Shown here: piece by piece, positions 1-61,150 of the stretch | Position numbering within the stretch: position 1 is the first letter of the stretch | Layout of the letters: the number at the start of each line of letters is the position of its first letter | Source of the DNA: Anaerolineales bacterium | GTDB taxonomy: Bacteria; Chloroflexota; Anaerolineae; Anaerolineales; RBG-16-64-43 | Length of the DNA: 61,150 bases | Reading direction: 5' to 3' | NCBI GenBank assembly: GCA_016932475.1 | Contig: JAFGCU010000082.1 | Span: forward strand, 1 to 61,150 | Notes under the pieces: model-generated | What the model saw: only the letters and a program-made list of their open reading frames with translations | The model's database searches: none | Told to the model about the DNA's origin: nothing | Program-made: the position numbers and the translations under genes

Positions 1-207
1 CAGCGCTACAAGGGCCTGGGCGAAATGAACCCGCAGCAGTTGTGGGATACGACGATGGACCCGCAGACCCGGACCCTGCTGCAGGTCGCGATCGAAGACG
101 CGGCCGAGGCCGACCGGACCTTCGACATGCTGATGGGGGCGGCCGTTCCGCCGCGCCGGCGCTTCATCCAGACGCACGCCAAAGACGTGAAGAATTTGGA
201 TGTATAG
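1..207 (+). CDS. gyrB: DNA gyrase subunit B, C-terminal end (partial)
   Basis: The reading frame is open from base 1 and ends at a TAG. The 68 visible residues begin [11 protein letters not shown] and continue with DPQTRTL, the conserved end of the Toprim region and C-terminal tail of type IIA topoisomerase B subunits. GyrB supplies the ATPase and metal-binding Toprim part of DNA gyrase, which introduces negative supercoils. ParE ends in a similar way, so GyrB is preferred but not proven by this fragment. The gene starts outside the window, and a strong terminator follows 21 bases after the stop, so it ends its transcription unit. Confidence 0.9.
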
Positions 208-228
208 CGCGTTGGAATCTAACAATAG

Positions 229-254
229 GAGCCCGGCGAATGCCGGGCTCTTTT
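229..254 (+). terminator. Intrinsic terminator after gyrB
   Basis: A 9-bp perfect GC-rich stem (GAGCCCGGC with GCCGGGCTC) closes a GAAT-type loop and is followed by TTTT. It lies 21 bases after the gyrB stop. Confidence 0.9.
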
Positions 255-321
255 ACTTTATGGGGGGGGCATCTTAATCGCGAAAACACGGAAGGACCCC
301 TCCGGTACTATCCGACCGCCG

Positions 322-972
322 CTACTCATCCAGATCCACCAAACCCATCTTCAGCGCCACCAGCGCCGCCTGGGTGCGATCGGAAACCCCGAGCTTCTCG
401 AACAGCGCGCTGGTGTAATTGCGAACCGTGCCCTCCGACAGGAACAGCTGGTGGGCGATATCGGCGTTGGCCAGCCCGCGCGCCAGTAGCCGCAGGATCT
501 CACGCTCCCGCTGGCTGAGATCGATCGCCGTTGGCGCAGGTTCGGATGGGGTTCCGTGTTCCACGTGGGCCAATATTTTACCCATCACCGCCGGATCGAC
601 GAAGGATTTTCCGAGAGCGGTTCCCTTGACCGCATCCAGCAGTTCATGGCGCGGCGTATCCTTCAACAAGTAGCCGGATGCCCCGCTGCGGATGGCGTCA
701 AACAGCCACTCATCTTCGTCGTACGTCGTGAGCACCAGCACCCGGGTTTCGGGATGCGCCTGCCGGATGGCGCGCGTCGCCTGAACGCCGTTGGTCCCCG
801 GCATCTTCAGGTCCATGAGCACCACGTCCGGGGGATTCTGCCGGACCTTTTCGATGGCTTCCCGGCCGTCCAGGGCAATGCCGACGACCTGGATCTCGGG
901 GTCGGTTCCGAGGATTTTCTCCAGCCCCTCGCAGATGATTTCCTGATCGTCACAAATAAGCACGCGGATCAT
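322..972 (-). CDS. NarL/LuxR-family response regulator
   Basis: This 216-residue two-domain regulator has a receiver domain (about 1-118) and a LuxR-type helix-turn-helix (about 150-210). The acidic pocket is D8/D9, the phospho-acceptor is D54 in VLMDLKMPG, the switch threonine is T82 or T83, and the conserved lysine is K104. The DNA-binding domain has the usual LSQREREILRLLARG start and a recognition helix near EGTVRNYTSALFEKLGV. Its ATG overlaps the stop of the upstream histidine kinase by 4 bases (ATGA), so the pair is translationally coupled. It probably acts on the palindrome array at 2269-2316 and the facing ABC exporter operon. That link is inferred from position and from the family's habit of binding inverted repeats. 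Confidence 0.93.
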   Translation of the reverse strand: MIRVLICDDQEIICEGLEKILGTDPEIQVVGIALDGREAIEKVRQNPPDVVLMDLKMPGTNGVQATRAIRQAHPETRVLVLTTYDEDEWLFDAIRSGASGYLLKDTPRHELLDAVKGTALGKSFVDPAVMGKILAHVEHGTPSEPAPTAIDLSQREREILRLLARGLANADIAHQLFLSEGTVRNYTSALFEKLGVSDRTQAALVALKMGLVDLDE

Positions 973-2216
973 TTTTTTATCGGTATCCTCAAATACAGCG
1001 CTGTGCCTTCATCCTTGCGGCTGATGATTTCCAATCCGCCCCCGCAGGCTTCCGCGCGCTCGCGCATGCCCAAAATGCCCAAATGATCCTGTCGATCGAC
1101 CGAATCCGGATCGAAACCGGACCCGTCGTCGCAAACGGAGAGCATCAGCTCGCCCCCGCGGACGCCGATTTCGACCCGCAGAACACCCAAACCGGCGTGG
1201 CGGACCGCGTTCCCGACGGCCTCCTGGGCGATCCGGTAGACGCTGTGTTCGACCGGCGGGGGAAGCGCAGGGATGTTTTTCTCCACATTCATTTCCAGGC
1301 GCAAGCCGGCGCGTTCGGCCGCCGTTTCGGCCAGGTTGCGTATGGCAAGCGTCAGCCCGAGGTCTTCCAGCGCGTCGGCGCGCAGGGATTTAAGCGCCCG
1401 GCGCGTGTCGGTCAATCCCTCGCGGGCAATCTGCAGGGAGCGGTCGAGCATCACGCCCAATTCGCCGCCGGGAGCGGGCAATTCGGTCTTCATCGCCTCC
1501 AAACTCACAGACAGGGCGGTGAGCGAGTGCGCCAGCGTATCGTGCAGCTCGCGAGCCAGGCGGTTGCGTTCGTGGCTGACGGCCAGCCGCTGAAGGGTGC
1601 CGGAATTGCGGCTGAGCTCGAGATTCGCCTCCAGCAGGCGGCGCCGCTGGGCGCGCTGGGTATCCATCAGGTGGCAGACGATCTGGCCCACGATCCCGAA
1701 CGAAAAAGCGCGCACCAGCGGTTGGCCCAGGATCGTCAATTGTTCCGGGTTCGGCGGCCACAGCAGCGGCAGCAGCAGGATCTCTTCCACCAGCGCGGCC
1801 AGGATCGTGAACAGCATGACGTAGCGGAAGCGGTATTGCCAGGCGATCAGGACCAGCGGAACCAGCAGAACCGGAAAAGAGAGCCAACTGCTCTGGATGA
1901 GAACCGGCAGAGTCCGGTCGGGCGCGCCGAGGTAACTCATTACGTTCGCCAGGACCGGGAAAGCGGCCGCCATCGCCAGCGCCAGCGGAAGGTATCCGCG
2001 CGCATTCCGTTCCCGCAGCCATGGGATGGACAGATAGATATACATAAATAGGTACGACAGGAAATTCAGAAATGAATAGCGGACGTAAGAATCGCGTAAA
2101 ACATCCACCTGCAAAGCCGAAAGCGCCACCAGGATGGCGAAGTAGGCCATCGCGATGATCAGGAAATACCGGAAGATAACCAGCAGGCCCGGTTCGATCC
2201 TTGTTCTTTCCGCCAT
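969..2216 (-). CDS. DesK/NarX-type sensor histidine kinase, membrane-bound
   Basis: The protein has 415 residues from the ATG at 2216. An ORF can be drawn further upstream, but that part is antisense to the ABC gene and has no protein character. About five hydrophobic segments occupy residues 10-180, with little extracytoplasmic sequence, so the kinase likely senses a membrane state or a membrane-active compound. A HisKA_3 dimerisation domain follows, with phospho-acceptor H225 in RLARELHDTLAHSL. The HATPase_c domain has an intact N-box (QEAVGNAVRHA, about 331-341) and G-box (DDGSGFD, about 363-369). It is the cognate kinase of the regulator that overlaps its 3' end. A TATTAT hexamer lies so close to the ATG that a leaderless transcript is possible. 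Confidence 0.93.
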   Translation of the reverse strand: MAERTRIEPGLLVIFRYFLIIAMAYFAILVALSALQVDVLRDSYVRYSFLNFLSYLFMYIYLSIPWLRERNARGYLPLALAMAAAFPVLANVMSYLGAPDRTLPVLIQSSWLSFPVLLVPLVLIAWQYRFRYVMLFTILAALVEEILLLPLLWPPNPEQLTILGQPLVRAFSFGIVGQIVCHLMDTQRAQRRRLLEANLELSRNSGTLQRLAVSHERNRLARELHDTLAHSLTALSVSLEAMKTELPAPGGELGVMLDRSLQIAREGLTDTRRALKSLRADALEDLGLTLAIRNLAETAAERAGLRLEMNVEKNIPALPPPVEHSVYRIAQEAVGNAVRHAGLGVLRVEIGVRGGELMLSVCDDGSGFDPDSVDRQDHLGILGMRERAEACGGGLEIISRKDEGTALYLRIPIKK

Positions 2217-2268
2217 GATTCCATAATAGCATAGAACCCCCAGCCGCTTTTTGGATTCCTGCGCGCAT

Positions 2269-2316
2269 ATGACCCGCGTCATCCGCCGCATGACAGACGT
2301 CATTCCCCCTGATGAC
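2269..2316. promoter_or_regulatory. Tandem palindromic operator array, ATGAC(N4)GTCAT
   Basis: Two perfect copies of ATGAC-N4-GTCAT lie at 2269-2282 and 2290-2303, with centres 21 bp apart, about two helical turns. A third half-site ATGAC at 2312-2316 continues the phasing, with a centre about 22 bp further on if its degenerate partner (CGTAT) is counted. The array lies between the divergent kinase gene and the ABC operon. A TATGCT -10-like hexamer at 2350-2355 has no good -35, which fits activation. The geometry suits a dimeric NarL/LuxR-type regulator, most likely the one at 322-972. This is a prediction. Confidence 0.6.
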
Positions 2317-2430
2317 CGTCCGTATCTGCCTGCGCGCGCCGCCCTGGGGTATGCTGACTTTGATTTCCACCAGCGGCATCCGAAGGCGGAGCCGCGCCAG
2401 GTTGATTTTAGCTGTGCCACGGAGGTATGC

Positions 2431-3381
2431 ATGGATTTCGCGATCGAGGCCAAGGATGTGGTCAAGCAGTTCCGCGGCGCCGAGGCGCCGGCGCTGAGAA
2501 ATTTCTCTCTGGCCATTCCGCCGGGGACGCTGTGCGGGCTGGTGGGACCGGATGGCGCCGGAAAGACGACCGCGCTTCGGATTCTGGCGACGGTCTCAAA
2601 TTCCTTCACCGGATCGGCGACCGTCGCGGGGTACGATGTGCGCCGCGATCCCGAATCGGTCCGCTCGCGGATCGGATACATGCCGCAAACTTTCAGCCTG
2701 TATCCGGATCTTACCGTTTGGGAAAATCTCTTTTTCTTCGCCGAGCTGAACGGAGTGCCGAAGGAACGCCGCCCGGAACGGATGAAAACCATGCTGGAAT
2801 TCACCGGCCTGACGCCCTTTTATGAGCGCCGCGCCGGCGACCTTTCCGGCGGGATGAAGAAAAAACTGGCGCTGGCCTGCGCGCTGGTGCACGATCCCCG
2901 GGTCCTGATCCTCGACGAACCCTCGACCGGCGTGGACCCGGTCTCGCGCCGGGAATTGTGGCGGATCCTGGCCGATGTCGTCCGGCGCGGCGTGACGGTT
3001 TTGATCAGCACGCCGTACATGGACGAGGCCGAACGCTGCCATCGGATCGGAATGTTGTATCAGGGGAGCGTGCTGCTCATCGGAACTCCACAGGAACTCA
3101 TCGGCCGGATGCCTTCCCGGTTTCTCGAGGTGAAAGCCAGCCCGCGCAAAGCCATGCGTCAAATCGTCATCCAGACCCCGGGCATTCTTTCCTGGCGGCC
3201 GGTCGGTGACCGGCTGCGGGTGGAAACAGCGGAAAACCACGGGGAGCTGGAACGCATCCGGAATCATCTCACGGATCAATTCCGCGAACAGGGAATGACC
3301 GTGGAAATCCTGGAGGAAGTCAAGCCGATGATGGAGGATCTCTTCGTCCATACCGTCGGAGCGCAGGAACGCAGATCATGA
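2431..3381 (+). CDS. ABC transporter ATP-binding protein (efflux, first of two)
   Basis: The 316-residue ATPase starts at the ATG at 2431, preceded by GGAGG at 2421-2425. The longer upstream ORF covers the operator region and is rejected. Walker A is GPDGAGKT (39-46), with Asp where most members have Asn. The Q-loop lies in YMPQTFSLY, the signature is LSGGMKKKLAL, Walker B is VLILDEPSTGVDP, and the C-terminal extension is of the DrrA/CcmA type. It energises an ABC-2 exporter with the next two genes. Adjacent paired ATPases resemble the two halves of the fused E. coli YbhF, here as separate genes. The GPDG variant is seen in the first ATPase half of such exporters, so it is probably not a defect. 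The stop overlaps the next start by 4 bases. Confidence 0.93.
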   Translation: MDFAIEAKDVVKQFRGAEAPALRNFSLAIPPGTLCGLVGPDGAGKTTALRILATVSNSFTGSATVAGYDVRRDPESVRSRIGYMPQTFSLYPDLTVWENLFFFAELNGVPKERRPERMKTMLEFTGLTPFYERRAGDLSGGMKKKLALACALVHDPRVLILDEPSTGVDPVSRRELWRILADVVRRGVTVLISTPYMDEAERCHRIGMLYQGSVLLIGTPQELIGRMPSRFLEVKASPRKAMRQIVIQTPGILSWRPVGDRLRVETAENHGELERIRNHLTDQFREQGMTVEILEEVKPMMEDLFVHTVGAQERRS

Positions 3382-4334
3382 ACGATACCGTCGACGCCCT
3401 GGAAACCGAAAAACTATCCAGGTCCTTCGGGCATTTCCAGGCTGTGCGGGAAGTTTCGTTTGCCGTACCGCGCGGAGAAATCTTCGGCCTGCTCGGCCCG
3501 AACGGCGCGGGCAAAACGACCATGATCCGGATGCTGTCGGGAATTCTGCTGCCCACCGGAGGAAACGCGCACGTCCTGGGGTACGACATCCGCCGGGAAC
3601 CGGAAGAAATAAAAAAACGCATCGGCTACATGTCTCAGCGCTTCGCGCTGTACAACGATCTCACCCCGCGCGAAAACATATCTTTCTACGCCGATATCTA
3701 CTCGGTTCCCTCCTCCGAGCGCGGAGCGCGCGTGGAGAGCCTGCTCGCGATGGCCGGTCTGGCCGGCCACCGCAACGAACTCACCCGCGGCCTTTCCGGC
3801 GGATGGCGCCAGCGCCTGGCGCTGGCCTGCGCGATCGTTCACCGGCCGCCGATGCTCTTTCTCGACGAACCGACCGCCGGCGTGGACCCGGTCTCGCGGC
3901 GCGAGTTCTGGGAGTTGATCTACGCGATGGCCGGCGAAGGCGTCAGCGTCCTGGCCACCACGCATTACATGGACGAAGCCGAATACTGCAACCGGATCGG
4001 GATGATGTACCAGGGCGGACTGATCGCGCTGGCCAGCCCGGACCGGCTCCGCCGGGATCATCCCGGCGAACTGTACCTGCTGGATTGCCCGGAACCCGAA
4101 CTGGCGGAATCGGTCCTGCGGCGGATGCCCGGCGTGATCGGGGTGTCCGTCCATGGCGCGCTGCTGCATGTGAACGCGCGGACCGCGGCGGATAAGACGC
4201 TGATCGAAGCGGAACTGGCGAAGGCCGGCGTTACCGTGCGGCGGCTGGAACAGGCGCTGCCTTCGCTGGAGGATGTGTTCATCCGGCTGGTGGAGCGGGA
4301 ACGCGAAGGGCAAAACCCGGCGGTGGAGAACTGA
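3378..4334 (+). CDS. ABC transporter ATP-binding protein (efflux, second of two)
   Basis: This 318-residue ATPase has canonical Walker A GPNGAGKT (40-47), Q-loop YMSQRFALY, signature LSGGWRQRLAL, Walker B MLFLDEPTAGVDP and a switch histidine in ATTHYMDEAE. The C-terminal region of about 80 residues is the extension typical of ABC-2 efflux ATPases. It overlaps the preceding ATPase gene by 4 bases and ends one base before the permease ATG. With its upstream partner it probably forms an ATPase heterodimer. The paralogues differ at the P-loop (Asp versus Asn), so the two nucleotide sites may be asymmetric. Substrate is unknown; drugs, lipids or antimicrobial peptides are usual for the family. Confidence 0.94.
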   Translation: MNDTVDALETEKLSRSFGHFQAVREVSFAVPRGEIFGLLGPNGAGKTTMIRMLSGILLPTGGNAHVLGYDIRREPEEIKKRIGYMSQRFALYNDLTPRENISFYADIYSVPSSERGARVESLLAMAGLAGHRNELTRGLSGGWRQRLALACAIVHRPPMLFLDEPTAGVDPVSRREFWELIYAMAGEGVSVLATTHYMDEAEYCNRIGMMYQGGLIALASPDRLRRDHPGELYLLDCPEPELAESVLRRMPGVIGVSVHGALLHVNARTAADKTLIEAELAKAGVTVRRLEQALPSLEDVFIRLVEREREGQNPAVEN

Positions 4335-4335
4335 C

Positions 4336-5469
4336 ATGAATCATTTGATCACCATTATGCGCAAAGAGGTGTTTCACATCTGGCGCGATCCGCGGACTCT
4401 CGCGCTCATCCTGCTCCTCCCGGCCATGCTGTTGATCCTTCTCGGCTACGGGATTTCCGGCGAACGCAACAAAATCCCGCTGGTGATCGCCGACCTCTCG
4501 AAGACGGATGCCAGCCGGGCATACACGCAGAAATTCCTGGTCAGCGACGATTTCGCATGGGCGTATTCGGCGCTGAGCGAGCAGGAACTCCTCGACCTGT
4601 TGGACCGCAACGAGGCGGAAGCCGCGATCCTCATTCCACCGGATTTCGGCGAATCGCTCGACGCCGGTCGCACGGCGAAAGTCCAGTTCTACCTCAACGG
4701 CTCCTCCGATCCGACCGACATGCAAACCATCCAGCTCAAATTGAACGCCATCCATCAGATGGCGGTGCAGGATCTGCTGACGGATAAACTCTCGCGCAGC
4801 CCGCTGGCTTCGAGCCTGAGCATGCCGATCGAATCCTTCTCCCGCGTTTTGTACAACCCCAACAGCGACCAGCGCTGGTTCATGATCCCCGGGCTGATCC
4901 CGATCATCCTGCAGGTTCAGGCGCTGCTCTTGACCGCGCTGGCGATCGTCCGCGAGCGCGAGCAGGGAACCATGGAGCAATTGATCGTTACGCCCGTCAA
5001 GCCGTGGGAGCTGATGCTGGGGAAGATCATCCCTTACCTGGTGGTGGGGGTCTTCAACTTGTTTGTCCTGCTGATACTCGGATATTTCCTGTTCGGGGTC
5101 GGAGTGACCGGCAGTTTCTGGATGCTGGTCGCCCTCAGCGTGGTATTCATCATCGGCTCGCTGGGGTTGGGCGTGCTGATCTCCAACCTGGCCCAGTCGC
5201 AGATGCAGGCCATCTACCTTTCCGTGTTCGTCATCCTCATCCCGGCGATCATCCTTTCCGGATTGATGTTCCCGCGGGACAACATGCCGCTCCTCACCTA
5301 TATTTACAGCATGCTTCTCCCCGTCACGCACTACCTGGAAATCGTCCGGGGGATCATGGTGCGCGGGATCGGCGCGGAATCGTTGTGGTGGACGGCGATC
5401 TTCCCGCTGATCGTGATCAGCATCGGTTACTTTGTCGCCAGCGTGCTGGCGTTCAAGAAGAGAATTTAA
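4336..5469 (+). CDS. ABC-2 type permease
   Basis: The 377-residue membrane protein starts at the ATG at 4336, after a GGAG at 4324-4327 inside the end of the ATPase gene. It has the ABC-2 layout: one N-terminal membrane segment (LALILLLPAMLLILLGYG), a large extracytoplasmic domain (about 45-190), and five or six clustered C-terminal helices. The motif EREQGTMEQLIVTPVKPWELMLGK, just after the second helix, is the hallmark coupling region of YbhR/YhhJ-type permeases. It is the only permease in the operon, so it would act as a homodimer over the two different ATPases. It exports the unknown substrate together with the fusion protein encoded next. Confidence 0.93.
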   Translation: MNHLITIMRKEVFHIWRDPRTLALILLLPAMLLILLGYGISGERNKIPLVIADLSKTDASRAYTQKFLVSDDFAWAYSALSEQELLDLLDRNEAEAAILIPPDFGESLDAGRTAKVQFYLNGSSDPTDMQTIQLKLNAIHQMAVQDLLTDKLSRSPLASSLSMPIESFSRVLYNPNSDQRWFMIPGLIPIILQVQALLLTALAIVREREQGTMEQLIVTPVKPWELMLGKIIPYLVVGVFNLFVLLILGYFLFGVGVTGSFWMLVALSVVFIIGSLGLGVLISNLAQSQMQAIYLSVFVILIPAIILSGLMFPRDNMPLLTYIYSMLLPVTHYLEIVRGIMVRGIGAESLWWTAIFPLIVISIGYFVASVLAFKKRI

Positions 5470-5479
5470 CCGATCCAAC

Positions 5480-5566
5480 CTCCCAACCCCATCCCGCCTA
5501 TCCTTGGGGGCAGGCGGGATGAGGGTTTCGCCGCCGCATCGAGCGAAAGCCGATCGGGGTTGGGAG
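5480..5566 (+). repeat. Compound inverted-repeat structure before the HlyD gene
   Basis: An outer pair of arms, CTCCCAACCCC (5480-5490) and GGGGTTGGGAG (5556-5566), encloses two more stems. One is a perfect 10-bp stem, CATCCCGCCT (5490-5499) with AGGCGGGATG (5512-5521). The other is GGTTTCGC (5524-5531) with GCGAAAGCC (5543-5551), with one bulged base. Together they could fold as a three-way junction in the 137-base gap between permease and fusion protein. AACCC at 5485-5489 can also pair with GGGTT at 5523-5527, giving an exclusive alternative. No U-tract follows, so it is not a plain terminator. It may be a dispersed repeat or an mRNA processing element. Confidence 0.55.
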
Positions 5567-5606
5567 TCTGGATCCATGCTCGTAAAAAGAATTCAAGGAG
5601 ATAGCC

Positions 5607-6965
5607 ATGAAATCCGCATTCACCGTTCGCAACGTAATCATCGGCCTGGTCGTCATCGCGCTGATCGGGGGCGCAACCTGGGGCGTTGGATCGTACTTCC
5701 AGTCCCGGAATGAAGGCGACGGCGTGTTAACCGCGTCGGGTTTTGTCGAAGCCGTAAAGATCCAAGTCTCCCCGGAGCTTTCCGGGAAGGTCGTCTCCGT
5801 CCTGGTCCAGGAAGGGTCGCAGGTCCGCCAGGGAGACGAAATGATGCGAATCGACGATTCGCTTCTGAACGCGCAGCGCGCGGTTGCCGTCGCGGGTTTG
5901 GCGCAGGCGGAAGCCGCGGCCGGGATGACCGCCGCCGCGCTGGATGCCGCCCAAACGCAGTATCAGGCCGCGCTGGATCAGGCCCTGGAACAGGAACGCG
6001 CATACCGGACGGCGAACTGGATGGAAGGCGCTCCCGACGGGTACGACCTTCCGATGTGGTATTTCAGCGCCGGTGAACGCCTGGAGGCGCTGAAGGCGGA
6101 ATTGCGGGACGCCCAGGCGGACCTGGAAGAAGTAAAGCGGGATCTGGAGGACGTGGAAAGCCAATCCACCAGCAGTGAATTTCTCAATGCGGAGCAGGAT
6201 CTTGCCCGGGCGCTCGAAGCGTATCGTGTGGCCGGAAAAGTCTTGGAGCAGACGAACGCCGCCGCTGACGGGAAGGAGCTAAAGGACGAAGCGCAACGCC
6301 AGTCCGATCAAGCCCGGGCGGATCTGAAAGAGGCGCAGGAAGCCTATACCCGCGCGCTCAGGACCGAAGGGGCGCAGAACGTCCTCGAGGCGCGGGCGCG
6401 CGTGGAAGTCGCCCAGGAGCGGGTCGATACCATCCTTGATCAAATCCGGATGCTTCAAACAGGCGAGCTCTCCCCGCAGGTGAAGGCGGCCGGGAACATC
6501 CTGGACCAGGCCAGGGCGGCGGATGATCAGGCCAAGGCGGCCGTCCAGGGGGCAATCGCCGGCCTGGCCCTGCTGGATGCCCAGATCGCCAAGGCGATCG
6601 TCACCGCGCCGGCGGACGGCGTAGTCCTGACCCGCGCGGTGGAACCCGGAAGCGTCGTCGGCGCCGGGGCGGTCGTGTTCACCATCGCCCAAATGGACCG
6701 GTTGACCATCACGGTGTACGTCCCCGAGGATCGCATCGGAGAAGTCACGATCGGCATGCCTGTTACGATCCGCGTGGATTCGTACCCCGGCGCGGCCTTC
6801 CGCGCGACGGTGACGTACCTTTCGGATTATGCGGAGTTCACGCCGCGCAACGTGCAGACCGTGGAAGGGCGGCGCTCCACCGTATATGCCGTCAAGCTTA
6901 TCCTGATCGACGGCATCGGCGACCTTAAGCCCGGCATGCCGGCGGATGTCACGTTTGAAGATTGA
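5607..6965 (+). CDS. HlyD-family membrane fusion protein
   Basis: The 452-residue protein starts at an ATG with an AAGGAG site 7 bases upstream. It has one N-terminal membrane anchor (VIIGLVVIALIGGATWGVG, about 9-28), then the first half of a biotinyl-lipoyl domain (SGFVEAVKIQVSPELSGKV). A long alpha-helical hairpin rich in Ala, Gln and Glu spans about residues 80-310, followed by the second lipoyl half (IVTAPADGVVLTRAVEPG) and a beta-barrel domain. The ABC-2 permease needs such an adaptor in YbhG-like systems. No TolC homologue lies nearby, and in a single-membrane organism the adaptor would reach the cell wall rather than an outer membrane. It is the last gene of the operon, before a strong terminator. 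Confidence 0.92.
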   Translation: MKSAFTVRNVIIGLVVIALIGGATWGVGSYFQSRNEGDGVLTASGFVEAVKIQVSPELSGKVVSVLVQEGSQVRQGDEMMRIDDSLLNAQRAVAVAGLAQAEAAAGMTAAALDAAQTQYQAALDQALEQERAYRTANWMEGAPDGYDLPMWYFSAGERLEALKAELRDAQADLEEVKRDLEDVESQSTSSEFLNAEQDLARALEAYRVAGKVLEQTNAAADGKELKDEAQRQSDQARADLKEAQEAYTRALRTEGAQNVLEARARVEVAQERVDTILDQIRMLQTGELSPQVKAAGNILDQARAADDQAKAAVQGAIAGLALLDAQIAKAIVTAPADGVVLTRAVEPGSVVGAGAVVFTIAQMDRLTITVYVPEDRIGEVTIGMPVTIRVDSYPGAAFRATVTYLSDYAEFTPRNVQTVEGRRSTVYAVKLILIDGIGDLKPGMPADVTFED

Positions 6966-6991
6966 CCATCCCGCGGCTGTGACCAGTTAAC

Positions 6992-7030
6992 AAAAACACC
7001 CTCCGGCATGCATGCCGGAGGGTGTTTTTT
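6992..7030. terminator. Bidirectional terminator, near-perfect palindrome
   Basis: A 38-base perfect palindrome centred between 7010 and 7011 (AAAAACACCC... with ...GGGTGTTTTT) gives a GC-rich stem with U-tracts on both strands. It separates the convergent HlyD gene and NhaD/ArsB-type gene and should end both operons. Confidence 0.93.
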
Positions 7031-7043
7031 ATCCGTCAATGGT

Positions 7044-8333
7044 TTATCTGGAGAAGGAAGGGAACCATAGCGCGTAAAGGATCGAAATCACGGTACAGGT
7101 GGCCAGCATCACCGGCAGGCCTCGCTTGTTCCACAATTTGGATGTGATCGGCGTGCGGGTGCGTTCCGACAGTGAGGCGACGATGATGTTGGCCATGGAC
7201 CCGATGATGGTGCCGTTCCCTCCCAAACCGGCGCCAAAGGCGAGCGCCCACCAGAGCGGGATGACATTCATGCCGTTCAGTTCCAATTGTTGAATAACGG
7301 GGATTAATCCTATCGTAATGGGAACACTGCCCACCAAAGCCGTCAGAAAAGCGACAACCCAAATGAAGACCACATCGAAGATCAGAGGCGGAATTACCTG
7401 CAACCGGCTTATTAATTCCGCCAGTAATTTCAGCACGCCTGCCGATTCCAAGCCGCCAACCATGATAAACAACGCGGTGAAAAACAGCAACACGTTCCAT
7501 TCAATGCGTTCCAGCATTTGCTTCATGGGCGGTTGAATCCAGATCATTGCCACCGATGCCGCGCTGAGGGCGATGAAGGCGGGACTGAGCCCCAGGAGTT
7601 CCTGTAAGAAGAATAACCCGATCGTTGTTCCTAAAATAACGAGTACGCGGCGAACCGTCTTGGGATCATCCAGAGCTTCTTTCGGATTAAGTTGAATTAC
7701 CGCCTCTGCATTGGTCGGCCGTCCCTCCAATTCCTTTCGAAAAAGATACCGTGTCAGGAGCAAAGCCACCAGCCAGACGATGAGGATCAGCGGCAGGGAA
7801 TGGACGAGAAAATCGTTAAAGGAAAAACCGGCAGCGGAGGCGATCAAAATATTGGGAGGATCCCCGATCAGGGTGGCCACCCCGCCGGTGTTGGCCAGGA
7901 TCGCCTCTGCCACAAGGAACGGCACCGACTGAATCCCAAGGATTTCACAGATTAGAATCGTTACGGGAGCGACCAAGACAACCGTGGTCACGTTATCCAG
8001 GAACATCGAAAGGACCGTCGTCACCAATCCGAGCAAGACAAGCAGGCGGACCGGCCTCCCCATGGAAATGCGTCCCGCCCACACGGCCAGGAATTGAAAG
8101 AAGCCGGTCGGCTCGAGTATCGCCACCAGGATCATCATCCCCAGCAGCAAACCAAGCGTGTTGAAATCCACGGCCGCTATGGCCGCCGGCTCGGAATAAA
8201 ACCCCAAAAGCCTTCCCGCGGCGACCATGAGGATCGCGCCGGCGATGGCGATGGTTGTGCGATGAAGTTTATCGGTAAAGATGACCGCCAGACAGGCGAG
8301 AAAAATGACTACCGCGATAATTTCATTCATCAT
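7044..8333 (-). CDS. Ion transporter of the ArsB/NhaD (SLC13-like IT) superfamily
   Basis: This 429-residue polytopic protein has about 11-12 hydrophobic segments. The family's duplicated core is visible: DNVTTVVLVAPVTILI with GGVATLIGDPPNILIASAAG in the first half, and GLGGNGTIIGSMANIIVASL in the second. The GDPPNI signature is shared by ArsB, NhaD and the P-protein (OCA2) group, so substrate cannot be fixed; sodium/proton or anion exchange is likely. It is the last gene of a four-gene minus-strand operon after a CBS-domain gene that overlaps its start by 4 bases. The CBS protein is therefore a probable regulatory partner. No arsenic-resistance genes are adjacent, which argues against arsenite export. 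Confidence 0.88.
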   Translation of the reverse strand: MMNEIIAVVIFLACLAVIFTDKLHRTTIAIAGAILMVAAGRLLGFYSEPAAIAAVDFNTLGLLLGMMILVAILEPTGFFQFLAVWAGRISMGRPVRLLVLLGLVTTVLSMFLDNVTTVVLVAPVTILICEILGIQSVPFLVAEAILANTGGVATLIGDPPNILIASAAGFSFNDFLVHSLPLILIVWLVALLLTRYLFRKELEGRPTNAEAVIQLNPKEALDDPKTVRRVLVILGTTIGLFFLQELLGLSPAFIALSAASVAMIWIQPPMKQMLERIEWNVLLFFTALFIMVGGLESAGVLKLLAELISRLQVIPPLIFDVVFIWVVAFLTALVGSVPITIGLIPVIQQLELNGMNVIPLWWALAFGAGLGGNGTIIGSMANIIVASLSERTRTPITSKLWNKRGLPVMLATCTVISILYALWFPSFSR

Positions 8334-8800
8334 CGATCCGCACCTGCCTGCTCCTGCCAGTAGGAGAGCACCGCCGTAGCCACGTCGACCCGCGAAGCGA
8401 TCCCGACCAGGACCCCGTTGGAATCCGTCACGGGTATGTCGTGCAGATCGTCCTTGATCATCAGGGAGTAGGCGCGCAGCAATCCGCTGTCCTCTCCTAC
8501 GGTCGTCACCGGTTGCATCAGCGAGGTGACCGGCCGAGCCAGCAGTTCGGGTGCCGGCCGGGTGGTTTCCACCGCGCCGAAATCATGGACGAAATCCAGA
8601 TCCGCGATCAGGTTGACGAAGTCGGGCAATTCCAGGGCAAGCAGATCGCTCAAGCGCAGAATTCCGATCGGCTTCTGCCCGTTGTTCACCACCGGCAGTA
8701 CTCCGATATGATGGTCGACGAAAACCCGGGCCGCCTCGGCGACCGTCTCCTCGGCGGGAATGGAAAACACATTTCGTTTCATGCAATCACCGATCTTCAT
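8330..8800 (-). CDS. Tandem CBS-domain protein
   Basis: A GTG at 8824 gives a longer ORF, but the ATG at 8800 has a good GAGGAGAGG site about 10 bases upstream and starts at the usual CBS-pair beginning, MKIGDCMKRNVFSIP. The 156-residue product consists almost only of two CBS motifs. The first is about 7-60 (VLPVVNNGQKPIGILRLSDLL) and the second about 95-150 (DIPVTDSNGVLVGIASRVDVA). CBS pairs bind adenine nucleotides or SAM and gate transporters and enzymes. Its position between two cation-transporter genes, with a 4-base overlap to the downstream one, suggests it sets transport activity according to energy state. That role is inferred. Confidence 0.9.
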   Translation of the reverse strand: MKIGDCMKRNVFSIPAEETVAEAARVFVDHHIGVLPVVNNGQKPIGILRLSDLLALELPDFVNLIADLDFVHDFGAVETTRPAPELLARPVTSLMQPVTTVGEDSGLLRAYSLMIKDDLHDIPVTDSNGVLVGIASRVDVATAVLSYWQEQAGADR

Positions 8801-8889
8801 ATGCGGATTCTCCTCTCCTCGCACGAGGGCTCACGAGGAATATGTTCTCGCAGACTGTCCCATTCCATGGCGGGATTGCTGATCGAATC

Positions 8890-9870
8890 TCAACCGTGAG
8901 AATAAAGCAGCCAGAGGCTGGCAAGATACACCACGATCAGGGCAAGAGCGTCGATCTCAATGAACCAGATCTTTCTCTCCAGTTTCGCCAGGTTGCCGAT
9001 CAATCCCATCCCCGTCATCAGCAGGCCGACTACACCGATCAGCAGGAACGAAGGGTCGATCGCCGCCAGGAACCGTCCCTGGGTATAAAAAAGGTCGGTA
9101 AGGCCGATTGCGAACATATTGAACAGGTTGCTGCCGAACAGGTTTCCAATCGCCATGTCATTGGCCCCGATTTTTATCGCCGCCAGTGTGGTGACCAGTT
9201 CGGGCAGCGAGGTCACCAGCGCCACCAGGGTTGTGCCGATGAATGTCGTGCCCAGGCCGGTGATCACGGAAATCTCATCCGCGCTTTTCACCATGATGGG
9301 GGTGACCACCACCAGCGCGCCCGCCGCGATTAAGAATCCGATGATCCCCCGGCGCAGGCTGGCCGTGCCTTCCGGGATATCCGACGGCGAGGCCGGTTGT
9401 GAAACAGGCGGGGGATTTCCCTGGATCAGCCGCACGGCGACCACATACGCTGCGATGATCACCAGGCTGTCCACTCCCACCCAGCCGATTTTCAGATCCA
9501 GGTCGGCAAGCATGAAGAACACCACCAGCCCGATTAAAAACACCGCCAAGCTTCCCGATAGCGCATGCTTGAGGGCGGCGTTTCTCAGGATCCGCTGTTT
9601 TCGGTTGACCACATCGATGACGGCCAGCAGCAGCATGTTGACGGTATTGCTGCCCAGGAGGTTTCCGGCCGCCAGGTTCGGCGCCTGTTGGCTGAGGGAA
9701 CTGATGGACGTGAGCACTTCGGGGAGCGACGTGGCCCCCGCCAAAAGCAGCACGCCGATAAACATGCCTCCCAGATGGGTGCGCACGGCGATGATATCGC
9801 CGTATTTTGCGAGCTGCGTCGCGGCAAAGACAATCAGCGCGGCCGTGATGACAAAAATTACCCAGACCAT
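8890..9870 (-). CDS. CaCA-family cation exchanger (sodium/calcium exchanger-like)
   Basis: The 326-residue protein has about ten hydrophobic segments in two inverted halves. The alpha repeats are clear: GATSLPEVLTSISSL followed by AGNLLGSNTVNMLLL in the first half, and LVTSLPELVTTLAAIKIGAN followed by IGNLFGSNLFNMFAIG in the second. The conserved Glu of each TSLPE and the GS-N motif form the cation site. Family members exchange calcium for sodium or protons; the ion here is not determined. The start is preceded by GAGGA and lies 11 bases after the PII-like gene stop. An 89-base gap separates it from the CBS gene, which is on the same strand. Confidence 0.92.
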   Translation of the reverse strand: MVWVIFVITAALIVFAATQLAKYGDIIAVRTHLGGMFIGVLLLAGATSLPEVLTSISSLSQQAPNLAAGNLLGSNTVNMLLLAVIDVVNRKQRILRNAALKHALSGSLAVFLIGLVVFFMLADLDLKIGWVGVDSLVIIAAYVVAVRLIQGNPPPVSQPASPSDIPEGTASLRRGIIGFLIAAGALVVVTPIMVKSADEISVITGLGTTFIGTTLVALVTSLPELVTTLAAIKIGANDMAIGNLFGSNLFNMFAIGLTDLFYTQGRFLAAIDPSFLLIGVVGLLMTGMGLIGNLAKLERKIWFIEIDALALIVVYLASLWLLYSHG

Positions 9871-9881
9871 TTGCTATCCTC

Positions 9882-10223
9882 TCAGATGTTCTTGCGCGAC
9901 GGAACGCCTTTCGTGATGGTCAACGGCCAGGCGGAAAAAATCCCGGTGTTGGGTTGATCCAAATCGCCGACGATCCGTTCCACGCTTTCCAGGCAATCCC
10001 GGGCTTTCTGTTCATCTTCCACAACGGACCACAAGGTGAGGTTGCCCGTCTCCTCCAGCGATGAATCGCCGTACGCATACCGCATGGGAATGTGCTTAAG
10101 ATGGTGCCGGTGAAGCCCTGAACTCTCAATAACCGTCGCTCCGGATACACCGAGCGACGACCAGGATTCCAGAACCTTCTCCAAGTGAGAAGGATCATCC
10201 AAAATCAACATGATCATTAGCAT
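9882..10223 (-). CDS. Small PII-like signalling protein
   Basis: The 113-residue product starts at the ATG at 10223, with GGAGAAAGG upstream. The upstream extension in the same frame is Arg-rich and unlikely to be protein. It opens with a beta strand (MLILDDPSHLEKVLESWSSL), then GVSGATVIESSGL and, near the end, SVVEDEQKARDCLESVERIVGDL with NTGIFSAWPL. This beta-alpha-beta order and length match the GlnB-fold, PII-like family found beside ion and bicarbonate transporters. The T-loop region (about 37-60) lacks the PII uridylylation tyrosine context, so nitrogen control is unlikely. It leads the operon of CaCA, CBS and NhaD/ArsB-type genes and probably senses a nucleotide and controls one of them. 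Confidence 0.72.
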   Translation of the reverse strand: MLMIMLILDDPSHLEKVLESWSSLGVSGATVIESSGLHRHHLKHIPMRYAYGDSSLEETGNLTLWSVVEDEQKARDCLESVERIVGDLDQPNTGIFSAWPLTITKGVPSRKNI

Positions 10224-10448
10224 AAGGAGGCCTTTCTCCATTCTCCGCTTCAAGCGGAATGATCGTCCCGGTTTCTGCTCATGCCGTCGCCGGCTGAGGT
10301 TTTCCGCCCCACGTCCGAATTCCGGCGTCTTCCGTTCATGCGCATGGAGCGCCATTTTACCGCGGGCATGGCCGCCCGGTAACGGCGCGCGATTCTTTGC
10401 CTTGCGGAAAATGCCGGGCACCCCGGCGGGAAGGACCGGGCGCGCATC

Positions 10449-12254
10449 CTAGGATTTGACGGATTGCGATTTTTGATAAGACGGAATCTCCAGCATCGGC
10501 GGCCGTTCCGCCTCGATGATCTCCTCCACGTCCAAGGAATAAGTGCCCGATGTCTCCCGCACGAGTTTCATGGACTTGTTCACATCCTCCACCATCCGCA
10601 GTCCGTACCGCTTTTCCAGCCTGCGCAGGAACGCCTGCAGGATGATGAACGACATTTTGCTGAGCGCCTCCAGGGGCTGATTATGGTGCACGCGTTCGAG
10701 CAGGTCCACCTGGGCGATGGCCGAAAGCCCGTGGCGTTCGTACGCGTCGATCAGCAATCCGGTCTCCACGCCGTAACTGGAGAAGAACGGGACCGATTCC
10801 AGAAATGAGCGCCGCGCGCCGTATTCCCCCGATAGCGGCTGAATAATCCCCGACAGCTCCGGGTAGAAGAGATTGATCAGCGGGCGCGCGACCAGTTCGG
10901 TCACCCTCCCGCCGCCGCCCGCCTGGGTTTTCACGCCGACCTTCAGCGGCCGCCGGTAATAGCCTTTTACGAATTGCACGAGCGGATTCTGGATCAGCGG
11001 ACCCAGGATGCCGTACACGAACCGCGGATGGATGTTGACGATGTCGGTGTCGATCCACACCAGGATGTCGCCGTGCGTCACCAGCAGGCTTTTCCAGAGC
11101 GCCTCGCCCTTCCCTTCGCGGGGCGGAAGCTCGGGAAGGAGTTCCTGATGGATATACACGGGAATCCCTTCCGCCTGGGCGATCTCGCGGGTCCGGTCGC
11201 GGGAGTTCGAATCGATCAGGACGATTTCATCCAGCAGGGGGAAATCCTGCATCAGGGTTTTCTTCACCTTGCGAATCACCCGCCCGACGGTTTCCGCTTC
11301 GTTCAGGGCGGGGAGGGCCAGGCTGATGGTCAGCCCGAGTCGCTTCTTTTGGGCGACCAGCCCCTCCAGATCGGAAAACTCATCCGCATGGTACGTGTTC
11401 TCGGCGAACCATTTATCGACCAGGATCGAGATCGCCTGCGCTCCGGCGGCTTCATCTTGAATCCCCAGTGTGACCGGCCGGCGGTTCTTAACGGCCAAGA
11501 CCGCTGTGTCGGCCTCCTGCAGGACCCGGTCGGCGACCGGCCCCAGCGAGACCCTGCTGCGCATGGGCTGCACCGTGGTTCCCATGATGATCAGGTTGCA
11601 CCGGCCGCTCTCGCGGACGATCGATTGCGCCGGATCGTCGGTGACCTGCGACCGGTTCTCCACCTCGGGAAGCTGAGCGAGCACCCGTCCCAGCCCGTGG
11701 AAGGGGGCATCCGATTGCGGGTTGTTTTTCCCGGCCTCGCTCAGATGCAGCGTGGTGATCTGCCGGTCTTTCATGCTGAGCCCCGTGCGCAAGGCCAGCT
11801 CCGCATGCGGGCCTCCTCTCAGCGGTATCAGGATCCGCAGCGGACCCTGCGGGAACGGGCCGCGCGCCAGGCCGACGTTGCATGGCGGGTGCAGCAGCAC
11901 ATCCTCCGAAGGAACTCCCAGGGCGCCGAAATGCTCGTTCCATTCCAGGAGCAGGAGATCCGGTTCGTTCTTCGCAATCCTTTCCAATAACTCGTGCCAG
12001 GGATTATGCGAAACATGCACCGGGGTACGGGTGCGGACCTTCTTTCCATCGGCTAGCGAGAGCATCCGATGCCGGACTTTGCGGGCCATGGCCGCGCCGA
12101 CGCTCAAGGATTTTCCGCGCGGCACCCGGACCAATCCGATCAGGATGATGTTCGCACCCAGCGCGCGGGCCGCCGCCATTACGGATTCTCCGCGGCAGCC
12201 GTATACCACCGGCACCATAACGGTTTTAAAGGAGGAAAATTTCTGGCTTTTCAT
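10449..12254 (-). CDS. gpgS: USP-domain / glucosyl-3-phosphoglycerate synthase fusion
   Basis: The 601-residue protein has two parts. Residues about 10-256 look like two universal-stress-protein-like domains; the second keeps the end motif LIIMGTTVQPMRSRVSLGPVADRVL. Residues about 278-601 match GT81 glucosyl-3-phosphoglycerate synthase: LALPALNEAETVGRVI, LDEIVLIDSNSRDRT, metal motif DTD (402-404) in ILVWIDTDIV, and GEYGARRSFLESVPFF with YGVETGLLID. The enzyme joins glucose from an NDP-glucose to 3-phosphoglycerate, the first step to glucosylglycerate. Characterised GpgS proteins have about 320-400 residues, so the stress-protein half is an addition and may regulate it. It is the last gene of the operon and overlaps the upstream GT4 gene by 4 bases. 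No matching phosphatase lies nearby. Confidence 0.88.
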   Translation of the reverse strand: MKSQKFSSFKTVMVPVVYGCRGESVMAAARALGANIILIGLVRVPRGKSLSVGAAMARKVRHRMLSLADGKKVRTRTPVHVSHNPWHELLERIAKNEPDLLLLEWNEHFGALGVPSEDVLLHPPCNVGLARGPFPQGPLRILIPLRGGPHAELALRTGLSMKDRQITTLHLSEAGKNNPQSDAPFHGLGRVLAQLPEVENRSQVTDDPAQSIVRESGRCNLIIMGTTVQPMRSRVSLGPVADRVLQEADTAVLAVKNRRPVTLGIQDEAAGAQAISILVDKWFAENTYHADEFSDLEGLVAQKKRLGLTISLALPALNEAETVGRVIRKVKKTLMQDFPLLDEIVLIDSNSRDRTREIAQAEGIPVYIHQELLPELPPREGKGEALWKSLLVTHGDILVWIDTDIVNIHPRFVYGILGPLIQNPLVQFVKGYYRRPLKVGVKTQAGGGGRVTELVARPLINLFYPELSGIIQPLSGEYGARRSFLESVPFFSSYGVETGLLIDAYERHGLSAIAQVDLLERVHHNQPLEALSKMSFIILQAFLRRLEKRYGLRMVEDVNKSMKLVRETSGTYSLDVEEIIEAERPPMLEIPSYQKSQSVKS

Positions 12255-13513
12255 GATTTCCTTCCCGATCCGGCGCCGGCGCCCGCGGCTTCCTCCAGCA
12301 AAGGGTCAATCCGTTCGCGGAAAATCCGATCCCAGTCGTATGCGAGTCGGATCTTGACAGCCTGGCGGAACACCGGATCATTTTTAAACCAGGCGGATAT
12401 TTCTTCCGCAACCCTGGCGGGATCCTCATCCGGGGAGAAATACGTGACGGAATCCCCGCCCAATTCGCGCAGCGCGGGGAGATCCGTGCAGAAGACCGGA
12501 CGGTGCGCCAATCCCGCTTCGATCAGGGGGATGCCGAATCCCTCCTCGCGGCTTGGGAGAAAGAGCGCGTCCGCCAACCGGTAGAAATCGGCGATGACCG
12601 AATCCGGCAGCGGGTCCACTTCCAGTTCCGCCAGGAAGCGCACCGTCGATTCCAAACCCAGTTCGGAACGCAGTTCCCGCAATTCTCCAAAGTACTTCCA
12701 ATTGTCCGGATTGTGCGCGCCCAGCGGACCGGTCACCAGGAGGACGGCGGAAGGAAAATCCCGCCGCAGATGCGCCAGGACGCGCAGTGCATATCCCAGG
12801 TTTTTCCGGGGGGTGATCCTCACCGGCAGCAGCAGAAGCGGGGCGGCCTGCAGCAGGTCCATCTCCTGCATCAGCCGGATCGTCTGCGGGTCGAGTTTAT
12901 GGAATTGCGCCGTGGAAATTCCGTTTGGAACGGCGTGGATGGCTTCCGGCGGTATGCCGGTCAGCTTGGAAAATTCCCGGCGGCGCAACTCGGAGATCAC
13001 CACATGAATGGCGCCTGTCCAGGCATCCCGCAGCAGATCCCACGGGCGGCCGGCGTGAAGTTCCGGCTGGTAGCGGGGCGTGGTCCAAGCCAGGTCATGA
13101 TGCCACAGGATCAGGCGGGGGAAACCCTGCTCCCGGTACACGCGGTGGAGGGCTTCGGTCAGCGCCAGGTTTTTATTCAGGGAGCACACGTTGTGGGCGA
13201 TCAGGATCTCCGCCCCTTTGGCGGCCGCGCGAAGGGAATCGGCAAGCGCATTTACCACCGGCAGGTATCCCGGCGGGATGCGGCCGGAGTCCAACTCCTG
13301 TTTAATGGCGAGAATATCCGGATGCATGGAATCCGCCAAGGCGATCCGGTCAAACGGTATGGCGGCGGAAGGCTGCTCCCCGCGCGCGGCGAGGATGCGG
13401 ACGGAATGCCCGGCGGCCGACATCAGGCGCGCGTGATGCCCCAGGACGCTCTCCACTCCGCCGATGATGGGCGGGGCCGAATAATGCATCAGAAGGATTT
13501 TCATTCGTGTCAT
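12251..13513 (-). CDS. GT4-family glycosyltransferase
   Basis: The 420-residue soluble GT-B enzyme begins ILLMHYSAPPIIGGVESVLG, the GT4 N-terminal nucleotide-fold motif with a GG loop. Its C-terminal half has PVRITPRKNLGYALRVL and the GT4 E-x7-E region, SREEGFGIPLIEAGLA, which binds the sugar nucleotide. Two ATGs are possible (13513 and 13504). The first lies 4 bases past the preceding stop and neither has a strong Shine-Dalgarno site. It sits between a GT4 gene and gpgS in a tight operon with 4-base overlaps, so it probably takes part in making a glucosylglycerate-derived solute or glycan. Donor and acceptor are unknown. Confidence 0.87.
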   Translation of the reverse strand: MTRMKILLMHYSAPPIIGGVESVLGHHARLMSAAGHSVRILAARGEQPSAAIPFDRIALADSMHPDILAIKQELDSGRIPPGYLPVVNALADSLRAAAKGAEILIAHNVCSLNKNLALTEALHRVYREQGFPRLILWHHDLAWTTPRYQPELHAGRPWDLLRDAWTGAIHVVISELRRREFSKLTGIPPEAIHAVPNGISTAQFHKLDPQTIRLMQEMDLLQAAPLLLLPVRITPRKNLGYALRVLAHLRRDFPSAVLLVTGPLGAHNPDNWKYFGELRELRSELGLESTVRFLAELEVDPLPDSVIADFYRLADALFLPSREEGFGIPLIEAGLAHRPVFCTDLPALRELGGDSVTYFSPDEDPARVAEEISAWFKNDPVFRQAVKIRLAYDWDRIFRERIDPLLEEAAGAGAGSGRKS

Positions 13514-13517
13514 GGGT

Positions 13518-14873
13518 CTACACCGCTTCGCCCAGACAGTCCGAAAGCAGCAGCCGCAGGCGCCGCCTCAGGACGGAATAGGAAAAATACCGCCTCGCCA
13601 GCAGGTAGTTCTTGTCGGCCCAGCTTTCGGTTTCCTCCGGATGGAGAAGGCTATGGCGCACGTTCTCCAGGATGGTTTCGTCGATGAAGCCGTTGAATTC
13701 GATGACCGAAAATCCCTTCGGTTTGATATCCACTTCGTAGATCGAATAATTGTTCACCACAATCGGACGCCGGTAATACACGGCCTCCAGGAATGCGTTC
13801 CCGAACCCCTCGCTGCTGGAAGGATACGTGACCAAGTCCGCCTGAGGATAGATATCCGCCAGAGTGAAGATATTCCTGCCGTCGGCGGAAAGGCCGCGCT
13901 TTTCCTGGATGATGCTTGCTTCAAAACCCACCTGGACATCGAGCAGTTTGGCGAATTCGCGGACCCGGTGCTCGTATTCCGTGCCTTCATCGCCCGAGGC
14001 ATGGGTGATGACCAGCTTGGCGGGGATTCCCACCCGGCGGGTCAACTCGATCGCATGCTCGATGCCTTTGCGTGGAATGATGCGGGTCGGCTGGAGGAAC
14101 AGCTTCTCGCCGTCGGCGACGCCCAGATTGGTGCGCACGTTCATGGCGTAGGCGTCCGGAGCTTTGGGAGGCTGTTCGAAATCCATGACATTCGGGATCA
14201 CCAGCGCCGAGATCCCGGTCCGCGAAGCCAGCTGGCTGGCCGCGACGGAATTGATCACCACATGCCGGATGGATGGCAGATTCGGAGGGAATGCGGCGGC
14301 GATGTAATCCCGCACGCAGTTCACCATGAAGCGCTGCCGCTCCCAATAAAAATCGTGATGGTGGGCGATGGTCGGGAAGCCAGTCTCCGCGATGAACTCG
14401 GTCAGCGCCAGACCCAATGGCAGGTTCAAGGGGATGGTGAGGGCGTTTTCCACGATGAGGACGTTCAGCGCGAAATCCCGGGCGAAGGCGTAGAGGCGTT
14501 CTTTGAACATCTCCTTCAAGCCCTGGATTTGAAGCGTCATTTGCGGAGGCCGGACGTAAATGGAGAAGTAATCCTTGTAAAGGGATGCGATTTCCGGATG
14601 CGCCGCGCGAGCCTGGGCGGTGGCGGACCAATCTCCGGCGTATGCCGTCCGGTTCATCAAGTCGATCACCGGATGGCGGTAGAAAGCCTCCGGAACGACG
14701 CGGCTGCGCTCCGCGGGCCGGTCCGATAATCCGGAAAAATAGTAGCAGGTGTGGCCCAATTGCTCCAGTATTTGAGCCCATTTGGACGTTTCGAGTGAAA
14801 CGCCGTCGGTCCCCGCGAACCGGGTGGAGATGAAACCGATATGCGAGGGCAGGGAGAAGGGATGCGTACTCAT
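13518..14873 (-). CDS. GT4-family glycosyltransferase, mannosylglucosyl-3-phosphoglycerate synthase-like
   Basis: The 451-residue GT-B enzyme opens IGFISTRFAGTDGVSLETSKWA, where the GTDGVSLE loop is distinctive. The C-terminal half carries PTRIIPRKGIEHAIELTRRV and the GT4 site SSSEGFGNAFLEAVYY. An HHHDFYWERQRF segment follows the first half. This N-terminal pattern and its neighbour gpgS recall MggA, which adds mannose to glucosyl-3-phosphoglycerate in Petrotoga. That match is from memory, so the specific activity is a hypothesis. It overlaps the GH13 gene by 4 bases and is followed 4 bases later by the other GT4. Confidence 0.8.
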   Translation of the reverse strand: MSTHPFSLPSHIGFISTRFAGTDGVSLETSKWAQILEQLGHTCYYFSGLSDRPAERSRVVPEAFYRHPVIDLMNRTAYAGDWSATAQARAAHPEIASLYKDYFSIYVRPPQMTLQIQGLKEMFKERLYAFARDFALNVLIVENALTIPLNLPLGLALTEFIAETGFPTIAHHHDFYWERQRFMVNCVRDYIAAAFPPNLPSIRHVVINSVAASQLASRTGISALVIPNVMDFEQPPKAPDAYAMNVRTNLGVADGEKLFLQPTRIIPRKGIEHAIELTRRVGIPAKLVITHASGDEGTEYEHRVREFAKLLDVQVGFEASIIQEKRGLSADGRNIFTLADIYPQADLVTYPSSSEGFGNAFLEAVYYRRPIVVNNYSIYEVDIKPKGFSVIEFNGFIDETILENVRHSLLHPEETESWADKNYLLARRYFSYSVLRRRLRLLLSDCLGEAV

Positions 14874-16663
14874 GGCGTGTCGGCCCTTTCCATTTCAGGT
14901 TGTGGCGCGTCTTCCCGCAGCGTGAGCCAGCAGGTCTGATACGGGTCCAGATGAATCCGCCCCGGGGATGCGAGTGGAAAACGGCCGCCGCCGGCCAGAT
15001 CGATCAATCCTGTTTGGGCCGCATGCGGGCCGAAGACCGATTTCAGATCCAGGTCGGGCGTCTGACGGGTTCCGGAAACCTCCTGCAGGCAGAGCGCGTG
15101 CCGGCCGGTCTGGGGATCCGTTCGCCGCACGGCGAACACGGCCCCGCCGCAGGAGAGAATTTTTTGAGGAGCGTACGGATCGAAAGCGGGAGTGCGCGAC
15201 CGGGCGCGGATCAATCGGGTCAATCCCGCAAAAACCCTGTTGCGGATGCCGCATGGATCCGCCAGTTCGCGTTCGAGTGCCGCGCGGTCCAATTTTTCTC
15301 GGTTTACGGCCCGGTTCCGTCCGGTTATTTTAACTCCCTCCGGCCATCCCCGGGATCCAAACAGGCTGTGAAAGTATATTGCCGGAATCCCCGCCAGACT
15401 CAGCAGGAGGGCATGGGCGCCAAGGAAACGGCGAATTTGGGTATCGAGCGGTTCGTCCGCGAAGGGATTGGAAAGCGCGTCGAAATAGTTGACGTTCAAT
15501 TCGTAAGGTTCCGCCGCGCCGCCCGGTATCCGCTTGAGGGAGACGTATCCGCCGCGTTCCTGGGCCGCGTGTATCAGCAGGCGAAAGTCTTTTTCGGTCA
15601 GGATTTCCCTCGCAGCGTTGAGTCCGATGCCGTCGTGCGAAGCAAGGAAATTCAGGAAAGCCGTGTTCCGGCCGGGCGGAGCAAGTTCATCCACCCAGCG
15701 CGAGAGGATCCGGGCGTCTCCGGTCAGAAAAGCGTGCCACACCAGCGGGGGAAGCGCGAAATTGTAGATCAGGTGCGCTTCGTTGCCGCCGTCACCGGCG
15801 TAGGAAATATTATCCGCATGCGCCACGTTGGTTTCGGTCGCCAGAAGCACGCCCGGCGCAGCTTGCTCCAGCACGGCGCGCAGCAGCTGGATGACCCGAT
15901 GGGTTTGTGGAAGGTTTATGCAGGTCGTTCCGGCTTCCTTCCAAAGGAAGGCGGCGGCATCCAACCGGAGGATGGATGCGCCCCGATCCGCATAGTACAA
16001 CAGCAGGTCCGCCATCTCCAGCAGAACGCGCGGATTGCGATAATTTAAATCCGCCTGATCGTTGCTGAAAGTCGTCCATACCGACTTTTGCACGGGCGGC
16101 GTGCCCAGCCGGTGCAGGAGCGGGGATGTGCGCGGACGAACCACGTTCTCCAGTCCCGAAGAATCCGCGCGTTCGATGAAAAAACCGCGGTATGGTTCTT
16201 CGTCGAGAAGAAAGGCTTTGAACCAGTCGCTTTGAACGGAAGCGTGATTGAGCACCGCGTCCGTCATCAAGCCGAATTTTTCAGCCAGTCGGGAGATATC
16301 CTCCCAGGTCCCAAGCGCCGGATCCACCCGGCGGTAATCCGTAACCGAGAATCCATCATCGGAGGTGGAGGGATAAAAAGGGAGAATGTGCAGGTATCTT
16401 ATGAGGCCCTGTAGATGGCGTGCGGAAAAGGCCTCGAGGACGGAAAGCGGAGGGACCTCTTCCGCGCGCAGCTGGTCCGGGTAGGTGATCAGAATTACAT
16501 CCCCGCCGGAGAGTTTCCCCGGCCGTCCGTTTCGGACCGTTCGGGTATGCGAATGGCGCTCCATCAACGCGATGAATTCGGACGCAATCCGGAGACTCTC
16601 CGGTGCGCCGTAGAGATCCCGCAGGAGTATTTCCAAGCGTTCCGTGATCTGGGTATTCGGCAA
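14870..16663 (-). CDS. GH13_18 phosphorylase (sucrose/glucosylglycerate phosphorylase-like)
   Basis: The start is chosen at a TTG at 16663, preceded by GAGGTGG, because the family N-terminus (ITERLEILLRDLYG) follows directly. A longer ORF upstream is intergenic, and the first internal ATG would delete this region. The 597-residue protein has GH13 motifs: HILPFYPSTSDDGFSVTDY, nucleophile D235 (ILRLDAAAFLWKE), acid/base E277 (LLATETNVAH) and D344 (LASHDGIG). QADLNYRNP and KEAGTT are typical of sucrose phosphorylases. The subfamily also contains glucosylglycerate phosphorylase, which releases glucose-1-phosphate and glycerate. Sharing an operon with gpgS makes that the favoured activity, giving a path to recycle the solute. 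Confidence 0.85.
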   Translation of the reverse strand: MPNTQITERLEILLRDLYGAPESLRIASEFIALMERHSHTRTVRNGRPGKLSGGDVILITYPDQLRAEEVPPLSVLEAFSARHLQGLIRYLHILPFYPSTSDDGFSVTDYRRVDPALGTWEDISRLAEKFGLMTDAVLNHASVQSDWFKAFLLDEEPYRGFFIERADSSGLENVVRPRTSPLLHRLGTPPVQKSVWTTFSNDQADLNYRNPRVLLEMADLLLYYADRGASILRLDAAAFLWKEAGTTCINLPQTHRVIQLLRAVLEQAAPGVLLATETNVAHADNISYAGDGGNEAHLIYNFALPPLVWHAFLTGDARILSRWVDELAPPGRNTAFLNFLASHDGIGLNAAREILTEKDFRLLIHAAQERGGYVSLKRIPGGAAEPYELNVNYFDALSNPFADEPLDTQIRRFLGAHALLLSLAGIPAIYFHSLFGSRGWPEGVKITGRNRAVNREKLDRAALERELADPCGIRNRVFAGLTRLIRARSRTPAFDPYAPQKILSCGGAVFAVRRTDPQTGRHALCLQEVSGTRQTPDLDLKSVFGPHAAQTGLIDLAGGGRFPLASPGRIHLDPYQTCWLTLREDAPQPEMERADTP

Positions 16664-16959
16664 GAGCCACCTCTTCCGGTTAATCCAGGCTCGACGGTCG
16701 GGCGGACGGCTGAAAAAAGGCGGCCTCCAATGAGCGACCGCCTCCACCGTGATGCAAAACTTGGTTTTTTTACCGCACGCCGAATATATCAAAAACCATC
16801 CCAAAAGGCCAGCATCGCCGCGATGCCTCATGGAGATAACGGCCGGTTGTCGCGAATGGATATAATCGTTCCTTGGAATTCGGCCGCTCCACCGCCGTAC
16901 GGAAGATCGCGCGGCCGACAAGCAGTGAATCCGAGAGGAAAGGAATACCGCGCGCGGAC
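16664..16959. promoter_or_regulatory. Divergent promoter region, GH13 operon and DUF998 gene
   Basis: This 296-base gap lies between two divergent starts. A perfect TATAAT at 16861-16866 on the plus strand could be the -10 for the DUF998 gene, with no convincing -35. I see no clear operator palindrome and no -10 for the osmolyte operon that I would trust. Confidence 0.4.
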
Positions 16960-17640
16960 ATGGATCTCAGCCGGATGGGAACGGTTTTCTTCGATCACTT
17001 CGAACTTTTCGGCGTATTGGCGAGCCTGATCGTCCTGGCCGCGGTGTCGATACCCATTCCGATCTACATCGGCCGGGCGGGGGAAAAGTATTCCGTATTG
17101 AATCATTTCGTGTCAGAACTCGGCGAAGAGGGTGTTTCGCGGGGGGCCGGGGTTTTCAACCGCGGATTGATCGCGGCGGGCGCCCTGTTCATCCCATTCA
17201 CGCTGGGCCTTGGGCTCTCCATGCATACCGTATGGGCCATACTCGGTATGATCGCCGGGCTCTGGACGGCGGTCTGCCTGATGTTGATCGGCATGTTTCC
17301 GATGAACAGGCTCAAACCGCATATCTTCGCCGCGCTTTCTTTTTTCGACGGCGGCTTGGCGACCATTCTGCTCTTCACCATCGGATTTTGGCTCCTGCCG
17401 GCCGGGTCCGAAATGCTTCCCCGGGGCATGCATTGGATCGGGATCGTTTGCATCCTGATCTATATCGTCTTCCTTGCTCAAAATCCCCGGCTGGCTGTGA
17501 ATAATGCCGCAGATTTCCTGCAGCAAAATCCGCTTAAAGGCCGTCCTAAGATTTGGATGATGCCCATTACGGAATGGCTTGTGGTGCTGGTAAGTACTCT
17601 ATGGTACCTTAGTACTGCATTGGTGCTTTTTCTGGGTTGA
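16960..17640 (+). CDS. DUF998-family membrane protein
   Basis: The 226-residue product is predicted from the ATG at 16960; another ATG lies 15 bases on. Neither has a close Shine-Dalgarno site, and AGGAAAGGA is about 17 bases upstream. Six to seven hydrophobic helices fill it, with the DUF998 features YSVLNHFVSELGEEG after the first helix and MFPMNRLKPHIFAALSFF in the middle. Function of the family is unknown; members are often beside lipid or sugar metabolism genes. It stands alone between the divergent osmolyte operon and a terminator. It is about the usual family length and shows no defect. Confidence 0.75.
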   Translation: MDLSRMGTVFFDHFELFGVLASLIVLAAVSIPIPIYIGRAGEKYSVLNHFVSELGEEGVSRGAGVFNRGLIAAGALFIPFTLGLGLSMHTVWAILGMIAGLWTAVCLMLIGMFPMNRLKPHIFAALSFFDGGLATILLFTIGFWLLPAGSEMLPRGMHWIGIVCILIYIVFLAQNPRLAVNNAADFLQQNPLKGRPKIWMMPITEWLVVLVSTLWYLSTALVLFLG

Positions 17641-17718
17641 GAACCCGTCGTCTGCAATGCAGCCGTTTCCCCCCGATCCGAAAATGGAAAAAAGCAGAGA
17701 TAGTCGCTCTCTTCCGAA

Positions 17719-17747
17719 ATCCTGCGGAGAGCAGGATTGTTTTTTTT
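17719..17747 (+). terminator. Terminator of the DUF998 gene
   Basis: A stem ATCCTGC / GCAGGAT with a 5-base GGAGA loop is followed by TG and a run of T residues on the plus strand, between convergent genes. Confidence 0.9.
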
Positions 17748-17772
17748 CTGGTGGAATTTATTGCCGTTTTAC

Positions 17773-18597
17773 CTATGAGATGGTAGTCTCGGTAGGTGTG
17801 AAGTCCGGGGTCGGAAATGGTGTCTCGGTCGGGGTCGGAACCGGGGTTTCGGTCGGGGTGAGGGTTTGAGTCCATTGCGGGGGCATTGGAAGATCGACTG
17901 TGCTGACCGGAGCGACGGTCGGAGTCGGGGTGGCGAGGATCGAATTAAGCGCAGGCCCAAGAACGCCGTAGTATAAAATCACGGCGGCAAGGATCAGGAT
18001 AATCGCCACGAGCGCGATTGTTATGATCCGGAACCACTTTCCGGAAAAGAGCGGCTTCCTCCCGGATGCAGACAGGTGCTCCGGAGTGATAACCGGCACA
18101 TCCGGCGCAGAGATATCTGCTTCCGGACGGGGTTCGGGTTTCGACTCGAAGAGCGGTTTCTTCTTGGACGGGAGCGGGTCGGACGGCGGTTCAAAAGCCG
18201 CCATCGGTTTGGGCGGGGGAATGGGTTCGGGCTCCGGCTCGGGTTTCGGCTCAGGTTCCGGCTCAGGTTCCGGCGCCGGTTCGGGTTTGGGAGCGGGGGG
18301 TGAAATAAAATCGGATCCCTTCCGGAAGAGTTCCTCCGTCCTGCGTCCCAGAAGATGCGCCAGCTTGGATTGGGCGACCGTGTTGTTGGGATTGATCTTC
18401 AACACCCGCTCCAGACAGTCTTTCTGCTTGGCGGGATCGGACATGACATAGCTCATCAACAGCCAGGCTTGCTCCGATGAGGGGTTTTTCATGAGGTACT
18501 GCATGAGCGTTTCCCGCGCCTGTTCCAGATGGCCGGTTTTAACCATCTGAGTGGCTGCGGTCAGTGCATCGGCGGGCGGCGGAGTGGAATTGCTCAT
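17773..18597 (-). CDS. TPR-like protein with C-terminal membrane anchor and Thr/Pro-rich tail
   Basis: The start is the ATG at 18597 (MSNSTPPPADAL); the upstream extension lies in the divergent promoter. The 274-residue protein has a short alpha-helical repeat module (about 10-95; GHLEQARETLMQYLMKNPSS and DCLERVLKINPNNTVAQSKLA look like TPR helices). A Pro-Glu repeat region (about 105-140) follows, then a linker, a transmembrane helix (about 190-215) and a Thr/Pro tail with TPTETPVPTPTETP. The tail should be outside the cell and is a type of stalk seen on many Anaerolineae surface proteins. No catalytic motif is visible. The divergent neighbour is a kinase with the same kind of membrane and Thr/Pro layout, so the two may belong to one pathway. 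Confidence 0.78.
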   Translation of the reverse strand: MSNSTPPPADALTAATQMVKTGHLEQARETLMQYLMKNPSSEQAWLLMSYVMSDPAKQKDCLERVLKINPNNTVAQSKLAHLLGRRTEELFRKGSDFISPPAPKPEPAPEPEPEPEPKPEPEPEPIPPPKPMAAFEPPSDPLPSKKKPLFESKPEPRPEADISAPDVPVITPEHLSASGRKPLFSGKWFRIITIALVAIILILAAVILYYGVLGPALNSILATPTPTVAPVSTVDLPMPPQWTQTLTPTETPVPTPTETPFPTPDFTPTETTIS

Positions 18598-18713
18598 GGC
18601 GTTTTTGGGGTCCGTTAAGAACAGGGTTAAGTATGGCACAAGGAGGGCGAAGTTGTCAAAAGCCAATTCCCGGATTGACCGCCGTCCAAGGGAGTGAAAC
18701 CGCAAGCCGGGTT

Positions 18714-18722
18714 TGATATAAT
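18714..18722 (+). promoter_or_regulatory. Extended -10 promoter of the kinase gene
   Basis: TGATATAAT matches an extended -10 (TGn before TATAAT at 18717-18722), about 62 bases before the ATG. No -35 at normal spacing is convincing, which fits an extended -10 promoter. Confidence 0.6.
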
Positions 18723-18784
18723 TTTACTCGGGTTATCCAGTCATTATTGCGGCGGATTATCCGTCCGTGTTTTTTGAGGAGATC

Positions 18785-20839
18785 ATGACGCTGGAAAAAG
18801 GGTACTTGCTTTATGGAAGATATCGGATCGACTCGATCCTGGGCCGAGGCGGGATGGGTTCTGTTTACAAATCCCTTGACGAAAACCTCGGCATCCCGGT
18901 CGCCGTCAAGGAAAATCTCTTCACCACGGAAGAGTACGCCCGCCAGTTCCGGCGCGAGGCCACCATTCTGGCCGGCCTGCGCCACTCCAACCTCCCCCGC
19001 GTCACCGATCACTTTGTCATCGCCGGTCAGGGCCAGTACCTGGTCATGGATTATATCGACGGCGATGACCTGCGTTCGCGAATCGATAAAGGAAATCTTC
19101 CCAGCGAACGGCTGACCGTGGATTGGGCGCGGCAAATCTGCGACGCGCTGAACTACCTGCATAACCGGCAGCCGCCGGTTGTGCACCGGGACATAAAACC
19201 GGGCAACATCCGGGTCACATCCGAGGGCCGCGCCGTCCTGGTGGATTTCGGCCTGGCGCGCCTGATGGAAGGGCCGACGACGACGACCGGCGCCAAAGCC
19301 ATGACGCCGGGCTATTCTCCGCCCGAACAATATGGCGCCAGCCGGACCGATTCCCGGACCGATATCTATGCGCTGGCCGCCACACTGTATACGCTGCTGA
19401 CCGGCGCGATGCCCGAAGACGGACTGGAGCGGGCGCTCGGCCAGCGCACGCTGACGCCGATCCGCACCCGGAACCCTAAAATCTCCGCCGGAGTCGCGAC
19501 CGCGATCGAAAAAGCGCTGGAAGTCCTGCCCGAGAACAGGTTCCAACTGATCGGGGATTTCCAGAAGGCACTGGCATCGGCCGTTCCGGCGGCTCCCCCA
19601 ACTTCGACGGTATCCGTCCCGCCGAGGAGCCCGGCGACGGCTGCAGCCGCTGCGCCGCCTCCGCGCGCGGTCCCGCCAAAAGCCAGGAAGGCGGCGGCGC
19701 CTCCGCCGGCCCCGCGCCACAAAGGTTTTCCCTGGGGTTGCGCGCTCAGCGGGTTGTTTGTGTTACTCCTGCTCATCGCCGGGGGTATGCTGTTCGGCAA
19801 CGAGATCCGCGCCCTGCTGCAATCGGTCGTCCAGGGTTCGCCGTCATTGAGCGCGCTTGCCCAGACCCAGACGGCACTTCTACCGGTTTTCACCGTGACC
19901 GCAACCGAGGCCGTTCCACCCACAGCCGCCGTCAGCACCGACACGCCCGAGCCGACGGCCACCGCCACATCCGTCATCACGCCTGCGGGGCGGGCCCGAT
20001 CGATCGCGTTTGCGTCCAACCGCTCGGGGATTCCGCAAATCTATGTCATGGACCTGGACGGCCAGAACCTGCGCCAGCTTACCGACGAACCGGAGGGCGC
20101 CTGCCAGCCGGATTGGTCACCGGACGGCGAGGAACTGATCTTTACCTCGCCCTGCAAGATGCTGAATGACAGCTACGTAAAGACTTCCATCTTCCGGATT
20201 AACGCCGACGGCTCCGGGCGAACCTCGCTGACAAAAGTTCCCGGCGGGGATTCCGATCCGGCCTGGTCGCCGGACGGAAAACGCATCCTCGTCACCTCTC
20301 TGCAGGACGGACGCCAGCACATCTACGTAATGGATTCCAACGGCGATAACCGGGTCCTGATTTCGAGCACAGCCGGCGCGGTCGACTACCAGGCGCGCTG
20401 GGCTCCCGACGGCCAGCGGATCATCTATGTCACCAAAGCCGGAAACCTGCCGATAATATTCACCGGCGCGATCGATCCCAATAACCTGAAGCGTCAGGAA
20501 TTTTCCGCCGTCAGCTACACCACCATGAGCCCGGATTGGTCGATTAACAATTACATCATCTACGTTCTGGGCTCGCGCGGACAGGTGGTCATCTGTCCGG
20601 CGGATGCGCGGTTCACCTGCCCGAAGAACGAATTGACACCCCAGTACCGGGATACGACGGTCGCCCGTTTCTCCCCGGACGGGCAATGGGTCCTGTTCGA
20701 TATGACCGATTCCAAAACCAAGAAAAATTATGACATTTACCTGCTCCCCATTGTCGGCGCCCAGGAACCCCGCCGGCTCACCGCCGACAGTTCCGACGAG
20801 TCGGATCCCGCTTGGAGACCGATTGCCCCGGGATCCTGA
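18785..20839 (+). CDS. Serine/threonine protein kinase with PD40 (TolB-like) propeller
   Basis: The ATG at 18785 has GAGGA five bases upstream; an upstream GTG is rejected. The 684-residue protein starts with a Hanks-type kinase domain: glycine loop LGRGGMGSVY (19-28), catalytic Lys K42, HRD at 134-136 (VVHRDIKPGN), DFG at 154-156, then TPGYSPPEQYG as activation segment. Pro/Ala-rich linker and a transmembrane helix (about 317-338, CALSGLFVLLLLIAGGM) follow, then a Thr-rich stalk and at least four PD40/WD40-like repeats (QPDWSPDGEELIFTS, DPAWSPDGKRILVTS). The kinase is cytoplasmic and the propeller extracellular, the pattern of a receptor kinase. Ligand and substrates are unknown. Confidence 0.93.
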   Translation: MTLEKGYLLYGRYRIDSILGRGGMGSVYKSLDENLGIPVAVKENLFTTEEYARQFRREATILAGLRHSNLPRVTDHFVIAGQGQYLVMDYIDGDDLRSRIDKGNLPSERLTVDWARQICDALNYLHNRQPPVVHRDIKPGNIRVTSEGRAVLVDFGLARLMEGPTTTTGAKAMTPGYSPPEQYGASRTDSRTDIYALAATLYTLLTGAMPEDGLERALGQRTLTPIRTRNPKISAGVATAIEKALEVLPENRFQLIGDFQKALASAVPAAPPTSTVSVPPRSPATAAAAAPPPRAVPPKARKAAAPPPAPRHKGFPWGCALSGLFVLLLLIAGGMLFGNEIRALLQSVVQGSPSLSALAQTQTALLPVFTVTATEAVPPTAAVSTDTPEPTATATSVITPAGRARSIAFASNRSGIPQIYVMDLDGQNLRQLTDEPEGACQPDWSPDGEELIFTSPCKMLNDSYVKTSIFRINADGSGRTSLTKVPGGDSDPAWSPDGKRILVTSLQDGRQHIYVMDSNGDNRVLISSTAGAVDYQARWAPDGQRIIYVTKAGNLPIIFTGAIDPNNLKRQEFSAVSYTTMSPDWSINNYIIYVLGSRGQVVICPADARFTCPKNELTPQYRDTTVARFSPDGQWVLFDMTDSKTKKNYDIYLLPIVGAQEPRRLTADSSDESDPAWRPIAPGS

Positions 20840-20863
20840 AGCCCGCATCCGGATCGCCACCCC

Positions 20864-21418
20864 ATGCGGGTGATTTCCGGTTCGGCCAAGGGAAGAAAGC
20901 TGAAACCCGTCCCGGGCACCTCCACCCGGCCGATCACCGACCGCGTGAAAGTGGCCCTGTTCGATATCCTCGCACCGGCCGTGGGGGATTGCTCGTTCCT
21001 GGACCTGTTTGCGGGAACCGGCGGCGTGGGAATCGAGGCGCTCTCCCGCGGCGCGCGGCGGGCTGCCTTTGTGGATATCGACCCAAAATCCATCCGGACG
21101 ATCCGCGAAAATTTATCCATTACGCATCTGGACGGCCGGTCTTCCGTCATCCGGTCGGATTCGTTCCATTACCTGGACCGGGTCGAACACGAGTCCTTCG
21201 ATATGATTTACATCGCCCCTCCGCAATACCAGGAATTATGGATCCGGGCTTTGCAGATGATAGACCGCCGCGCCGACTGGCTTGCCCCGGACGGAATCGC
21301 CATCGTCCAGATAGACCCGAAGGAAGCCCGGGATGTTCCGCTGGATCACCTGCGGGAGTTCGACCGTCGTCAATATGGAAGCACGTTACTGTGGTTTTTT
21401 GAAAAGCCGGGCGATTAG
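20864..21418 (+). CDS. rsmD: 16S rRNA (guanine966-N2)-methyltransferase RsmD
   Basis: The 184-residue protein begins MRVISGSAKGRKLKPVPG, with TRPITDRVKVALFDIL and the SAM-binding FLDLFAGTGGVGIEALSRGA typical of RsmD. The enzyme methylates G966 of 16S rRNA. The usual catalytic (D/N)PPY motif is replaced by IAPPQYQ, in which the acidic residue is an Ala. The same replacement seems frequent in Chloroflexota RsmD proteins, so the gene is probably active. The start lies 24 bases after the kinase stop, and no strong Shine-Dalgarno site precedes it. It is read with the kinase gene. Confidence 0.9.
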   Translation: MRVISGSAKGRKLKPVPGTSTRPITDRVKVALFDILAPAVGDCSFLDLFAGTGGVGIEALSRGARRAAFVDIDPKSIRTIRENLSITHLDGRSSVIRSDSFHYLDRVEHESFDMIYIAPPQYQELWIRALQMIDRRADWLAPDGIAIVQIDPKEARDVPLDHLREFDRRQYGSTLLWFFEKPGD

Positions 21419-21546
21419 CGTATGGTTTGCCCCTTGCGCACTTAATGGCCGTTCGGAAACCGAAAAGGGGGAGGGGGTTTTTGGTAGAATAATTGCGGGA
21501 CACAACATCGATCCAGCGCATTCCGCTTACAGGCAAATCGCATTCC

Positions 21547-23640
21547 ATGAAGTCCCCCGGGCGCATGCCAAAAAAACCCCTCGCAGCCATTCTCCTGATT
21601 TTATGGATGCTCTCCGGATGCCGCAACCTTCCGGACGCGGAATCCATTGGCGGCATCCAGGACCGCGCCACAAGTTCGCGGGAAGCCTCCATCCAAACCG
21701 GCGGACCGTCCGGAACGGACACCCCCGCGGTGGATATCCCCTCGGCGGGTATCGGATCGGGTACGCCGCACACGACAACCCGGACAGATTCAAGCGGTGA
21801 TTCCTCGCCGGTGCCAGAAGTGGATTGGCGCTATCTGCCCGTGATGCCCGGGATCAACCAACATGTGTTTGACATTTACCGGGATGGCCAGGCGCAAGGG
21901 CGCAATCCGCTCCATTTTTCAGTCATCGGCGACTGCCAGGCGATCCCCCTGGTTTTTTTGGGCCCCTTCGAACGAGGCGAATTGGAGCCGGACAGTTCTG
22001 AGGGCTACCTGTGGGATGCCATCCGGCAGTTTAAGGGTTCCTTTTCGCGCACGGGGATGGCCGTGCGGGGCGGCTTCAACGCCGCCTCCATCCTGAGTCC
22101 GCTTCAGGCCGACCCGCACTTCTGTCTTTCGGGTGAAACACCGCTTACCTGCGAGTACCGCCTGCATAATCCGTCGATCGTCTTTATCACTCTGGAAACC
22201 TGGCTGGATCCAGAAACCATCGACCGTTACGAGAGCTACCTCCGTCAGATTCTGGATTACGTCATCGCGAAAGGCACCGTTCCCATCCTCATGACCAAGG
22301 CCGATATGGCGGAGATGGGCAACGGAGTCCCCGTCATCAACCCCGCCATCGTCCGTGTCGCCGGCGATTACGACGTCCCGGTGATTAATTTCTGGAGATC
22401 CGCCCAATCCCTCGAGAACGGCGGGATCGATCCGAACCGTGAGGGATTTCATTTGAGCCCGGAAGGGTTCAAACTCAAGAACATCCTGGCGCTTCGGACC
22501 CTGTATAAACTCTGGACCCAGGTTGAGAAGGGGAGCCAGAATCCCGGCGGCACGGATGCTCCGGGAACTCCAACCGTTACTTCCGCCTTAACGGTCACGC
22601 CCGGCTCCCCGGGAAGCCTGGAATTTACAGCACCTGATTGCCAGGGCGGTTGCATCTTTGCGGGCACCGCCATCTCAAACGACGGCGCAGTGACATCGAA
22701 CGGGGTGTTGGCCATCAACTACCCTGCCGGAAAATTGACACAGATCCTGGGTGAAGGATTTGACCTTCAGGATGTCAGCGCGGATGGACAGCGGCTCCTG
22801 GTGAATGATTCCACCGCTCTGTACGAAATAACACTTGGACACGCTTCGACCCGCCTGATCAGTGATTCGTATTTCTCATTTGGCAAGCAGGGCGCCTACT
22901 GGAACGCGGATGACAGCCGGGTCATTTATCTCGACCGGAACGATCCCATTCAAACAGAAACAGGAGATGCAATTGATCTTTTCCCCTCCATGCGCAACGG
23001 GGAGATTTACTTTGAGAGCGGCACCTGCGCCGGGAAGGCGGATTGCCGAACCGGCGGCGTTTACCGCCTCGATGCCAAGAATGCCGTCACCCGCCTGGAG
23101 TCTTACGCAAAAATGGTTTTTTCCCCCGACGGGAAAGTGGCCGCCTTCCTGGATCCCGCCGCGGCCACGCAGGAGAATCATTTTCACATCCCGTATTTGC
23201 TTCTGGAAGCGGTTGATCAGGGCGCCGCGAGCCGTAAATGGATACATTTCCCGGGTGCGGAAGGATTCATGGTCCATCCCGAAGTACGGGAATACGCCTT
23301 CTCTCCGGAGAACGACGAGCTGTTCATTTTGTATGACGTGTACAGCGACTATTATGAACGATCGCTCCGGCTCCAGGCCTATGGATACGACCTCGCGACC
23401 AGAACCCTGTCCGATCTCGGCGAAATGGCCGGGGTCGGCGGGTCGCAAAATCCCCGTTTGGTCTGGTCGCCCCGTGAATCCAAAGTCCTTCTGTTCCTGA
23501 CCGAACAGAATTCCGAAAATCAATATGCATTGAGTATTTACCAGGTGGATCCGGAAAACACCGAAGGCGTGACAGCCTATTCGCAGAAAATCCTGAGCCG
23601 CAGCGATTATTTTTACATAACCAATCTGTTCTGGCGGTAA
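21547..23640 (+). CDS. Lipoprotein with SGNH-hydrolase-like and PD40 propeller domains
   Basis: The ATG at 21547 gives 697 residues with a signal peptide and lipobox WMLSGC, so C25 is the lipidated cysteine. A Thr/Ser/Pro linker runs to about residue 95. Residues about 120-320 resemble the SGNH hydrolase fold, with FSVIGDCQAIP as block I and REGFHLSPEGF near the end as the His block. The expected GDS is GDC here (128-130), so the nucleophile would be Cys130. The C-terminal half has PD40/WD40-like repeats (SRVIYLDRND, KMVFSPDGKVAAFLDP). It probably acts on the cell surface; substrate unknown. TAGAAT at 21485-21490 could be its -10. Confidence 0.78.
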   Translation: MKSPGRMPKKPLAAILLILWMLSGCRNLPDAESIGGIQDRATSSREASIQTGGPSGTDTPAVDIPSAGIGSGTPHTTTRTDSSGDSSPVPEVDWRYLPVMPGINQHVFDIYRDGQAQGRNPLHFSVIGDCQAIPLVFLGPFERGELEPDSSEGYLWDAIRQFKGSFSRTGMAVRGGFNAASILSPLQADPHFCLSGETPLTCEYRLHNPSIVFITLETWLDPETIDRYESYLRQILDYVIAKGTVPILMTKADMAEMGNGVPVINPAIVRVAGDYDVPVINFWRSAQSLENGGIDPNREGFHLSPEGFKLKNILALRTLYKLWTQVEKGSQNPGGTDAPGTPTVTSALTVTPGSPGSLEFTAPDCQGGCIFAGTAISNDGAVTSNGVLAINYPAGKLTQILGEGFDLQDVSADGQRLLVNDSTALYEITLGHASTRLISDSYFSFGKQGAYWNADDSRVIYLDRNDPIQTETGDAIDLFPSMRNGEIYFESGTCAGKADCRTGGVYRLDAKNAVTRLESYAKMVFSPDGKVAAFLDPAAATQENHFHIPYLLLEAVDQGAASRKWIHFPGAEGFMVHPEVREYAFSPENDELFILYDVYSDYYERSLRLQAYGYDLATRTLSDLGEMAGVGGSQNPRLVWSPRESKVLLFLTEQNSENQYALSIYQVDPENTEGVTAYSQKILSRSDYFYITNLFWR

Positions 23641-23645
23641 TATTC

Positions 23646-23707
23646 GACCGCCGCCTGTTCGGCGGTCAGATAAAAAAAGCAGGCCGTTCCTGGGAACGGC
23701 CTGCTTT
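23646..23707. terminator. Double hairpin, terminator between convergent genes
   Basis: Two stems lie in the 91-base convergent gap. The first is GACCGCCG / CGGCGGTC (23646-23667) followed by a run of A. The second is a perfect 15-bp stem (23676-23690 with 23693-23707) with flanking A and T tracts, able to stop transcription on both strands. Confidence 0.9.
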
Positions 23708-23731
23708 GCATATCGGTTTCCGGAGCGGGAA

Positions 23732-25159
23732 TTAATCCGCCAAGTCCTTGACGGCGCTGGCATCTTCCGCGCCCACGGCGCCGAAATCGGCGGGTGATTT
23801 GTGAATGGCGACCGGCTTGACGAACTTTTCCATCACGCTGCGGGTGCCGTTCATCTGCAGTTGATCGAACAAGAAGCCGAATTTCTTCTCCCAGGCGTCG
23901 TTCAGCGCCTTGCGGTTGGCCGCCGGCATTTCCCAAAAGGCCTTCTTGAACGGTCCGACGGCCTTCTTCCGGGATTTATAGAGGAATTGCTCTTCGGTGT
24001 CCTTTTCCTTGCGCTCGTCGGCGCAATTCTTTTTCACCCATTCATCGACCTCCGAGCGGAGGTCGGGGGGAACATTCTCGAAGGCGATGTTCTGGAAATT
24101 CGTCGCCAAGTGCACTTCGCAGGTTTCGTTCTCGGGGAACTTGCAGAAGGCGCTGTCCGGAAGCGTGGAGGCCCCGTGCTGGACTGCGCCGCCCAGGCCG
24201 TAATCCTTGCGCGAGATGAGCGAAAGCTTCTTGAGCGTGTCGAAATCGACCGCCACCTGGGCGATGGTTCCGTCGGGCAGAACCACGCCGCCGTGCGACG
24301 TCCCGGTCTGCAGGCTGATCTTGCTCAAGCCGATTGCCTTCGGGTCCATGCGCTTCAATTCCTCGCCGTACAGGTCCAGATAGGCGCGCAGTTCCTCTTC
24401 CGTGCTGTTGTGGCCGCCGACTTCGCCGATCTCGCCGCCGATGGAGATCTGCACGCCGGCGGGCTGGTGCGAGCGGATGAACGCGGTGAAATCCGCGCAC
24501 AGTTTGCTGTTGACCGCCTGCTGTTCGCGGATCGTGGGCTTGCTCAGGTCCACCAGGGTCGAAGTGTCGATGTCGATGTTGTAGAATCCCGCTCCGACAG
24601 CTTCGCGGATCAGGTCTTCGATGGCCTTGATCTCGGGCTGCGGATTGGCGGCGTATTTCTTGGCCGACACCTGGAAATGATCTCCCTGGATGAACACCGG
24701 GCCCTTCCAGCCCTCGGCGATCGCTGCGGCGAGGATCGACGAGGTGTATTCGGACGGCCGCTGGTCGGTGTAGGTCATTTCCGAGCGCGCGATTTCGTAA
24801 ATCAACGGGCCGACCTGCCGGCTCAACCCCGCGCGGAAGGCCGCCCGCGCGGAATCGAACGACATCACCCGCAGGTTCATCGCCGGGACGGTGAAGGATT
24901 TCTCGATTGCGCCCTTGCCGCGGGCCAGGTAGAGGTCGTTGATCGAGGCAGGGAAAATCCCCAGCGCCAGCGCGGTTTCCCATATCAGCCAGCGCGCGGT
25001 GCTGCGATCGGCTTCCGAACCGAATGCGGACGCGCGTGCAAGCGGCTCGGCCTGCGCCGTGACCTTGGCGGTGTCGCGCACGGCAAGGGTTCCGTTCTTG
25101 CCGATGGAAGCGGCGTCTCCATAATATTTCTCCACAATCTGCTGCGGGCTTACGGACAT
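23732..25159 (-). CDS. Class II ketose-bisphosphate (fructose-bisphosphate-type) aldolase
   Basis: The ATG at 25159 has GGAGG 7 bases upstream, so the slightly longer ORF (TTG at 25171) is rejected. The 475-residue protein carries the zinc/active-site motifs GDHFQV, YNIDIDTSTL, GGEIGEVGGHNST, KISLQTGTSHGG and VQHGASTLP of class II aldolases. These split fructose-1,6-bisphosphate into two triose phosphates. At 475 residues it is longer than the usual 280-360 and belongs to a long-form group; tagatose-bisphosphate specificity cannot be excluded. It stands alone: a TATAAT reading leftward (complement of 25216-25221) lies just after the cbiO stop and gives it a separate promoter. Confidence 0.85.
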   Translation of the reverse strand: MSVSPQQIVEKYYGDAASIGKNGTLAVRDTAKVTAQAEPLARASAFGSEADRSTARWLIWETALALGIFPASINDLYLARGKGAIEKSFTVPAMNLRVMSFDSARAAFRAGLSRQVGPLIYEIARSEMTYTDQRPSEYTSSILAAAIAEGWKGPVFIQGDHFQVSAKKYAANPQPEIKAIEDLIREAVGAGFYNIDIDTSTLVDLSKPTIREQQAVNSKLCADFTAFIRSHQPAGVQISIGGEIGEVGGHNSTEEELRAYLDLYGEELKRMDPKAIGLSKISLQTGTSHGGVVLPDGTIAQVAVDFDTLKKLSLISRKDYGLGGAVQHGASTLPDSAFCKFPENETCEVHLATNFQNIAFENVPPDLRSEVDEWVKKNCADERKEKDTEEQFLYKSRKKAVGPFKKAFWEMPAANRKALNDAWEKKFGFLFDQLQMNGTRSVMEKFVKPVAIHKSPADFGAVGAEDASAVKDLAD

Positions 25160-25236
25160 CTTTACCTCCAATGGAATTGGGGATCGTTTATTGGATAGTC
25201 AAACGTCGGAGGGAAATTATACCGCACCGAAGGCGT

Positions 25237-25950
25237 TCAATCCGACAGCAATCCGTGCCGCGCAAGCAAATTGCCGTCGGCCAGGATTTTCCCGGTCGGA
25301 CCGTCGGCCGCAAGGCGCCCGGAATCCAGAATTATCGTGCGCGCGCAGGTTTCTTTGACAAAAGCCAGATCGTGGGTTGCCACCAGCATCGTTTGGTTAA
25401 GCTCGGCCAGAAGGCGGATGAAATTCCGGCGCGCCTGCGGGTCCAGCCCGGCCGTTGGTTCGTCCAGCACCAGGATCTCGGGATTCATCGAGAGGACCGT
25501 GGCGATGGCGATCCGTTTTTTCTCCCCGACGCTCAGGTGGTGCGAAACGCGGTGGATATAGGTTTCCATATGGACGGCGGCCAGCGCGTTCCGGACCCGG
25601 TTCCGGATTTCCTCCGGAGAGCAGCCCTGGTAGATCGGCCCGAAGGCGACGTCGTCGAACACGGTCGGTGAAAACAACTGATCGTCCGGATTCTGAAATA
25701 CAAGCCCGACTGCCCTCCGGACGGCGCGCAGCGTGGCATCTCCGAGTTCCATCCCGCACAGCCGGATGACACCGGATTCCGCTCGGAGGATGCCATTAAG
25801 GTGCAGCATCAGCGTGGATTTGCCGGCGCCGTTGGGCCCCACCAGAGCGATGCGCTCTCCGGCTTCGATGTGAAAGGATATGTCGTCCAACACGGCCGGG
25901 CGGTTCGGATACCGGAAACTCAGATGTTCGACGTCGATCGTATGATGCAT
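25237..25950 (-). CDS. cbiO: ECF cobalt/nickel transporter ATPase CbiO
   Basis: The ATG at 25950 (MHHTIDVEHLSFRYP) is preceded by AAGGAC and gives 237 residues. Walker A is GPNGAGKST, the Q-loop is FQNPDDQLFSPTVFDDVAFGP (typical of ECF ATPases), Walker B is ILVLDEPTAGLDP and the switch His is in VATHDLAFV. The signature is LSVGEKKR instead of LSGGQ, a variant I associate with CbiO proteins. It is the energising subunit of a cobalt or nickel importer, together with cbiQ and cbiM directly upstream. Only one ATPase gene is present, so it must form a homodimer. It is the last gene of the operon. Confidence 0.92.
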   Translation of the reverse strand: MHHTIDVEHLSFRYPNRPAVLDDISFHIEAGERIALVGPNGAGKSTLMLHLNGILRAESGVIRLCGMELGDATLRAVRRAVGLVFQNPDDQLFSPTVFDDVAFGPIYQGCSPEEIRNRVRNALAAVHMETYIHRVSHHLSVGEKKRIAIATVLSMNPEILVLDEPTAGLDPQARRNFIRLLAELNQTMLVATHDLAFVKETCARTIILDSGRLAADGPTGKILADGNLLARHGLLSD

Positions 25951-25961
25951 GGCGATCGTCC

Positions 25962-26759
25962 TTAATGAACCAGGATGCCGATCAGGATCAGAAGCGCAAG
26001 CCAGACGCATCCCGCGGCGAGCACGGCGTACTGGACCGGTGCGACCGGCGGCGCGGGCAGGGCGCGGGTCTCGCCGTCGTAGCCGCGGGCGAGCATCGCC
26101 GCGTATACCCGGTCGGCGCGGTCGAACCCGCGGACGAAGAGCGAGCCGGCCATGCCGCCGGCGACTCGCGCGCGCCAGATCACCCCTCCGCCGGGCCGTC
26201 GGCCGGGTTCGATCCCGCTGCGCGCATCCCGCGCCCGCATCAGGCGGATGGCTTCATCGGCCAGCACGAACAGATAGCGCCACATCAACCCGATCACCGA
26301 TACCAGGAGCTGCGGGACGCGGAACGCGCGCAGCGCCAGGAGCAGATCGGGAAAGGGGGTTGCCGCGGAGAGCAGCAGGGCCGCCTGGACCGAGATCCAG
26401 GATTTGAGCGCGATGGAGAGAAAACGCCGGAGCCCCTCGCCGGTTGCGGTGATCGTCCACGATCCGGCATGGAAGGAGAACCACTCGGCCCCCGCCGTGG
26501 TGAACAGGAGCGGGAACGCGGCCAGCGCGAAGGGAAGGCCGATCAGGCTGCGGCGCAAAATCCGCCAAGGGGATATTCCGGACAGCACAACGGCCGCCAT
26601 CAGGCTCGCAAAGAATAAAATCAGCGCCGCCCAGGCGCCATGCGGCGTTAGGGCGACGCCAAGCAGAAACGAAAGCACCAGCGCCAGTTTTATCCGTGGA
26701 TCAAGCGCGTGAACCGGGCTGGCCGTCGGGACATACGGATCGAAAGGATGCGCGTGCAT
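25962..26759 (-). CDS. cbiQ: ECF transporter transmembrane subunit CbiQ
   Basis: The 265-residue protein has five or six hydrophobic helices and the opening DPYVPTASPVHALDPRIKLAL found in EcfT/CbiQ subunits. The middle contains the coupling motif region VIGLMWRYLFVLADEAIRLMRARDARSG, which includes the AR-rich helices that contact the ATPases. It links CbiO to the substrate-binding CbiM. The gene lies between cbiM (37-base gap) and cbiO (11-base gap), all on the minus strand. No strong Shine-Dalgarno site is visible at its ATG. Confidence 0.9.
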   Translation of the reverse strand: MHAHPFDPYVPTASPVHALDPRIKLALVLSFLLGVALTPHGAWAALILFFASLMAAVVLSGISPWRILRRSLIGLPFALAAFPLLFTTAGAEWFSFHAGSWTITATGEGLRRFLSIALKSWISVQAALLLSAATPFPDLLLALRAFRVPQLLVSVIGLMWRYLFVLADEAIRLMRARDARSGIEPGRRPGGGVIWRARVAGGMAGSLFVRGFDRADRVYAAMLARGYDGETRALPAPPVAPVQYAVLAAGCVWLALLILIGILVH

Positions 26760-26796
26760 GGAACCGGAATTTTACACTTGATCCGCGGAGCCGGCA

Positions 26797-27816
26797 TCAC
26801 CCGGCCGCCGAGCTCTTCCGGATCCGCGTCACCAGCCAGGCGGCAGCCAGGACAATCCCCACGCCGACAACCCCGGCGAGGATGGTGGCCGCCGCCTCGT
26901 TGGATATCCCGGGCAATACATAATCCGGGATAATTTCATACGCCGGCCCCTGGGCGGCATCCAGAAAGCCGGTTTGCTCGGCCACCCATTCCAATCCATC
27001 CGGATGAGCGGAGGCGAGCGGGGAGAGGACGGCCAGCAGGATCGCCGCGGCCAGTCCGCCGATCCACACCAGGCGGGATTCCCCGGGAGCGGATTTGTCG
27101 TCGAGGAGCCCCGGACGGACTGCCATCAGGAACGCCAGCGCGCCGATGGTGATCAGCCCTTCGCCCAATCCGATGATCGCGTGGATTCCTGCCATGGCCG
27201 GGATGGCGACATTTGCCGGAGAAGTGCCGGAGAGCGCCAGCTGGATGGCGGCGACCAGGGATGCGATCTCAATCGAAGCCCAGGCGGCCAGGAAACCCGC
27301 CAGCAGTTTGCTCCAGCGCGTATCCGGGGTGATCTTCCGGATCAGTCTGTATATGCCCCAGGCGACAAACACGCCGACCACCGCCATGTTGAACAGGTTC
27401 GCGCCCAGCGCCAGCAGGCCCCCATCCTGGAAAATAAGCGCCTGCACCGATACCACGCAGGTCATGATCAACACCGCCGGCCAGGGCCCGATCAGGATCG
27501 CGGCGAGCGCGGCCCCCAGCAAATGACCCGATGTCCCGCCGGCGACCGAGAAATTCAGCATTTGCCCGGCGAAGATCACCGCCGCGAGGATGCCCATCAT
27601 CGGCACCTGCCGCTCTTTCAATTCACCGCGCACGCGGCTGAGCGCGTATCCGATCGCAAGGATCGCCAGCGCCCAGAATATCAGTGCCACCACCAGCGAT
27701 AGAAATCCATCCGGGATATGCATTGCGGTGGTCGCCAGCCATACCCCCGTCAACCCGAAGCCCATCCAAAGCGGGCGATGGCGCATCCACACGGATTTCA
27801 GATCATGAAGAAGCAT
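26797..27816 (-). CDS. cbiM: Substrate-binding subunit CbiM fused to a CbiN/PDGLE-like domain
   Basis: The ATG at 27816 has GGAGG four to five bases upstream; it lies inside the 3' end of the Fur-type gene (14-base overlap). The 339-residue protein has seven or eight helices. The CbiM motif MHIPDGFLS appears at residues 32-40 after a hydrophobic N-terminal segment ending ATTA. Cleavage after A31 would expose Met-His, the metal-binding N-terminus known from CbiM/NikM. TSGHLLGAALAAILIGPW is the conserved middle motif. The C-terminal region (about 265-335) has HPDGLEWVAE and one more helix, matching the PDGLE/CbiN accessory subunit, so the separate cbiN is replaced by a fusion. Cobalt or nickel is the likely substrate. 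Confidence 0.9.
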   Translation of the reverse strand: MLLHDLKSVWMRHRPLWMGFGLTGVWLATTAMHIPDGFLSLVVALIFWALAILAIGYALSRVRGELKERQVPMMGILAAVIFAGQMLNFSVAGGTSGHLLGAALAAILIGPWPAVLIMTCVVSVQALIFQDGGLLALGANLFNMAVVGVFVAWGIYRLIRKITPDTRWSKLLAGFLAAWASIEIASLVAAIQLALSGTSPANVAIPAMAGIHAIIGLGEGLITIGALAFLMAVRPGLLDDKSAPGESRLVWIGGLAAAILLAVLSPLASAHPDGLEWVAEQTGFLDAAQGPAYEIIPDYVLPGISNEAAATILAGVVGVGIVLAAAWLVTRIRKSSAAG

Positions 27817-28300
27817 GCTTCCTCCTGGGTTTCCACCCGGTTCGTTGTTTCGCCGACGCCTGGGATTTCCGGTTTGCTCCGGATGCGCATCGGCGGCAAA
27901 TTCCGAAAAAGCACAAATGGTCATCGTCGATCGTGAAGCGGCTTTCTTTTTGAATCGCGCGCTTCAGCCGTTCGACGCGGGTTCGGTCCAATCCGGTTTC
28001 CCGACCGCATTCACGGCAGATCAGATGGTGATGCGGCTCCACGCTGGCGATTTCAAACCGCTTGTCCTTGCCATCCCCGGCGCCGTTCACCAGATGCATC
28101 CTCTGGAGGAAGAGCAGATTGCGGTAGATCGTGGCCCGGTTGAGGGTGGGGGATTTTTTCCGCAGGCGGAGCGTGATTTCCTCGACCGTTACGCGCCGGC
28201 CGGCTTCGCAGATCGCATCCAGAATGGCTTTGCGCTGCGGAGTCACGCGGTATCCGCCGGCGTGCATTTTCCCCGGGTAATCCAACAGGTTGTGGGTCAT
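27803..28300 (-). CDS. Fur-family metal-dependent repressor
   Basis: The 165-residue protein has a winged helix (YRVTPQRKAILDAICEAG, then LNRATIYRNLLFLQRMHLV) and the Fur metal signature EPHHHLICRECG, plus a C-terminal CFFGICRRC pair. All are typical of Fur/Zur/Nur regulators. It is the first gene of the fur-cbiM-cbiQ-cbiO operon and overlaps cbiM by 14 bases, so it probably represses this operon in response to nickel, cobalt or a related metal. A candidate operator lies over its start site (28316-28345). Metal specificity cannot be told from sequence, but the transporter type favours a Nur-like role. Confidence 0.88.
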   Translation of the reverse strand: MTHNLLDYPGKMHAGGYRVTPQRKAILDAICEAGRRVTVEEITLRLRKKSPTLNRATIYRNLLFLQRMHLVNGAGDGKDKRFEIASVEPHHHLICRECGRETGLDRTRVERLKRAIQKESRFTIDDDHLCFFGICRRCASGANRKSQASAKQRTGWKPRRKHASS

Positions 28301-28315
28301 AATCCGTCCCGATTG

Positions 28316-28345
28316 TTAATGCGATTATTTGCAATAAGGATTATA
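28316..28345 (-). promoter_or_regulatory. Candidate promoter and Fur-type operator of the cbi operon
   Basis: On the minus strand, TATAAT (complement of 28340-28345) is followed directly by an imperfect inverted repeat, TTAATGC (28316-28322) and GCAATAA (28331-28337), with an AT-rich centre. The repeat covers the expected start site, a classic place for repression. No good -35 is visible. Confidence 0.5.
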
Positions 28346-28368
28346 CCAAAAAGGGACATCCTTGAGGC

Positions 28369-28403
28369 GTCATTCCGAAGGGCTGAAAGCCCTGAGGAAT
28401 CGG
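28369..28403 (-). repeat. Palindromic intergenic repeat, copy A
   Basis: On the minus strand it reads CCGATTCCTC, a variable AGGGCTTTCAGCCCT hairpin, then CGGAATGAC. It shares these ends with two more copies within 180 bases. Confidence 0.75.
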
Positions 28404-28445
28404 TTGCAAATGGATGGGATTAAGCTGGCTTGGGTAAATGATCAG

Positions 28446-28484
28446 CCGATTCCTCGGCGCCGTAGAACGGCACCTCGGAATGAC
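28446..28484 (+). repeat. Palindromic intergenic repeat, copy B
   Basis: It reads CCGATTCCTCGGCGCC, a variable middle containing GTAGAACGGCAC, and CTCGGAATGAC. Orientation is opposite to copy A. Confidence 0.75.
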
Positions 28485-28523
28485 ACGAGAAAGGAGTCAT
28501 GTTGGTTAACTATAAGGGAGTCG

Positions 28524-28549
28524 CCGATTCCTCGGCGCCTCGGAATGAC
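28524..28549 (+). repeat. Palindromic intergenic repeat, copy C (short)
   Basis: It is the short form, CCGATTCCTCGGCG followed at once by CCTCGGAATGAC, and abuts the stop codon of the zinc-ribbon gene. The rest of the 249-base gap 28301-28549 holds no gene; an AGGAG near 28493 has no ORF behind it. Confidence 0.75.
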
Positions 28550-29149
28550 CTAACCGGTCATCTTGGCGCCGCATTTCGGGCACTGGCGTGTTCCGGCGGG
28601 TGGAACAAAGCCGCACTTGAGGCAGGCCTTGGGTTGGGCGGCTCCCATCGGGCCGCCGCAGGCCGGGCAGGTGGGTTCTCCCACCGGCGCCGCCACGCCG
28701 CAGTAGGCGCATTCCGTCCGGCGCAGCCGTTCGGAAATCTGATACCCCGCCCCCGCGGCTTCCGCGGTCCGCTGGATCGTCCGCCAGACGGACTCCGTAA
28801 GCTGGATCGATGTGATATCCTGCGCCAGATCATCCAACCGGCCCAGCATTCTGAGCGGATTTCTCAGCGCCGATAGGGCCGTCAGCGCCGTCTGGCCCAT
28901 GCTCGCCGCGACGCCGAACCATTGCTGATCTCCAAGCTGGACCATCACGCCGTCCTCGATTTTCTCCAGGATGACCGTCATCGCCGTGTGCCCGCCCGAT
29001 TCCCGGAAAGTACGGCTTGCCACCTGGACGATGATCCGCTCATCGCCGCCGATCATCTGGGCCTGCATGTTACCCTGATCGAACTCGGCCACAATCGCCC
29101 GGCCGATATCCTGTGGTGTGATGTTGCCGTGGTACGCCCTCTTTTCCAT
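28550..29149 (-). CDS. Zinc-ribbon protein of unknown function
   Basis: The 199-residue product starts at an ATG with AAGGAG nine bases upstream. The first 130 residues form an alpha/beta region (VIVQVASRTFRE-like strands, then a hydrophobic helix with ASMGQTALTALSALRNPLRML) that I do not recognise. The C-terminal 55 residues have four CxxC pairs (CAYC, CPAC, CLKC, CPKC), that is, two zinc ribbons. No catalytic motif is visible. It sits 18 bases after fmt and is probably cotranscribed with it. No function is proposed. Confidence 0.75.
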   Translation of the reverse strand: MEKRAYHGNITPQDIGRAIVAEFDQGNMQAQMIGGDERIIVQVASRTFRESGGHTAMTVILEKIEDGVMVQLGDQQWFGVAASMGQTALTALSALRNPLRMLGRLDDLAQDITSIQLTESVWRTIQRTAEAAGAGYQISERLRRTECAYCGVAAPVGEPTCPACGGPMGAAQPKACLKCGFVPPAGTRQCPKCGAKMTG

Positions 29150-29167
29150 ATTGGCTTTCTCCTTCTC

Positions 29168-30091
29168 TCAAGCCAGTACTTGGCCGATAAAATCCCTTGC
29201 ACCCCGTAGAAATTCGTCGCCCGGCATTGCGCGCTTCCCGGCCGGCTGAATGATTCGAAGGACGGCTATCCCGTCGGCGGTCCGGACCGCCGGAAAACGG
29301 CCGTGTTCCAAAACCGTCCCCGGCGCCTGCCCGCCCTGATAAGCCTCCGGCTGAACCTCCAGGATCTTGAGCGGCTGTCCCTTCCAAAGAACGAAGGTCC
29401 CCGGCCAAGGTTGAAAGGCGCGCACTTTCCTTGAAAGCTGCTCTGACGCTGCCTGAAAATCCAGCAAGCCCTGCTCCTTCCTGAGTTGAGGAGCATACGT
29501 CGCGCGCGATTCATCCTGGGGGACGGCGATCAGCCCTTCCCGTATATATACGGGGAAAAACGTCCGGAGGATTTCGGCTCCCAGGTCGGCCAGGTTTCGG
29601 CTGAGGCTCCCGGCCGTGTCTTCGGCGCGGATTGCAATCTTCTTCTGCGCCAGGATTGGCCCGGTATCCAACCCTTCATCCATTTTCATCAGTGTGATGC
29701 CGGTTTCCGCGTCTCCCGCCAGGATGGCGGCCGGGATCGGCGCGGCGCCGCGATGGCGCGGAAGCAGCGACGCATGCAGGTTGAGGCAGCCCAGTTTCGG
29801 GAGGGAAAGCACGTCCGGCCGCAGTATTTTTCCAAAGGCGGCCACGACGATCACGTCCGGATTCCAGGAACGCAGCCGGTCCATTACTTCGGGCGAACGC
29901 ATCGTCTCCGGCTGGATGCAGGCTAACCCGAGTTTTTCCGCTTGGATCTTCACCGGAGGGGGGACGAGCGTCCGCCCTCTCCCCGCCGGCCGGTCGGGTT
30001 GGGTGACCACGCCGACGATTTCGCTCAAGTCCGCCAGCGCCGTCAGCGCCGCCAGCGCAAACTCGGGGGAGCCCATGAAAATGGAGCGCAT
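29168..30091 (-). CDS. fmt: Methionyl-tRNA formyltransferase
   Basis: The ATG at 30091 (MRSIFMGSPEFALAAL) gives 307 residues, the usual Fmt length; the longer ORF upstream covers the divergent promoter. Conserved motifs are GVVTQPDRPAGRGR (folate-domain loop), WNPDVIVVAAFGKIL, and the active site LNLHASLLPRHRGAAPI, followed by GITLMKMDEGLDTGPIL. The C-terminal OB-like domain carries RAFQPWPGTF. The enzyme formylates initiator Met-tRNA using 10-formyl-tetrahydrofolate. The neighbour on this strand is the zinc-ribbon gene, not def as in many genomes. Confidence 0.95.
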   Translation of the reverse strand: MRSIFMGSPEFALAALTALADLSEIVGVVTQPDRPAGRGRTLVPPPVKIQAEKLGLACIQPETMRSPEVMDRLRSWNPDVIVVAAFGKILRPDVLSLPKLGCLNLHASLLPRHRGAAPIPAAILAGDAETGITLMKMDEGLDTGPILAQKKIAIRAEDTAGSLSRNLADLGAEILRTFFPVYIREGLIAVPQDESRATYAPQLRKEQGLLDFQAASEQLSRKVRAFQPWPGTFVLWKGQPLKILEVQPEAYQGGQAPGTVLEHGRFPAVRTADGIAVLRIIQPAGKRAMPGDEFLRGARDFIGQVLA

Positions 30092-30136
30092 AATCCCAAT
30101 TTTATCATCGCACGGACGCGTCGCTTGTACTCCTTG

Positions 30137-30165
30137 TTGCATTGGATGACATATCCCTTTATAAT
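30137..30165 (+). promoter_or_regulatory. Sigma-70-type promoter of the DUF4870 gene
   Basis: TTGCAT (30137-30142) and TATAAT (30160-30165) are separated by 17 bases, between the divergent fmt start and the DUF4870 gene. Confidence 0.75.
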
Positions 30166-30227
30166 CTGCACATCTGAAACCGATCATACTCCAACCCTAG
30201 TTTGAGCATTCCCATAAGGAGGAACAC

Positions 30228-30563
30228 ATGGCAGGACAGGCAGGACCGGAAGTGACCAGCGACGATAAACTGTGGGCGTTGCTGGCATACGTTTTCACCC
30301 CACTTGTTCCAATCATCATTCTTCTGATGGAAGATAAAAAGAACCGCCCATTCCTCAAAGCGCACAACGCGCAGGCATTGGTCTGGGGCATCGTCAACAT
30401 CGTTGGCGGCACGATCCTGAGCACCGTGCTCTTCTTCTGCATCGGCCTGCCGTCCATCCTGATCTGGGCCGTCGGCGTCTACTGGGGATTCCAGGCTTAC
30501 AATGGGAAGTATGTGGAAATCCCGCTCATCACCAAGTTCTGCAAAGACCAGGGCTGGGCGTAA
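30228..30563 (+). CDS. DUF4870-family small membrane protein
   Basis: The 111-residue product starts at an ATG with a very strong AAGGAGG site. Residues DDKLWALLAYVFTPLVPIIILL, MEDKKNRPFLKAHNAQALVW and PSILIWAVGVYWGFQAYNGK match the DUF4870 (Tic20-like) family, with three hydrophobic helices. The function is unknown; it probably sits in the cell membrane. It has its own promoter and terminator, so it is a single-gene unit and should be well expressed. Confidence 0.85.
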   Translation: MAGQAGPEVTSDDKLWALLAYVFTPLVPIIILLMEDKKNRPFLKAHNAQALVWGIVNIVGGTILSTVLFFCIGLPSILIWAVGVYWGFQAYNGKYVEIPLITKFCKDQGWA

Positions 30564-30584
30564 GCCTATCGCGCCAATTCCAAA

Positions 30585-30630
30585 GAAGGTAAGATAAAAG
30601 CCCGCATCCGCGGGTTTTTATCTTACCTTC
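30585..30630 (+). terminator. Long-stem terminator after the DUF4870 gene
   Basis: A 46-base hairpin pairs GAAGGTAAGATAAAA with TTTTATCTTACCTTC around a CCCGC / CGCGGG-type core. The T-run in the right arm suits intrinsic termination. Confidence 0.9.
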
Positions 30631-30759
30631 TTCCGGACCTCAGGGGGATTCTGATGCGCCGCCGGGCACTTCCCGACAACCCATCCTTTCCATATCCAGA
30701 CCGGACCCCGCCGATATCCGCGCGCGGGTCGACGGCGAACCCATGATGGAGAAACATCC

Positions 30760-31140
30760 ATGGCCCTCGCAGTTCCATCGCAAAAACCGGACCGCCTTAT
30801 TGCCGTTGCGGTCATGACCTTGGTCAGCGGGATTCTCAACCTCTTCTGGAGCGTCGGCATATTCATCGCGATCGCTGTTTTCGGGGTTGGCACCTTCCTC
30901 ATCGGCTGCATTTGCCTTCCGCTGGGGATTTACCCGCTGGCGCTGGGAATCCTTGAAATCGTGTATGCCGCCAAGCTTCTAGGGAACCCAGCCTCCCCGA
31001 ATTTGAAACCCGCCTACCACATCGCCATCATGGAAATCATCGACACATTGTTCGGCAATCTGCCGGCGCTGATCGTCGGCGTGGCGGCGCTGATTTTGTA
31101 TAACGATGTTGCGGTCCGCCGGTATTTCGGAGAAACATGA
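30760..31140 (+). CDS. Small hydrophobic membrane protein of unknown function
   Basis: The 126-residue protein begins MALAVPSQKPDRLIAVAVM, with TGG-AGAA upstream of the ATG. It has three hydrophobic stretches (about 15-33, 35-60 with ICLPLGIYPLALGILEIVYA, and 95-115) and charged ends. No family is recognised. It lies between the DUF4870 unit and recJ, 55 bases ahead of recJ, and may be read with it. Confidence 0.6.
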   Translation: MALAVPSQKPDRLIAVAVMTLVSGILNLFWSVGIFIAIAVFGVGTFLIGCICLPLGIYPLALGILEIVYAAKLLGNPASPNLKPAYHIAIMEIIDTLFGNLPALIVGVAALILYNDVAVRRYFGET

Positions 31141-31195
31141 TCCCGCGCGGTAATTCCGGAGCGCTCGGGGTCTGCCTCCGGGGGAGTCTTCTGGC

Positions 31196-32926
31196 ATGAA
31201 GCCGATCAGAAAAAAATGGGAATTGCCGCCGGAACCGGATGAGTCCGTTTTCCGAAACCTGGCCTCGCTTCCCAAACCAATCGTGCGCGCGTTGTATCAT
31301 CGCGGGATATCCGACGCGGATGCGGCGCGCATTTTCTTCGCATCGGATGCGATCCCGCTCGCGGATCCGTTTCTCTTCGCGGATATGTCGAAGGCGGTGG
31401 AACGCATCCTGCGGGCGGTCCGCTCGGGCGAGCCGATCGTCGTCTACGGGGATTACGACACCGACGGGGTGACCGCCACCGCCATGTTGGTGGATTTCCT
31501 CGGATCGATCGACGCGGACGTCTCGGCCTATATCCCCAGCCGGTTTGAGGAAGGCTACGGGTTGAACCGGCCGGCGCTGGAAGGATTGGCGGCGCAGGGC
31601 GCCAAGGTGGTCGTTACGGTCGATTGCGGCGCGCGTTCGGTGGAAGAGGCGGCATTCGCAAGGGATACCCGCCTGGATCTGATCATCACCGATCATCATG
31701 CCCCGGGCGCGGAAGAACCGCCCGCTTATGCCTTTCTTAACCCGAAACGAAGCGGCTGCATCTACCCGGAAAAGAACCTTGCCGGCGTGGGGGTGGCTTT
31801 CCGGCTCGTCCAGGCGCTGATCCAGCGGATGGGCGAAACCGAGCGTATGCCTTCGGAGCGCTATCTGGATCTGGTCGCCCTCGGCACGGTGGCGGACATC
31901 GTCCCGCTGACCGGTGAGAACCGGGTGTTGGTGCAGGGGGGATTGAACGCGCTGAATGATCCCGAGCACTTCCCACTGCGTCCCGGATTGCGGCGATTAT
32001 TGGAAGTCGCCGGCCTGACGCGCGGAAAAATCAACGCCCAGGCGATCGGATTCGTTCTCGGCCCGCGCCTTAACGCATCCGGACGGCTGGACACAGCCGA
32101 CACCTCATTGAATCTGCTGCTCGCCCGGGATCCGGCGGAGGCGGACACCCTCGCCCTGCGGCTGGAGTCTCAGAACCGGGAAAGACAATCCCTCACCCGG
32201 TCAACCGTCCTTGCGGCGCGCAATCTGAATGCGCAGGCTGCGGATTGGGACCCGGATTCTCCGCCGTTCTTCATCATGGTGGGGAAGGAGGGGTTCCACG
32301 CGGGCATCATCGGCCTGGCGGCTTCGAAACTGATGGAGGAATATTACCGCCCGGTGGCGGTGGTCACGATCGAAGGAGATAAGGCGCGCGGGTCGGTCCG
32401 CAGCGTTCCGGGGTTTCACATCACCGAGGCTCTGGATTCCTGCCGCGATTTGCTGGATCGGTACGGCGGTCATGCGGCCGCCGCCGGTTTTTCACTTGCC
32501 GCGTCAAGGCTGCCGGAGTTGCGGGAACGGCTGGCAGGGCTGGCCGGAGAAGCACTGCGCGGCCGATCGCTGCGCCCCGTGCTTCCCGTGGATTCCGAGG
32601 TGCGGATTTCAGACCTCACCTGGGATCTACACGGCTGGATCACCCGCCTCGAACCCTGCGGACAGGGAAATCCGGCCCCGGTCTTTTTCACCCGCGGCGC
32701 GCACATCCGCGCCAAGCGCTGCGTCGGCAAGGATAGTTCGCATCTGAAACTTACCCTGAGCGACGGGCGCGCCAACATCGACGCCATCGCCTTCGGTTTC
32801 GGGCATCTGGAAAAATCGCTTTCGGAAACGGTGGATGTCGCCTTCTCGCTTGAGGAGAACGATTACTACGGAAAACAAATGCAGATGCGCGTGATCGATA
32901 TGCAGGGGGATATCGGAGTGCGATAG
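31196..32926 (+). CDS. recJ: Single-stranded-DNA-specific exonuclease RecJ
   Basis: The 576-residue protein has the DHH phosphoesterase motifs in order: IVVYGDYDTDGVTATAML (DYDTD at 86-90), VTVDCGARS (D143) and IITDHHAPG (DHH at 166-168). The DHHA1 region has VGKEGFHAGIIGLAASKL and DRYGGHAAAAGFSL. A C-terminal OB-type domain with LEPCGQGNPAPVF closes the protein. RecJ degrades single-stranded DNA 5' to 3' in repair and recombination. The length matches the family (about 560-580). It ends 42 bases before the convergent GT2 gene. Confidence 0.95.
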   Translation: MKPIRKKWELPPEPDESVFRNLASLPKPIVRALYHRGISDADAARIFFASDAIPLADPFLFADMSKAVERILRAVRSGEPIVVYGDYDTDGVTATAMLVDFLGSIDADVSAYIPSRFEEGYGLNRPALEGLAAQGAKVVVTVDCGARSVEEAAFARDTRLDLIITDHHAPGAEEPPAYAFLNPKRSGCIYPEKNLAGVGVAFRLVQALIQRMGETERMPSERYLDLVALGTVADIVPLTGENRVLVQGGLNALNDPEHFPLRPGLRRLLEVAGLTRGKINAQAIGFVLGPRLNASGRLDTADTSLNLLLARDPAEADTLALRLESQNRERQSLTRSTVLAARNLNAQAADWDPDSPPFFIMVGKEGFHAGIIGLAASKLMEEYYRPVAVVTIEGDKARGSVRSVPGFHITEALDSCRDLLDRYGGHAAAAGFSLAASRLPELRERLAGLAGEALRGRSLRPVLPVDSEVRISDLTWDLHGWITRLEPCGQGNPAPVFFTRGAHIRAKRCVGKDSSHLKLTLSDGRANIDAIAFGFGHLEKSLSETVDVAFSLEENDYYGKQMQMRVIDMQGDIGVR

Positions 32927-32968
32927 CCAATGGATGCCCGCTGCGGGCACTCGGGCACAGCCAAGAAT

Positions 32969-33652
32969 TCAATCCATAATGCGGTATTTTAGAAGTGCCC
33001 AGACCGCGGCGAACGCATCCGCCAGCCCGATTTTCTTCCCCTCGTCATATTCCCTCGGATTAAACGAAATCGGTATCTCGAACACGCGGGCCTTCCGCTT
33101 AAGAATCTTGGCGGTGATTTCGGGTTCGAAATCGAATCGGTTCGCGCGCAGCGAGATGCTCTTCAGAAGGTCCGCCCGGAAAACCTTGTACCCGGTTTCC
33201 ATATCCGACAGGATGCTGTTATAAAGAATATTGGTGGCAAAGGTCAGAAGCTGGTTGGCCACCATGTGCCAGAACATCGTCACCCGGTGTTTGGAGCCCA
33301 GGAATCGCGACCCATACACCACGTCCGCCTGCCCGCATTCAATCGGCTCCAACAGGGCGGGGTACTCGGCCGGGTTGTATTCCAGGTCCGCGTCCTGCAC
33401 CAGGATCACATCCCCGCCGGCGCGCTGGAAACCGGTCCGCAGCGCCGCTCCCTTGCCCAGGTTCTTTTCGTGGAACACCACCGTAACCTCGGGCGGGGAA
33501 GCCAGGGCGCGGAGCAATTCGCGGGTTCCGTCGGTCGAGCCGTCGTCGATGAGAATGATCTCGTCCGCTCGGCCGGTGGCTTTCACCCGTCGCAGGATTT
33601 CCGCAATGGTGTTTTTTTCGTTAAAAACGGGAATGACGACACTGAGTTTCAT
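32969..33652 (-). CDS. GT2-family glycosyltransferase (dolichyl-phosphate mannosyltransferase-like)
   Basis: The ATG at 33652 gives 227 residues starting MKLSVVIPVFNEKNTIAEIL, followed by EIILIDDGSTDGTRELL and the metal motif DAD in ILVQDADLEYNPAEY. GSRFLG and DMETGYKVFRADLLKSI with FEPEITAKILKRK match DPMS-type GT2 enzymes that load a lipid carrier with a sugar. No C-terminal membrane helices are present, so it is the short soluble type. Sugar and acceptor are not determined. It could make the lipid-linked donor used by the GT-C proteins encoded a few kilobases on, which is inference. Confidence 0.88.
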   Translation of the reverse strand: MKLSVVIPVFNEKNTIAEILRRVKATGRADEIILIDDGSTDGTRELLRALASPPEVTVVFHEKNLGKGAALRTGFQRAGGDVILVQDADLEYNPAEYPALLEPIECGQADVVYGSRFLGSKHRVTMFWHMVANQLLTFATNILYNSILSDMETGYKVFRADLLKSISLRANRFDFEPEITAKILKRKARVFEIPISFNPREYDEGKKIGLADAFAAVWALLKYRIMD

Positions 33653-33680
33653 CGGCGGGAGTATACCGGTTCTATGGTTG

Positions 33681-33710
33681 TTGGGCAACCCGGAAGCCCC
33701 GTGCTATAAT
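33681..33710 (+). promoter_or_regulatory. Promoter of the AAA+ ATPase gene
   Basis: TTGGGC (33681-33686) and TATAAT (33705-33710) are 18 bases apart, upstream of the TTG start at 33763. Confidence 0.65.
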
Positions 33711-33762
33711 TTACCGGGAACAGGATTTCTTATCCCCGGCCCCCTGTTTTCGGAGGTGTCAT

Positions 33763-35097
33763 TTGGCCAATCCCGTAACCGTCGCACGATCCGTCGAAAC
33801 GGGCCCCCGCTTCACACCGACCGTCATCACCCGCGTCGAAGATACCGGCCTCTCCTCGCTTTGGCTGCAGGACCTAGCGCTGAAGATTTTCTATTTCCGC
33901 GGCTATATCACCGGCTTCCGCGTGGCTGACCTGATGGCGCTTCCCTTTACCGGGATCGTCGACCAGATTGTCGAGTCTCTCAAGCGCGACAAATTAATCG
34001 AGGTGAAATCCCAAACCGGAATCGGGGACGGGGCTTACCAGTACGCCATTACCAGCCAGGGGATGATTCGGGCGCGCGAAGCGCTGGAGCGCAGCCAGTA
34101 TGCGGGCGCCGCGCCTGTTCCGCTTGCGGATTACAACGCGGCGATCCGCAAGCAGGCCCGCTCGCGGCCGGCCGTGAATTCGCGGGTGATGCACCAATGC
34201 CTGCAGACCCTGACCCTGTCCGAGACAACCTTTTCCCGAATCGGCCCGGCGGTCAACTCCGGCACATCCATTTTCCTCTACGGCCCTCCCGGCAACGGCA
34301 AGACCACCATCGCCCGGGCGATCGGCGACCTGATCCTTCAGGAAGAGATGTACATCCCCTACGCGCTGGATGTGGAAGGCCACGTCGTCAAGTTGTACGA
34401 TTCGGTCAACCACCAACTCGTTCCCGAGGACGACGCTTCCACCAGCCAGGCGGTAAGCTCCATTCAGCGGAGCGCCGGCAAGCGGGATCCGCGCTGGGTG
34501 CGGATCCGCAGGCCGTTCATCATGGTCGGCGGCGAACTGACCCTGGCCGGACTGGACCTGGTGTTCAACGACGTGCAGAAGTATTACGAGGCGCCGTTCC
34601 AGGTGAAAGCCAACGGCGGAATTCTGCTGATCGACGATTTCGGCCGCCAGCAGGTCCGCCCGCGGGATCTCCTCAACCGGTGGATCGTGCCGCTCGAAAA
34701 CCGGATCGATTACCTGACCTTGCATACCGGACAAAAAATCGAGATACCGTTTGACGTGATGGTAGTCTTCTCGACCAACCTGCCGCCCAAGGACCTCGTC
34801 GACGAAGCGTTCCTGCGCCGCCTACGGCACAAGATCGAAGTCGTGGACCCCACCTTCGACGAGTACCGCGAAATCTTCAAACGCGTGGCCGAATCGAAAC
34901 ATGTCACGTACAACGAACAGGCGCTGGCGTACCTGATTCAGGAGTTTTACATCAAAACCAACCGCAAACCGCGCGCTTCGCATCCGCGCGACCTGTGCGA
35001 CCAGATTCTCGACATCGGGCGGTATATGGGAAGCGAACCCACCATGACCAAGGACCTGATCGACCGCGCGGCGCAGTCGTATTTTGTCGAACTCTAG
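33763..35097 (+). CDS. AAA+ ATPase with N-terminal winged-helix region
   Basis: The start is a TTG at 33763 with GGAGGT six bases upstream; no ATG fits better. The 444-residue product has a winged-helix-like N-terminus (about 30-110), then an AAA+ core: Walker A YGPPGNGKTT with K180, Walker B ILLIDDFG, sensor 1 FSTNLPP and an arginine in EAFLRRLRHK. A C-terminal lid of about 90 residues follows. It resembles MoxR/AAA-type ATPases of unknown partner. It has its own promoter and is followed by a terminator, so it stands alone. No pilus or transport gene touches it. Confidence 0.85.
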   Translation: MANPVTVARSVETGPRFTPTVITRVEDTGLSSLWLQDLALKIFYFRGYITGFRVADLMALPFTGIVDQIVESLKRDKLIEVKSQTGIGDGAYQYAITSQGMIRAREALERSQYAGAAPVPLADYNAAIRKQARSRPAVNSRVMHQCLQTLTLSETTFSRIGPAVNSGTSIFLYGPPGNGKTTIARAIGDLILQEEMYIPYALDVEGHVVKLYDSVNHQLVPEDDASTSQAVSSIQRSAGKRDPRWVRIRRPFIMVGGELTLAGLDLVFNDVQKYYEAPFQVKANGGILLIDDFGRQQVRPRDLLNRWIVPLENRIDYLTLHTGQKIEIPFDVMVVFSTNLPPKDLVDEAFLRRLRHKIEVVDPTFDEYREIFKRVAESKHVTYNEQALAYLIQEFYIKTNRKPRASHPRDLCDQILDIGRYMGSEPTMTKDLIDRAAQSYFVEL

Positions 35098-35163
35098 GCG
35101 TGCATCCGCTAATCGGCCACGGCCTTTCCCTGATTCGCCTTAAAAAACAGGAATCGGATATTC

Positions 35164-35194
35164 AACCGGCGGGATGCACTCCCGCCGGTTTTTT
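35164..35194 (+). terminator. Terminator of the AAA+ ATPase gene
   Basis: AACCGGCGGG and CCCGCCGGTT form a 10-bp stem with a 7-base loop, followed by TTTT. The rest of the gap 35098-35399 (302 bases) holds no recognisable gene and leads to the promoter at 35336-35364. Confidence 0.9.
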
Positions 35195-35335
35195 CAATGG
35201 CCAACCGGTGCGGGGGGACCCGGGCCGCCCGGGACGACGATACGCTTCCGATCCGCTGCCCGGCGGCGGAACCATGCTCCACGGCTTCCTCCGTAACCAT
35301 CCACGGGGGCGATCCGGTGCAAAGCACGGGATTTC

Positions 35336-35364
35336 TTGTGTCCGGCAAGCGATTTTCTTATAAT
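35336..35364 (+). promoter_or_regulatory. Promoter of the GT-C membrane protein gene
   Basis: TTGTGT (35336-35341) and TATAAT (35359-35364) are 17 bases apart, 35 bases before the ATG. Confidence 0.7.
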
Positions 35365-35399
35365 GATGGATGTTCTCATCTTCCTTAAGGAAGGGTGTC

Positions 35400-37034
35400 A
35401 TGGCAATTAATCCAAGTTTGTTTTCCTCCGGCAAGCGCGCCATCGTTGTCGGTATCCTGACCGCCGTGCTCCTGATATTCACATCCTCTGCCATCGGCGT
35501 GACCTGGGACGAGCCGACGTATTTCGCCGCGGCGGAATCCTACAACGGCTGGTTCCAACGGCTTGTGTTTGGCCCGCACGGCGTGCTGCACCCCAGCATC
35601 ATCGATCAATCCTGGGCCATCAACATCGAACACCCGCCGGCGGACAAAGTCCTTTCCGGGCTGGTCTGGGGGCTGACACGAAGCCTTCTCGGGGACCTCC
35701 TGGCGCACAGGCTGGGGAATATCCTGCTCTTCAGCCTTGTGGCCGCGCTCCTGTATCACATGATCAGCGACGAATTGGGCGGCGCGGCGGCGATCGCCTC
35801 CGTCGCCGCGCTGCTGGCGATGCCGCGCTTCTTCTTCCACGCCCATCTGGCGGCATTGGATGTCCCCGCGGCAGGCATGATCATGATCGTCACGTATTTT
35901 TTCTGGCGGACCAAGGAAAGCGCACGGTTCCGTTACACGCTGGGTTTGGGGATCGTCGTCGGGCTGGCCGCGGCGACCCGGATCAACACCGTGCTCGTCG
36001 TGCCGACCCTGCTGCTCTGGGCCTTGGTGTTCCGCAGAAGGTGGTACCTCCTCATCCGGCTGGTTCTCTCCACGATCTTTGCGGTGCCGGTCTTCTTTCT
36101 GTTGTGGCCGTGGCTGTATTACGACACCGTCGACCGGCTGAAAGCATTCCTCAAGGTGGCCATCAGCTGGCCCATTCCGCAGTTCTACCTCGGGCAGAAT
36201 TACATGGATCTTCCATGGCACTTTCCGTTCGTCATGGCGGCGGCGGTCATCCCGCTTGGAATTCTCATTCTTTGTGTACTCGGCATCCTGCGCTCGATCT
36301 TCCGCCGGCGCGACCGCGCCTTCGGCTTCTTGATGATACTGGGCGCGCTTATCCCCCTCCTGGCGGTTGCTTCCGGGCAGACCAAGATCTACGACAACGA
36401 CCGGATGCTGATGCCGGCTTTCCCGTTCCTGGCGGTGCTGGCGGGAGCCGGCTTCGGATGGGTCGTCAAATCCGTCGGCGCGCTGGTCGTGCGTTTCCGG
36501 ATACCGAAGTTCGTCACGCCGCTTCTGGCGGTGGCGGCGGCGTGCGCCGTATGGATTCCCCCTGTGCAAAGCATGGTTGCCTACGCTCCGTACTGGCTTT
36601 CCTATTATTCCGAGACGGTCGGCGGCCTGCCGGGCGCCGCCGGTCTGGGGCTGGAAACAACCTACTGGTCCGAAAGCTACTACGAGGCGATTTTGTACAT
36701 CAACGCCAACGCCGAGGCCGGAGATACGGTGTGGGCGCTGCCGTCTTCCATTGATGTCCTCGTGTATTACCAGATGCGGGGAATCCTCCGGAAGGATGTG
36801 GTGTTGGCCGGCCTGTCTCCGCTGGAGACGATCTACGGACCCGAGACTCTGGGCACACAGGCTCTGGAAGGATTCGCCGAGGCGGATTTCGTCATTGTCC
36901 AGCATCGGCAATCCTTCCTGCACAACGAGGCCAGCCAACCGACGGATCTCCTTCAATGGATCTCCAGCCGCGCGCCCGCCTTCCGGGTGGAGCGCGCGGG
37001 CATACCGATTGTGGATGTGTACACCAATCCATGA
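35400..37034 (+). CDS. GT-C-type glycosyltransferase, polytopic membrane protein
   Basis: The ATG at 35400 is preceded by AAGGAAGGG. The 544-residue protein has a first helix (AIVVGILTAVLLIFTS), then the acidic loop VTWDEPTYFAAAESY with DE, then HPPADKVLSGLVWG, then about ten further helices. This is the ArnT/PMT-like GT-C layout, where the first extracytoplasmic loop carries the catalytic acidic residue. The enzyme would transfer sugar from a lipid carrier outside the membrane. A C-terminal soluble part (about 420-544) lacks a known domain. The next genes also encode GT-C-like proteins, so this may be a surface glycosylation cluster. Confidence 0.8.
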   Translation: MAINPSLFSSGKRAIVVGILTAVLLIFTSSAIGVTWDEPTYFAAAESYNGWFQRLVFGPHGVLHPSIIDQSWAINIEHPPADKVLSGLVWGLTRSLLGDLLAHRLGNILLFSLVAALLYHMISDELGGAAAIASVAALLAMPRFFFHAHLAALDVPAAGMIMIVTYFFWRTKESARFRYTLGLGIVVGLAAATRINTVLVVPTLLLWALVFRRRWYLLIRLVLSTIFAVPVFFLLWPWLYYDTVDRLKAFLKVAISWPIPQFYLGQNYMDLPWHFPFVMAAAVIPLGILILCVLGILRSIFRRRDRAFGFLMILGALIPLLAVASGQTKIYDNDRMLMPAFPFLAVLAGAGFGWVVKSVGALVVRFRIPKFVTPLLAVAAACAVWIPPVQSMVAYAPYWLSYYSETVGGLPGAAGLGLETTYWSESYYEAILYINANAEAGDTVWALPSSIDVLVYYQMRGILRKDVVLAGLSPLETIYGPETLGTQALEGFAEADFVIVQHRQSFLHNEASQPTDLLQWISSRAPAFRVERAGIPIVDVYTNP

Positions 37035-37167
37035 GCGGCAGACGGAGCCGGGGACGGATGCGTTGCGCGGAACCGCGAGCGGGGATGCATCGACACGGAC
37101 GGCGTCCGGCGCCGCTTGGGTTGCGATTTCGCAAAAGATGGTGCATACTTATCGCGTGGGATAACCT

Positions 37168-40100
37168 ATGACGGAAATTGCATTACGGGCATACAACCAG
37201 GAGATCAAGGACCTCATCGATCACGGGCATTTCGATGAGGCGATTGCGCACTGCCAGCATGTCCTGGAGACCTTTCCCCGACACATCGAAACGTACCGTC
37301 TGCTCGGAAAAGCCTTTCTCGAGCAGGGACGCCACGGCGACGCCGCGGACGTGTTCCAGCGGGTGCTTTCCGCCATTCCCGAGGATTGGCTTTCGCACGT
37401 GGCGATGGCCATCGTCCGCGAGGATGAAAGCAACCTGGACATGGCCATCTGGCATATGGAGCGGGCGTACGAGGTCAATCCCTCGAACCCCACGGTTCAG
37501 CAGGAAGTACGCCGGTTGCGAGGCCGGCGGGATGGCGTGGAACCCCCAAAACTACGTCTGACGCGGTCCGCCCTGGCGCGGATGTACATCAAGGGCGGCT
37601 TGTATGGGCAGGCCATCGCGGAAATCCGAAGCGCCCTGACCGAGGATCCGGACAGGCCGGATTTGCAGGTTCTGCTGGCGTCTGCGCTGTTCGATTCCGG
37701 CGCCGTCCAGGAATCCGCCGATATTTGCACGGCCATCCTGCAAAAGTTGCCGTACTGTCTGGAAGCCAACCGCGTCATGGGCATGGCTCTGCTGGCTTCG
37801 AACAAGCATGAAGACGCGGAAAAGCTTTTCCAAAGGATCGAATCGCTGGATCCGCATATCGATCTGGAAGTTCTGAAAAAGGAAAAACGGATCGCGGAGC
37901 TCCCGGGGCAGACTGTTTCGCTTTCCCGGCTGGAATACGAGGGGCAGGAAAAGACCGTACGGACCAAGCAGCCTTCCTGGGCGTCCTCGCTGGGGCTGAA
38001 GATAGAAGAGCCGCAAAAGGGTCCAGCCATTCCGGATTGGCTGTCTACCGCCTCTCAGCCGGCGGATGCATTCCCGCCGGCGGCGCAGCCCGCCGCACCG
38101 GCCGCGCCCACCGGAGATATTCCCGCCTGGCTTAATGAAGCCGCAGCCGCGGTCAATCAACCCTCGGCGGGGGGATCGATCTTCGGAACACCCGCCGAAC
38201 CGCCTCCCCCCTCCGCTGCGGAACCGATCCCGCGGACCTCGACGGGCGAGCTTCCGGATTGGATCCAGGCTCAGGCGATGCCGGCCGAACCGCCTGTTGC
38301 GGAAAAATCCTCCGGCTCGCTTCCGGATTGGCTGTCCGCGGCGGCCGCGATTCCTTTCCAACAACCCGCGGCGGAAATGCCTGGCCCATCCGCGCCGGCA
38401 GCGTCGCCGACAACCGGAAGCGCGCTACCGGACTGGATCAAAACATCGTCCCTACCGCCCGACAAGCCCAAGGAAAAAATTTCCGATATACCGGATTGGC
38501 TTTCCGCTCCTCCTCCGCCTTCGGTGGAAGCGCTGCCTTCTTCGTCCCTGCCGGAATGGACCAGACCCGAGACGAAAACGTCTCCCTTGGGCGTGGAACC
38601 AAACAATATCCCCGATTGGCTGAGTTCATCGCAACCCACCAGCGCCGATATCAGCCCGGAACCGGAATGGTTGAAGCAGTCTCCGGCCCCCGCGCCGGGC
38701 GCGGATGCCATACCGGAATGGATGAAGGGTGCGGGTCCGGCGGAATCGTCTCCGGACGCCCAACCCGCGGAAAGCATGCCCAGCTGGCTGCAATCGAGTG
38801 CCGACCCCGCATCCAAACCGGTCGAGCTCGTTCCCGAATGGATGCGGACCGAATCTCCTCCGTCCGCGAGCGCCGGATCCGTGCAGCCGTCTCCTCCGTC
38901 CGCGCCGATCGAGGATCTGCCGGAATGGATGAAACCGGATCAAAACGAAGCGCCGATTTCTTTTCCATCCTCCGAGCCTGTCCTCGGAGGGAAAAAGAGC
39001 ACCTCACCCCTGGCGGAGGAATCGCCGGCCGTTCCGGAAGGGGCTGTACCGGATTGGATGAAGCCGCCGGAGACCGCGCCGGCTGCGCCCTTGGCGGCGG
39101 CTGCGGAATCCGTTCCGGAATCGAACAAACCCGATTTGAGGAATCCTCCAACCGAAGCCGCAGCGGAAGTGGAAGCACGCTCCGTGGAAGCAGCGCCTGC
39201 AGTCACCCTTCCCGACTGGTTGAATCCTCCCGCCGGACTCGCATCTCCGGAGGCCGTGGAAGGGGCGCCATCTATGGCTGTGCCTCCACCGGCTGGGATC
39301 GCATCCACGCCGGATGTGCCGTTTTCGAGAGAAGCCGAACCGGCACCGGTGGTCGAGCTCCCGGATTGGCTTAAAGCAGTCCCGCCGCCTGCTGCCGAAC
39401 CGGCACAGGTTGCTCCGCCGGCGATTGAGGCGGCCGCCGAGTCCCCAGCGGATTCACTTCCCATAAGCGAACTTCCGGATTGGCTTAAGGGTGGACCTGC
39501 GCAAACGCCGCCGATGCAGGAAAGGACTGCTTCACCCGCGCCTCCACCGGAAAGAACCGAACCCGCGCAACCGCCAATCAAGGCTTCTGACCTATTCACA
39601 TCCGAGCCGGGCCCGACGCATGTCACGCCGACCGCAAGCGATGGGGTTGATCTTCCCGATTGGCTTGTGTCCCAGATTCAGGGAAAACCGGCGGACGCTG
39701 CCGCCGCCGCACCCGCACCCGCCCAAACCGCCGGACCGCTTCCCGATTGGCTGAAACCGGCGACTCCCGGTGCAACGCCGGCTCCGGTTGTGGATTGGGA
39801 TAAAGCCGCCAGTCAACCCATTCCACCCGCGCCGGTCGATGCCACCCGTCCGGCAACCGGGCTCTCCTCGAGCGGATCGGCCGGAGGAGCCTCGGAAACA
39901 CCGGGCGCCTTAAAACCGACCGGCAGCGACACGGTTGCGCGCTGGCTGGACCGCCGTTTAAAGACTTCCACTTTGAGCTCCCTCGATGAGTCGGCTCTGA
40001 AAGCCGGGGTCAAGCCTTCCACTCCGCCGCCGACCGGCAAACCGGGAAGCAGCGGCACGCAGTTGCCGACCTGGTTGGATTCGCAGAAACCGGGCGGGTC

Positions 40101-41094
40101 TGACACGGTTGTTCGATGGATGGATAAACGAGAGACCGGATCTCTGCGAAAGGTGACGGCCTCCTTCTCCTCGGTTTCACGAAGTGCCGTGCCCGCGCCT
40201 GAGGAGCAGGCGGCCTCCGCACCGCCCGCACCCGCTGCTGCAGCCCCCCTTGCAGGGATCCAAGCGGAGGAAAACACCACACCGAGCCGGATTCCGGTTC
40301 AGGCCGCACCGCCGGTGCAACCTGCCGCCGAAGCACCGGCGCCGGTCTTACCGAAGCGGGAAACGCCGCCTGCATCAAAACCGCCCGAAGTTGTGATCAG
40401 CAATCCGCCAATTGCACCCGTGACCCAAGCCTCAGCTCCGGTCCCGGCCGAGGATGACGAAGAGGGCGCCTTCGTGCCTCCGCCCGAATGGCTGCAAAAA
40501 GCATTGGGAAGCGCCGTCGCGGAAGTTCCCCCGATCCCCAAAAAGCAAACCGGAGGACTTCGGCCGGGAACCGTCACGCCGGTTTCATCCCCGGCGTATG
40601 CCAAACCTGCGCCTCCCGTTCCCGCGCCGCAGCCCGCCGTCCCGGCAGTCCCGGCCCCGGTGGAACCCCCGGCGCCCGTTATTCGGCAAAGAGCCATACC
40701 GGTGGACGAACCGCCGCCATCCCCTTCGGCGGAACCCGGCACATGGGTGCCGGTTGCGCCGGTCCCGGCATCAGCCCCGGCCGCAAAACCGGAGAAGCCT
40801 GCGAAGAAACCTTCCCGCAAGAAAGCCCGCAAGCTGACCGACGTCGAAACCGAGGTGCTTATCCGGGAGGCGCGGGTGTATCTGGAAACCGACCTGCAAA
40901 AAGCAACCGAGGCGTATCAGCAGGTCATCGACGATCCATCCAGCGCGGAGGTAGTCGCCGGCGATCTGACGACCTATCTGGAGCAGGATCCTGCTTCTCC
41001 GCAGCTGTGGAATCTCCTCGGGGACGCCTGCAGCCGCGCCGGCCGCCTTCAAGACGCTTACCGAGCTTATGCGGAAGCCCTGCGCAGGATGTAG
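37168..41094 (+). CDS. Large TPR protein with repeated (L/I)P(D/E)W(L/M) motifs
   Basis: The 1308-residue protein starts at an ATG with only a weak Shine-Dalgarno site. Residues about 1-240 contain TPR-like helices (LIDHGHFDEAIAHCQHVLE, ALARMYIKGGLYGQAIAEI). Residues about 288-1110 are Pro/Ala/Ser-rich and low-complexity, with about 21 short motifs such as IPDWLS, LPDWLK, VPEWMR and LPEWMK. Two related blocks, GSDTVARWLDRR (near 920) and GSDTVVRWMDKR (near 979), are also repeated. A basic patch (KPSRKKARK) and a final helical TPR-like segment (DLTTYLEQDPASPQLWNLLG) end it. No signal peptide or membrane helix is visible, so it is cytoplasmic. It may be a scaffold with multivalent short motifs. 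The function is unknown. Confidence 0.8.
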   Translation: MTEIALRAYNQEIKDLIDHGHFDEAIAHCQHVLETFPRHIETYRLLGKAFLEQGRHGDAADVFQRVLSAIPEDWLSHVAMAIVREDESNLDMAIWHMERAYEVNPSNPTVQQEVRRLRGRRDGVEPPKLRLTRSALARMYIKGGLYGQAIAEIRSALTEDPDRPDLQVLLASALFDSGAVQESADICTAILQKLPYCLEANRVMGMALLASNKHEDAEKLFQRIESLDPHIDLEVLKKEKRIAELPGQTVSLSRLEYEGQEKTVRTKQPSWASSLGLKIEEPQKGPAIPDWLSTASQPADAFPPAAQPAAPAAPTGDIPAWLNEAAAAVNQPSAGGSIFGTPAEPPPPSAAEPIPRTSTGELPDWIQAQAMPAEPPVAEKSSGSLPDWLSAAAAIPFQQPAAEMPGPSAPAASPTTGSALPDWIKTSSLPPDKPKEKISDIPDWLSAPPPPSVEALPSSSLPEWTRPETKTSPLGVEPNNIPDWLSSSQPTSADISPEPEWLKQSPAPAPGADAIPEWMKGAGPAESSPDAQPAESMPSWLQSSADPASKPVELVPEWMRTESPPSASAGSVQPSPPSAPIEDLPEWMKPDQNEAPISFPSSEPVLGGKKSTSPLAEESPAVPEGAVPDWMKPPETAPAAPLAAAAESVPESNKPDLRNPPTEAAAEVEARSVEAAPAVTLPDWLNPPAGLASPEAVEGAPSMAVPPPAGIASTPDVPFSREAEPAPVVELPDWLKAVPPPAAEPAQVAPPAIEAAAESPADSLPISELPDWLKGGPAQTPPMQERTASPAPPPERTEPAQPPIKASDLFTSEPGPTHVTPTASDGVDLPDWLVSQIQGKPADAAAAAPAPAQTAGPLPDWLKPATPGATPAPVVDWDKAASQPIPPAPVDATRPATGLSSSGSAGGASETPGALKPTGSDTVARWLDRRLKTSTLSSLDESALKAGVKPSTPPPTGKPGSSGTQLPTWLDSQKPGGSDTVVRWMDKRETGSLRKVTASFSSVSRSAVPAPEEQAASAPPAPAAAAPLAGIQAEENTTPSRIPVQAAPPVQPAAEAPAPVLPKRETPPASKPPEVVISNPPIAPVTQASAPVPAEDDEEGAFVPPPEWLQKALGSAVAEVPPIPKKQTGGLRPGTVTPVSSPAYAKPAPPVPAPQPAVPAVPAPVEPPAPVIRQRAIPVDEPPPSPSAEPGTWVPVAPVPASAPAAKPEKPAKKPSRKKARKLTDVETEVLIREARVYLETDLQKATEAYQQVIDDPSSAEVVAGDLTTYLEQDPASPQLWNLLGDACSRAGRLQDAYRAYAEALRRM

Positions 41095-41168
41095 CCGCGC
41101 CGCCGCCCAATCCGTCTTCCCGCGACGTCCGATTGTTTTTCCCCGGCATCCGTTGAATTGAGGAACTG

Positions 41169-42608
41169 GTGACCATCCGCCGCCTGGTGATCGCCCTCGC
41201 ATTTATCGGCATCTTCATCATGGCCGTGCGGCCGATGATCGACAGCGACACCTGGTGGCATCTGCGGACCGGCCAATGGATAGTGGAGCACCAGGAATTG
41301 CCGGAGGTCGACCGGTTTTCGCTGACCCGCGGCGGAGTCCCCTGGTATTACCCGGGCTGGCTGTCGCAAATTATTATGGTGCAGGCTTATGCCGCGGGGG
41401 GATTGGCCGCGCTGAACCTGATGTTTGCCGCTGTCATTCTGCTCTCCTTCGTACTGGTGTTCTTCAGCATGGAAGGAAATGGATTCGCGGTGGCATTGGT
41501 CCTGGTGTTTTCCGCGGGGGCGTCGGAAATCTACTGGAGCGCCCGTCCGCAACTGTTCACTCTCCTCTTCAGCGCCGCCTGCTTCCTGATCCTGAGCAAA
41601 TTCCTGTGGGGGAACAAGAACGCGCTCTGGATTCTCCCGCTAATCATGGCGCTCTGGGTGAATATGCATCCCGGATTCGCGGTCGGTTTCATCCTGATTG
41701 GGATCGCATTCGCCGGGCAGGGGGTTGCTTTTCTTGCCCGGCGCGAATCCCGCCCCGAGGCCGGCCGCCGGCTGCTGTGGCTGGGAGGAATTCTGCTTTC
41801 TTGCCTGGCGGCCGCCGCGCTCAACCCGCGCGGGCCGGCCGTTCTGGCCTACCCGTTCCAGACAGTGTCGATCCGATTCCTGCAAAATTTCATCCAGGAG
41901 TGGCAGGCGCCGGACTTCCACTATGTCGAAGCCCAGTTGTTCCTGATTTTGTTTATGTTCACCTGGACCGTGATCGCATTCTCTCCGAAGAAATTGGAAG
42001 CAGACGATTTTTTCTTTCTTGCAATCGTCGGGTACATGGGCTTCCTGGCCTGGCGTAACACCAATCTACTGTCCATCGTCGCGCCAGCCATCATCCTGCG
42101 CTACGGACAACCCTTGCTGGAAAAGCTCCTGCCGGATTGGAACCCGGATCATCCCGTGACTCGGGTTCAATCCGCCGTCCATACCGGGGCGGTAACCGTG
42201 CTTGCGGCGGCAGCGCTGATCTATGGCATCGCCGGCCTCTCTCCAGATTCCCTCCAGGCGGCTGTGCGGCGCCAGATGCCCGTCGCGGCCGTCGAGCATC
42301 TGGCCGCGCATCCGGTCCCTGGCGGGCTCTTTAATTCGTATAACTTCGGTTCCTACCTGCTGTGGATGCTGCCGCAATCTCCGGTTTTTGTGGACGGCCG
42401 CACCGATTTATACACCGACGAAATCCTGGACCAATACCTGATCGTGGTCCGGGGTCAGGAGGGATGGAGTGAAATCCTGGAGCGGTGGCAAATCCGCGTG
42501 GTGTTTGTGGAGCCTTCGATGCCGATCCTGAATGCGTTGCAGGCGGAGGGGTGGACGGTCTACTACGAGGATTCCCAAGCGGTCATTCTTCTCCATCCCG
42601 GTTCCTGA
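41169..42608 (+). CDS. Polytopic membrane protein, GT-C-like
   Basis: The start is a GTG at 41169 with GAGGA upstream. The 479-residue protein opens with a helix followed by the loop MIDSDTWWHLRTGQWIVEHQELP; the DSDTWWHL acidic-aromatic motif is common in Chloroflexota GT-C-type proteins. About ten to twelve hydrophobic helices and a C-terminal soluble part of about 120 residues (VFVDGRTDLYTDEILDQYL) follow. The likely role is sugar transfer at the outer face of the membrane, but no clear specific family is assigned. It follows the large TPR gene by 74 bases and is followed by two similar genes. Confidence 0.72.
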   Translation: MTIRRLVIALAFIGIFIMAVRPMIDSDTWWHLRTGQWIVEHQELPEVDRFSLTRGGVPWYYPGWLSQIIMVQAYAAGGLAALNLMFAAVILLSFVLVFFSMEGNGFAVALVLVFSAGASEIYWSARPQLFTLLFSAACFLILSKFLWGNKNALWILPLIMALWVNMHPGFAVGFILIGIAFAGQGVAFLARRESRPEAGRRLLWLGGILLSCLAAAALNPRGPAVLAYPFQTVSIRFLQNFIQEWQAPDFHYVEAQLFLILFMFTWTVIAFSPKKLEADDFFFLAIVGYMGFLAWRNTNLLSIVAPAIILRYGQPLLEKLLPDWNPDHPVTRVQSAVHTGAVTVLAAAALIYGIAGLSPDSLQAAVRRQMPVAAVEHLAAHPVPGGLFNSYNFGSYLLWMLPQSPVFVDGRTDLYTDEILDQYLIVVRGQEGWSEILERWQIRVVFVEPSMPILNALQAEGWTVYYEDSQAVILLHPGS

Positions 42609-42620
42609 TCCCAATCCGAC

Positions 42621-44240
42621 ATGATGAACCGATCCGGCTCCGAACGCTCCCGCCACACCGCGCTCCTCGCTCTGCTCTTTGTCGCCGCGCTGACGGCCTC
42701 CCTCGCACAGGCGTATTTCATCCCCCAACCCGGCGTTGTGGATGCGTGCTATTACTACGGCGGCGGATTGAATTTGGTCCGCGGGCAGGGCGGGAATGAA
42801 TTCTTCCTCTGGAATTATCTTGATGAGTCGGCCTCCATTCCCCATCCCGCAAATATGTATTGGATGCCGCTCCCCTCTCTCCTGGCGGCGGCGGGAATGT
42901 TTCTGGCGGGGGAGGGCTTCCGGCAAGCGCAGCTGCCCCTGATCCTGCTTGCGACCGGCTTTCCGTTTCTGGTTTTCCTGGCCGGAAGACGGATCACCGG
43001 TTCTTTTCGCACCGCCATCCTCGCGGGATTCCTGTCGATCGCCTCCGGTTTCTACGCGGTTTTTTGGCTGAACACGGAGAGTTTTCTGATTTTCGCCTGG
43101 GTCGGAGGGTTGATTATATTTTTATCCCCGCGGCTGGCGGGTGAATTTCAGCGGGTGAATGCATTGTGGATCGGCGTGTTATGCGGTCTGGCGCATTTAA
43201 CCCGGGCCGATGGGATACTGTTTCTGGTTCTTGCCGGATTTCTCGTTGTGGTTGAAAAAAACCTGAACCTATCCGGAAGGCTGCAGCGTCTGCTGGCGCT
43301 CGGAGCGGGGTACCTGCTTGCGAGCGGGACCTGGTATGCCCGCAACCTGGCGGTCTGGGGAAGCCCATTCCCGCCCGGCGCGGAAAAAGCCGCCTGGCTG
43401 GTGGAATACAACGACCTGTTCCAATTTCCGTCTTCCGTGATAACCGTGGAACGGTTTTTTTCCAGCGGTCTCAACGGCATTCTACAGGCCCGCTGGACGG
43501 CTCTCCAGGATAATCTGATGACCACCATTTTCGTCCTGGGACTGGTTTTTCTGTTTCCGCTGGTCGGATGGGGGATAGCGATGCTTCGACGGGAGCCCGC
43601 CGTCCAGGCGGCGCTGTTGTATTTTTCGATGATCTTTTTCCTGATGACGCTGATCTATCCTTTTCAGGGATCGCGCGGCGGATTTCTGCATTCGGGAGCC
43701 GCACTCCTTGGCACGGCGGCGATCGCCGCATCCGCCGGACTGGAAGACCTGGTCGCACGGTTGAGCCGCTGGCGCCAATGGGAATCCGACAGCGCGAAAA
43801 CCGTTCTCGGCGCCGGATTTGCGATCCTCGCGTTTTCGGCAAGCGCGGCGATCTTTATCCACCGGGTGGTGGGACCAGACCCCGCCGCCGCATATTGGTC
43901 CAAGCTGAACGGGGAATACGAGCGTGGACTATTGCGGCTCGGGACCGGATTACCCGAATCCACCCGCTTCATGGTGAACAACACGACGTGCTTCCACATC
44001 CAAACCGGCTTCCAGACCGTGCCCATCCCGGCCGGCGACCCCGCCATGCTGCTGGCGGCGGCCGACCGTTATGACGTTCGATACGTGATCCTGGATTCCA
44101 ACATCCCGGAAGGACTGCGTTCCCTGTATACGGGTGAGGCCACACACCCGCGCCTGAAAAAGGTATATTCAGATGAATATGAAGGGATGGTGTATCTCTG
44201 GTACGAAGTACTCCCTTCGGCAGCGGAAAAAGGTCCATGA
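42621..44240 (+). CDS. Polytopic membrane protein, GT-C-like
   Basis: The 539-residue product starts at the ATG at 42621, with no strong Shine-Dalgarno site. It has a first helix (TALLALLFVAALTASLAQA), then a loop with PGVVDACYYYGGGLNLVRGQG and HPANMYWMPLPSLLAAAG. About eleven more helices follow, then a C-terminal domain of about 140 residues. The acidic loop after helix 1 suggests a GT-C enzyme, but the usual Asp-Glu pair is not obvious. It lies 12 bases after one similar gene and overlaps the next by 4 bases, so the three are one operon. Confidence 0.7.
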   Translation: MMNRSGSERSRHTALLALLFVAALTASLAQAYFIPQPGVVDACYYYGGGLNLVRGQGGNEFFLWNYLDESASIPHPANMYWMPLPSLLAAAGMFLAGEGFRQAQLPLILLATGFPFLVFLAGRRITGSFRTAILAGFLSIASGFYAVFWLNTESFLIFAWVGGLIIFLSPRLAGEFQRVNALWIGVLCGLAHLTRADGILFLVLAGFLVVVEKNLNLSGRLQRLLALGAGYLLASGTWYARNLAVWGSPFPPGAEKAAWLVEYNDLFQFPSSVITVERFFSSGLNGILQARWTALQDNLMTTIFVLGLVFLFPLVGWGIAMLRREPAVQAALLYFSMIFFLMTLIYPFQGSRGGFLHSGAALLGTAAIAASAGLEDLVARLSRWRQWESDSAKTVLGAGFAILAFSASAAIFIHRVVGPDPAAAYWSKLNGEYERGLLRLGTGLPESTRFMVNNTTCFHIQTGFQTVPIPAGDPAMLLAAADRYDVRYVILDSNIPEGLRSLYTGEATHPRLKKVYSDEYEGMVYLWYEVLPSAAEKGP

Positions 44241-45724
44241 AAAAATATCTGGTAACGGCCGGCTGGGTACTGCTCGGGTTGGCCGGTCCGTTGGTGTTTC
44301 TCCTGATGGAACGCGGCAGCGGCCTCTCGGGATTCCCGCTGGACGACGCCTGGATTCACCAAACATACGCCAGGTCGCTTGCGGGAGGCTTGGGATGGAC
44401 CTACGCCGGCGGTCCGCAATCGGCCGGTTCCACATCGCCCATGTGGACGATGATGCAAATCCCTGCTTTCTGGCTGGGGATTCCGTCCACCACCTGGAGT
44501 CACGGGGCGGGTATCCTGCTGTTCCTTGGACACGCCGTATTGATCATGCTCTGGATCCGGAAAGCAGACCGGGTGGCATCCCGGTTTGCGCTCTTTTTCT
44601 GCCTGGGCGAATGGCATTTAATCTGGGCCGCACTCTCGGGAATGGAGACCATTCTTTTTTGCGCTTGGGCGGCATTGGTGTTCTTCCTGATTTTCCCATT
44701 CGGATCCGATGGGGAAGAGAAGGTCCTGGGGCTTCCCGCGGTCATCGGCCTCGGGTTAATCGCCGGAGCGGGCATCTGGATCCGGCCGGAGGCTGTTTTG
44801 CTTTCCGGGATGGCCGTCCTGGCGGTGACCATCCAGCGACGGAAAATGACCGCTGCGGGTTTCGCGGGATTTCTTCTCGGATTGGTCTTACCCGTTCTGC
44901 TGTATGCGGCGTTTACCTGCCGGCTCAACGGTCATCTGCTGCCGAACACTTTTTTTGTGAAAACAACGGAATATGCCGGGTTGACTTCAACCGGTCTGGT
45001 CACGCGGTTGCTGCAACCGTGGTGGCCGCTCATGGCCGGGCCATTCGCGGTGCTGATGCTTTTCATCCCGGCCGGCCTTATGCCGGCAATCCGAGACCGC
45101 AAATGGATCCGGGTGCTCCCGTTCCTATGGGCGCTGGCCCACCTTACGCTGTATGCCATCCAATTGCCCGCCACATACCAGCACGGCCGCTACTTCATCC
45201 CCATCCTTCCCGTCCTGACGGGGTACGGCGTGTACGGTTTTTTCCGGTTGCGCGCGGGATGGAATTCGAAGGCCGTCTTCCGGGTCGCCACGCGCGCGTT
45301 GTGGACGAGCGCACTGCTCCTGACCGCCATATTTGTCTGGACCGGCGCCGTCCAATTCACCCGTGACGTCGGCATTATCGAGTCGGAAATGGTCTCGGCG
45401 GCGGAATGGATCCGCGACAACACCCCGCCGGACACGGTGGTGGCCGCGCACGACATCGGCGCGCTTGGATTTTTCGGCGAACGGCGGATCATCGACCTGG
45501 GGGGTGTGACCGATCTGGCCGCTTTGGGACTGCTCTCCGGAGAGGTTCCATTGGGAGAATACCTTCGCCGAACGGACGCCGATCTGCTCATGACCATGCC
45601 GGATTTTTATCCCGGGGAACTAAGCGGGTGCACCTCCATTCCGGGATTCCGGGATGGGCTTCCACCGGACGAATCGGGCAGCCGGACCATGCTGTACGAG
45701 GCCGGCAACGGCTGCCTGCGCTAA
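44237..45724 (+). CDS. Polytopic membrane protein, GT-C-like
   Basis: This 495-residue protein overlaps the preceding stop by 4 bases (ATGA). After the first helix comes FPLDDAWIHQTYARSLAGG, where DDAWIH is a plausible catalytic acidic motif of the GT-C fold. About ten helices follow, then a soluble C-terminal part of about 100 residues starting MVSAAEWIRDNTPPDTVVAA. It closes the GT-C run. The promoter and start of the following response-regulator gene lie 30-74 bases downstream, so transcription probably restarts there. Confidence 0.72.
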   Translation: MKKYLVTAGWVLLGLAGPLVFLLMERGSGLSGFPLDDAWIHQTYARSLAGGLGWTYAGGPQSAGSTSPMWTMMQIPAFWLGIPSTTWSHGAGILLFLGHAVLIMLWIRKADRVASRFALFFCLGEWHLIWAALSGMETILFCAWAALVFFLIFPFGSDGEEKVLGLPAVIGLGLIAGAGIWIRPEAVLLSGMAVLAVTIQRRKMTAAGFAGFLLGLVLPVLLYAAFTCRLNGHLLPNTFFVKTTEYAGLTSTGLVTRLLQPWWPLMAGPFAVLMLFIPAGLMPAIRDRKWIRVLPFLWALAHLTLYAIQLPATYQHGRYFIPILPVLTGYGVYGFFRLRAGWNSKAVFRVATRALWTSALLLTAIFVWTGAVQFTRDVGIIESEMVSAAEWIRDNTPPDTVVAAHDIGALGFFGERRIIDLGGVTDLAALGLLSGEVPLGEYLRRTDADLLMTMPDFYPGELSGCTSIPGFRDGLPPDESGSRTMLYEAGNGCLR

Positions 45725-45753
45725 CGAAGCCGGCCGGAATTTTCCCATTTGGT

Positions 45754-45782
45754 TTGCCAAGGAAAACCGGTAATGCTATACT
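45754..45782 (+). promoter_or_regulatory. Promoter of the second two-component operon
   Basis: TTGCCA (45754-45759) and TATACT (45777-45782) are exactly 17 bases apart, with TGC just before the -10. The ATG follows 16 bases after the -10. Confidence 0.75.
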
Positions 45783-45798
45783 ATTTCCGAGGAATCGA

Positions 45799-46524
45799 AT
45801 GACCGAAATACGAATTGTGCTTGTCGACGACCATCCTTTGTACCGGGAAGGCGTGAAGAAGGCGATCACGTCGTTTCCGGATTTGACAATCGTCGGTGAA
45901 GCCGGGAACGGGCACGACGGAATGGATCTCATCCGGAACACGCATCCGGATGTGGCGATCCTCGATGTCAACCTGCCAGATGAAAACGGGCTGCAGGTTG
46001 CGCGCCGGGTCGGATCGGAAATACCGGATACGCGCATCGTGCTTCTGACCGGCTACACGGATTCCGAACAGCCGCTGCATGCCTTCCGGGCGGGGGCTCA
46101 TGCGTATTGTTCCAAGGATATTGAACACGAGCAATTGGCGGAAATCATCCGCGTCGTGGCTTCCGGCCGATGGGTCTATGAAGGCCAGATCATGGATGCC
46201 AAGGAGAAACAGGCCTGGCTGGACGAACAAATGGCCGGCCTAAAATCGGAATCCACGTCCGGGGATCTGTTCGCCCCGCTGACGCAGCGGGAATCGGAGA
46301 TATTAAACCTCGTCGCGCGCGGGTTGACCAACAAGCAGATCGGGTATCTACTGGGGATCAGCGAACAGACCGTAAAGAACCATCTCACATCCCTGCTGCG
46401 CAAGATCGGCGCCAGTGACCGGACTCAGGCCGTTGTGTACGCGTTGAAACACGGCTGGATCCGCCTTCCGGATGGGAACGAAACCACGGAACCCTCCTCG
46501 CTGACGACGCCTAAAGAGGATTAA
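45799..46524 (+). CDS. NarL/LuxR-family response regulator
   Basis: The 241-residue protein starts at the ATG at 45799 with GAGGA upstream. The receiver domain has D10/D11, phospho-acceptor D56 (VAILDVNLPDENG) and K in YCSKDIE. The C-terminal LuxR-type helix-turn-helix starts LTQRESEILNLVARG and carries SEQTVKNHLTSLLRKIG. A linker of about 40 residues and an acidic tail are longer than usual. It is read with the histidine kinase 12 bases downstream and sits before the Tad pilus genes, so control of pilin expression is possible but not shown. Confidence 0.92.
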   Translation: MTEIRIVLVDDHPLYREGVKKAITSFPDLTIVGEAGNGHDGMDLIRNTHPDVAILDVNLPDENGLQVARRVGSEIPDTRIVLLTGYTDSEQPLHAFRAGAHAYCSKDIEHEQLAEIIRVVASGRWVYEGQIMDAKEKQAWLDEQMAGLKSESTSGDLFAPLTQRESEILNLVARGLTNKQIGYLLGISEQTVKNHLTSLLRKIGASDRTQAVVYALKHGWIRLPDGNETTEPSSLTTPKED

Positions 46525-46536
46525 CCGGGTACTCCT

Positions 46537-47592
46537 ATGACGAACGCTCCCCCAACGAAGACTCCCGCGGATTTGGAAAAAGAGACGCTGTCCGTAGAGG
46601 ACCTGCTGCCTTTTGTCGGATCCCAGCTGGAGGAAATCAAAACCCAGACCAAGGAACTCCGATCGCTCATCGATCAAAGCCGGAGCGAAGTGGAAAAAAT
46701 GAAAGTGCGCCAGGCCTCGGAGGCCATGCGCTGGAAACAGATTCAATCCTCCTTCGACTCGGTTCCGCGCGAAGACATCCGCAAGGCATTCGAAAGTTCG
46801 ATGGACGCGCAACAGCGGCTGTTTGCGATGAGCGGCCAGCTGGAACGGTTGCAGGCCCAGCAGGGGGTATTCGAGCAATTCAGCAAGTGCCTGGATAAAA
46901 TTCATGAGACCCTGCACATCAACCAGCCCGAGGCAAGCGCCGGGCCGGCGCCGAAATCGGTAGTAGTCCGTGTGGTGGAGGCGCAGGAAGACGAGCGGAA
47001 ACGGCTCTCGCGCCAGATGCACGACGGGCCAGCGCAAGTGCTCTCCAACTTCATCCTCCAGGCGGAGATCGCCGCCCGTCTGTTCGAGATCGATCCGATC
47101 CGCGCCAAGGAAGAACTGGCCAACTTAAAGATTTCGGCCAATTCCGCCTTCCAGCGGGTGCGGAACTACATCTTCGACCTGCGGCCGATGATGCTGGACG
47201 ATCTGGGATTGGTACCCACGCTGCGGCGGTATCTGGACAGCTCCAAAGATCAGGGGCAGACGGAAATTACGTTCACCTTCACCGGAACCGAACGGCGGAT
47301 GCCAAGCCATATTGAAGTGGTCCTATTCCGGGCGATCCAGCAATTGGTCGGATTGGCGCGGGAAGATGCCGAGGCCAACAAGATCAAGGTCTCCGTGGAT
47401 CTGGGGGATGCCCAGGTAAAAACCATTCTCGAACATGACGGGAAGCTGCTTGAGGAAAAAGGCGGCGAAGAGGATCCGCACGGTCTGATCGCTCTGCGCG
47501 AACGGATTGAAATGCTGGGCGGGACCTATGAATACGCCTCGCAAGCAGGGCAGGGGACGTACATTTTGATTGAGCTCCCGGCCGCCGAATAA
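46537..47592 (+). CDS. Soluble DegS-type histidine kinase with degenerate ATP-binding domain
   Basis: The 351-residue protein has no membrane helix. An N-terminal region of about 28-125 is predicted to be coiled coil, followed by a linker and a HisKA_3 domain with H162 in RKRLSRQMHDGPAQVLSN. The HATPase_c region is degenerate: the expected N-box Asn/Lys-His pair is missing in FRAIQQLVGLARE, and the G1 box reads EHDGKLLEE. The C-terminal GLIALRERIEMLGG and TYILIELP are normal. It may bind ATP poorly, or need a partner. It follows its response-regulator gene by 12 bases. Signals are probably cytoplasmic. Confidence 0.85.
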   Translation: MTNAPPTKTPADLEKETLSVEDLLPFVGSQLEEIKTQTKELRSLIDQSRSEVEKMKVRQASEAMRWKQIQSSFDSVPREDIRKAFESSMDAQQRLFAMSGQLERLQAQQGVFEQFSKCLDKIHETLHINQPEASAGPAPKSVVVRVVEAQEDERKRLSRQMHDGPAQVLSNFILQAEIAARLFEIDPIRAKEELANLKISANSAFQRVRNYIFDLRPMMLDDLGLVPTLRRYLDSSKDQGQTEITFTFTGTERRMPSHIEVVLFRAIQQLVGLAREDAEANKIKVSVDLGDAQVKTILEHDGKLLEEKGGEEDPHGLIALRERIEMLGGTYEYASQAGQGTYILIELPAAE

Positions 47593-47866
47593 TCCCTTCC
47601 GGACAAGCCGGAGAAGACCCGGGATCAAAAAAACCTCCCCTGGTCTCGCGTGGAAGAGAATTCCCTCCCGGGAGTTAAGCTCCTCGCCCCTTCGCGCAAG
47701 CTCAGACACATCAGACCGCCCCGATCCCGCACTATTCCCTTGCAGAAAACCTGCAACCTTGGTTAATTGGGGCGATGCTCGGTTTTCATAGGACTAAAGT
47801 TTGAGAAATCCAGCCGGTAAAGAAGCCGTTACACATGACTTCACATCGCGGCAATGTATCCGCAAT
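47593..47866. other. Non-coding stretch before the Flp pilin promoter
   Basis: No gene is seen. It holds a palindrome CTCCCGGGAG (47665-47674) and a small hairpin TTGCAG / CTGCAA with a 5-base loop (47740-47756). Neither has a U-tract. No NarL-type operator like that at 2269-2316 is visible. Confidence 0.45.
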
Positions 47867-47894
47867 TTGATTCTCAACCCAATATGGGTATAAT
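47867..47894 (+). promoter_or_regulatory. Promoter of the Flp pilin gene
   Basis: TTGATT (47867-47872) and TATAAT (47889-47894) are 16 bases apart, just before the pilin gene. Confidence 0.75.
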
Positions 47895-47936
47895 AGCAAC
47901 AGATGGATTTATACCGAGTGAAAGGAGGTGAATCCG

Positions 47937-48083
47937 ATGTTCAAGAAAATGCAGAAGAAAGGCCAAGGCTTGGTTGAGTACGCGTTAATCCTCGTCCTCG
48001 TGGCAATCGTAATCATCATCATCCTGTCCGTTCTTGGTCCCGCCATTGGCAACGTCTTCAGCCAGATCGTAAACAGCATATAG
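47937..48083 (+). CDS. flp: Flp-family type IVb pilin
   Basis: This 48-residue gene is easy to miss because it is so short. It starts at an ATG behind a near-perfect AAAGGAGGTGA site. The product begins MFKKMQKKG, then QGLVEYALILVLVAIVIIIIL, then GPAIGNVFSQIVNSI. GQGLVEYAL with a Glu at position 5 after the cleaved Gly is the Flp prepilin signature; a prepilin peptidase would cut after Gly9. The mature pilin polymerises into the Tad pilus fibre. It leads the Tad genes, with its own promoter and a hairpin behind it, giving high pilin levels relative to the machinery. Confidence 0.93.
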   Translation: MFKKMQKKGQGLVEYALILVLVAIVIIIILSVLGPAIGNVFSQIVNSI

Positions 48084-48111
48084 TTGGCGGAAGTTCGTTC
48101 GTTAGTTACTT

Positions 48112-48138
48112 GTGGAGCCTCTTTATTGGAGGCTCCAC
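48112..48138 (+). terminator. Attenuating hairpin between pilin and cpaB
   Basis: GTGGAGCCTC (48112-48121) pairs with GAGGCTCCAC (48129-48138) around a 7-base loop. The following TTATATT is a weak U-tract, so partial readthrough into the Tad genes is likely. Confidence 0.7.
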
Positions 48139-48196
48139 TTATATTAAGAGTAATATTATCCAAATAAAAAAATACACTTATTTTTTACGCGTCTCC

Positions 48197-48224
48197 TTGA
48201 CTTTTGTCATATTATTAGTATGAT
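48197..48224 (+). promoter_or_regulatory. Internal promoter for cpaB and the Tad operon
   Basis: TTGACT (48197-48202) and TATGAT (48219-48224) are 16 bases apart, about 39 bases before the cpaB ATG. Confidence 0.7.
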
Positions 48225-48262
48225 AGCGTCCTATTCGGTGCCATTTCCACTGGGAGGTCCTC

Positions 48263-49306
48263 ATGCGAAGAAGGATGTTCCTGATCCTGGCTCTGATCAT
48301 ATTTGTGGTCGCCGGTGTGATCTACATCGTATTCCAATTCGGCGGACTTGCCGGTGGAACCGGAAAGGCGACGCCGACATCTGAAGTCAGCACCTACAAT
48401 ATTGTTTTCGTCGCCCAGGACGTCCCTGCCGGAACGGAAATCACAAACGACAGCGTCATCATGGGGCCCTGGCCGAGGGATTTGCCGCTGCCGGGCCTGA
48501 TGACGGAAATGTCCGCGGTGGTGGGCAAGCGCGCGCGCATCGATCTTCGCCGCGGCGAACCTGTCTTCTCCTCGCAGGTCGTGGAGAGCGGCACGCTGGT
48601 TTCCGACAAGGCTTCGGCCACGGCGCTGAAGATCAAGCCCGGAAAGGTGGCCATTGCGGTGCCGATGAGCCGGCTTTCGGGTGTGGCGTACGCCATCGGC
48701 AACGGGGATCACATCATGATCATCGCCTCGTTGCTGTACATAAATATCGACGCGGGCTTCCAGACCGATTTGCCGAACAACATGATCCTGGTCGGAATCG
48801 ACGTGGAAGGCAAAGTCACCTTCCTCGAAGTGCGGGGCGGCCGGGTCTTTAAAGAATCCCCCTTGAGCGACGTGCTGCTGGCCACGTACTACACGCCCAT
48901 AGAACTGCAGCGGCCGCGGCTGGCGAGCGCCATTGTGGTATCGGATGCGCGCGTGCTGAACGTGGGCACGATCAGTACGGCGACGGTCGCCGTCACGACC
49001 CCGCTTCCGGGCGAGGCACCAGCGGCAACGGTTCCAACCGCCGCTCCGGACATCCTCATTATCGAGGTGACTCCCGAGGAGGCGCTGGCGATCAGCTTCA
49101 TTATCCGTCTGCATGCGGACCTCACCTATGCGCTGCGGTCCGCCGGCGACACCGCGGTGTTCAGCGTGCCGTCGATGGATCTTAAGCGTTTGATGGACGA
49201 TTTTAAAATCGACCTGCCGCCCAATCTGTCCTACGGAACGGTGCCGCGGATCGACATGCCGTACCTCCCCGTTCTGGGCAACGACGTTCCGGTCGAAGTA
49301 AGGTAG
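48263..49306 (+). CDS. cpaB: Flp pilus assembly protein CpaB/RcpC
   Basis: The 347-residue protein starts at an ATG with GGGAGG six bases upstream. An N-terminal transmembrane helix (MFLILALIIFVVAGVIYIVF) is followed by a SAF domain (about 40-110; VAQDVPAGTEITNDSVIMG) and an RcpC domain. Members take part in Tad pilus assembly between the inner and outer surfaces; secretin is absent here, so a wall-associated role is more likely. The gene is the first of the machinery genes after flp and has its own promoter and internal attenuator ahead of it. Confidence 0.9.
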   Translation: MRRRMFLILALIIFVVAGVIYIVFQFGGLAGGTGKATPTSEVSTYNIVFVAQDVPAGTEITNDSVIMGPWPRDLPLPGLMTEMSAVVGKRARIDLRRGEPVFSSQVVESGTLVSDKASATALKIKPGKVAIAVPMSRLSGVAYAIGNGDHIMIIASLLYINIDAGFQTDLPNNMILVGIDVEGKVTFLEVRGGRVFKESPLSDVLLATYYTPIELQRPRLASAIVVSDARVLNVGTISTATVAVTTPLPGEAPAATVPTAAPDILIIEVTPEEALAISFIIRLHADLTYALRSAGDTAVFSVPSMDLKRLMDDFKIDLPPNLSYGTVPRIDMPYLPVLGNDVPVEVR

Positions 49307-49313
49307 GAAGCCG

Positions 49314-50561
49314 GTGGCAGATAAAATCCGGGTTCTGATCGTCGACGATATCGCCGAGACACGCGACAATATCCGGCGCCTGCTCCAATTCGAGCGGGAT
49401 ATGGAAGTCGTGGGTGGCGCTCGGACCGGCAAGGAAGCCCTCACCCTGGCCCGCGAATCCCAGCCGCATGTTGTGATCATGGACATCAACATGCCCGATA
49501 TGGACGGCATATCGGCGACGGAAGCGATGTTGAAAGAGCTTCCCAACACGCAGATCGTCATATTGTCCGTCCAGAACGAGCCCGACTACATGCGGAGGGC
49601 GATGCTGGCGGGTGCTCGCGACTTCCTGCCCAAACCCCCCTCCGCGGACGAACTGGTCGCCACTATCCGCAAGGTGGGCCAGCGGGCGCTGGCCCAGCCG
49701 ATGGTGATGCCGGTCGTACAGGCTCCCGGCGCTCCGGCCGGGGGCGGAGCGGCCGTGTCCCACGCGCATCACGGAAAGGTGATCGTGGTGTACAGCCCGC
49801 GGGGCGGTGTCGGACGGACGATGGTGTCCACCAATCTGGCCATCTCGCTTCAGACCGCGGATACTCCGACCGTTGTGGTGGACGCCGCGCTGCAATTCGG
49901 AGACGTATCCGCCTGCCTGAACCTGCAAACCCGCAACAGCCTGATCGATCTGGTGGAGCAGGCGGGGGAGCTGGATGCCGAACTCGTCGAAAGGATCGCG
50001 ATCCATCACCCTTCCGGCCTGAAGGTGATCGCCGCGCCGGCACGGCCGGAACAGGCGGAAGCCGTCCAGGGCGCTCAAATCAGCAAGGTGATCCGATTCC
50101 TGACGACGGTGTTCCAGTATGTGGTGGTGGATACCTCCGCCGCGCTCAATGAGGCCACCATCGGCGCGATCGATGCCAGCGACGTCGTGTTGCTGATCGG
50201 CGCGCCGGACCTTCCGACAATAAAAAACCTGCGCATGTTCTTCGACCTGGGGGAAGCCCTCAGCCTTACCCCGCAGAAGATCATCCTGATCATGAATCGC
50301 ATGGATAAACGCTTCGGGATTTCCGCCGAGAAGGTCGCAGATCTCCTCAAACAGCCGATCGTTTCGCAGATCCCGCTCGACGACCGGGTGGTGCCCCTGT
50401 CCACCAACAACGGCGAGCCGTTCATCCTGCAGGACCGCACAAAACCCGTCGCCCGCGCCATTCTCGAAATGGCCCAGGCCATAAAAACCCGCCTGGCGGA
50501 GATCGCCCAGGCCGGCCAGCAGGAAGAAAGGAAACCTGCCGCCGTTTCCAAGATACGCTGA
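49314..50561 (+). CDS. tadZ: TadZ/CpaE-type protein: receiver domain plus ParA-like ATPase
   Basis: The GTG at 49314 has AGGAAG upstream. The 415-residue protein has an N-terminal receiver domain (phospho-acceptor D57 in VVIMDINMPDMDG), a Pro/Ala linker, and a MinD/ParA-like domain from about residue 158. The deviant Walker A is PRGGVGRTM, with Arg where the P-loop Lys would be, as in many TadZ proteins. The switch D is in VVVDAALQFGDVS and D-rich end in VVVDTSAALNE. TadZ/CpaE positions the pilus machinery at the cell pole. The receiver Asp is intact, so phosphorylation by a kinase is possible. Confidence 0.9.
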   Translation: MADKIRVLIVDDIAETRDNIRRLLQFERDMEVVGGARTGKEALTLARESQPHVVIMDINMPDMDGISATEAMLKELPNTQIVILSVQNEPDYMRRAMLAGARDFLPKPPSADELVATIRKVGQRALAQPMVMPVVQAPGAPAGGGAAVSHAHHGKVIVVYSPRGGVGRTMVSTNLAISLQTADTPTVVVDAALQFGDVSACLNLQTRNSLIDLVEQAGELDAELVERIAIHHPSGLKVIAAPARPEQAEAVQGAQISKVIRFLTTVFQYVVVDTSAALNEATIGAIDASDVVLLIGAPDLPTIKNLRMFFDLGEALSLTPQKIILIMNRMDKRFGISAEKVADLLKQPIVSQIPLDDRVVPLSTNNGEPFILQDRTKPVARAILEMAQAIKTRLAEIAQAGQQEERKPAAVSKIR

Positions 50562-50599
50562 TCCAAGGAACATCCTTCCTGTAGAAAGGAAGTGCCGTC

Positions 50600-52000
50600 G
50601 TGTCACTACTCAGACGAATCGAGCAAGGTCAGTCTCAGACGCCGCAGCAGGAGGATCTCAACGCATCCCGATTGGCGGAATTGCGCTCCCGCCGCCCGGC
50701 CTCCCAGGCCGCGACCGCGCAGGGAACCCGCGATGCGTATTTCGACCTCAAGACCCGCGTGCAAAACAAGCTCCTCGGGGAGCTTGATCCTTCCATGGAT
50801 GTCGGCCGGACGGCGGAAGTCCGCCGGACCATCGAGGAGTTGTTCGAGAATATTCTGGCGGAAGAGGCGATTGCCCTCTCCCGGGCCGAAAAGAAACGGC
50901 TGTTTGAAGCGATCGTCGCGGAAATACTCGGCTTCGGCCCGCTGGAACCGTTGTTGTCGGAAGAGGGCGTAACGGAAATCATGGTGAACGGCTCGAAGAA
51001 CGTATTCGTCGAGCGGAAAGGCAAAGTGGAGCGGGTGCCGGTAAGTTTCGAGAGCGACGACCACGTCATGCGGATCATCGACCGCATCGTCTCACCCCTC
51101 GGCCGGCGCATCGATGAATCCAGCCCGTACGTGGACGCGCGCCTTCCGGACGGTTCCCGCGTCAATGCCGTAATCCCGCCGATTTCGCTGGTCGGTCCGG
51201 TCCTGACCATCCGTAAATTCGCGAAAATCCCGATCACAATCGAGAATCTGATCGGCTTCGGCACCATCACCGCCGAAGCCGTGGAATTCCTCAAGGCCAG
51301 TGTGGTCTCGCGTTTGAACGTCGTTATTTCCGGCGGTACCGGTTCCGGGAAAACCACGCTGCTGAACATTCTTTCACAGTTCATCCCCGCCGATGAACGC
51401 ATTATCACCATCGAAAACGCCGCTGAACTTCAGCTCCGCCAGGAACATGTGGTGTCGCTGGAATCGCGCCCGCCCAACATCGAAGGCCGCGGTGAAGTGA
51501 CCATCCGCGATCTGGTGGTTAACGCGCTGCGGATGCGTCCCGAACGGATCGTGGTCGGAGAGGTTCGCGACGAAGCGGCGCTGGACATGCTGCAGGCGAT
51601 GAACACCGGCCATGACGGATCGATGACCACGCTCCACTCCAACAGCCCGCGGGATACGCTTTCCCGTCTGGAAACCATGGTGATGATGGCGGGGATGGAC
51701 CTTCCCTCCCGCGCCATCCGCGAGCAGATCGCCTCGGCTATCAACCTGATCGTCCATCAGGAGCGTCTGCGCGACGGATCCCGCCATGTGACGTACATAA
51801 CGGAAGTGCAGGGCATGGAAGGCGACGTCATCACGATGACCGACCTGTTTGTGTTTGAGCAGACGGGCATCGAGAGCGGCCGGGTGGTGGGCCGCCTGCG
51901 GCCGACCGGGCTGCGGCCCAAGTTCATGGACCGCATCGAAGCCAGCGGCATTCACCTGCCGGCGTCCGTATTCGGTATCGGGGAACGGATGCGGTATTGA
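50600..52000 (+). CDS. tadA: Tad secretion ATPase TadA/CpaF
   Basis: The start is a GTG at 50600 with AAGGAAG upstream. The 466-residue PilT/VirB11-type ATPase has an N-terminal domain and the motif [21 protein letters not shown], Walker [14 protein letters not shown] (K251), an Asp box ([12 protein letters not shown]), Walker B region [23 protein letters not shown] and the His box [10 protein letters not shown]. It powers extension, and in some bacteria retraction, of the Flp pilus. The gene is between tadZ and tadB in the standard order. Confidence 0.95.
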
Positions 52001-52019
52001 TTTACCGCGGAGTGCCTTC

Positions 52020-52988
52020 ATGTCTCCCACGCTGATCTCCATCATCTTTGTTGCCATCGCGATCGGCCTCCTGGCATTTGCCTTTCTTGGTTCCGGAGAA
52101 TCCTCCGTCGAAGAAAGGCTGAGCCGGTATACGGAATTCTCCAGCAAATCCTCCGAAACGGAAGAGGCTAAGGAGGAGAAAAAGAAGAGCAGCCCGATCG
52201 CGGACTACCTCGATAAGTCGTTTGCCAAATCCAATTATTTTGAAAACGTATCCAAAGATCTCGCCCGGGCCGATCTGAAACTACGGCCCGCGGAATACTT
52301 CATGCTGATCATCATTGCGATCATCGGCGTCGGCACGATTACCGGAATATTGTTCAAAAGCATCATCTTCGGGGTGATCGGCGGCGTGGCGGGGATCTTC
52401 CTGCCGGGTTTATACGTGAAACAAAAGAAAAACGGACGCCTGCACAAGTTTGAAGACCAGATGGCGGATATGCTGAACCTGACGGTGAACAGCCTGCGGG
52501 CCGGCTATTCGGTGATCCAGGCGCTGGAATCCGTCGCCAAGGAAATGCCGGCGCCCGTCTCGGTGGAGATCCGCCGCGTGGTTCAGGAAGTGCAGATCGG
52601 CCTGACGCTGGACACGGCGCTCGAAAACCTGTTCCGCCGGATGGACAGCCCGGACCTCAAGCTGATCATCACCGCCATCAACATCCAGCGCGAGGTCGGC
52701 GGCAACCTGGCCGAAATTCTGGATACCATCTCCCACACCATCCGGGAACGGGTGCGGATCAAAGGCGAGATCCGCGTGCTGACCGCGCAGCAATCCATTA
52801 CCGGTTACCTGATCGGCTTCCTGCCGTTCGGGCTGGGCCTGTTCATCTACCTGTACAACCCCGAATATGTCGGAAAATTCTGGGCTCCGGAATCCCGCAC
52901 CTGCGGCATTCCGATGCTGATTTGCGGGTTTCTCCTGATCGTCGTCGGCTTCATCGCCGTACAGAAGATCGTTGCGATCGAGGTATAA
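52020..52988 (+). CDS. tadB: Tad pilus inner-membrane protein TadB
   Basis: The ATG at 52020 gives 322 residues; an upstream ORF extension overlaps tadA and is not used. It has an N-terminal helix, two central helices (about 95-130), the GspF/T2SSF motif region (FEDQMADMLNLTVNSLRAGYSV, then EVQIGLTLDTALENL and REVGGNLAEILDTISHTIRERV), and two C-terminal helices. It forms the platform for pilin assembly with TadC. The start lies 19 bases after tadA and 9 bases separate it from tadC. Confidence 0.93.
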   Translation: MSPTLISIIFVAIAIGLLAFAFLGSGESSVEERLSRYTEFSSKSSETEEAKEEKKKSSPIADYLDKSFAKSNYFENVSKDLARADLKLRPAEYFMLIIIAIIGVGTITGILFKSIIFGVIGGVAGIFLPGLYVKQKKNGRLHKFEDQMADMLNLTVNSLRAGYSVIQALESVAKEMPAPVSVEIRRVVQEVQIGLTLDTALENLFRRMDSPDLKLIITAINIQREVGGNLAEILDTISHTIRERVRIKGEIRVLTAQQSITGYLIGFLPFGLGLFIYLYNPEYVGKFWAPESRTCGIPMLICGFLLIVVGFIAVQKIVAIEV

Positions 52989-52997
52989 GGGAGAATC

Positions 52998-53939
52998 ATG
53001 CTAGTCGCGATTTTTATCGGGGTTGTGGTGATCGGGGCGGGCGTTCTGGTTTATGCGGCCATGAAAATGCCGAAAAACCAGAATCCACTGGACACCCGTC
53101 TGTCGGAATATGCCGGTCGGGAAGTGCCGATCAGCCTCGAAGAAATCGAATTACAGCAGCCTTTTCAAGAACGGATCATCCTGCCCATTCTCAAGGCCGT
53201 CAGCGACCTGATCGTCCGTTTCACCCCTGCGGCGAACATTCAAACCATTCAAAAGAAGCTGGATCTGGCGGGCAATCCCTGGAATCTCGAAGCGCCGGTG
53301 TATTGGTCGATGCAGATCGTCTTTGCCGTCGTCTTCGGCGGCTTGATGGTGTTCCTGTTCGTGTTCGGGTCCATGAAGCTGCAATGGTTCATGTCTTTGG
53401 GAATCATCGTGATGGGCACGGTGTTCGGGTATTATTTCCCGCGCTTGTATCTGGACAGCCGAATTTCACGGCGGCAGGAGAGCATCCGCAAAGCCATGCC
53501 GGATGCGCTGGACCTGCTGACCATCTGCGTCGAGGCCGGTCTGGGGTTCGATTCCGCGATGGCCAAAGTCACCGAGGAATGGGAAAATGAACTGGCGGCC
53601 GCCTTCGGCCGGGTGATTCAGGAAATTCGGCTCGGCAAGCTTCGGCGCGATGCGCTGCGCGACATGGCCGAACGGGTCGGAATCTCCGAGATGACAAGTT
53701 TCGTAGCGGCCATCGTGCAATCCGAACAATTGGGCGTCAGCATGTCGCGCGTGCTTCGGATTCAGGCCGACCAGATGCGCCTGAGACGGCGGCAGATCGC
53801 GGAAGAGAAAGCCCGCAAGGCGCCGGTGCTGATGATGATCCCGCTGGTGTTCCTGATCTTCCCTTCGATTCTGATCGTGCTTCTGGGACCCGCGGGGTTG
53901 ATTCTGGCCACCTCGCCGGTGGGATCAATGTTCTTTTGA
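52998..53939 (+). CDS. tadC: Tad pilus inner-membrane protein TadC
   Basis: The 313-residue protein starts at an ATG with AAGGGAG upstream. It has an N-terminal helix, two central helices, the T2SSF motif (RKAMPDALDLLTICVEAGLGFD, then EIRLGKLRRDALRDMAERV, then VQSEQLGVSMSRVLRIQADQMR), and two C-terminal helices. It is the partner of TadB. It closes the visible Tad set: no prepilin peptidase (tadV/cpaA), minor pilin genes or secretin follow. Confidence 0.93.
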   Translation: MLVAIFIGVVVIGAGVLVYAAMKMPKNQNPLDTRLSEYAGREVPISLEEIELQQPFQERIILPILKAVSDLIVRFTPAANIQTIQKKLDLAGNPWNLEAPVYWSMQIVFAVVFGGLMVFLFVFGSMKLQWFMSLGIIVMGTVFGYYFPRLYLDSRISRRQESIRKAMPDALDLLTICVEAGLGFDSAMAKVTEEWENELAAAFGRVIQEIRLGKLRRDALRDMAERVGISEMTSFVAAIVQSEQLGVSMSRVLRIQADQMRLRRRQIAEEKARKAPVLMMIPLVFLIFPSILIVLLGPAGLILATSPVGSMFF

Positions 53940-53959
53940 GGATAACAGGTAAACGGGTC

Positions 53960-54694
53960 ATGATCCGAAGGTATTCGGCGATCGAAAGGCGGACCCGCAC
54001 GTTTTTTTCCTTCCTGCTTGACCTCGTTTTTCCACCCCGCTGCGTCTCCTGCCGAACACTGGGCCGGCGCATCTGCGAGCCGTGTGCCGCCGACATTTCC
54101 TGGATAGAAAGCAACTTCTGCCCGCAATGCGGCCTGCCCCTGGATGGACAAAAAAACCACACCTGCATCGATCCGGCCTGCCTGGGGTTTGTCCGTTCGG
54201 CGGCGGTCTTCTCGGGTACGGTACGCAAAGCACTGCACGCGCTGAAATATTATTCCGACCGCACCCTGGCGGAGCAGCTGGTCCGCCGGGCACACAGCCA
54301 TTGGAATCCGCCTTCTTGGGATTTCGATACCCTCGTGCCCGTCCCGCTCGGACGGAAACGCGAGCGGCGGCGCGGCTATAACCAATCGCTTCTCCTGGCG
54401 GAAGCGCTCTCCTGCCTGGTGGGCATCCCGGTGGATTCCCGCAGCCTCACCCGGGTGCGCGAAACCCAGTCCCAGGTGGGGTTGTCGATCCAGGCCCGAA
54501 AAGAAAACACCGCGGATGCCTTCCGGGCGTCCGGAGTCCGCTTGCGAAAAGTGCTTCTGGTGGATGACGTTTGCACCACGGGGGCGACCTTGCAAAGCTG
54601 CGCCGAGGCGCTGATCCAGGCAGGATCGACCCGGGTCGGCGCATTGACGATCGCCCGAGCCGTTTTGCCCGCCGCCCGTCAGGAATTGAATTAA
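53960..54694 (+). CDS. ComF-family phosphoribosyltransferase-like protein
   Basis: The ATG at 53960 is chosen over a TTG that overlaps the tadC stop. The 244-residue product has an N-terminal zinc-binding region (CVSCRTLGRRICEPC, then CPQCGLPLDG) and a PRTase type I domain with KYYSDRTLAEQLV and the PRPP loop VLLVDDVCTTGATL. RRRGYNQSLLLAEAL is the ComF family signature. Members take part in DNA uptake during natural competence in some bacteria. The gene follows tadC by 20 bases and precedes hpf by 24, so it may be read with the Tad operon. Confidence 0.88.
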   Translation: MIRRYSAIERRTRTFFSFLLDLVFPPRCVSCRTLGRRICEPCAADISWIESNFCPQCGLPLDGQKNHTCIDPACLGFVRSAAVFSGTVRKALHALKYYSDRTLAEQLVRRAHSHWNPPSWDFDTLVPVPLGRKRERRRGYNQSLLLAEALSCLVGIPVDSRSLTRVRETQSQVGLSIQARKENTADAFRASGVRLRKVLLVDDVCTTGATLQSCAEALIQAGSTRVGALTIARAVLPAARQELN

Positions 54695-54718
54695 ATCCAT
54701 TTCAACAGGAGGACACGC

Positions 54719-55279
54719 ATGACCATCCAAATCCTAGTTAATGCTTCCGGAATGGAGATGACCCCTCACCTGAAGGAATATGTCGAGAAGAAAATAAATA
54801 AACTGAGCAAAATTCTTGAGAACATCGATGAAGCCCGGGTGGAATTGAGGTACGACGGCTCGCTTCGAAGCGATTCCGACAAGCATGTCGCCCAAATGAC
54901 AGTCCGCGGAAGGGACCTGCTGCTGCGGGCCGAGGAACGCAGCAACGATATTTACACGTCGGTCGACACCGCGCTGGACAAGCTGCACCGCCGGGTGGAT
55001 AAATTCAAGGGCAAGCGCCTGCGCGGCCGCGTGGACCCCGGTCCGCTCAAGGGTGGCGCCATGGAGCCGGAGGCCCAAGAATCCGCATCCGATAGGCCGA
55101 TCGTCCGCAGGAAAAAATTCATCCTCGAACCGATGAGCGAACTGGAAGCCATCGAGCAGATGCACATGCTGGGGCACGAAGATTTCTTCCTCTTCCAGAA
55201 TGTGCGCACGGCGGCTGTGAATGTGATTTATAAACGGAGGGATGGAACATTCGGTATTTTGGAACCGGATATTCGCTGA
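54719..55279 (+). CDS. hpf: Long-form ribosome hibernation promoting factor
   Basis: The 186-residue protein starts at an ATG with AGGAGG upstream. The N-terminal S30AE domain (about 1-100) reads MTIQILVNASGMEMTPHLKEYVEKKINKL. A charged linker leads to the C-terminal domain (about 130-186; KFILEPMSELEAIEQMHMLGHEDFFLFQN), which marks the long form that makes 100S ribosome dimers. It acts on idle ribosomes in stationary phase. It follows the comF-like gene by 24 bases and ends in a strong terminator. Confidence 0.95.
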   Translation: MTIQILVNASGMEMTPHLKEYVEKKINKLSKILENIDEARVELRYDGSLRSDSDKHVAQMTVRGRDLLLRAEERSNDIYTSVDTALDKLHRRVDKFKGKRLRGRVDPGPLKGGAMEPEAQESASDRPIVRRKKFILEPMSELEAIEQMHMLGHEDFFLFQNVRTAAVNVIYKRRDGTFGILEPDIR

Positions 55280-55284
55280 GGCAT

Positions 55285-55314
55285 CCGCGGGCGCAAACAG
55301 CGCCCGCGGTCTTT
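55285..55314 (+). terminator. Terminator of hpf
   Basis: A 10-bp GC-rich perfect stem (55285-55294 with 55300-55309) with a 5-base loop is followed by TCTTT, just before the convergent permease gene. Confidence 0.88.
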
Positions 55315-56080
55315 ATCGGCTGGTGTGAAGCCCCCAGCGTTCTCGAATCCGCACTTCGACGGGCGCAAACACGAGGAAATCCACCAGCAGCCCGATCAGA
55401 ACGATCATCAGCATGACCGAGATTACCTGAGCCATGTCGTTGAGTTCGCGGCCCATGGTCAGCAAGTGCCCTAGGCTGGCCATGCCGCCGTAATACAGCA
55501 ACTCTCCGGCCATGAGGGATCTCCAGGCAAAAGACCATCCCAGCTTCATCCCCGAGACAATCGAAGGAAGCGCGGCCGGCAGGATGACGCGGGAGTAGAG
55601 CTGGAAGCCGGCGGCTCCCATGGTTTTGGCGGCTTGCAGGAACAGGGGCGGGGTGTTGCGGATGCCGTCCGCCGTGGAGAGCGAGATGGATAGGACGGCC
55701 CCCATGATGACGACAAAGATAATCGCCTTCTCCGACAGGCCAAACCACAACAGCGCCAGCGGCAGCCAGCACACGCTGGGCAGCGCCTGCAAACCCAGGA
55801 TCACGGAGCCGACGGTTTTTTGCACAATCGGGATCCGCCCGACGAACAATCCCAGAGTGATCCCCAGCAGCAAGGAAATCCCGTACCCCACCGCGAGACG
55901 CCGAAGGCTGATCAGGATCGCCAGCGGATAACTGCCGTCCGCAAACCCATACCACATGGAAGCAAGCACGCTGGTGAAAGACGGAAATATGTATCCCGGC
56001 CAGATCTCCAGCCGGGCCACGACCTCCCAAAGGATGATCAGCAGGCCGAAGAAGCCAATTCTAGTCAGCCAATTCTTCAT
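55313..56080 (-). CDS. ABC transporter permease (NitT/TauT type)
   Basis: The 255-residue protein has six helices and the EAA loop region AAKTMGAAGFQLYSRVILPAALPSIVSGMKLG of the SsuC/TauC family. It imports sulfonates, nitrate, taurine or related compounds. Its start lies inside the end of the ATPase gene, a 20-base overlap, so the pair is tightly coupled. No substrate-binding protein gene lies in this window beside it. Confidence 0.92.
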   Translation of the reverse strand: MKNWLTRIGFFGLLIILWEVVARLEIWPGYIFPSFTSVLASMWYGFADGSYPLAILISLRRLAVGYGISLLLGITLGLFVGRIPIVQKTVGSVILGLQALPSVCWLPLALLWFGLSEKAIIFVVIMGAVLSISLSTADGIRNTPPLFLQAAKTMGAAGFQLYSRVILPAALPSIVSGMKLGWSFAWRSLMAGELLYYGGMASLGHLLTMGRELNDMAQVISVMLMIVLIGLLVDFLVFAPVEVRIRERWGLHTSR

Positions 56081-56855
56081 GATCCAGATCCTTTTTGTTG
56101 GCCGCGAGGACCTCTTCGCGCAGGTCGGATAACACCTCGCGAACCGCCTCGACCAGCGCGAAATCCTCGATGTGGCGCGGGCGGGGGAGTTCGCACCGAA
56201 ATTCCTTTTTCAGCCGTCCGGGCCGCGCGGAAAGCAGGAGCACGCGGTCTCCCAGAACGAACGCTTCGCGCACGTTATGCGTCACAAACAGGATCGTGGT
56301 CCCGGTTTTCTGCCAGATCTCCTGCATTTCCGTATGGAGCATGTCCCGCGTCTGGGCATCCAGCGCCGCGAACGGCTCGTCCATGAGCAGAATATCCGGC
56401 TCGAGCGCCAGCGCCCTGGCCAAGGCGACGCGTTGTTTCATTCCACCGGAAAGTTCGTGGGTGTACGCTTTTCGAAAACTGCTTAATCCCACCAGCCGCA
56501 GGTATTCCAGTATCTTTTTGGATTGATCCTTTTTCGGAACACCCGCGCAATCCAAGCCAAAGGACACATTGTCCATTACGTTCAACCAGGGGAACAAGGC
56601 AGGCTCCTGGAAGATGACCACCCGGTCCCGTCCGGAGCCCGTGATCTCCTTGTTGTCCACCAGAATGCGCCCGGAATCCGCTTTTTCCAAACCCGCAATG
56701 AGGTGCAGAAGGGTCGATTTCCCGCAACCCGACGGCCCCAGCAGGCATATGAACTCCCCGGCTTTCACATCGAACGATATATTTCTAAGCGCGGGCGTGG
56801 ATTCACGATGGCTGTGGAGAAAAACCTTCGTCAGTGACTGGACGGATAATTTCAA
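56061..56855 (-). CDS. ABC transporter ATP-binding protein (SsuB/TauB type)
   Basis: The start is a TTG at 56855 with AGGAG five bases upstream. A longer ORF would add unconvincing sequence. The 264-residue protein has Walker A GPSGCGKSTLL, the Q-loop VIFQEPALFPWLNVMDNV, signature LSGGMKQRVALARAL, Walker B LLMDEPFAALDAQTR and the switch His in FVTHNVREA. The set matches nitrate/sulfonate/taurine-type importers. It overlaps the permease gene by 20 bases. Divergent from ligA. Confidence 0.93.
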   Translation of the reverse strand: MKLSVQSLTKVFLHSHRESTPALRNISFDVKAGEFICLLGPSGCGKSTLLHLIAGLEKADSGRILVDNKEITGSGRDRVVIFQEPALFPWLNVMDNVSFGLDCAGVPKKDQSKKILEYLRLVGLSSFRKAYTHELSGGMKQRVALARALALEPDILLMDEPFAALDAQTRDMLHTEMQEIWQKTGTTILFVTHNVREAFVLGDRVLLLSARPGRLKKEFRCELPRPRHIEDFALVEAVREVLSDLREEVLAANKKDLDHEELAD

Positions 56856-57053
56856 CGCTTCTCCTGTGTGAAAAAGGGCGGGCACCGGCGGCGCGCGGAC
56901 GGCAGCCGCGGTTTCCCAGGCGATGCGGGCGGATAAGGAAGGCATCTGCCTGGACGAGAGCCCTTATCCGGGTTCTCGCGCAACTTCATACTGGAGTAGA
57001 ATTATACAGTATTCTTCCGATTGCGGCATCCCTGCAGAAAGAGAAAATCCGGC

Positions 57054-59099
57054 ATGGAATTGAAAAATGCGGCTGCAAGAATGCAGGCCCTGGCCAGAGA
57101 AATTCTCCATCACGATTACCGGTATTACATTCTGAATTCCCCGGTCATCAGCGATTCGGAATACGACCGGCTGATGCGCGAATTAAAGGAGCTGGAAGAA
57201 AAATTCCCGGAATTAAAATCTCCGGAATCGCCCACCCAGCGGGTCGGCGGCGCGGTATCCGAAAAATTCGCCCGTGTTTCGCATCCCCAGCCGGTGCTCA
57301 GCCTTGGCAACGCCTTTTCTCCTGAAGAGCTCGTCGCCTGGTACGAGCGAATTCTGAAACTGTCGGCCGAGGTGCGGACCTCCTCGTTTGTGATGGAACC
57401 GAAAATCGACGGGTTGACCGTCATCCTCCATTATGCGGACGGCGTGTTTCAGCTGGGGGCGACGCGGGGAGACGGAACGCAAGGGGAGGATATCACTCCC
57501 AACTTGCGGACGGTGCGTTCGCTTCCCCTGCGCATTCCGGCGGATCCGAAACATGCCGGTGCCCTCCCGCGCCGGCTTGTCGTCCGGGGCGAGGCTTTCT
57601 TCCCCGTCGCCGAATTCGAAAAATTAAACGCGCGCCTGGCCCAGCACGGCGAGAAGACCTATGTCAATCCGCGCAATGCCGCCTCGGGCGCGCTGCGCCA
57701 GCTGGATTCCCGCTTGACCGCGGATCGTCCGATCGACCTTTTATGCTATTCGGTCATGGTTTGGGACGGCGACGGCGCCCCCCAGACTCAATGGGAAACG
57801 TTGGCGGCGCTCAAGGGACTGGGGTTCCCCGTGCCTGTGATGGCGGAGCGGGCGGAAAGCATCGACGGGGTGATCCGCTTCTGCAAAGTTTTCGAAAGCA
57901 AGCGGGATTCTTTCCCGTTCGAAACCGACGGCATGGTCGTCAAGCTCGATAATCTCCGGCTGGCTGCGGAGCTCGGGTACGCGGGCAAGGATCCGCGCGG
58001 AGCGATTGCTTATAAATTTGCATCCCGGGAAGTGAGCACGACCCTGACCGCCATCGGCGTGAATGTCGGGCGGACGGGCGTGCTCACCCCGTATGCCGTT
58101 CTGGAACCGGTTTCCATCGGAGGCGTGACCGTCAGCCGAGCCACCCTGCATAATTTTGATTTCATACAGGAGCGCGACATCCGCCTGGGCGACCGGGTCA
58201 TGCTCAAGCGGGCGGGGGACGTCATTCCATATGTCATCGGTCCGGTCGCGGACGTCCGGACCGGGAGGGAAAAGCGCTACGAACCACCCGCGAAGTGCCC
58301 CTCCTGTCAGGAACCTGTGCGCAGGGCGGAAGGGGAGGTCGCCTATTATTGCATCAACTCCGGGTGTCCGGATCAACTGGTGCGGAACCTGGAGCATTTC
58401 GCCTCCCGCAGCGCGATGGATATCGAAGGATTGGGTATCAAGATCGTCGAACAACTCGCGCAATCCGGACTGGTCAAGGACCTCGCGGACGTTTACGATC
58501 TGACCTTGAAGGATCTTCTCGGCCTGGAAGGTTTTAAGGAGAAGAAAGCGCAGAATCTTCTGGATTCCATTGCGGCCTCCAAGCGGCAAACCCTGCCTCG
58601 CCTGCTGACCGGAATAGGAATTCCGGGTGTCGGCGAAGTCATGGCGGCGGATCTGGCGGCGGAGTTCGGAAACCTGGATGCGTTGAAGGACGCATCACGC
58701 GAACGGCTGCAACAGATCGAAGGCGTCGGACCGAATATCGGCGAAGCGATTGTGGATTGGTTTTCCAGAAAGCCGAACCGCCGCCTGCTGGACCGGCTGC
58801 GCCGGCATGGCATTTGGCCCGAACTTGCGCGGAAGGAGGCGCTGCCCGGTTCCAATCCCTTGGCGGGGAAGATCTTCGTCATCACCGGCACGCTGCAAAA
58901 ATACTCACGCGAACAGGCCAAATCCAGTATCGAATTACTCGGCGGGAAAACCACCGACAGCGTGTCCAAAAAAACCGACTACCTTGTCGTCGGAGCGGAC
59001 CCCGGCGCCAAACTGCAAAAGGCCGGATCCCTGGGCGTCACCATCCTGGATGAACCGGCATTTGAAAAAATGATCTCCTCCGGGGGAAAACCGGGTTGA
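57054..59099 (+). CDS. ligA: NAD-dependent DNA ligase LigA
   Basis: The ATG at 57054 gives 681 residues; the ORF begins 33 bases earlier. Domains follow the standard order: Ia (HHDYRYYILNSPVISDSEYDRLM), adenylation with K117 in MEPKIDG, OB-fold, a zinc finger (CPSCQEPVRR...YCINSGCPDQ), helix-hairpin-helix repeats (about 505-600) and a C-terminal BRCT (about 600-681; GKIFVITGTLQKYSREQ). It seals nicks in replication and repair. The stop overlaps the next start by 4 bases. Confidence 0.97.
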   Translation: MELKNAAARMQALAREILHHDYRYYILNSPVISDSEYDRLMRELKELEEKFPELKSPESPTQRVGGAVSEKFARVSHPQPVLSLGNAFSPEELVAWYERILKLSAEVRTSSFVMEPKIDGLTVILHYADGVFQLGATRGDGTQGEDITPNLRTVRSLPLRIPADPKHAGALPRRLVVRGEAFFPVAEFEKLNARLAQHGEKTYVNPRNAASGALRQLDSRLTADRPIDLLCYSVMVWDGDGAPQTQWETLAALKGLGFPVPVMAERAESIDGVIRFCKVFESKRDSFPFETDGMVVKLDNLRLAAELGYAGKDPRGAIAYKFASREVSTTLTAIGVNVGRTGVLTPYAVLEPVSIGGVTVSRATLHNFDFIQERDIRLGDRVMLKRAGDVIPYVIGPVADVRTGREKRYEPPAKCPSCQEPVRRAEGEVAYYCINSGCPDQLVRNLEHFASRSAMDIEGLGIKIVEQLAQSGLVKDLADVYDLTLKDLLGLEGFKEKKAQNLLDSIAASKRQTLPRLLTGIGIPGVGEVMAADLAAEFGNLDALKDASRERLQQIEGVGPNIGEAIVDWFSRKPNRRLLDRLRRHGIWPELARKEALPGSNPLAGKIFVITGTLQKYSREQAKSSIELLGGKTTDSVSKKTDYLVVGADPGAKLQKAGSLGVTILDEPAFEKMISSGGKPG

Positions 59100-60295
59100 G
59101 CGAATTCCGTCTGTTCCTCAAGCCGGGCCGCGAGAAATCCATCCGGCAGAAGCATCCCTGGATTTTTTCCGGCGCGGTGGACAAGACCACGGGAGACCCC
59201 GACCCCGGCGAAACGGTCGAAGTGTACGATTCGCGCGGCAAATGGCTTGCCCGCGCCGGATACAGCCCGCATTCGCAAATCGCCGCGCGGATCTGGACGT
59301 GGGACCCGGGCCAGGCTGTCGATGCCGATTTTTTCCGGCAGTTGATTCTGCAGGCGTCGGAGCTGAGAAAACCGCTTAAGGAGTACACCGACGGCTACAG
59401 GTTGGTCCATGCGGAAAACGACGGCCTCCCCGGAGTCATTGTGGACCGCTACGGCGCCTTCCTGGTCGTCCAATTTCTTTCCGCCGCCGCCGACCGCTGG
59501 AAAAGCACTTTGACAATGCTGCTGAGCCGTCTGGAGGGTGTAGAGGGAGTTTATGAAAGGTCGGATGCCGACGTGCGGGAAAAGGAACACCTTCCCGCGT
59601 TTGCAGGCCTCCTGCACGGGGACGAACCGCCGGAGAGGATAACAATCCGGGAGGGCGGGTGGCATTTCCTGGTCGACATCCGCGAAGGCCATAAGACGGG
59701 CTTCTATCTGGATCAGCGGGACAACCGCCGGATCCTGCATGACCTGGTGTCGACATTCATCCATAACGGGAACGTCCTGAATGTTTTTTCCTACACCGGG
59801 GCATTCGCCGTCGCCGCCTATTCGGCCGGGGCAATCCATGTCCTGAACGTGGATTCCTCGCAGGCGGCGCTGGAAGCGATCCGCGATCAATTTTCCGTGA
59901 ATGGATTAACCGACGCCCCGCAAGCATTTCAAGCCGGGAACGCTTTTGAAGTATTGAGAGCGTTCCGTGATCAAAAGCGCCAGTTTGATGTGGTTATCCT
60001 TGATCCGCCCAAATTTGCGTCATCGCAAAAAGACCTGTACAAGGCTGCGCGGGCATATAAGGACATTAATTGGTTAGCTACGCGCATAACCCGCCCGGGA
60101 GGCTTATTGCTGACCTTTTCCTGCTCCGGGTTGGTTGGCGAGGATTTATTCCAAAAAATCGTTTTTTCGGCAACGTTGGATGCCGGGAGGGATGCTCAAA
60201 TCCTTAACAGACTAGGTCAGCCAATGGATCATCCCATTCGGCTTACCTTCCCGGAGGGACAGTATCTGAAGGGTTTGGCATGCCGTATCCTTTGA
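59096..60295 (+). CDS. rlmI: RlmI-type 23S rRNA cytosine-C5 methyltransferase
   Basis: The start is a TTG at 59096 that overlaps the ligA stop. The 399-residue protein has an N-terminal PUA-like domain (VYDSRGKWLARAGYSPHSQI), a central domain, and a SAM methyltransferase domain with VLNVFSYTGAFAVAAYSAGA, motif IV ILDPPKFA and motif VI TFSCSGL, where Cys is the likely catalytic residue. RlmI methylates C1962 of 23S rRNA. Related RlmK or YccW-type enzymes look alike, so the exact target is likely but not certain. The gene is coupled to ligA by overlap. Confidence 0.87.
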   Translation: MSEFRLFLKPGREKSIRQKHPWIFSGAVDKTTGDPDPGETVEVYDSRGKWLARAGYSPHSQIAARIWTWDPGQAVDADFFRQLILQASELRKPLKEYTDGYRLVHAENDGLPGVIVDRYGAFLVVQFLSAAADRWKSTLTMLLSRLEGVEGVYERSDADVREKEHLPAFAGLLHGDEPPERITIREGGWHFLVDIREGHKTGFYLDQRDNRRILHDLVSTFIHNGNVLNVFSYTGAFAVAAYSAGAIHVLNVDSSQAALEAIRDQFSVNGLTDAPQAFQAGNAFEVLRAFRDQKRQFDVVILDPPKFASSQKDLYKAARAYKDINWLATRITRPGGLLLTFSCSGLVGEDLFQKIVFSATLDAGRDAQILNRLGQPMDHPIRLTFPEGQYLKGLACRIL

Positions 60296-60314
60296 AGCCC
60301 TATGAATAATAAAG

Positions 60315-60345
60315 GGAGGCGCAAGCAGAGTCGCGCCTCCTTGTT
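60315..60345 (+). terminator. Terminator after the rlmI-like gene
   Basis: GGAGGCGC and GCGCCTCC form an 8-bp stem with a 10-base loop, followed by TTGTT, in a convergent gap. Confidence 0.8.
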
Positions 60346-60379
60346 ACCCAGCATATTTAAGTCGGGCTGAGTAGATACT

Positions 60380-61045
60380 TTAATTCTTAATATCTATCCC
60401 GCCGAACATCGCAAGGCAACGGACTGTAAGGACCGGTCCCTCGGTTGAAGATGAGGGGACGGTGTTGTTCGACCATCCTCCAAACAGGGGGATGCCGTCG
60501 ATATCGAGTCTCCAATCCGGCGGGATAATCAGGTCTATCCCGCCGAATGCGGCTGTCAGCTCCAAACGGGCGCCTTCCGGCGCCAGGATGGAATCGCGCA
60601 AGTCGATATCCGATCCGCCGAAAACCGCCGTTACTGATCCGCCGCGGAACTTACCGATCCGGGGTCGGATTTCCAATCCGCTGAAAATAACGAAGTGATC
60701 CAGCGCATCCGCGGATTGACCGGCCGATACCGAAGGCCTTCCCAGGCGGAAAATCACCAAAACGCCGGCCAGTATCAGCAGGGCGGGAAAGAGCAGCCCC
60801 CATACATCTTCCCCCATAACCCCCAACGCCACCAGCTGCAGAAAGCCGCCGAAGACGAGGATGATAATTCCGCCCATCCATGTGGAGCTGCGGGTCAGAA
60901 GTACGATCAACCCGAGCAGGATTACGGCCAGCGGCCAGAGTTTGCCAAGCCACTGTCCGAATTCGAGCGCGGGATACAGCTGATCCGCGAGCAATCCCGC
61001 ACCGACGACAAGCAAAACAGCGCCGAACCAGTATCGCATCGCCAT
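60380..61045 (-). CDS. LiaF/DUF5668-like membrane protein
   Basis: The 221-residue protein starts at an ATG with GGAGGG five bases upstream. Four hydrophobic helices fill residues 1-100 (YWFGAVLLVVGAGLLADQ, LWPLAVILLGLIVLL, GIIILVFGGFLQLVAL, GLLFPALLILAGVLVIF). The C-terminal part has repeated Gly-rich strands, GGSDIDLRD and AFGGIDLIIP, with FGGIDIKN at the end, which is the LiaF/VraT C-terminal fold. LiaF proteins restrain cell-envelope-stress kinases in Firmicutes. No kinase or regulator lies beside it here, so its role is open. Confidence 0.82.
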   Translation of the reverse strand: MAMRYWFGAVLLVVGAGLLADQLYPALEFGQWLGKLWPLAVILLGLIVLLTRSSTWMGGIIILVFGGFLQLVALGVMGEDVWGLLFPALLILAGVLVIFRLGRPSVSAGQSADALDHFVIFSGLEIRPRIGKFRGGSVTAVFGGSDIDLRDSILAPEGARLELTAAFGGIDLIIPPDWRLDIDGIPLFGGWSNNTVPSSSTEGPVLTVRCLAMFGGIDIKN

Positions 61046-61071
61046 AACAGCCCTCCGTTGAGAGAAAACAC

Positions 61072-61100
61072 ATCGGGAAACGGATTCCCGCTTCCCGATG
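61072..61100 (-). terminator. Terminator of the tmRNA gene
   Basis: On the minus strand, a 9-bp stem CATCGGGAA / TTCCCGATG is followed by TGTTTTCTC. It lies 10 bases past the tmRNA 3' end. Confidence 0.82.
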
Positions 61101-61109
61101 CTCGATCTG

Positions 61110-61150
61110 TGGAGATGGCGGGAATCGAACCCGCGTCCGAGAAGACTCGG
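61110..61150 (-). ncRNA. ssrA: tmRNA, 3' end (partial)
   Basis: On the minus strand the last visible bases read TCTCGGACGCGGG, then TTCGATT and CCCGCCATCTCCA. This is the T arm and 3' acceptor strand of a tRNA-like domain; the TCGGACGCGGGTTC run matches the end of tmRNA genes such as E. coli ssrA. CCA is not encoded (CAG follows), so it must be added by CCA-adding enzyme. Most of the gene lies beyond base 61150. A class of tRNA cannot be fully excluded, but the sequence before the T arm is not a tRNA variable region. Confidence 0.85.

Follow-up and report, generated by a model that had tools for sequence, protein, structure and literature searches.

A conserved TPR protein of Anaerolineae with a predicted disordered linker of repeated tryptophan motifs, which recur in an unrelated zinc-ribbon membrane protein

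The window analyzed here is a stretch of 61,150 nucleotides from an Anaerolineales bacterium of the phylum Chloroflexota (contig JAFGCU010000082.1). At positions 37168-41094 of its forward strand lies an open reading frame that starts with ATG and continues for 1308 codons with no internal stop. The encoded protein has a TPR solenoid at its N terminus (N-TPR), a long linker rich in proline and alanine in which short tryptophan motifs recur, and a TPR-like domain at its C terminus. The features of the gene are as follows.

37168..41094, + strand: whole gene, 1308-aa TPR / Trp-motif linker / TPR protein (open reading frame, orthologues)
37168..37953, + strand: N-terminal TPR solenoid, residues 1-262 (Pfam, alignment, AlphaFold2, PDB fold match)
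37963..40662, + strand: Pro/Ala-rich linker with motifs, predicted disordered, about residues 266-1165 (about 900 aa)
38029..38043, + strand: motif IPDWL, residue 288
38119..38133, + strand: motif IPAWL, residue 318
38251..38265, + strand: motif LPDWI, residue 362
38320..38334, + strand: motif LPDWL, residue 385
38425..38439, + strand: motif LPDWI, residue 420
38488..38502, + strand: motif IPDWL, residue 441
38548..38562, + strand: motif LPEWT, residue 461
38608..38622, + strand: motif IPDWL, residue 481
38659..38673, + strand: degenerate motif EPEWL, residue 498
38710..38724, + strand: motif IPEWM, residue 515
38776..38790, + strand: motif MPSWL, residue 537
38830..38844, + strand: motif VPEWM, residue 555
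38917..38931, + strand: motif LPEWM, residue 584
39046..39060, + strand: motif VPDWM, residue 627
39208..39222, + strand: motif LPDWL, residue 681
39358..39372, + strand: motif LPDWL, residue 731
39472..39486, + strand: motif LPDWL, residue 769
39652..39666, + strand: motif LPDWL, residue 829
39739..39753, + strand: motif LPDWL, residue 858
39934..39948, + strand: degenerate site VARWL, residue 923
40063..40077, + strand: motif LPTWL, residue 966
40480..40494, + strand: degenerate motif PPEWL, residue 1105
40810..41094, + strand: C-terminal TPR-like domain and stop, residues 1215-1308 (Pfam TPR_2, conserved C-termini)

The protein belongs among the TPR proteins: Pfam TPR families matched it above their cut-offs, AlphaFold2 predicted the helices, and the PDB fold matches of the N-TPR were TPR structures, PEX5 among them, a resemblance generic to TPRs. 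Identity in the N-TPR is mostly 45-55% across the order by alignment, and 22 of its residues are invariant across 33 aligned orthologues. The C-terminal end, which a reading of the sequence alone had taken for a short helical segment, is in fact TPR-like, with a Pfam TPR_2 match at residues 1279-1306, a conserved signature (LWxxLGDAxxRxxRLxxAxxAYxxAL) and 74% identity among close relatives. Between the folded ends, the linker contains 181 prolines and 150 alanines in 895 aa. An AlphaFold2 model of residues 1-480 gave a pLDDT of about 97 in the N-TPR and mostly below 60 in the linker, which matches expectation for disorder, and it placed short helices at several linker motifs (the helix at 320-329 has a pLDDT of about 72). 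The open reading frame, the Pfam matches and the linker composition thus bear out the 1308-residue TPR protein with a low-complexity, Trp-motif region that the sequence-only reading had described, and the disorder it had supposed was likewise predicted. It had also known of no described family of this kind, and our searches agree: every NCBIfam match fell far under its cut-off, Pfam and NCBIfam yielded no curated family other than generic TPR, a PLSDB plasmid search returned no match, and literature searches on the motif string, the protein family and DUF6754 found nothing relevant. We conclude that the protein is real, conserved and undescribed in the libraries and literature searched.

The linker contains 13 strict matches to [LIV]P[DE]W[LM], against 0.0045 expected from shuffling, and about 20-22 sites when relaxed residues are allowed. 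The earlier count of about 21 therefore holds if the variants IPAWL, LPDWI, EPEWL and PPEWL are included; PEDWL at residue 71 sits within a TPR helix and was left out of the motif set. The roughly regular intervals reported earlier did not hold up, as motifs are separated by 17-65 aa and then by 139. Because TRF detected no tandem repeats in the DNA of this gene, we rejected a recent, microsatellite-like repeat expansion as the origin of the motifs.

The N-TPR was matched in 37 of 41 relatives, nearly always once per genome, and at 332 loci of a named genome collection, from which we kept 80 loci with titles of Anaerolineae, Anaerolineales, Chloroflexi or related groups, the cultivated Anaerolinea thermolimosa and Bellilinea caldifistulae among them. 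Orthologues retain the three-part plan, with 2-26 motif copies at variable spacing. Identity among three close relatives is 85% for the motif 5-mers and 84% for the N-TPR, compared with 31% for the remaining linker, and the 80 orthologues hold 470 strict motifs where shuffles gave about 1.2, an enrichment of roughly 400-fold. The consensus is E-(E/D)-(L/I/V)-P-(D/E)-W-(L/M)-(K/R/S/Q)-(E/G/D)-(L/I/A), with acidic flanks (E/D in 62% at -1, D/E in 75% at +2). At the aromatic position of the TPR linkers, W occurred 914 times against 7.4 expected and F 44 times against 3.0, while all other residues were near or below expectation in a substitution test. By these comparisons of sequence, the motifs are under purifying selection while the remaining linker drifts. 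The sequence-only reading had held that its case would fail if motif spacing and sequence were not conserved in orthologues; the sequence proved to be conserved, but the spacing and copy number did not.

Genomic context offered less. The earlier reading had placed the gene in a run of GT-C membrane proteins, but that neighborhood is confined to the window's own family, and no conserved association with GT-C genes was found beyond it; the hint was accordingly not upheld, and a GT-C or envelope-glycan role from context was rejected. At other loci the gene lies upstream of ndk (56 of 80) and has rsfS nearby on the opposite strand (37 of 80), names that were assigned by eye from the sequences. Neither neighbor is a firm clue to function.

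A whole-genome pattern search located one further gene that holds several of the motifs. It encodes a protein with a zinc ribbon (Pfam Zn_Ribbon_1) and no sequence relationship to the TPR protein. In the source genome this protein carries 8-9 PxW(L/M) motifs, and its order, with topology inferred, is a zinc ribbon, a motif tail and then two TM helices that enclose a Rossmann-like alpha/beta domain; a PDB search with the C-terminal alpha/beta domain gave no match below E 0.001. Orthologues occur in 37 of 41 relatives, and all 30 that we inspected carry the motif, in 3-13 copies within the order and up to about 60 (of the DVPAWLRAE type) in distant Chloroflexota. In two sets, W was found 102 times against 0.5 expected and 211 times against 1.0. 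The gene belongs to a conserved operon, a cluster kept in 19-21 of 21 loci that also encodes a DUF6754 protein, a MutL-family protein and small TM proteins. An open reading frame at L101:5815-7692, considered as the gene downstream of the zinc-ribbon gene, was discarded as a shadow frame, the region's product being MutL-like. A scan of three whole genomes for motif pairs found clusters solely in the TPR and zinc-ribbon genes, plus one tRNA-like false match; the scan used a degenerate DNA pattern that detects clusters and would miss single-copy or divergent carriers. The presence of the same motif in an unrelated membrane protein points to a common binding partner.

Of 300 Chloroflexota genomes, 110 had the TPR protein and 78 the C-terminal domain of the zinc-ribbon protein, with both in 65, the TPR protein only in 45, the zinc-ribbon domain only in 13 and neither in 177 (Fisher p 3e-23, calculated without regard to phylogeny). 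This co-occurrence partly reflects shared ancestry. In families f33, f43, f66 and f68, the architecture of the TPR orthologue is kept, and yet the linkers we inspected lack PxW(L/M), several bearing repeats of PFSLEELGLSxEEIAxLE instead; the Trp motif is therefore not essential to the TPR protein in every lineage.

Taken together, we think it likely, though with some reserve, that the protein is a cytosolic multivalent scaffold or adaptor whose motifs dock on a receptor common to the zinc-ribbon protein. Each motif would fold upon binding into a short amphipathic helix, capped by its acidic residue and proline, with L/I, W, L and the residue three further on forming one face, and this face would dock in a hydrophobic pocket on a single receptor. 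Avidity would then come from the many weak copies, and because spacing would be irrelevant under this proposal, copy number would be free to drift. If the receptor is common to both proteins, the TPR scaffold and the membrane-anchored zinc-ribbon protein would meet at the same place, while the N-TPR might bind a further client or might itself be the receptor. In the earlier suggestion of multivalent binding to one partner, the multivalent motifs find strong support in their conservation and in the second carrier; that there is a single partner is our inference. We counted motif conservation, shuffle enrichment, the second carrier, co-occurrence and the disordered linker between folded ends in the AlphaFold2 model on the side of the scaffold, and on the other side the motif-free linkers of f33, f43, f66 and f68, the ancestry component of the co-occurrence and the restriction of the motif-cluster scan to three genomes. 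The candidates for the receptor are the family's own TPR domain and a receptor of the FtsZ C-terminal peptide (FtsA or SepF).

One possibility, which we hold only tentatively, is that the family's own N-TPR binds PxW(L/M) in cis or in trans, such that the proteins would form a self-associating network tethered to the zinc-ribbon membrane protein. Motif-rich zinc-ribbon proteins do track the presence of the TPR protein: in genomes with no detected TPR orthologue, the zinc-ribbon protein has 0-2 PxW motifs in 10 of 11 cases, whereas in TPR-positive genomes it has 0-63, mostly at least 3 (Mann-Whitney 7.5e-6, for a trend that ignores phylogeny and rests on few clades). The exception, G084, has 5 PxW motifs, and its apparent TPR loss may be an assembly gap. 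The families with motif-free TPR linkers also fit, since they keep the N-TPR alongside a zinc-ribbon protein with many motifs (up to about 60), and the N-TPR is itself conserved across the order. However, the motif is missing altogether from three zinc-ribbon proteins of TPR-positive or untested genomes, and conservation at the canonical concave-groove positions of the N-TPR does not significantly exceed that at the remaining exposed positions (p 0.10). AlphaFold2 of the TPR plus linker showed no confident docking in cis, as judged from pLDDT, and we set self-docking in cis aside as unsupported by that pattern.

Alternatively, the motif may mimic the C-terminal peptide of FtsZ and bind FtsA, SepF or a Chloroflexota-specific receptor, in which case the protein would be a division or cytoskeletal scaffold; we regard this as rather unlikely. 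FtsA and SepF bind the FtsZ C-terminal peptide and thereby anchor FtsZ at the membrane (PMC8187382). The FtsZ tails of the source genome contain ELPAFLRL and EIPAFLRQ, Chloroflexota tails are generally (D/E)(I/V)P(A/T)FLR, and FtsA is present, its gene adjoining ftsZ. The likeness lies in a core of (D/E)(I/L/V)Px(aromatic)L(R/K), and it extends to an F variant at one conserved position: a motif near the linker start, (E/D)IP(D/E)(W/F)(M/L)(R/K)(E/D)AGW, is position-conserved in 92 of 113 sequences (a set in which some genomes are counted twice), with W in 63 and F in 29, for example EIPDFLREAGW. No AGW part is present in the window's own family; in the protein described here, IPAWL at residue 318 occupies the approximate place of this motif, a correspondence of position only. 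At the aromatic position of the TPR linkers, F alone besides W is clearly enriched, and distant zinc-ribbon proteins carry DVPAWLR and DLPAWLR. In the 113 sequences, the core (D/E)(I/L/V)PxFL(R/K) is of F type 22 times and of W type 255 times. Against mimicry, W dominates in the linkers, while F is found in 17 of 17 FtsZ tails with a recognizable peptide, and zinc-ribbon motifs use W rather than F (102:1 and 211:0). After FLR, FtsZ tails continue with basic residues, where the motifs have acidic or small ones. Pfam found no FtsZ or tubulin domain in the TPR protein, and its motifs are internal and repeated rather than C-terminal. A division-gene neighborhood is absent among the 80 loci, and a short motif of this kind can arise by convergence.

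It is improbable, in our estimation, that the motifs bind membrane directly, as amphipathic helices, and make the linker a multivalent membrane tether. They do offer a hydrophobic L/I-W-L face, and the Trp-motif helices of PEX5, which bind membranes in vitro (PMC8086558), set a precedent. Direct binding is nevertheless less likely because the motif flanks are strongly acidic, which is unfavorable at anionic membranes; the near-invariant P and D/E are unnecessary for membrane binding, and the zinc-ribbon carrier already has TM helices. That the linker is a mere low-complexity spacer with the motif as a compositional by-product is very improbable and we rejected it, for while linker length and motif number vary and some orthologues have near-identical tandem copies, the shuffle enrichment, the W-position statistics, motif conservation equal to that of the folded domain and recurrence in a second, unrelated family all contradict it.

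Multi-copy short-motif scaffolds are well known from eukaryotes, where Epsin DPW and GW182 GW-repeat proteins gain avidity from numerous short Trp motifs along a disordered chain, although these have another motif and no TPR. The nearest analogue in design to the scaffold we favor is PEX5, which combines a TPR domain with a long disordered segment of many short Trp helices, its multiple WxxxF/Y motifs binding membrane-associated PEX14 (PMC8086558). The bacterial protein differs in that its motif is PxW(L/M), with L, A or I at +4 after W and hence no WxxxF/Y pattern; it also has TPRs at both ends, is probably cytosolic, and has no known PTS1-type cargo or PEX14-like partner. The two share no sequence relationship past generic TPR. 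Similar folded ends occur in generic bacterial TPR proteins (Pfam TPR_19, TPR_2 and others), and the linker and the motif are described in neither Pfam nor NCBIfam. The protein is thus a TPR protein and a member of neither the FtsZ nor the PEX5 family.

What is new here is a protein undescribed in the sources searched; the general design, a multivalent motif scaffold, is already known, though to our knowledge such scaffolds are poorly described in bacteria. Chloroflexota are a large phylum that has been studied little, and an order-wide docking code on two unrelated proteins, with dozens of motif copies in some species, would offer a way into their cell biology if it does exist. A bolder idea, which we consider speculative and on present evidence doubtful, is that a Trp form of the FtsZ C-terminal peptide, specific to the phylum, serves Chloroflexota as a general docking code. 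The scaffold and the zinc-ribbon protein would each carry it, in as many as dozens of copies, and would thereby draw FtsA/SepF-like receptors or the TPR domain itself into an assembly tied to division or the envelope. Were this true, such an assembly would be one undescribed in other bacteria.

The TPR gene shares the window with several other genes, three of which we describe here:

18767-20839: a PD40/WD40-like beta-propeller fused with a Ser/Thr protein kinase domain
21493-23640: an ORF of 715 aa, with no Pfam match at E 0.001
33763-35097: an AAA ATPase, upstream of a GT-C gene

Conservation of the AAA ATPase within the window's family was unusually high, with 91-93% identity compared to 54-60% for the adjoining GT-C gene.

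Elsewhere in the same genome, the zinc-ribbon gene lies in a cluster of unknown function that is conserved in Anaerolineales (L101:881-8822, contig G000:C52). Its members encode a DUF6754 protein, a small TM protein, the zinc-ribbon/Trp-motif/TM protein, another TM protein and a MutL-family protein, as well as a product of 352 aa whose match to KOW is marginal. The genome also carries two ftsZ genes (G000:C116 and G000:C101; loci L097, L098 and L002), one immediately downstream of ftsA and the second a few kb away from a TPR ORF of ~1800 aa.

In TPR orthologues outside the class Anaerolineae (L248, L247 and L244, from genomes G161, G137 and G313, respectively), the motif repeated along the linker is not PxW(L/M) but PFS(L/F)EELGLSxEEIAxLE. 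We also found a helix-hairpin-helix domain (HHH_3) within the linker, near the C-terminus, in 8 of the 113 orthologue sequences (L042, L051, L065, L141, L157, L161, L194 and L210), as at residues 939-999 of L042 (Pfam E 4e-12), and this domain may bind nucleic acid.
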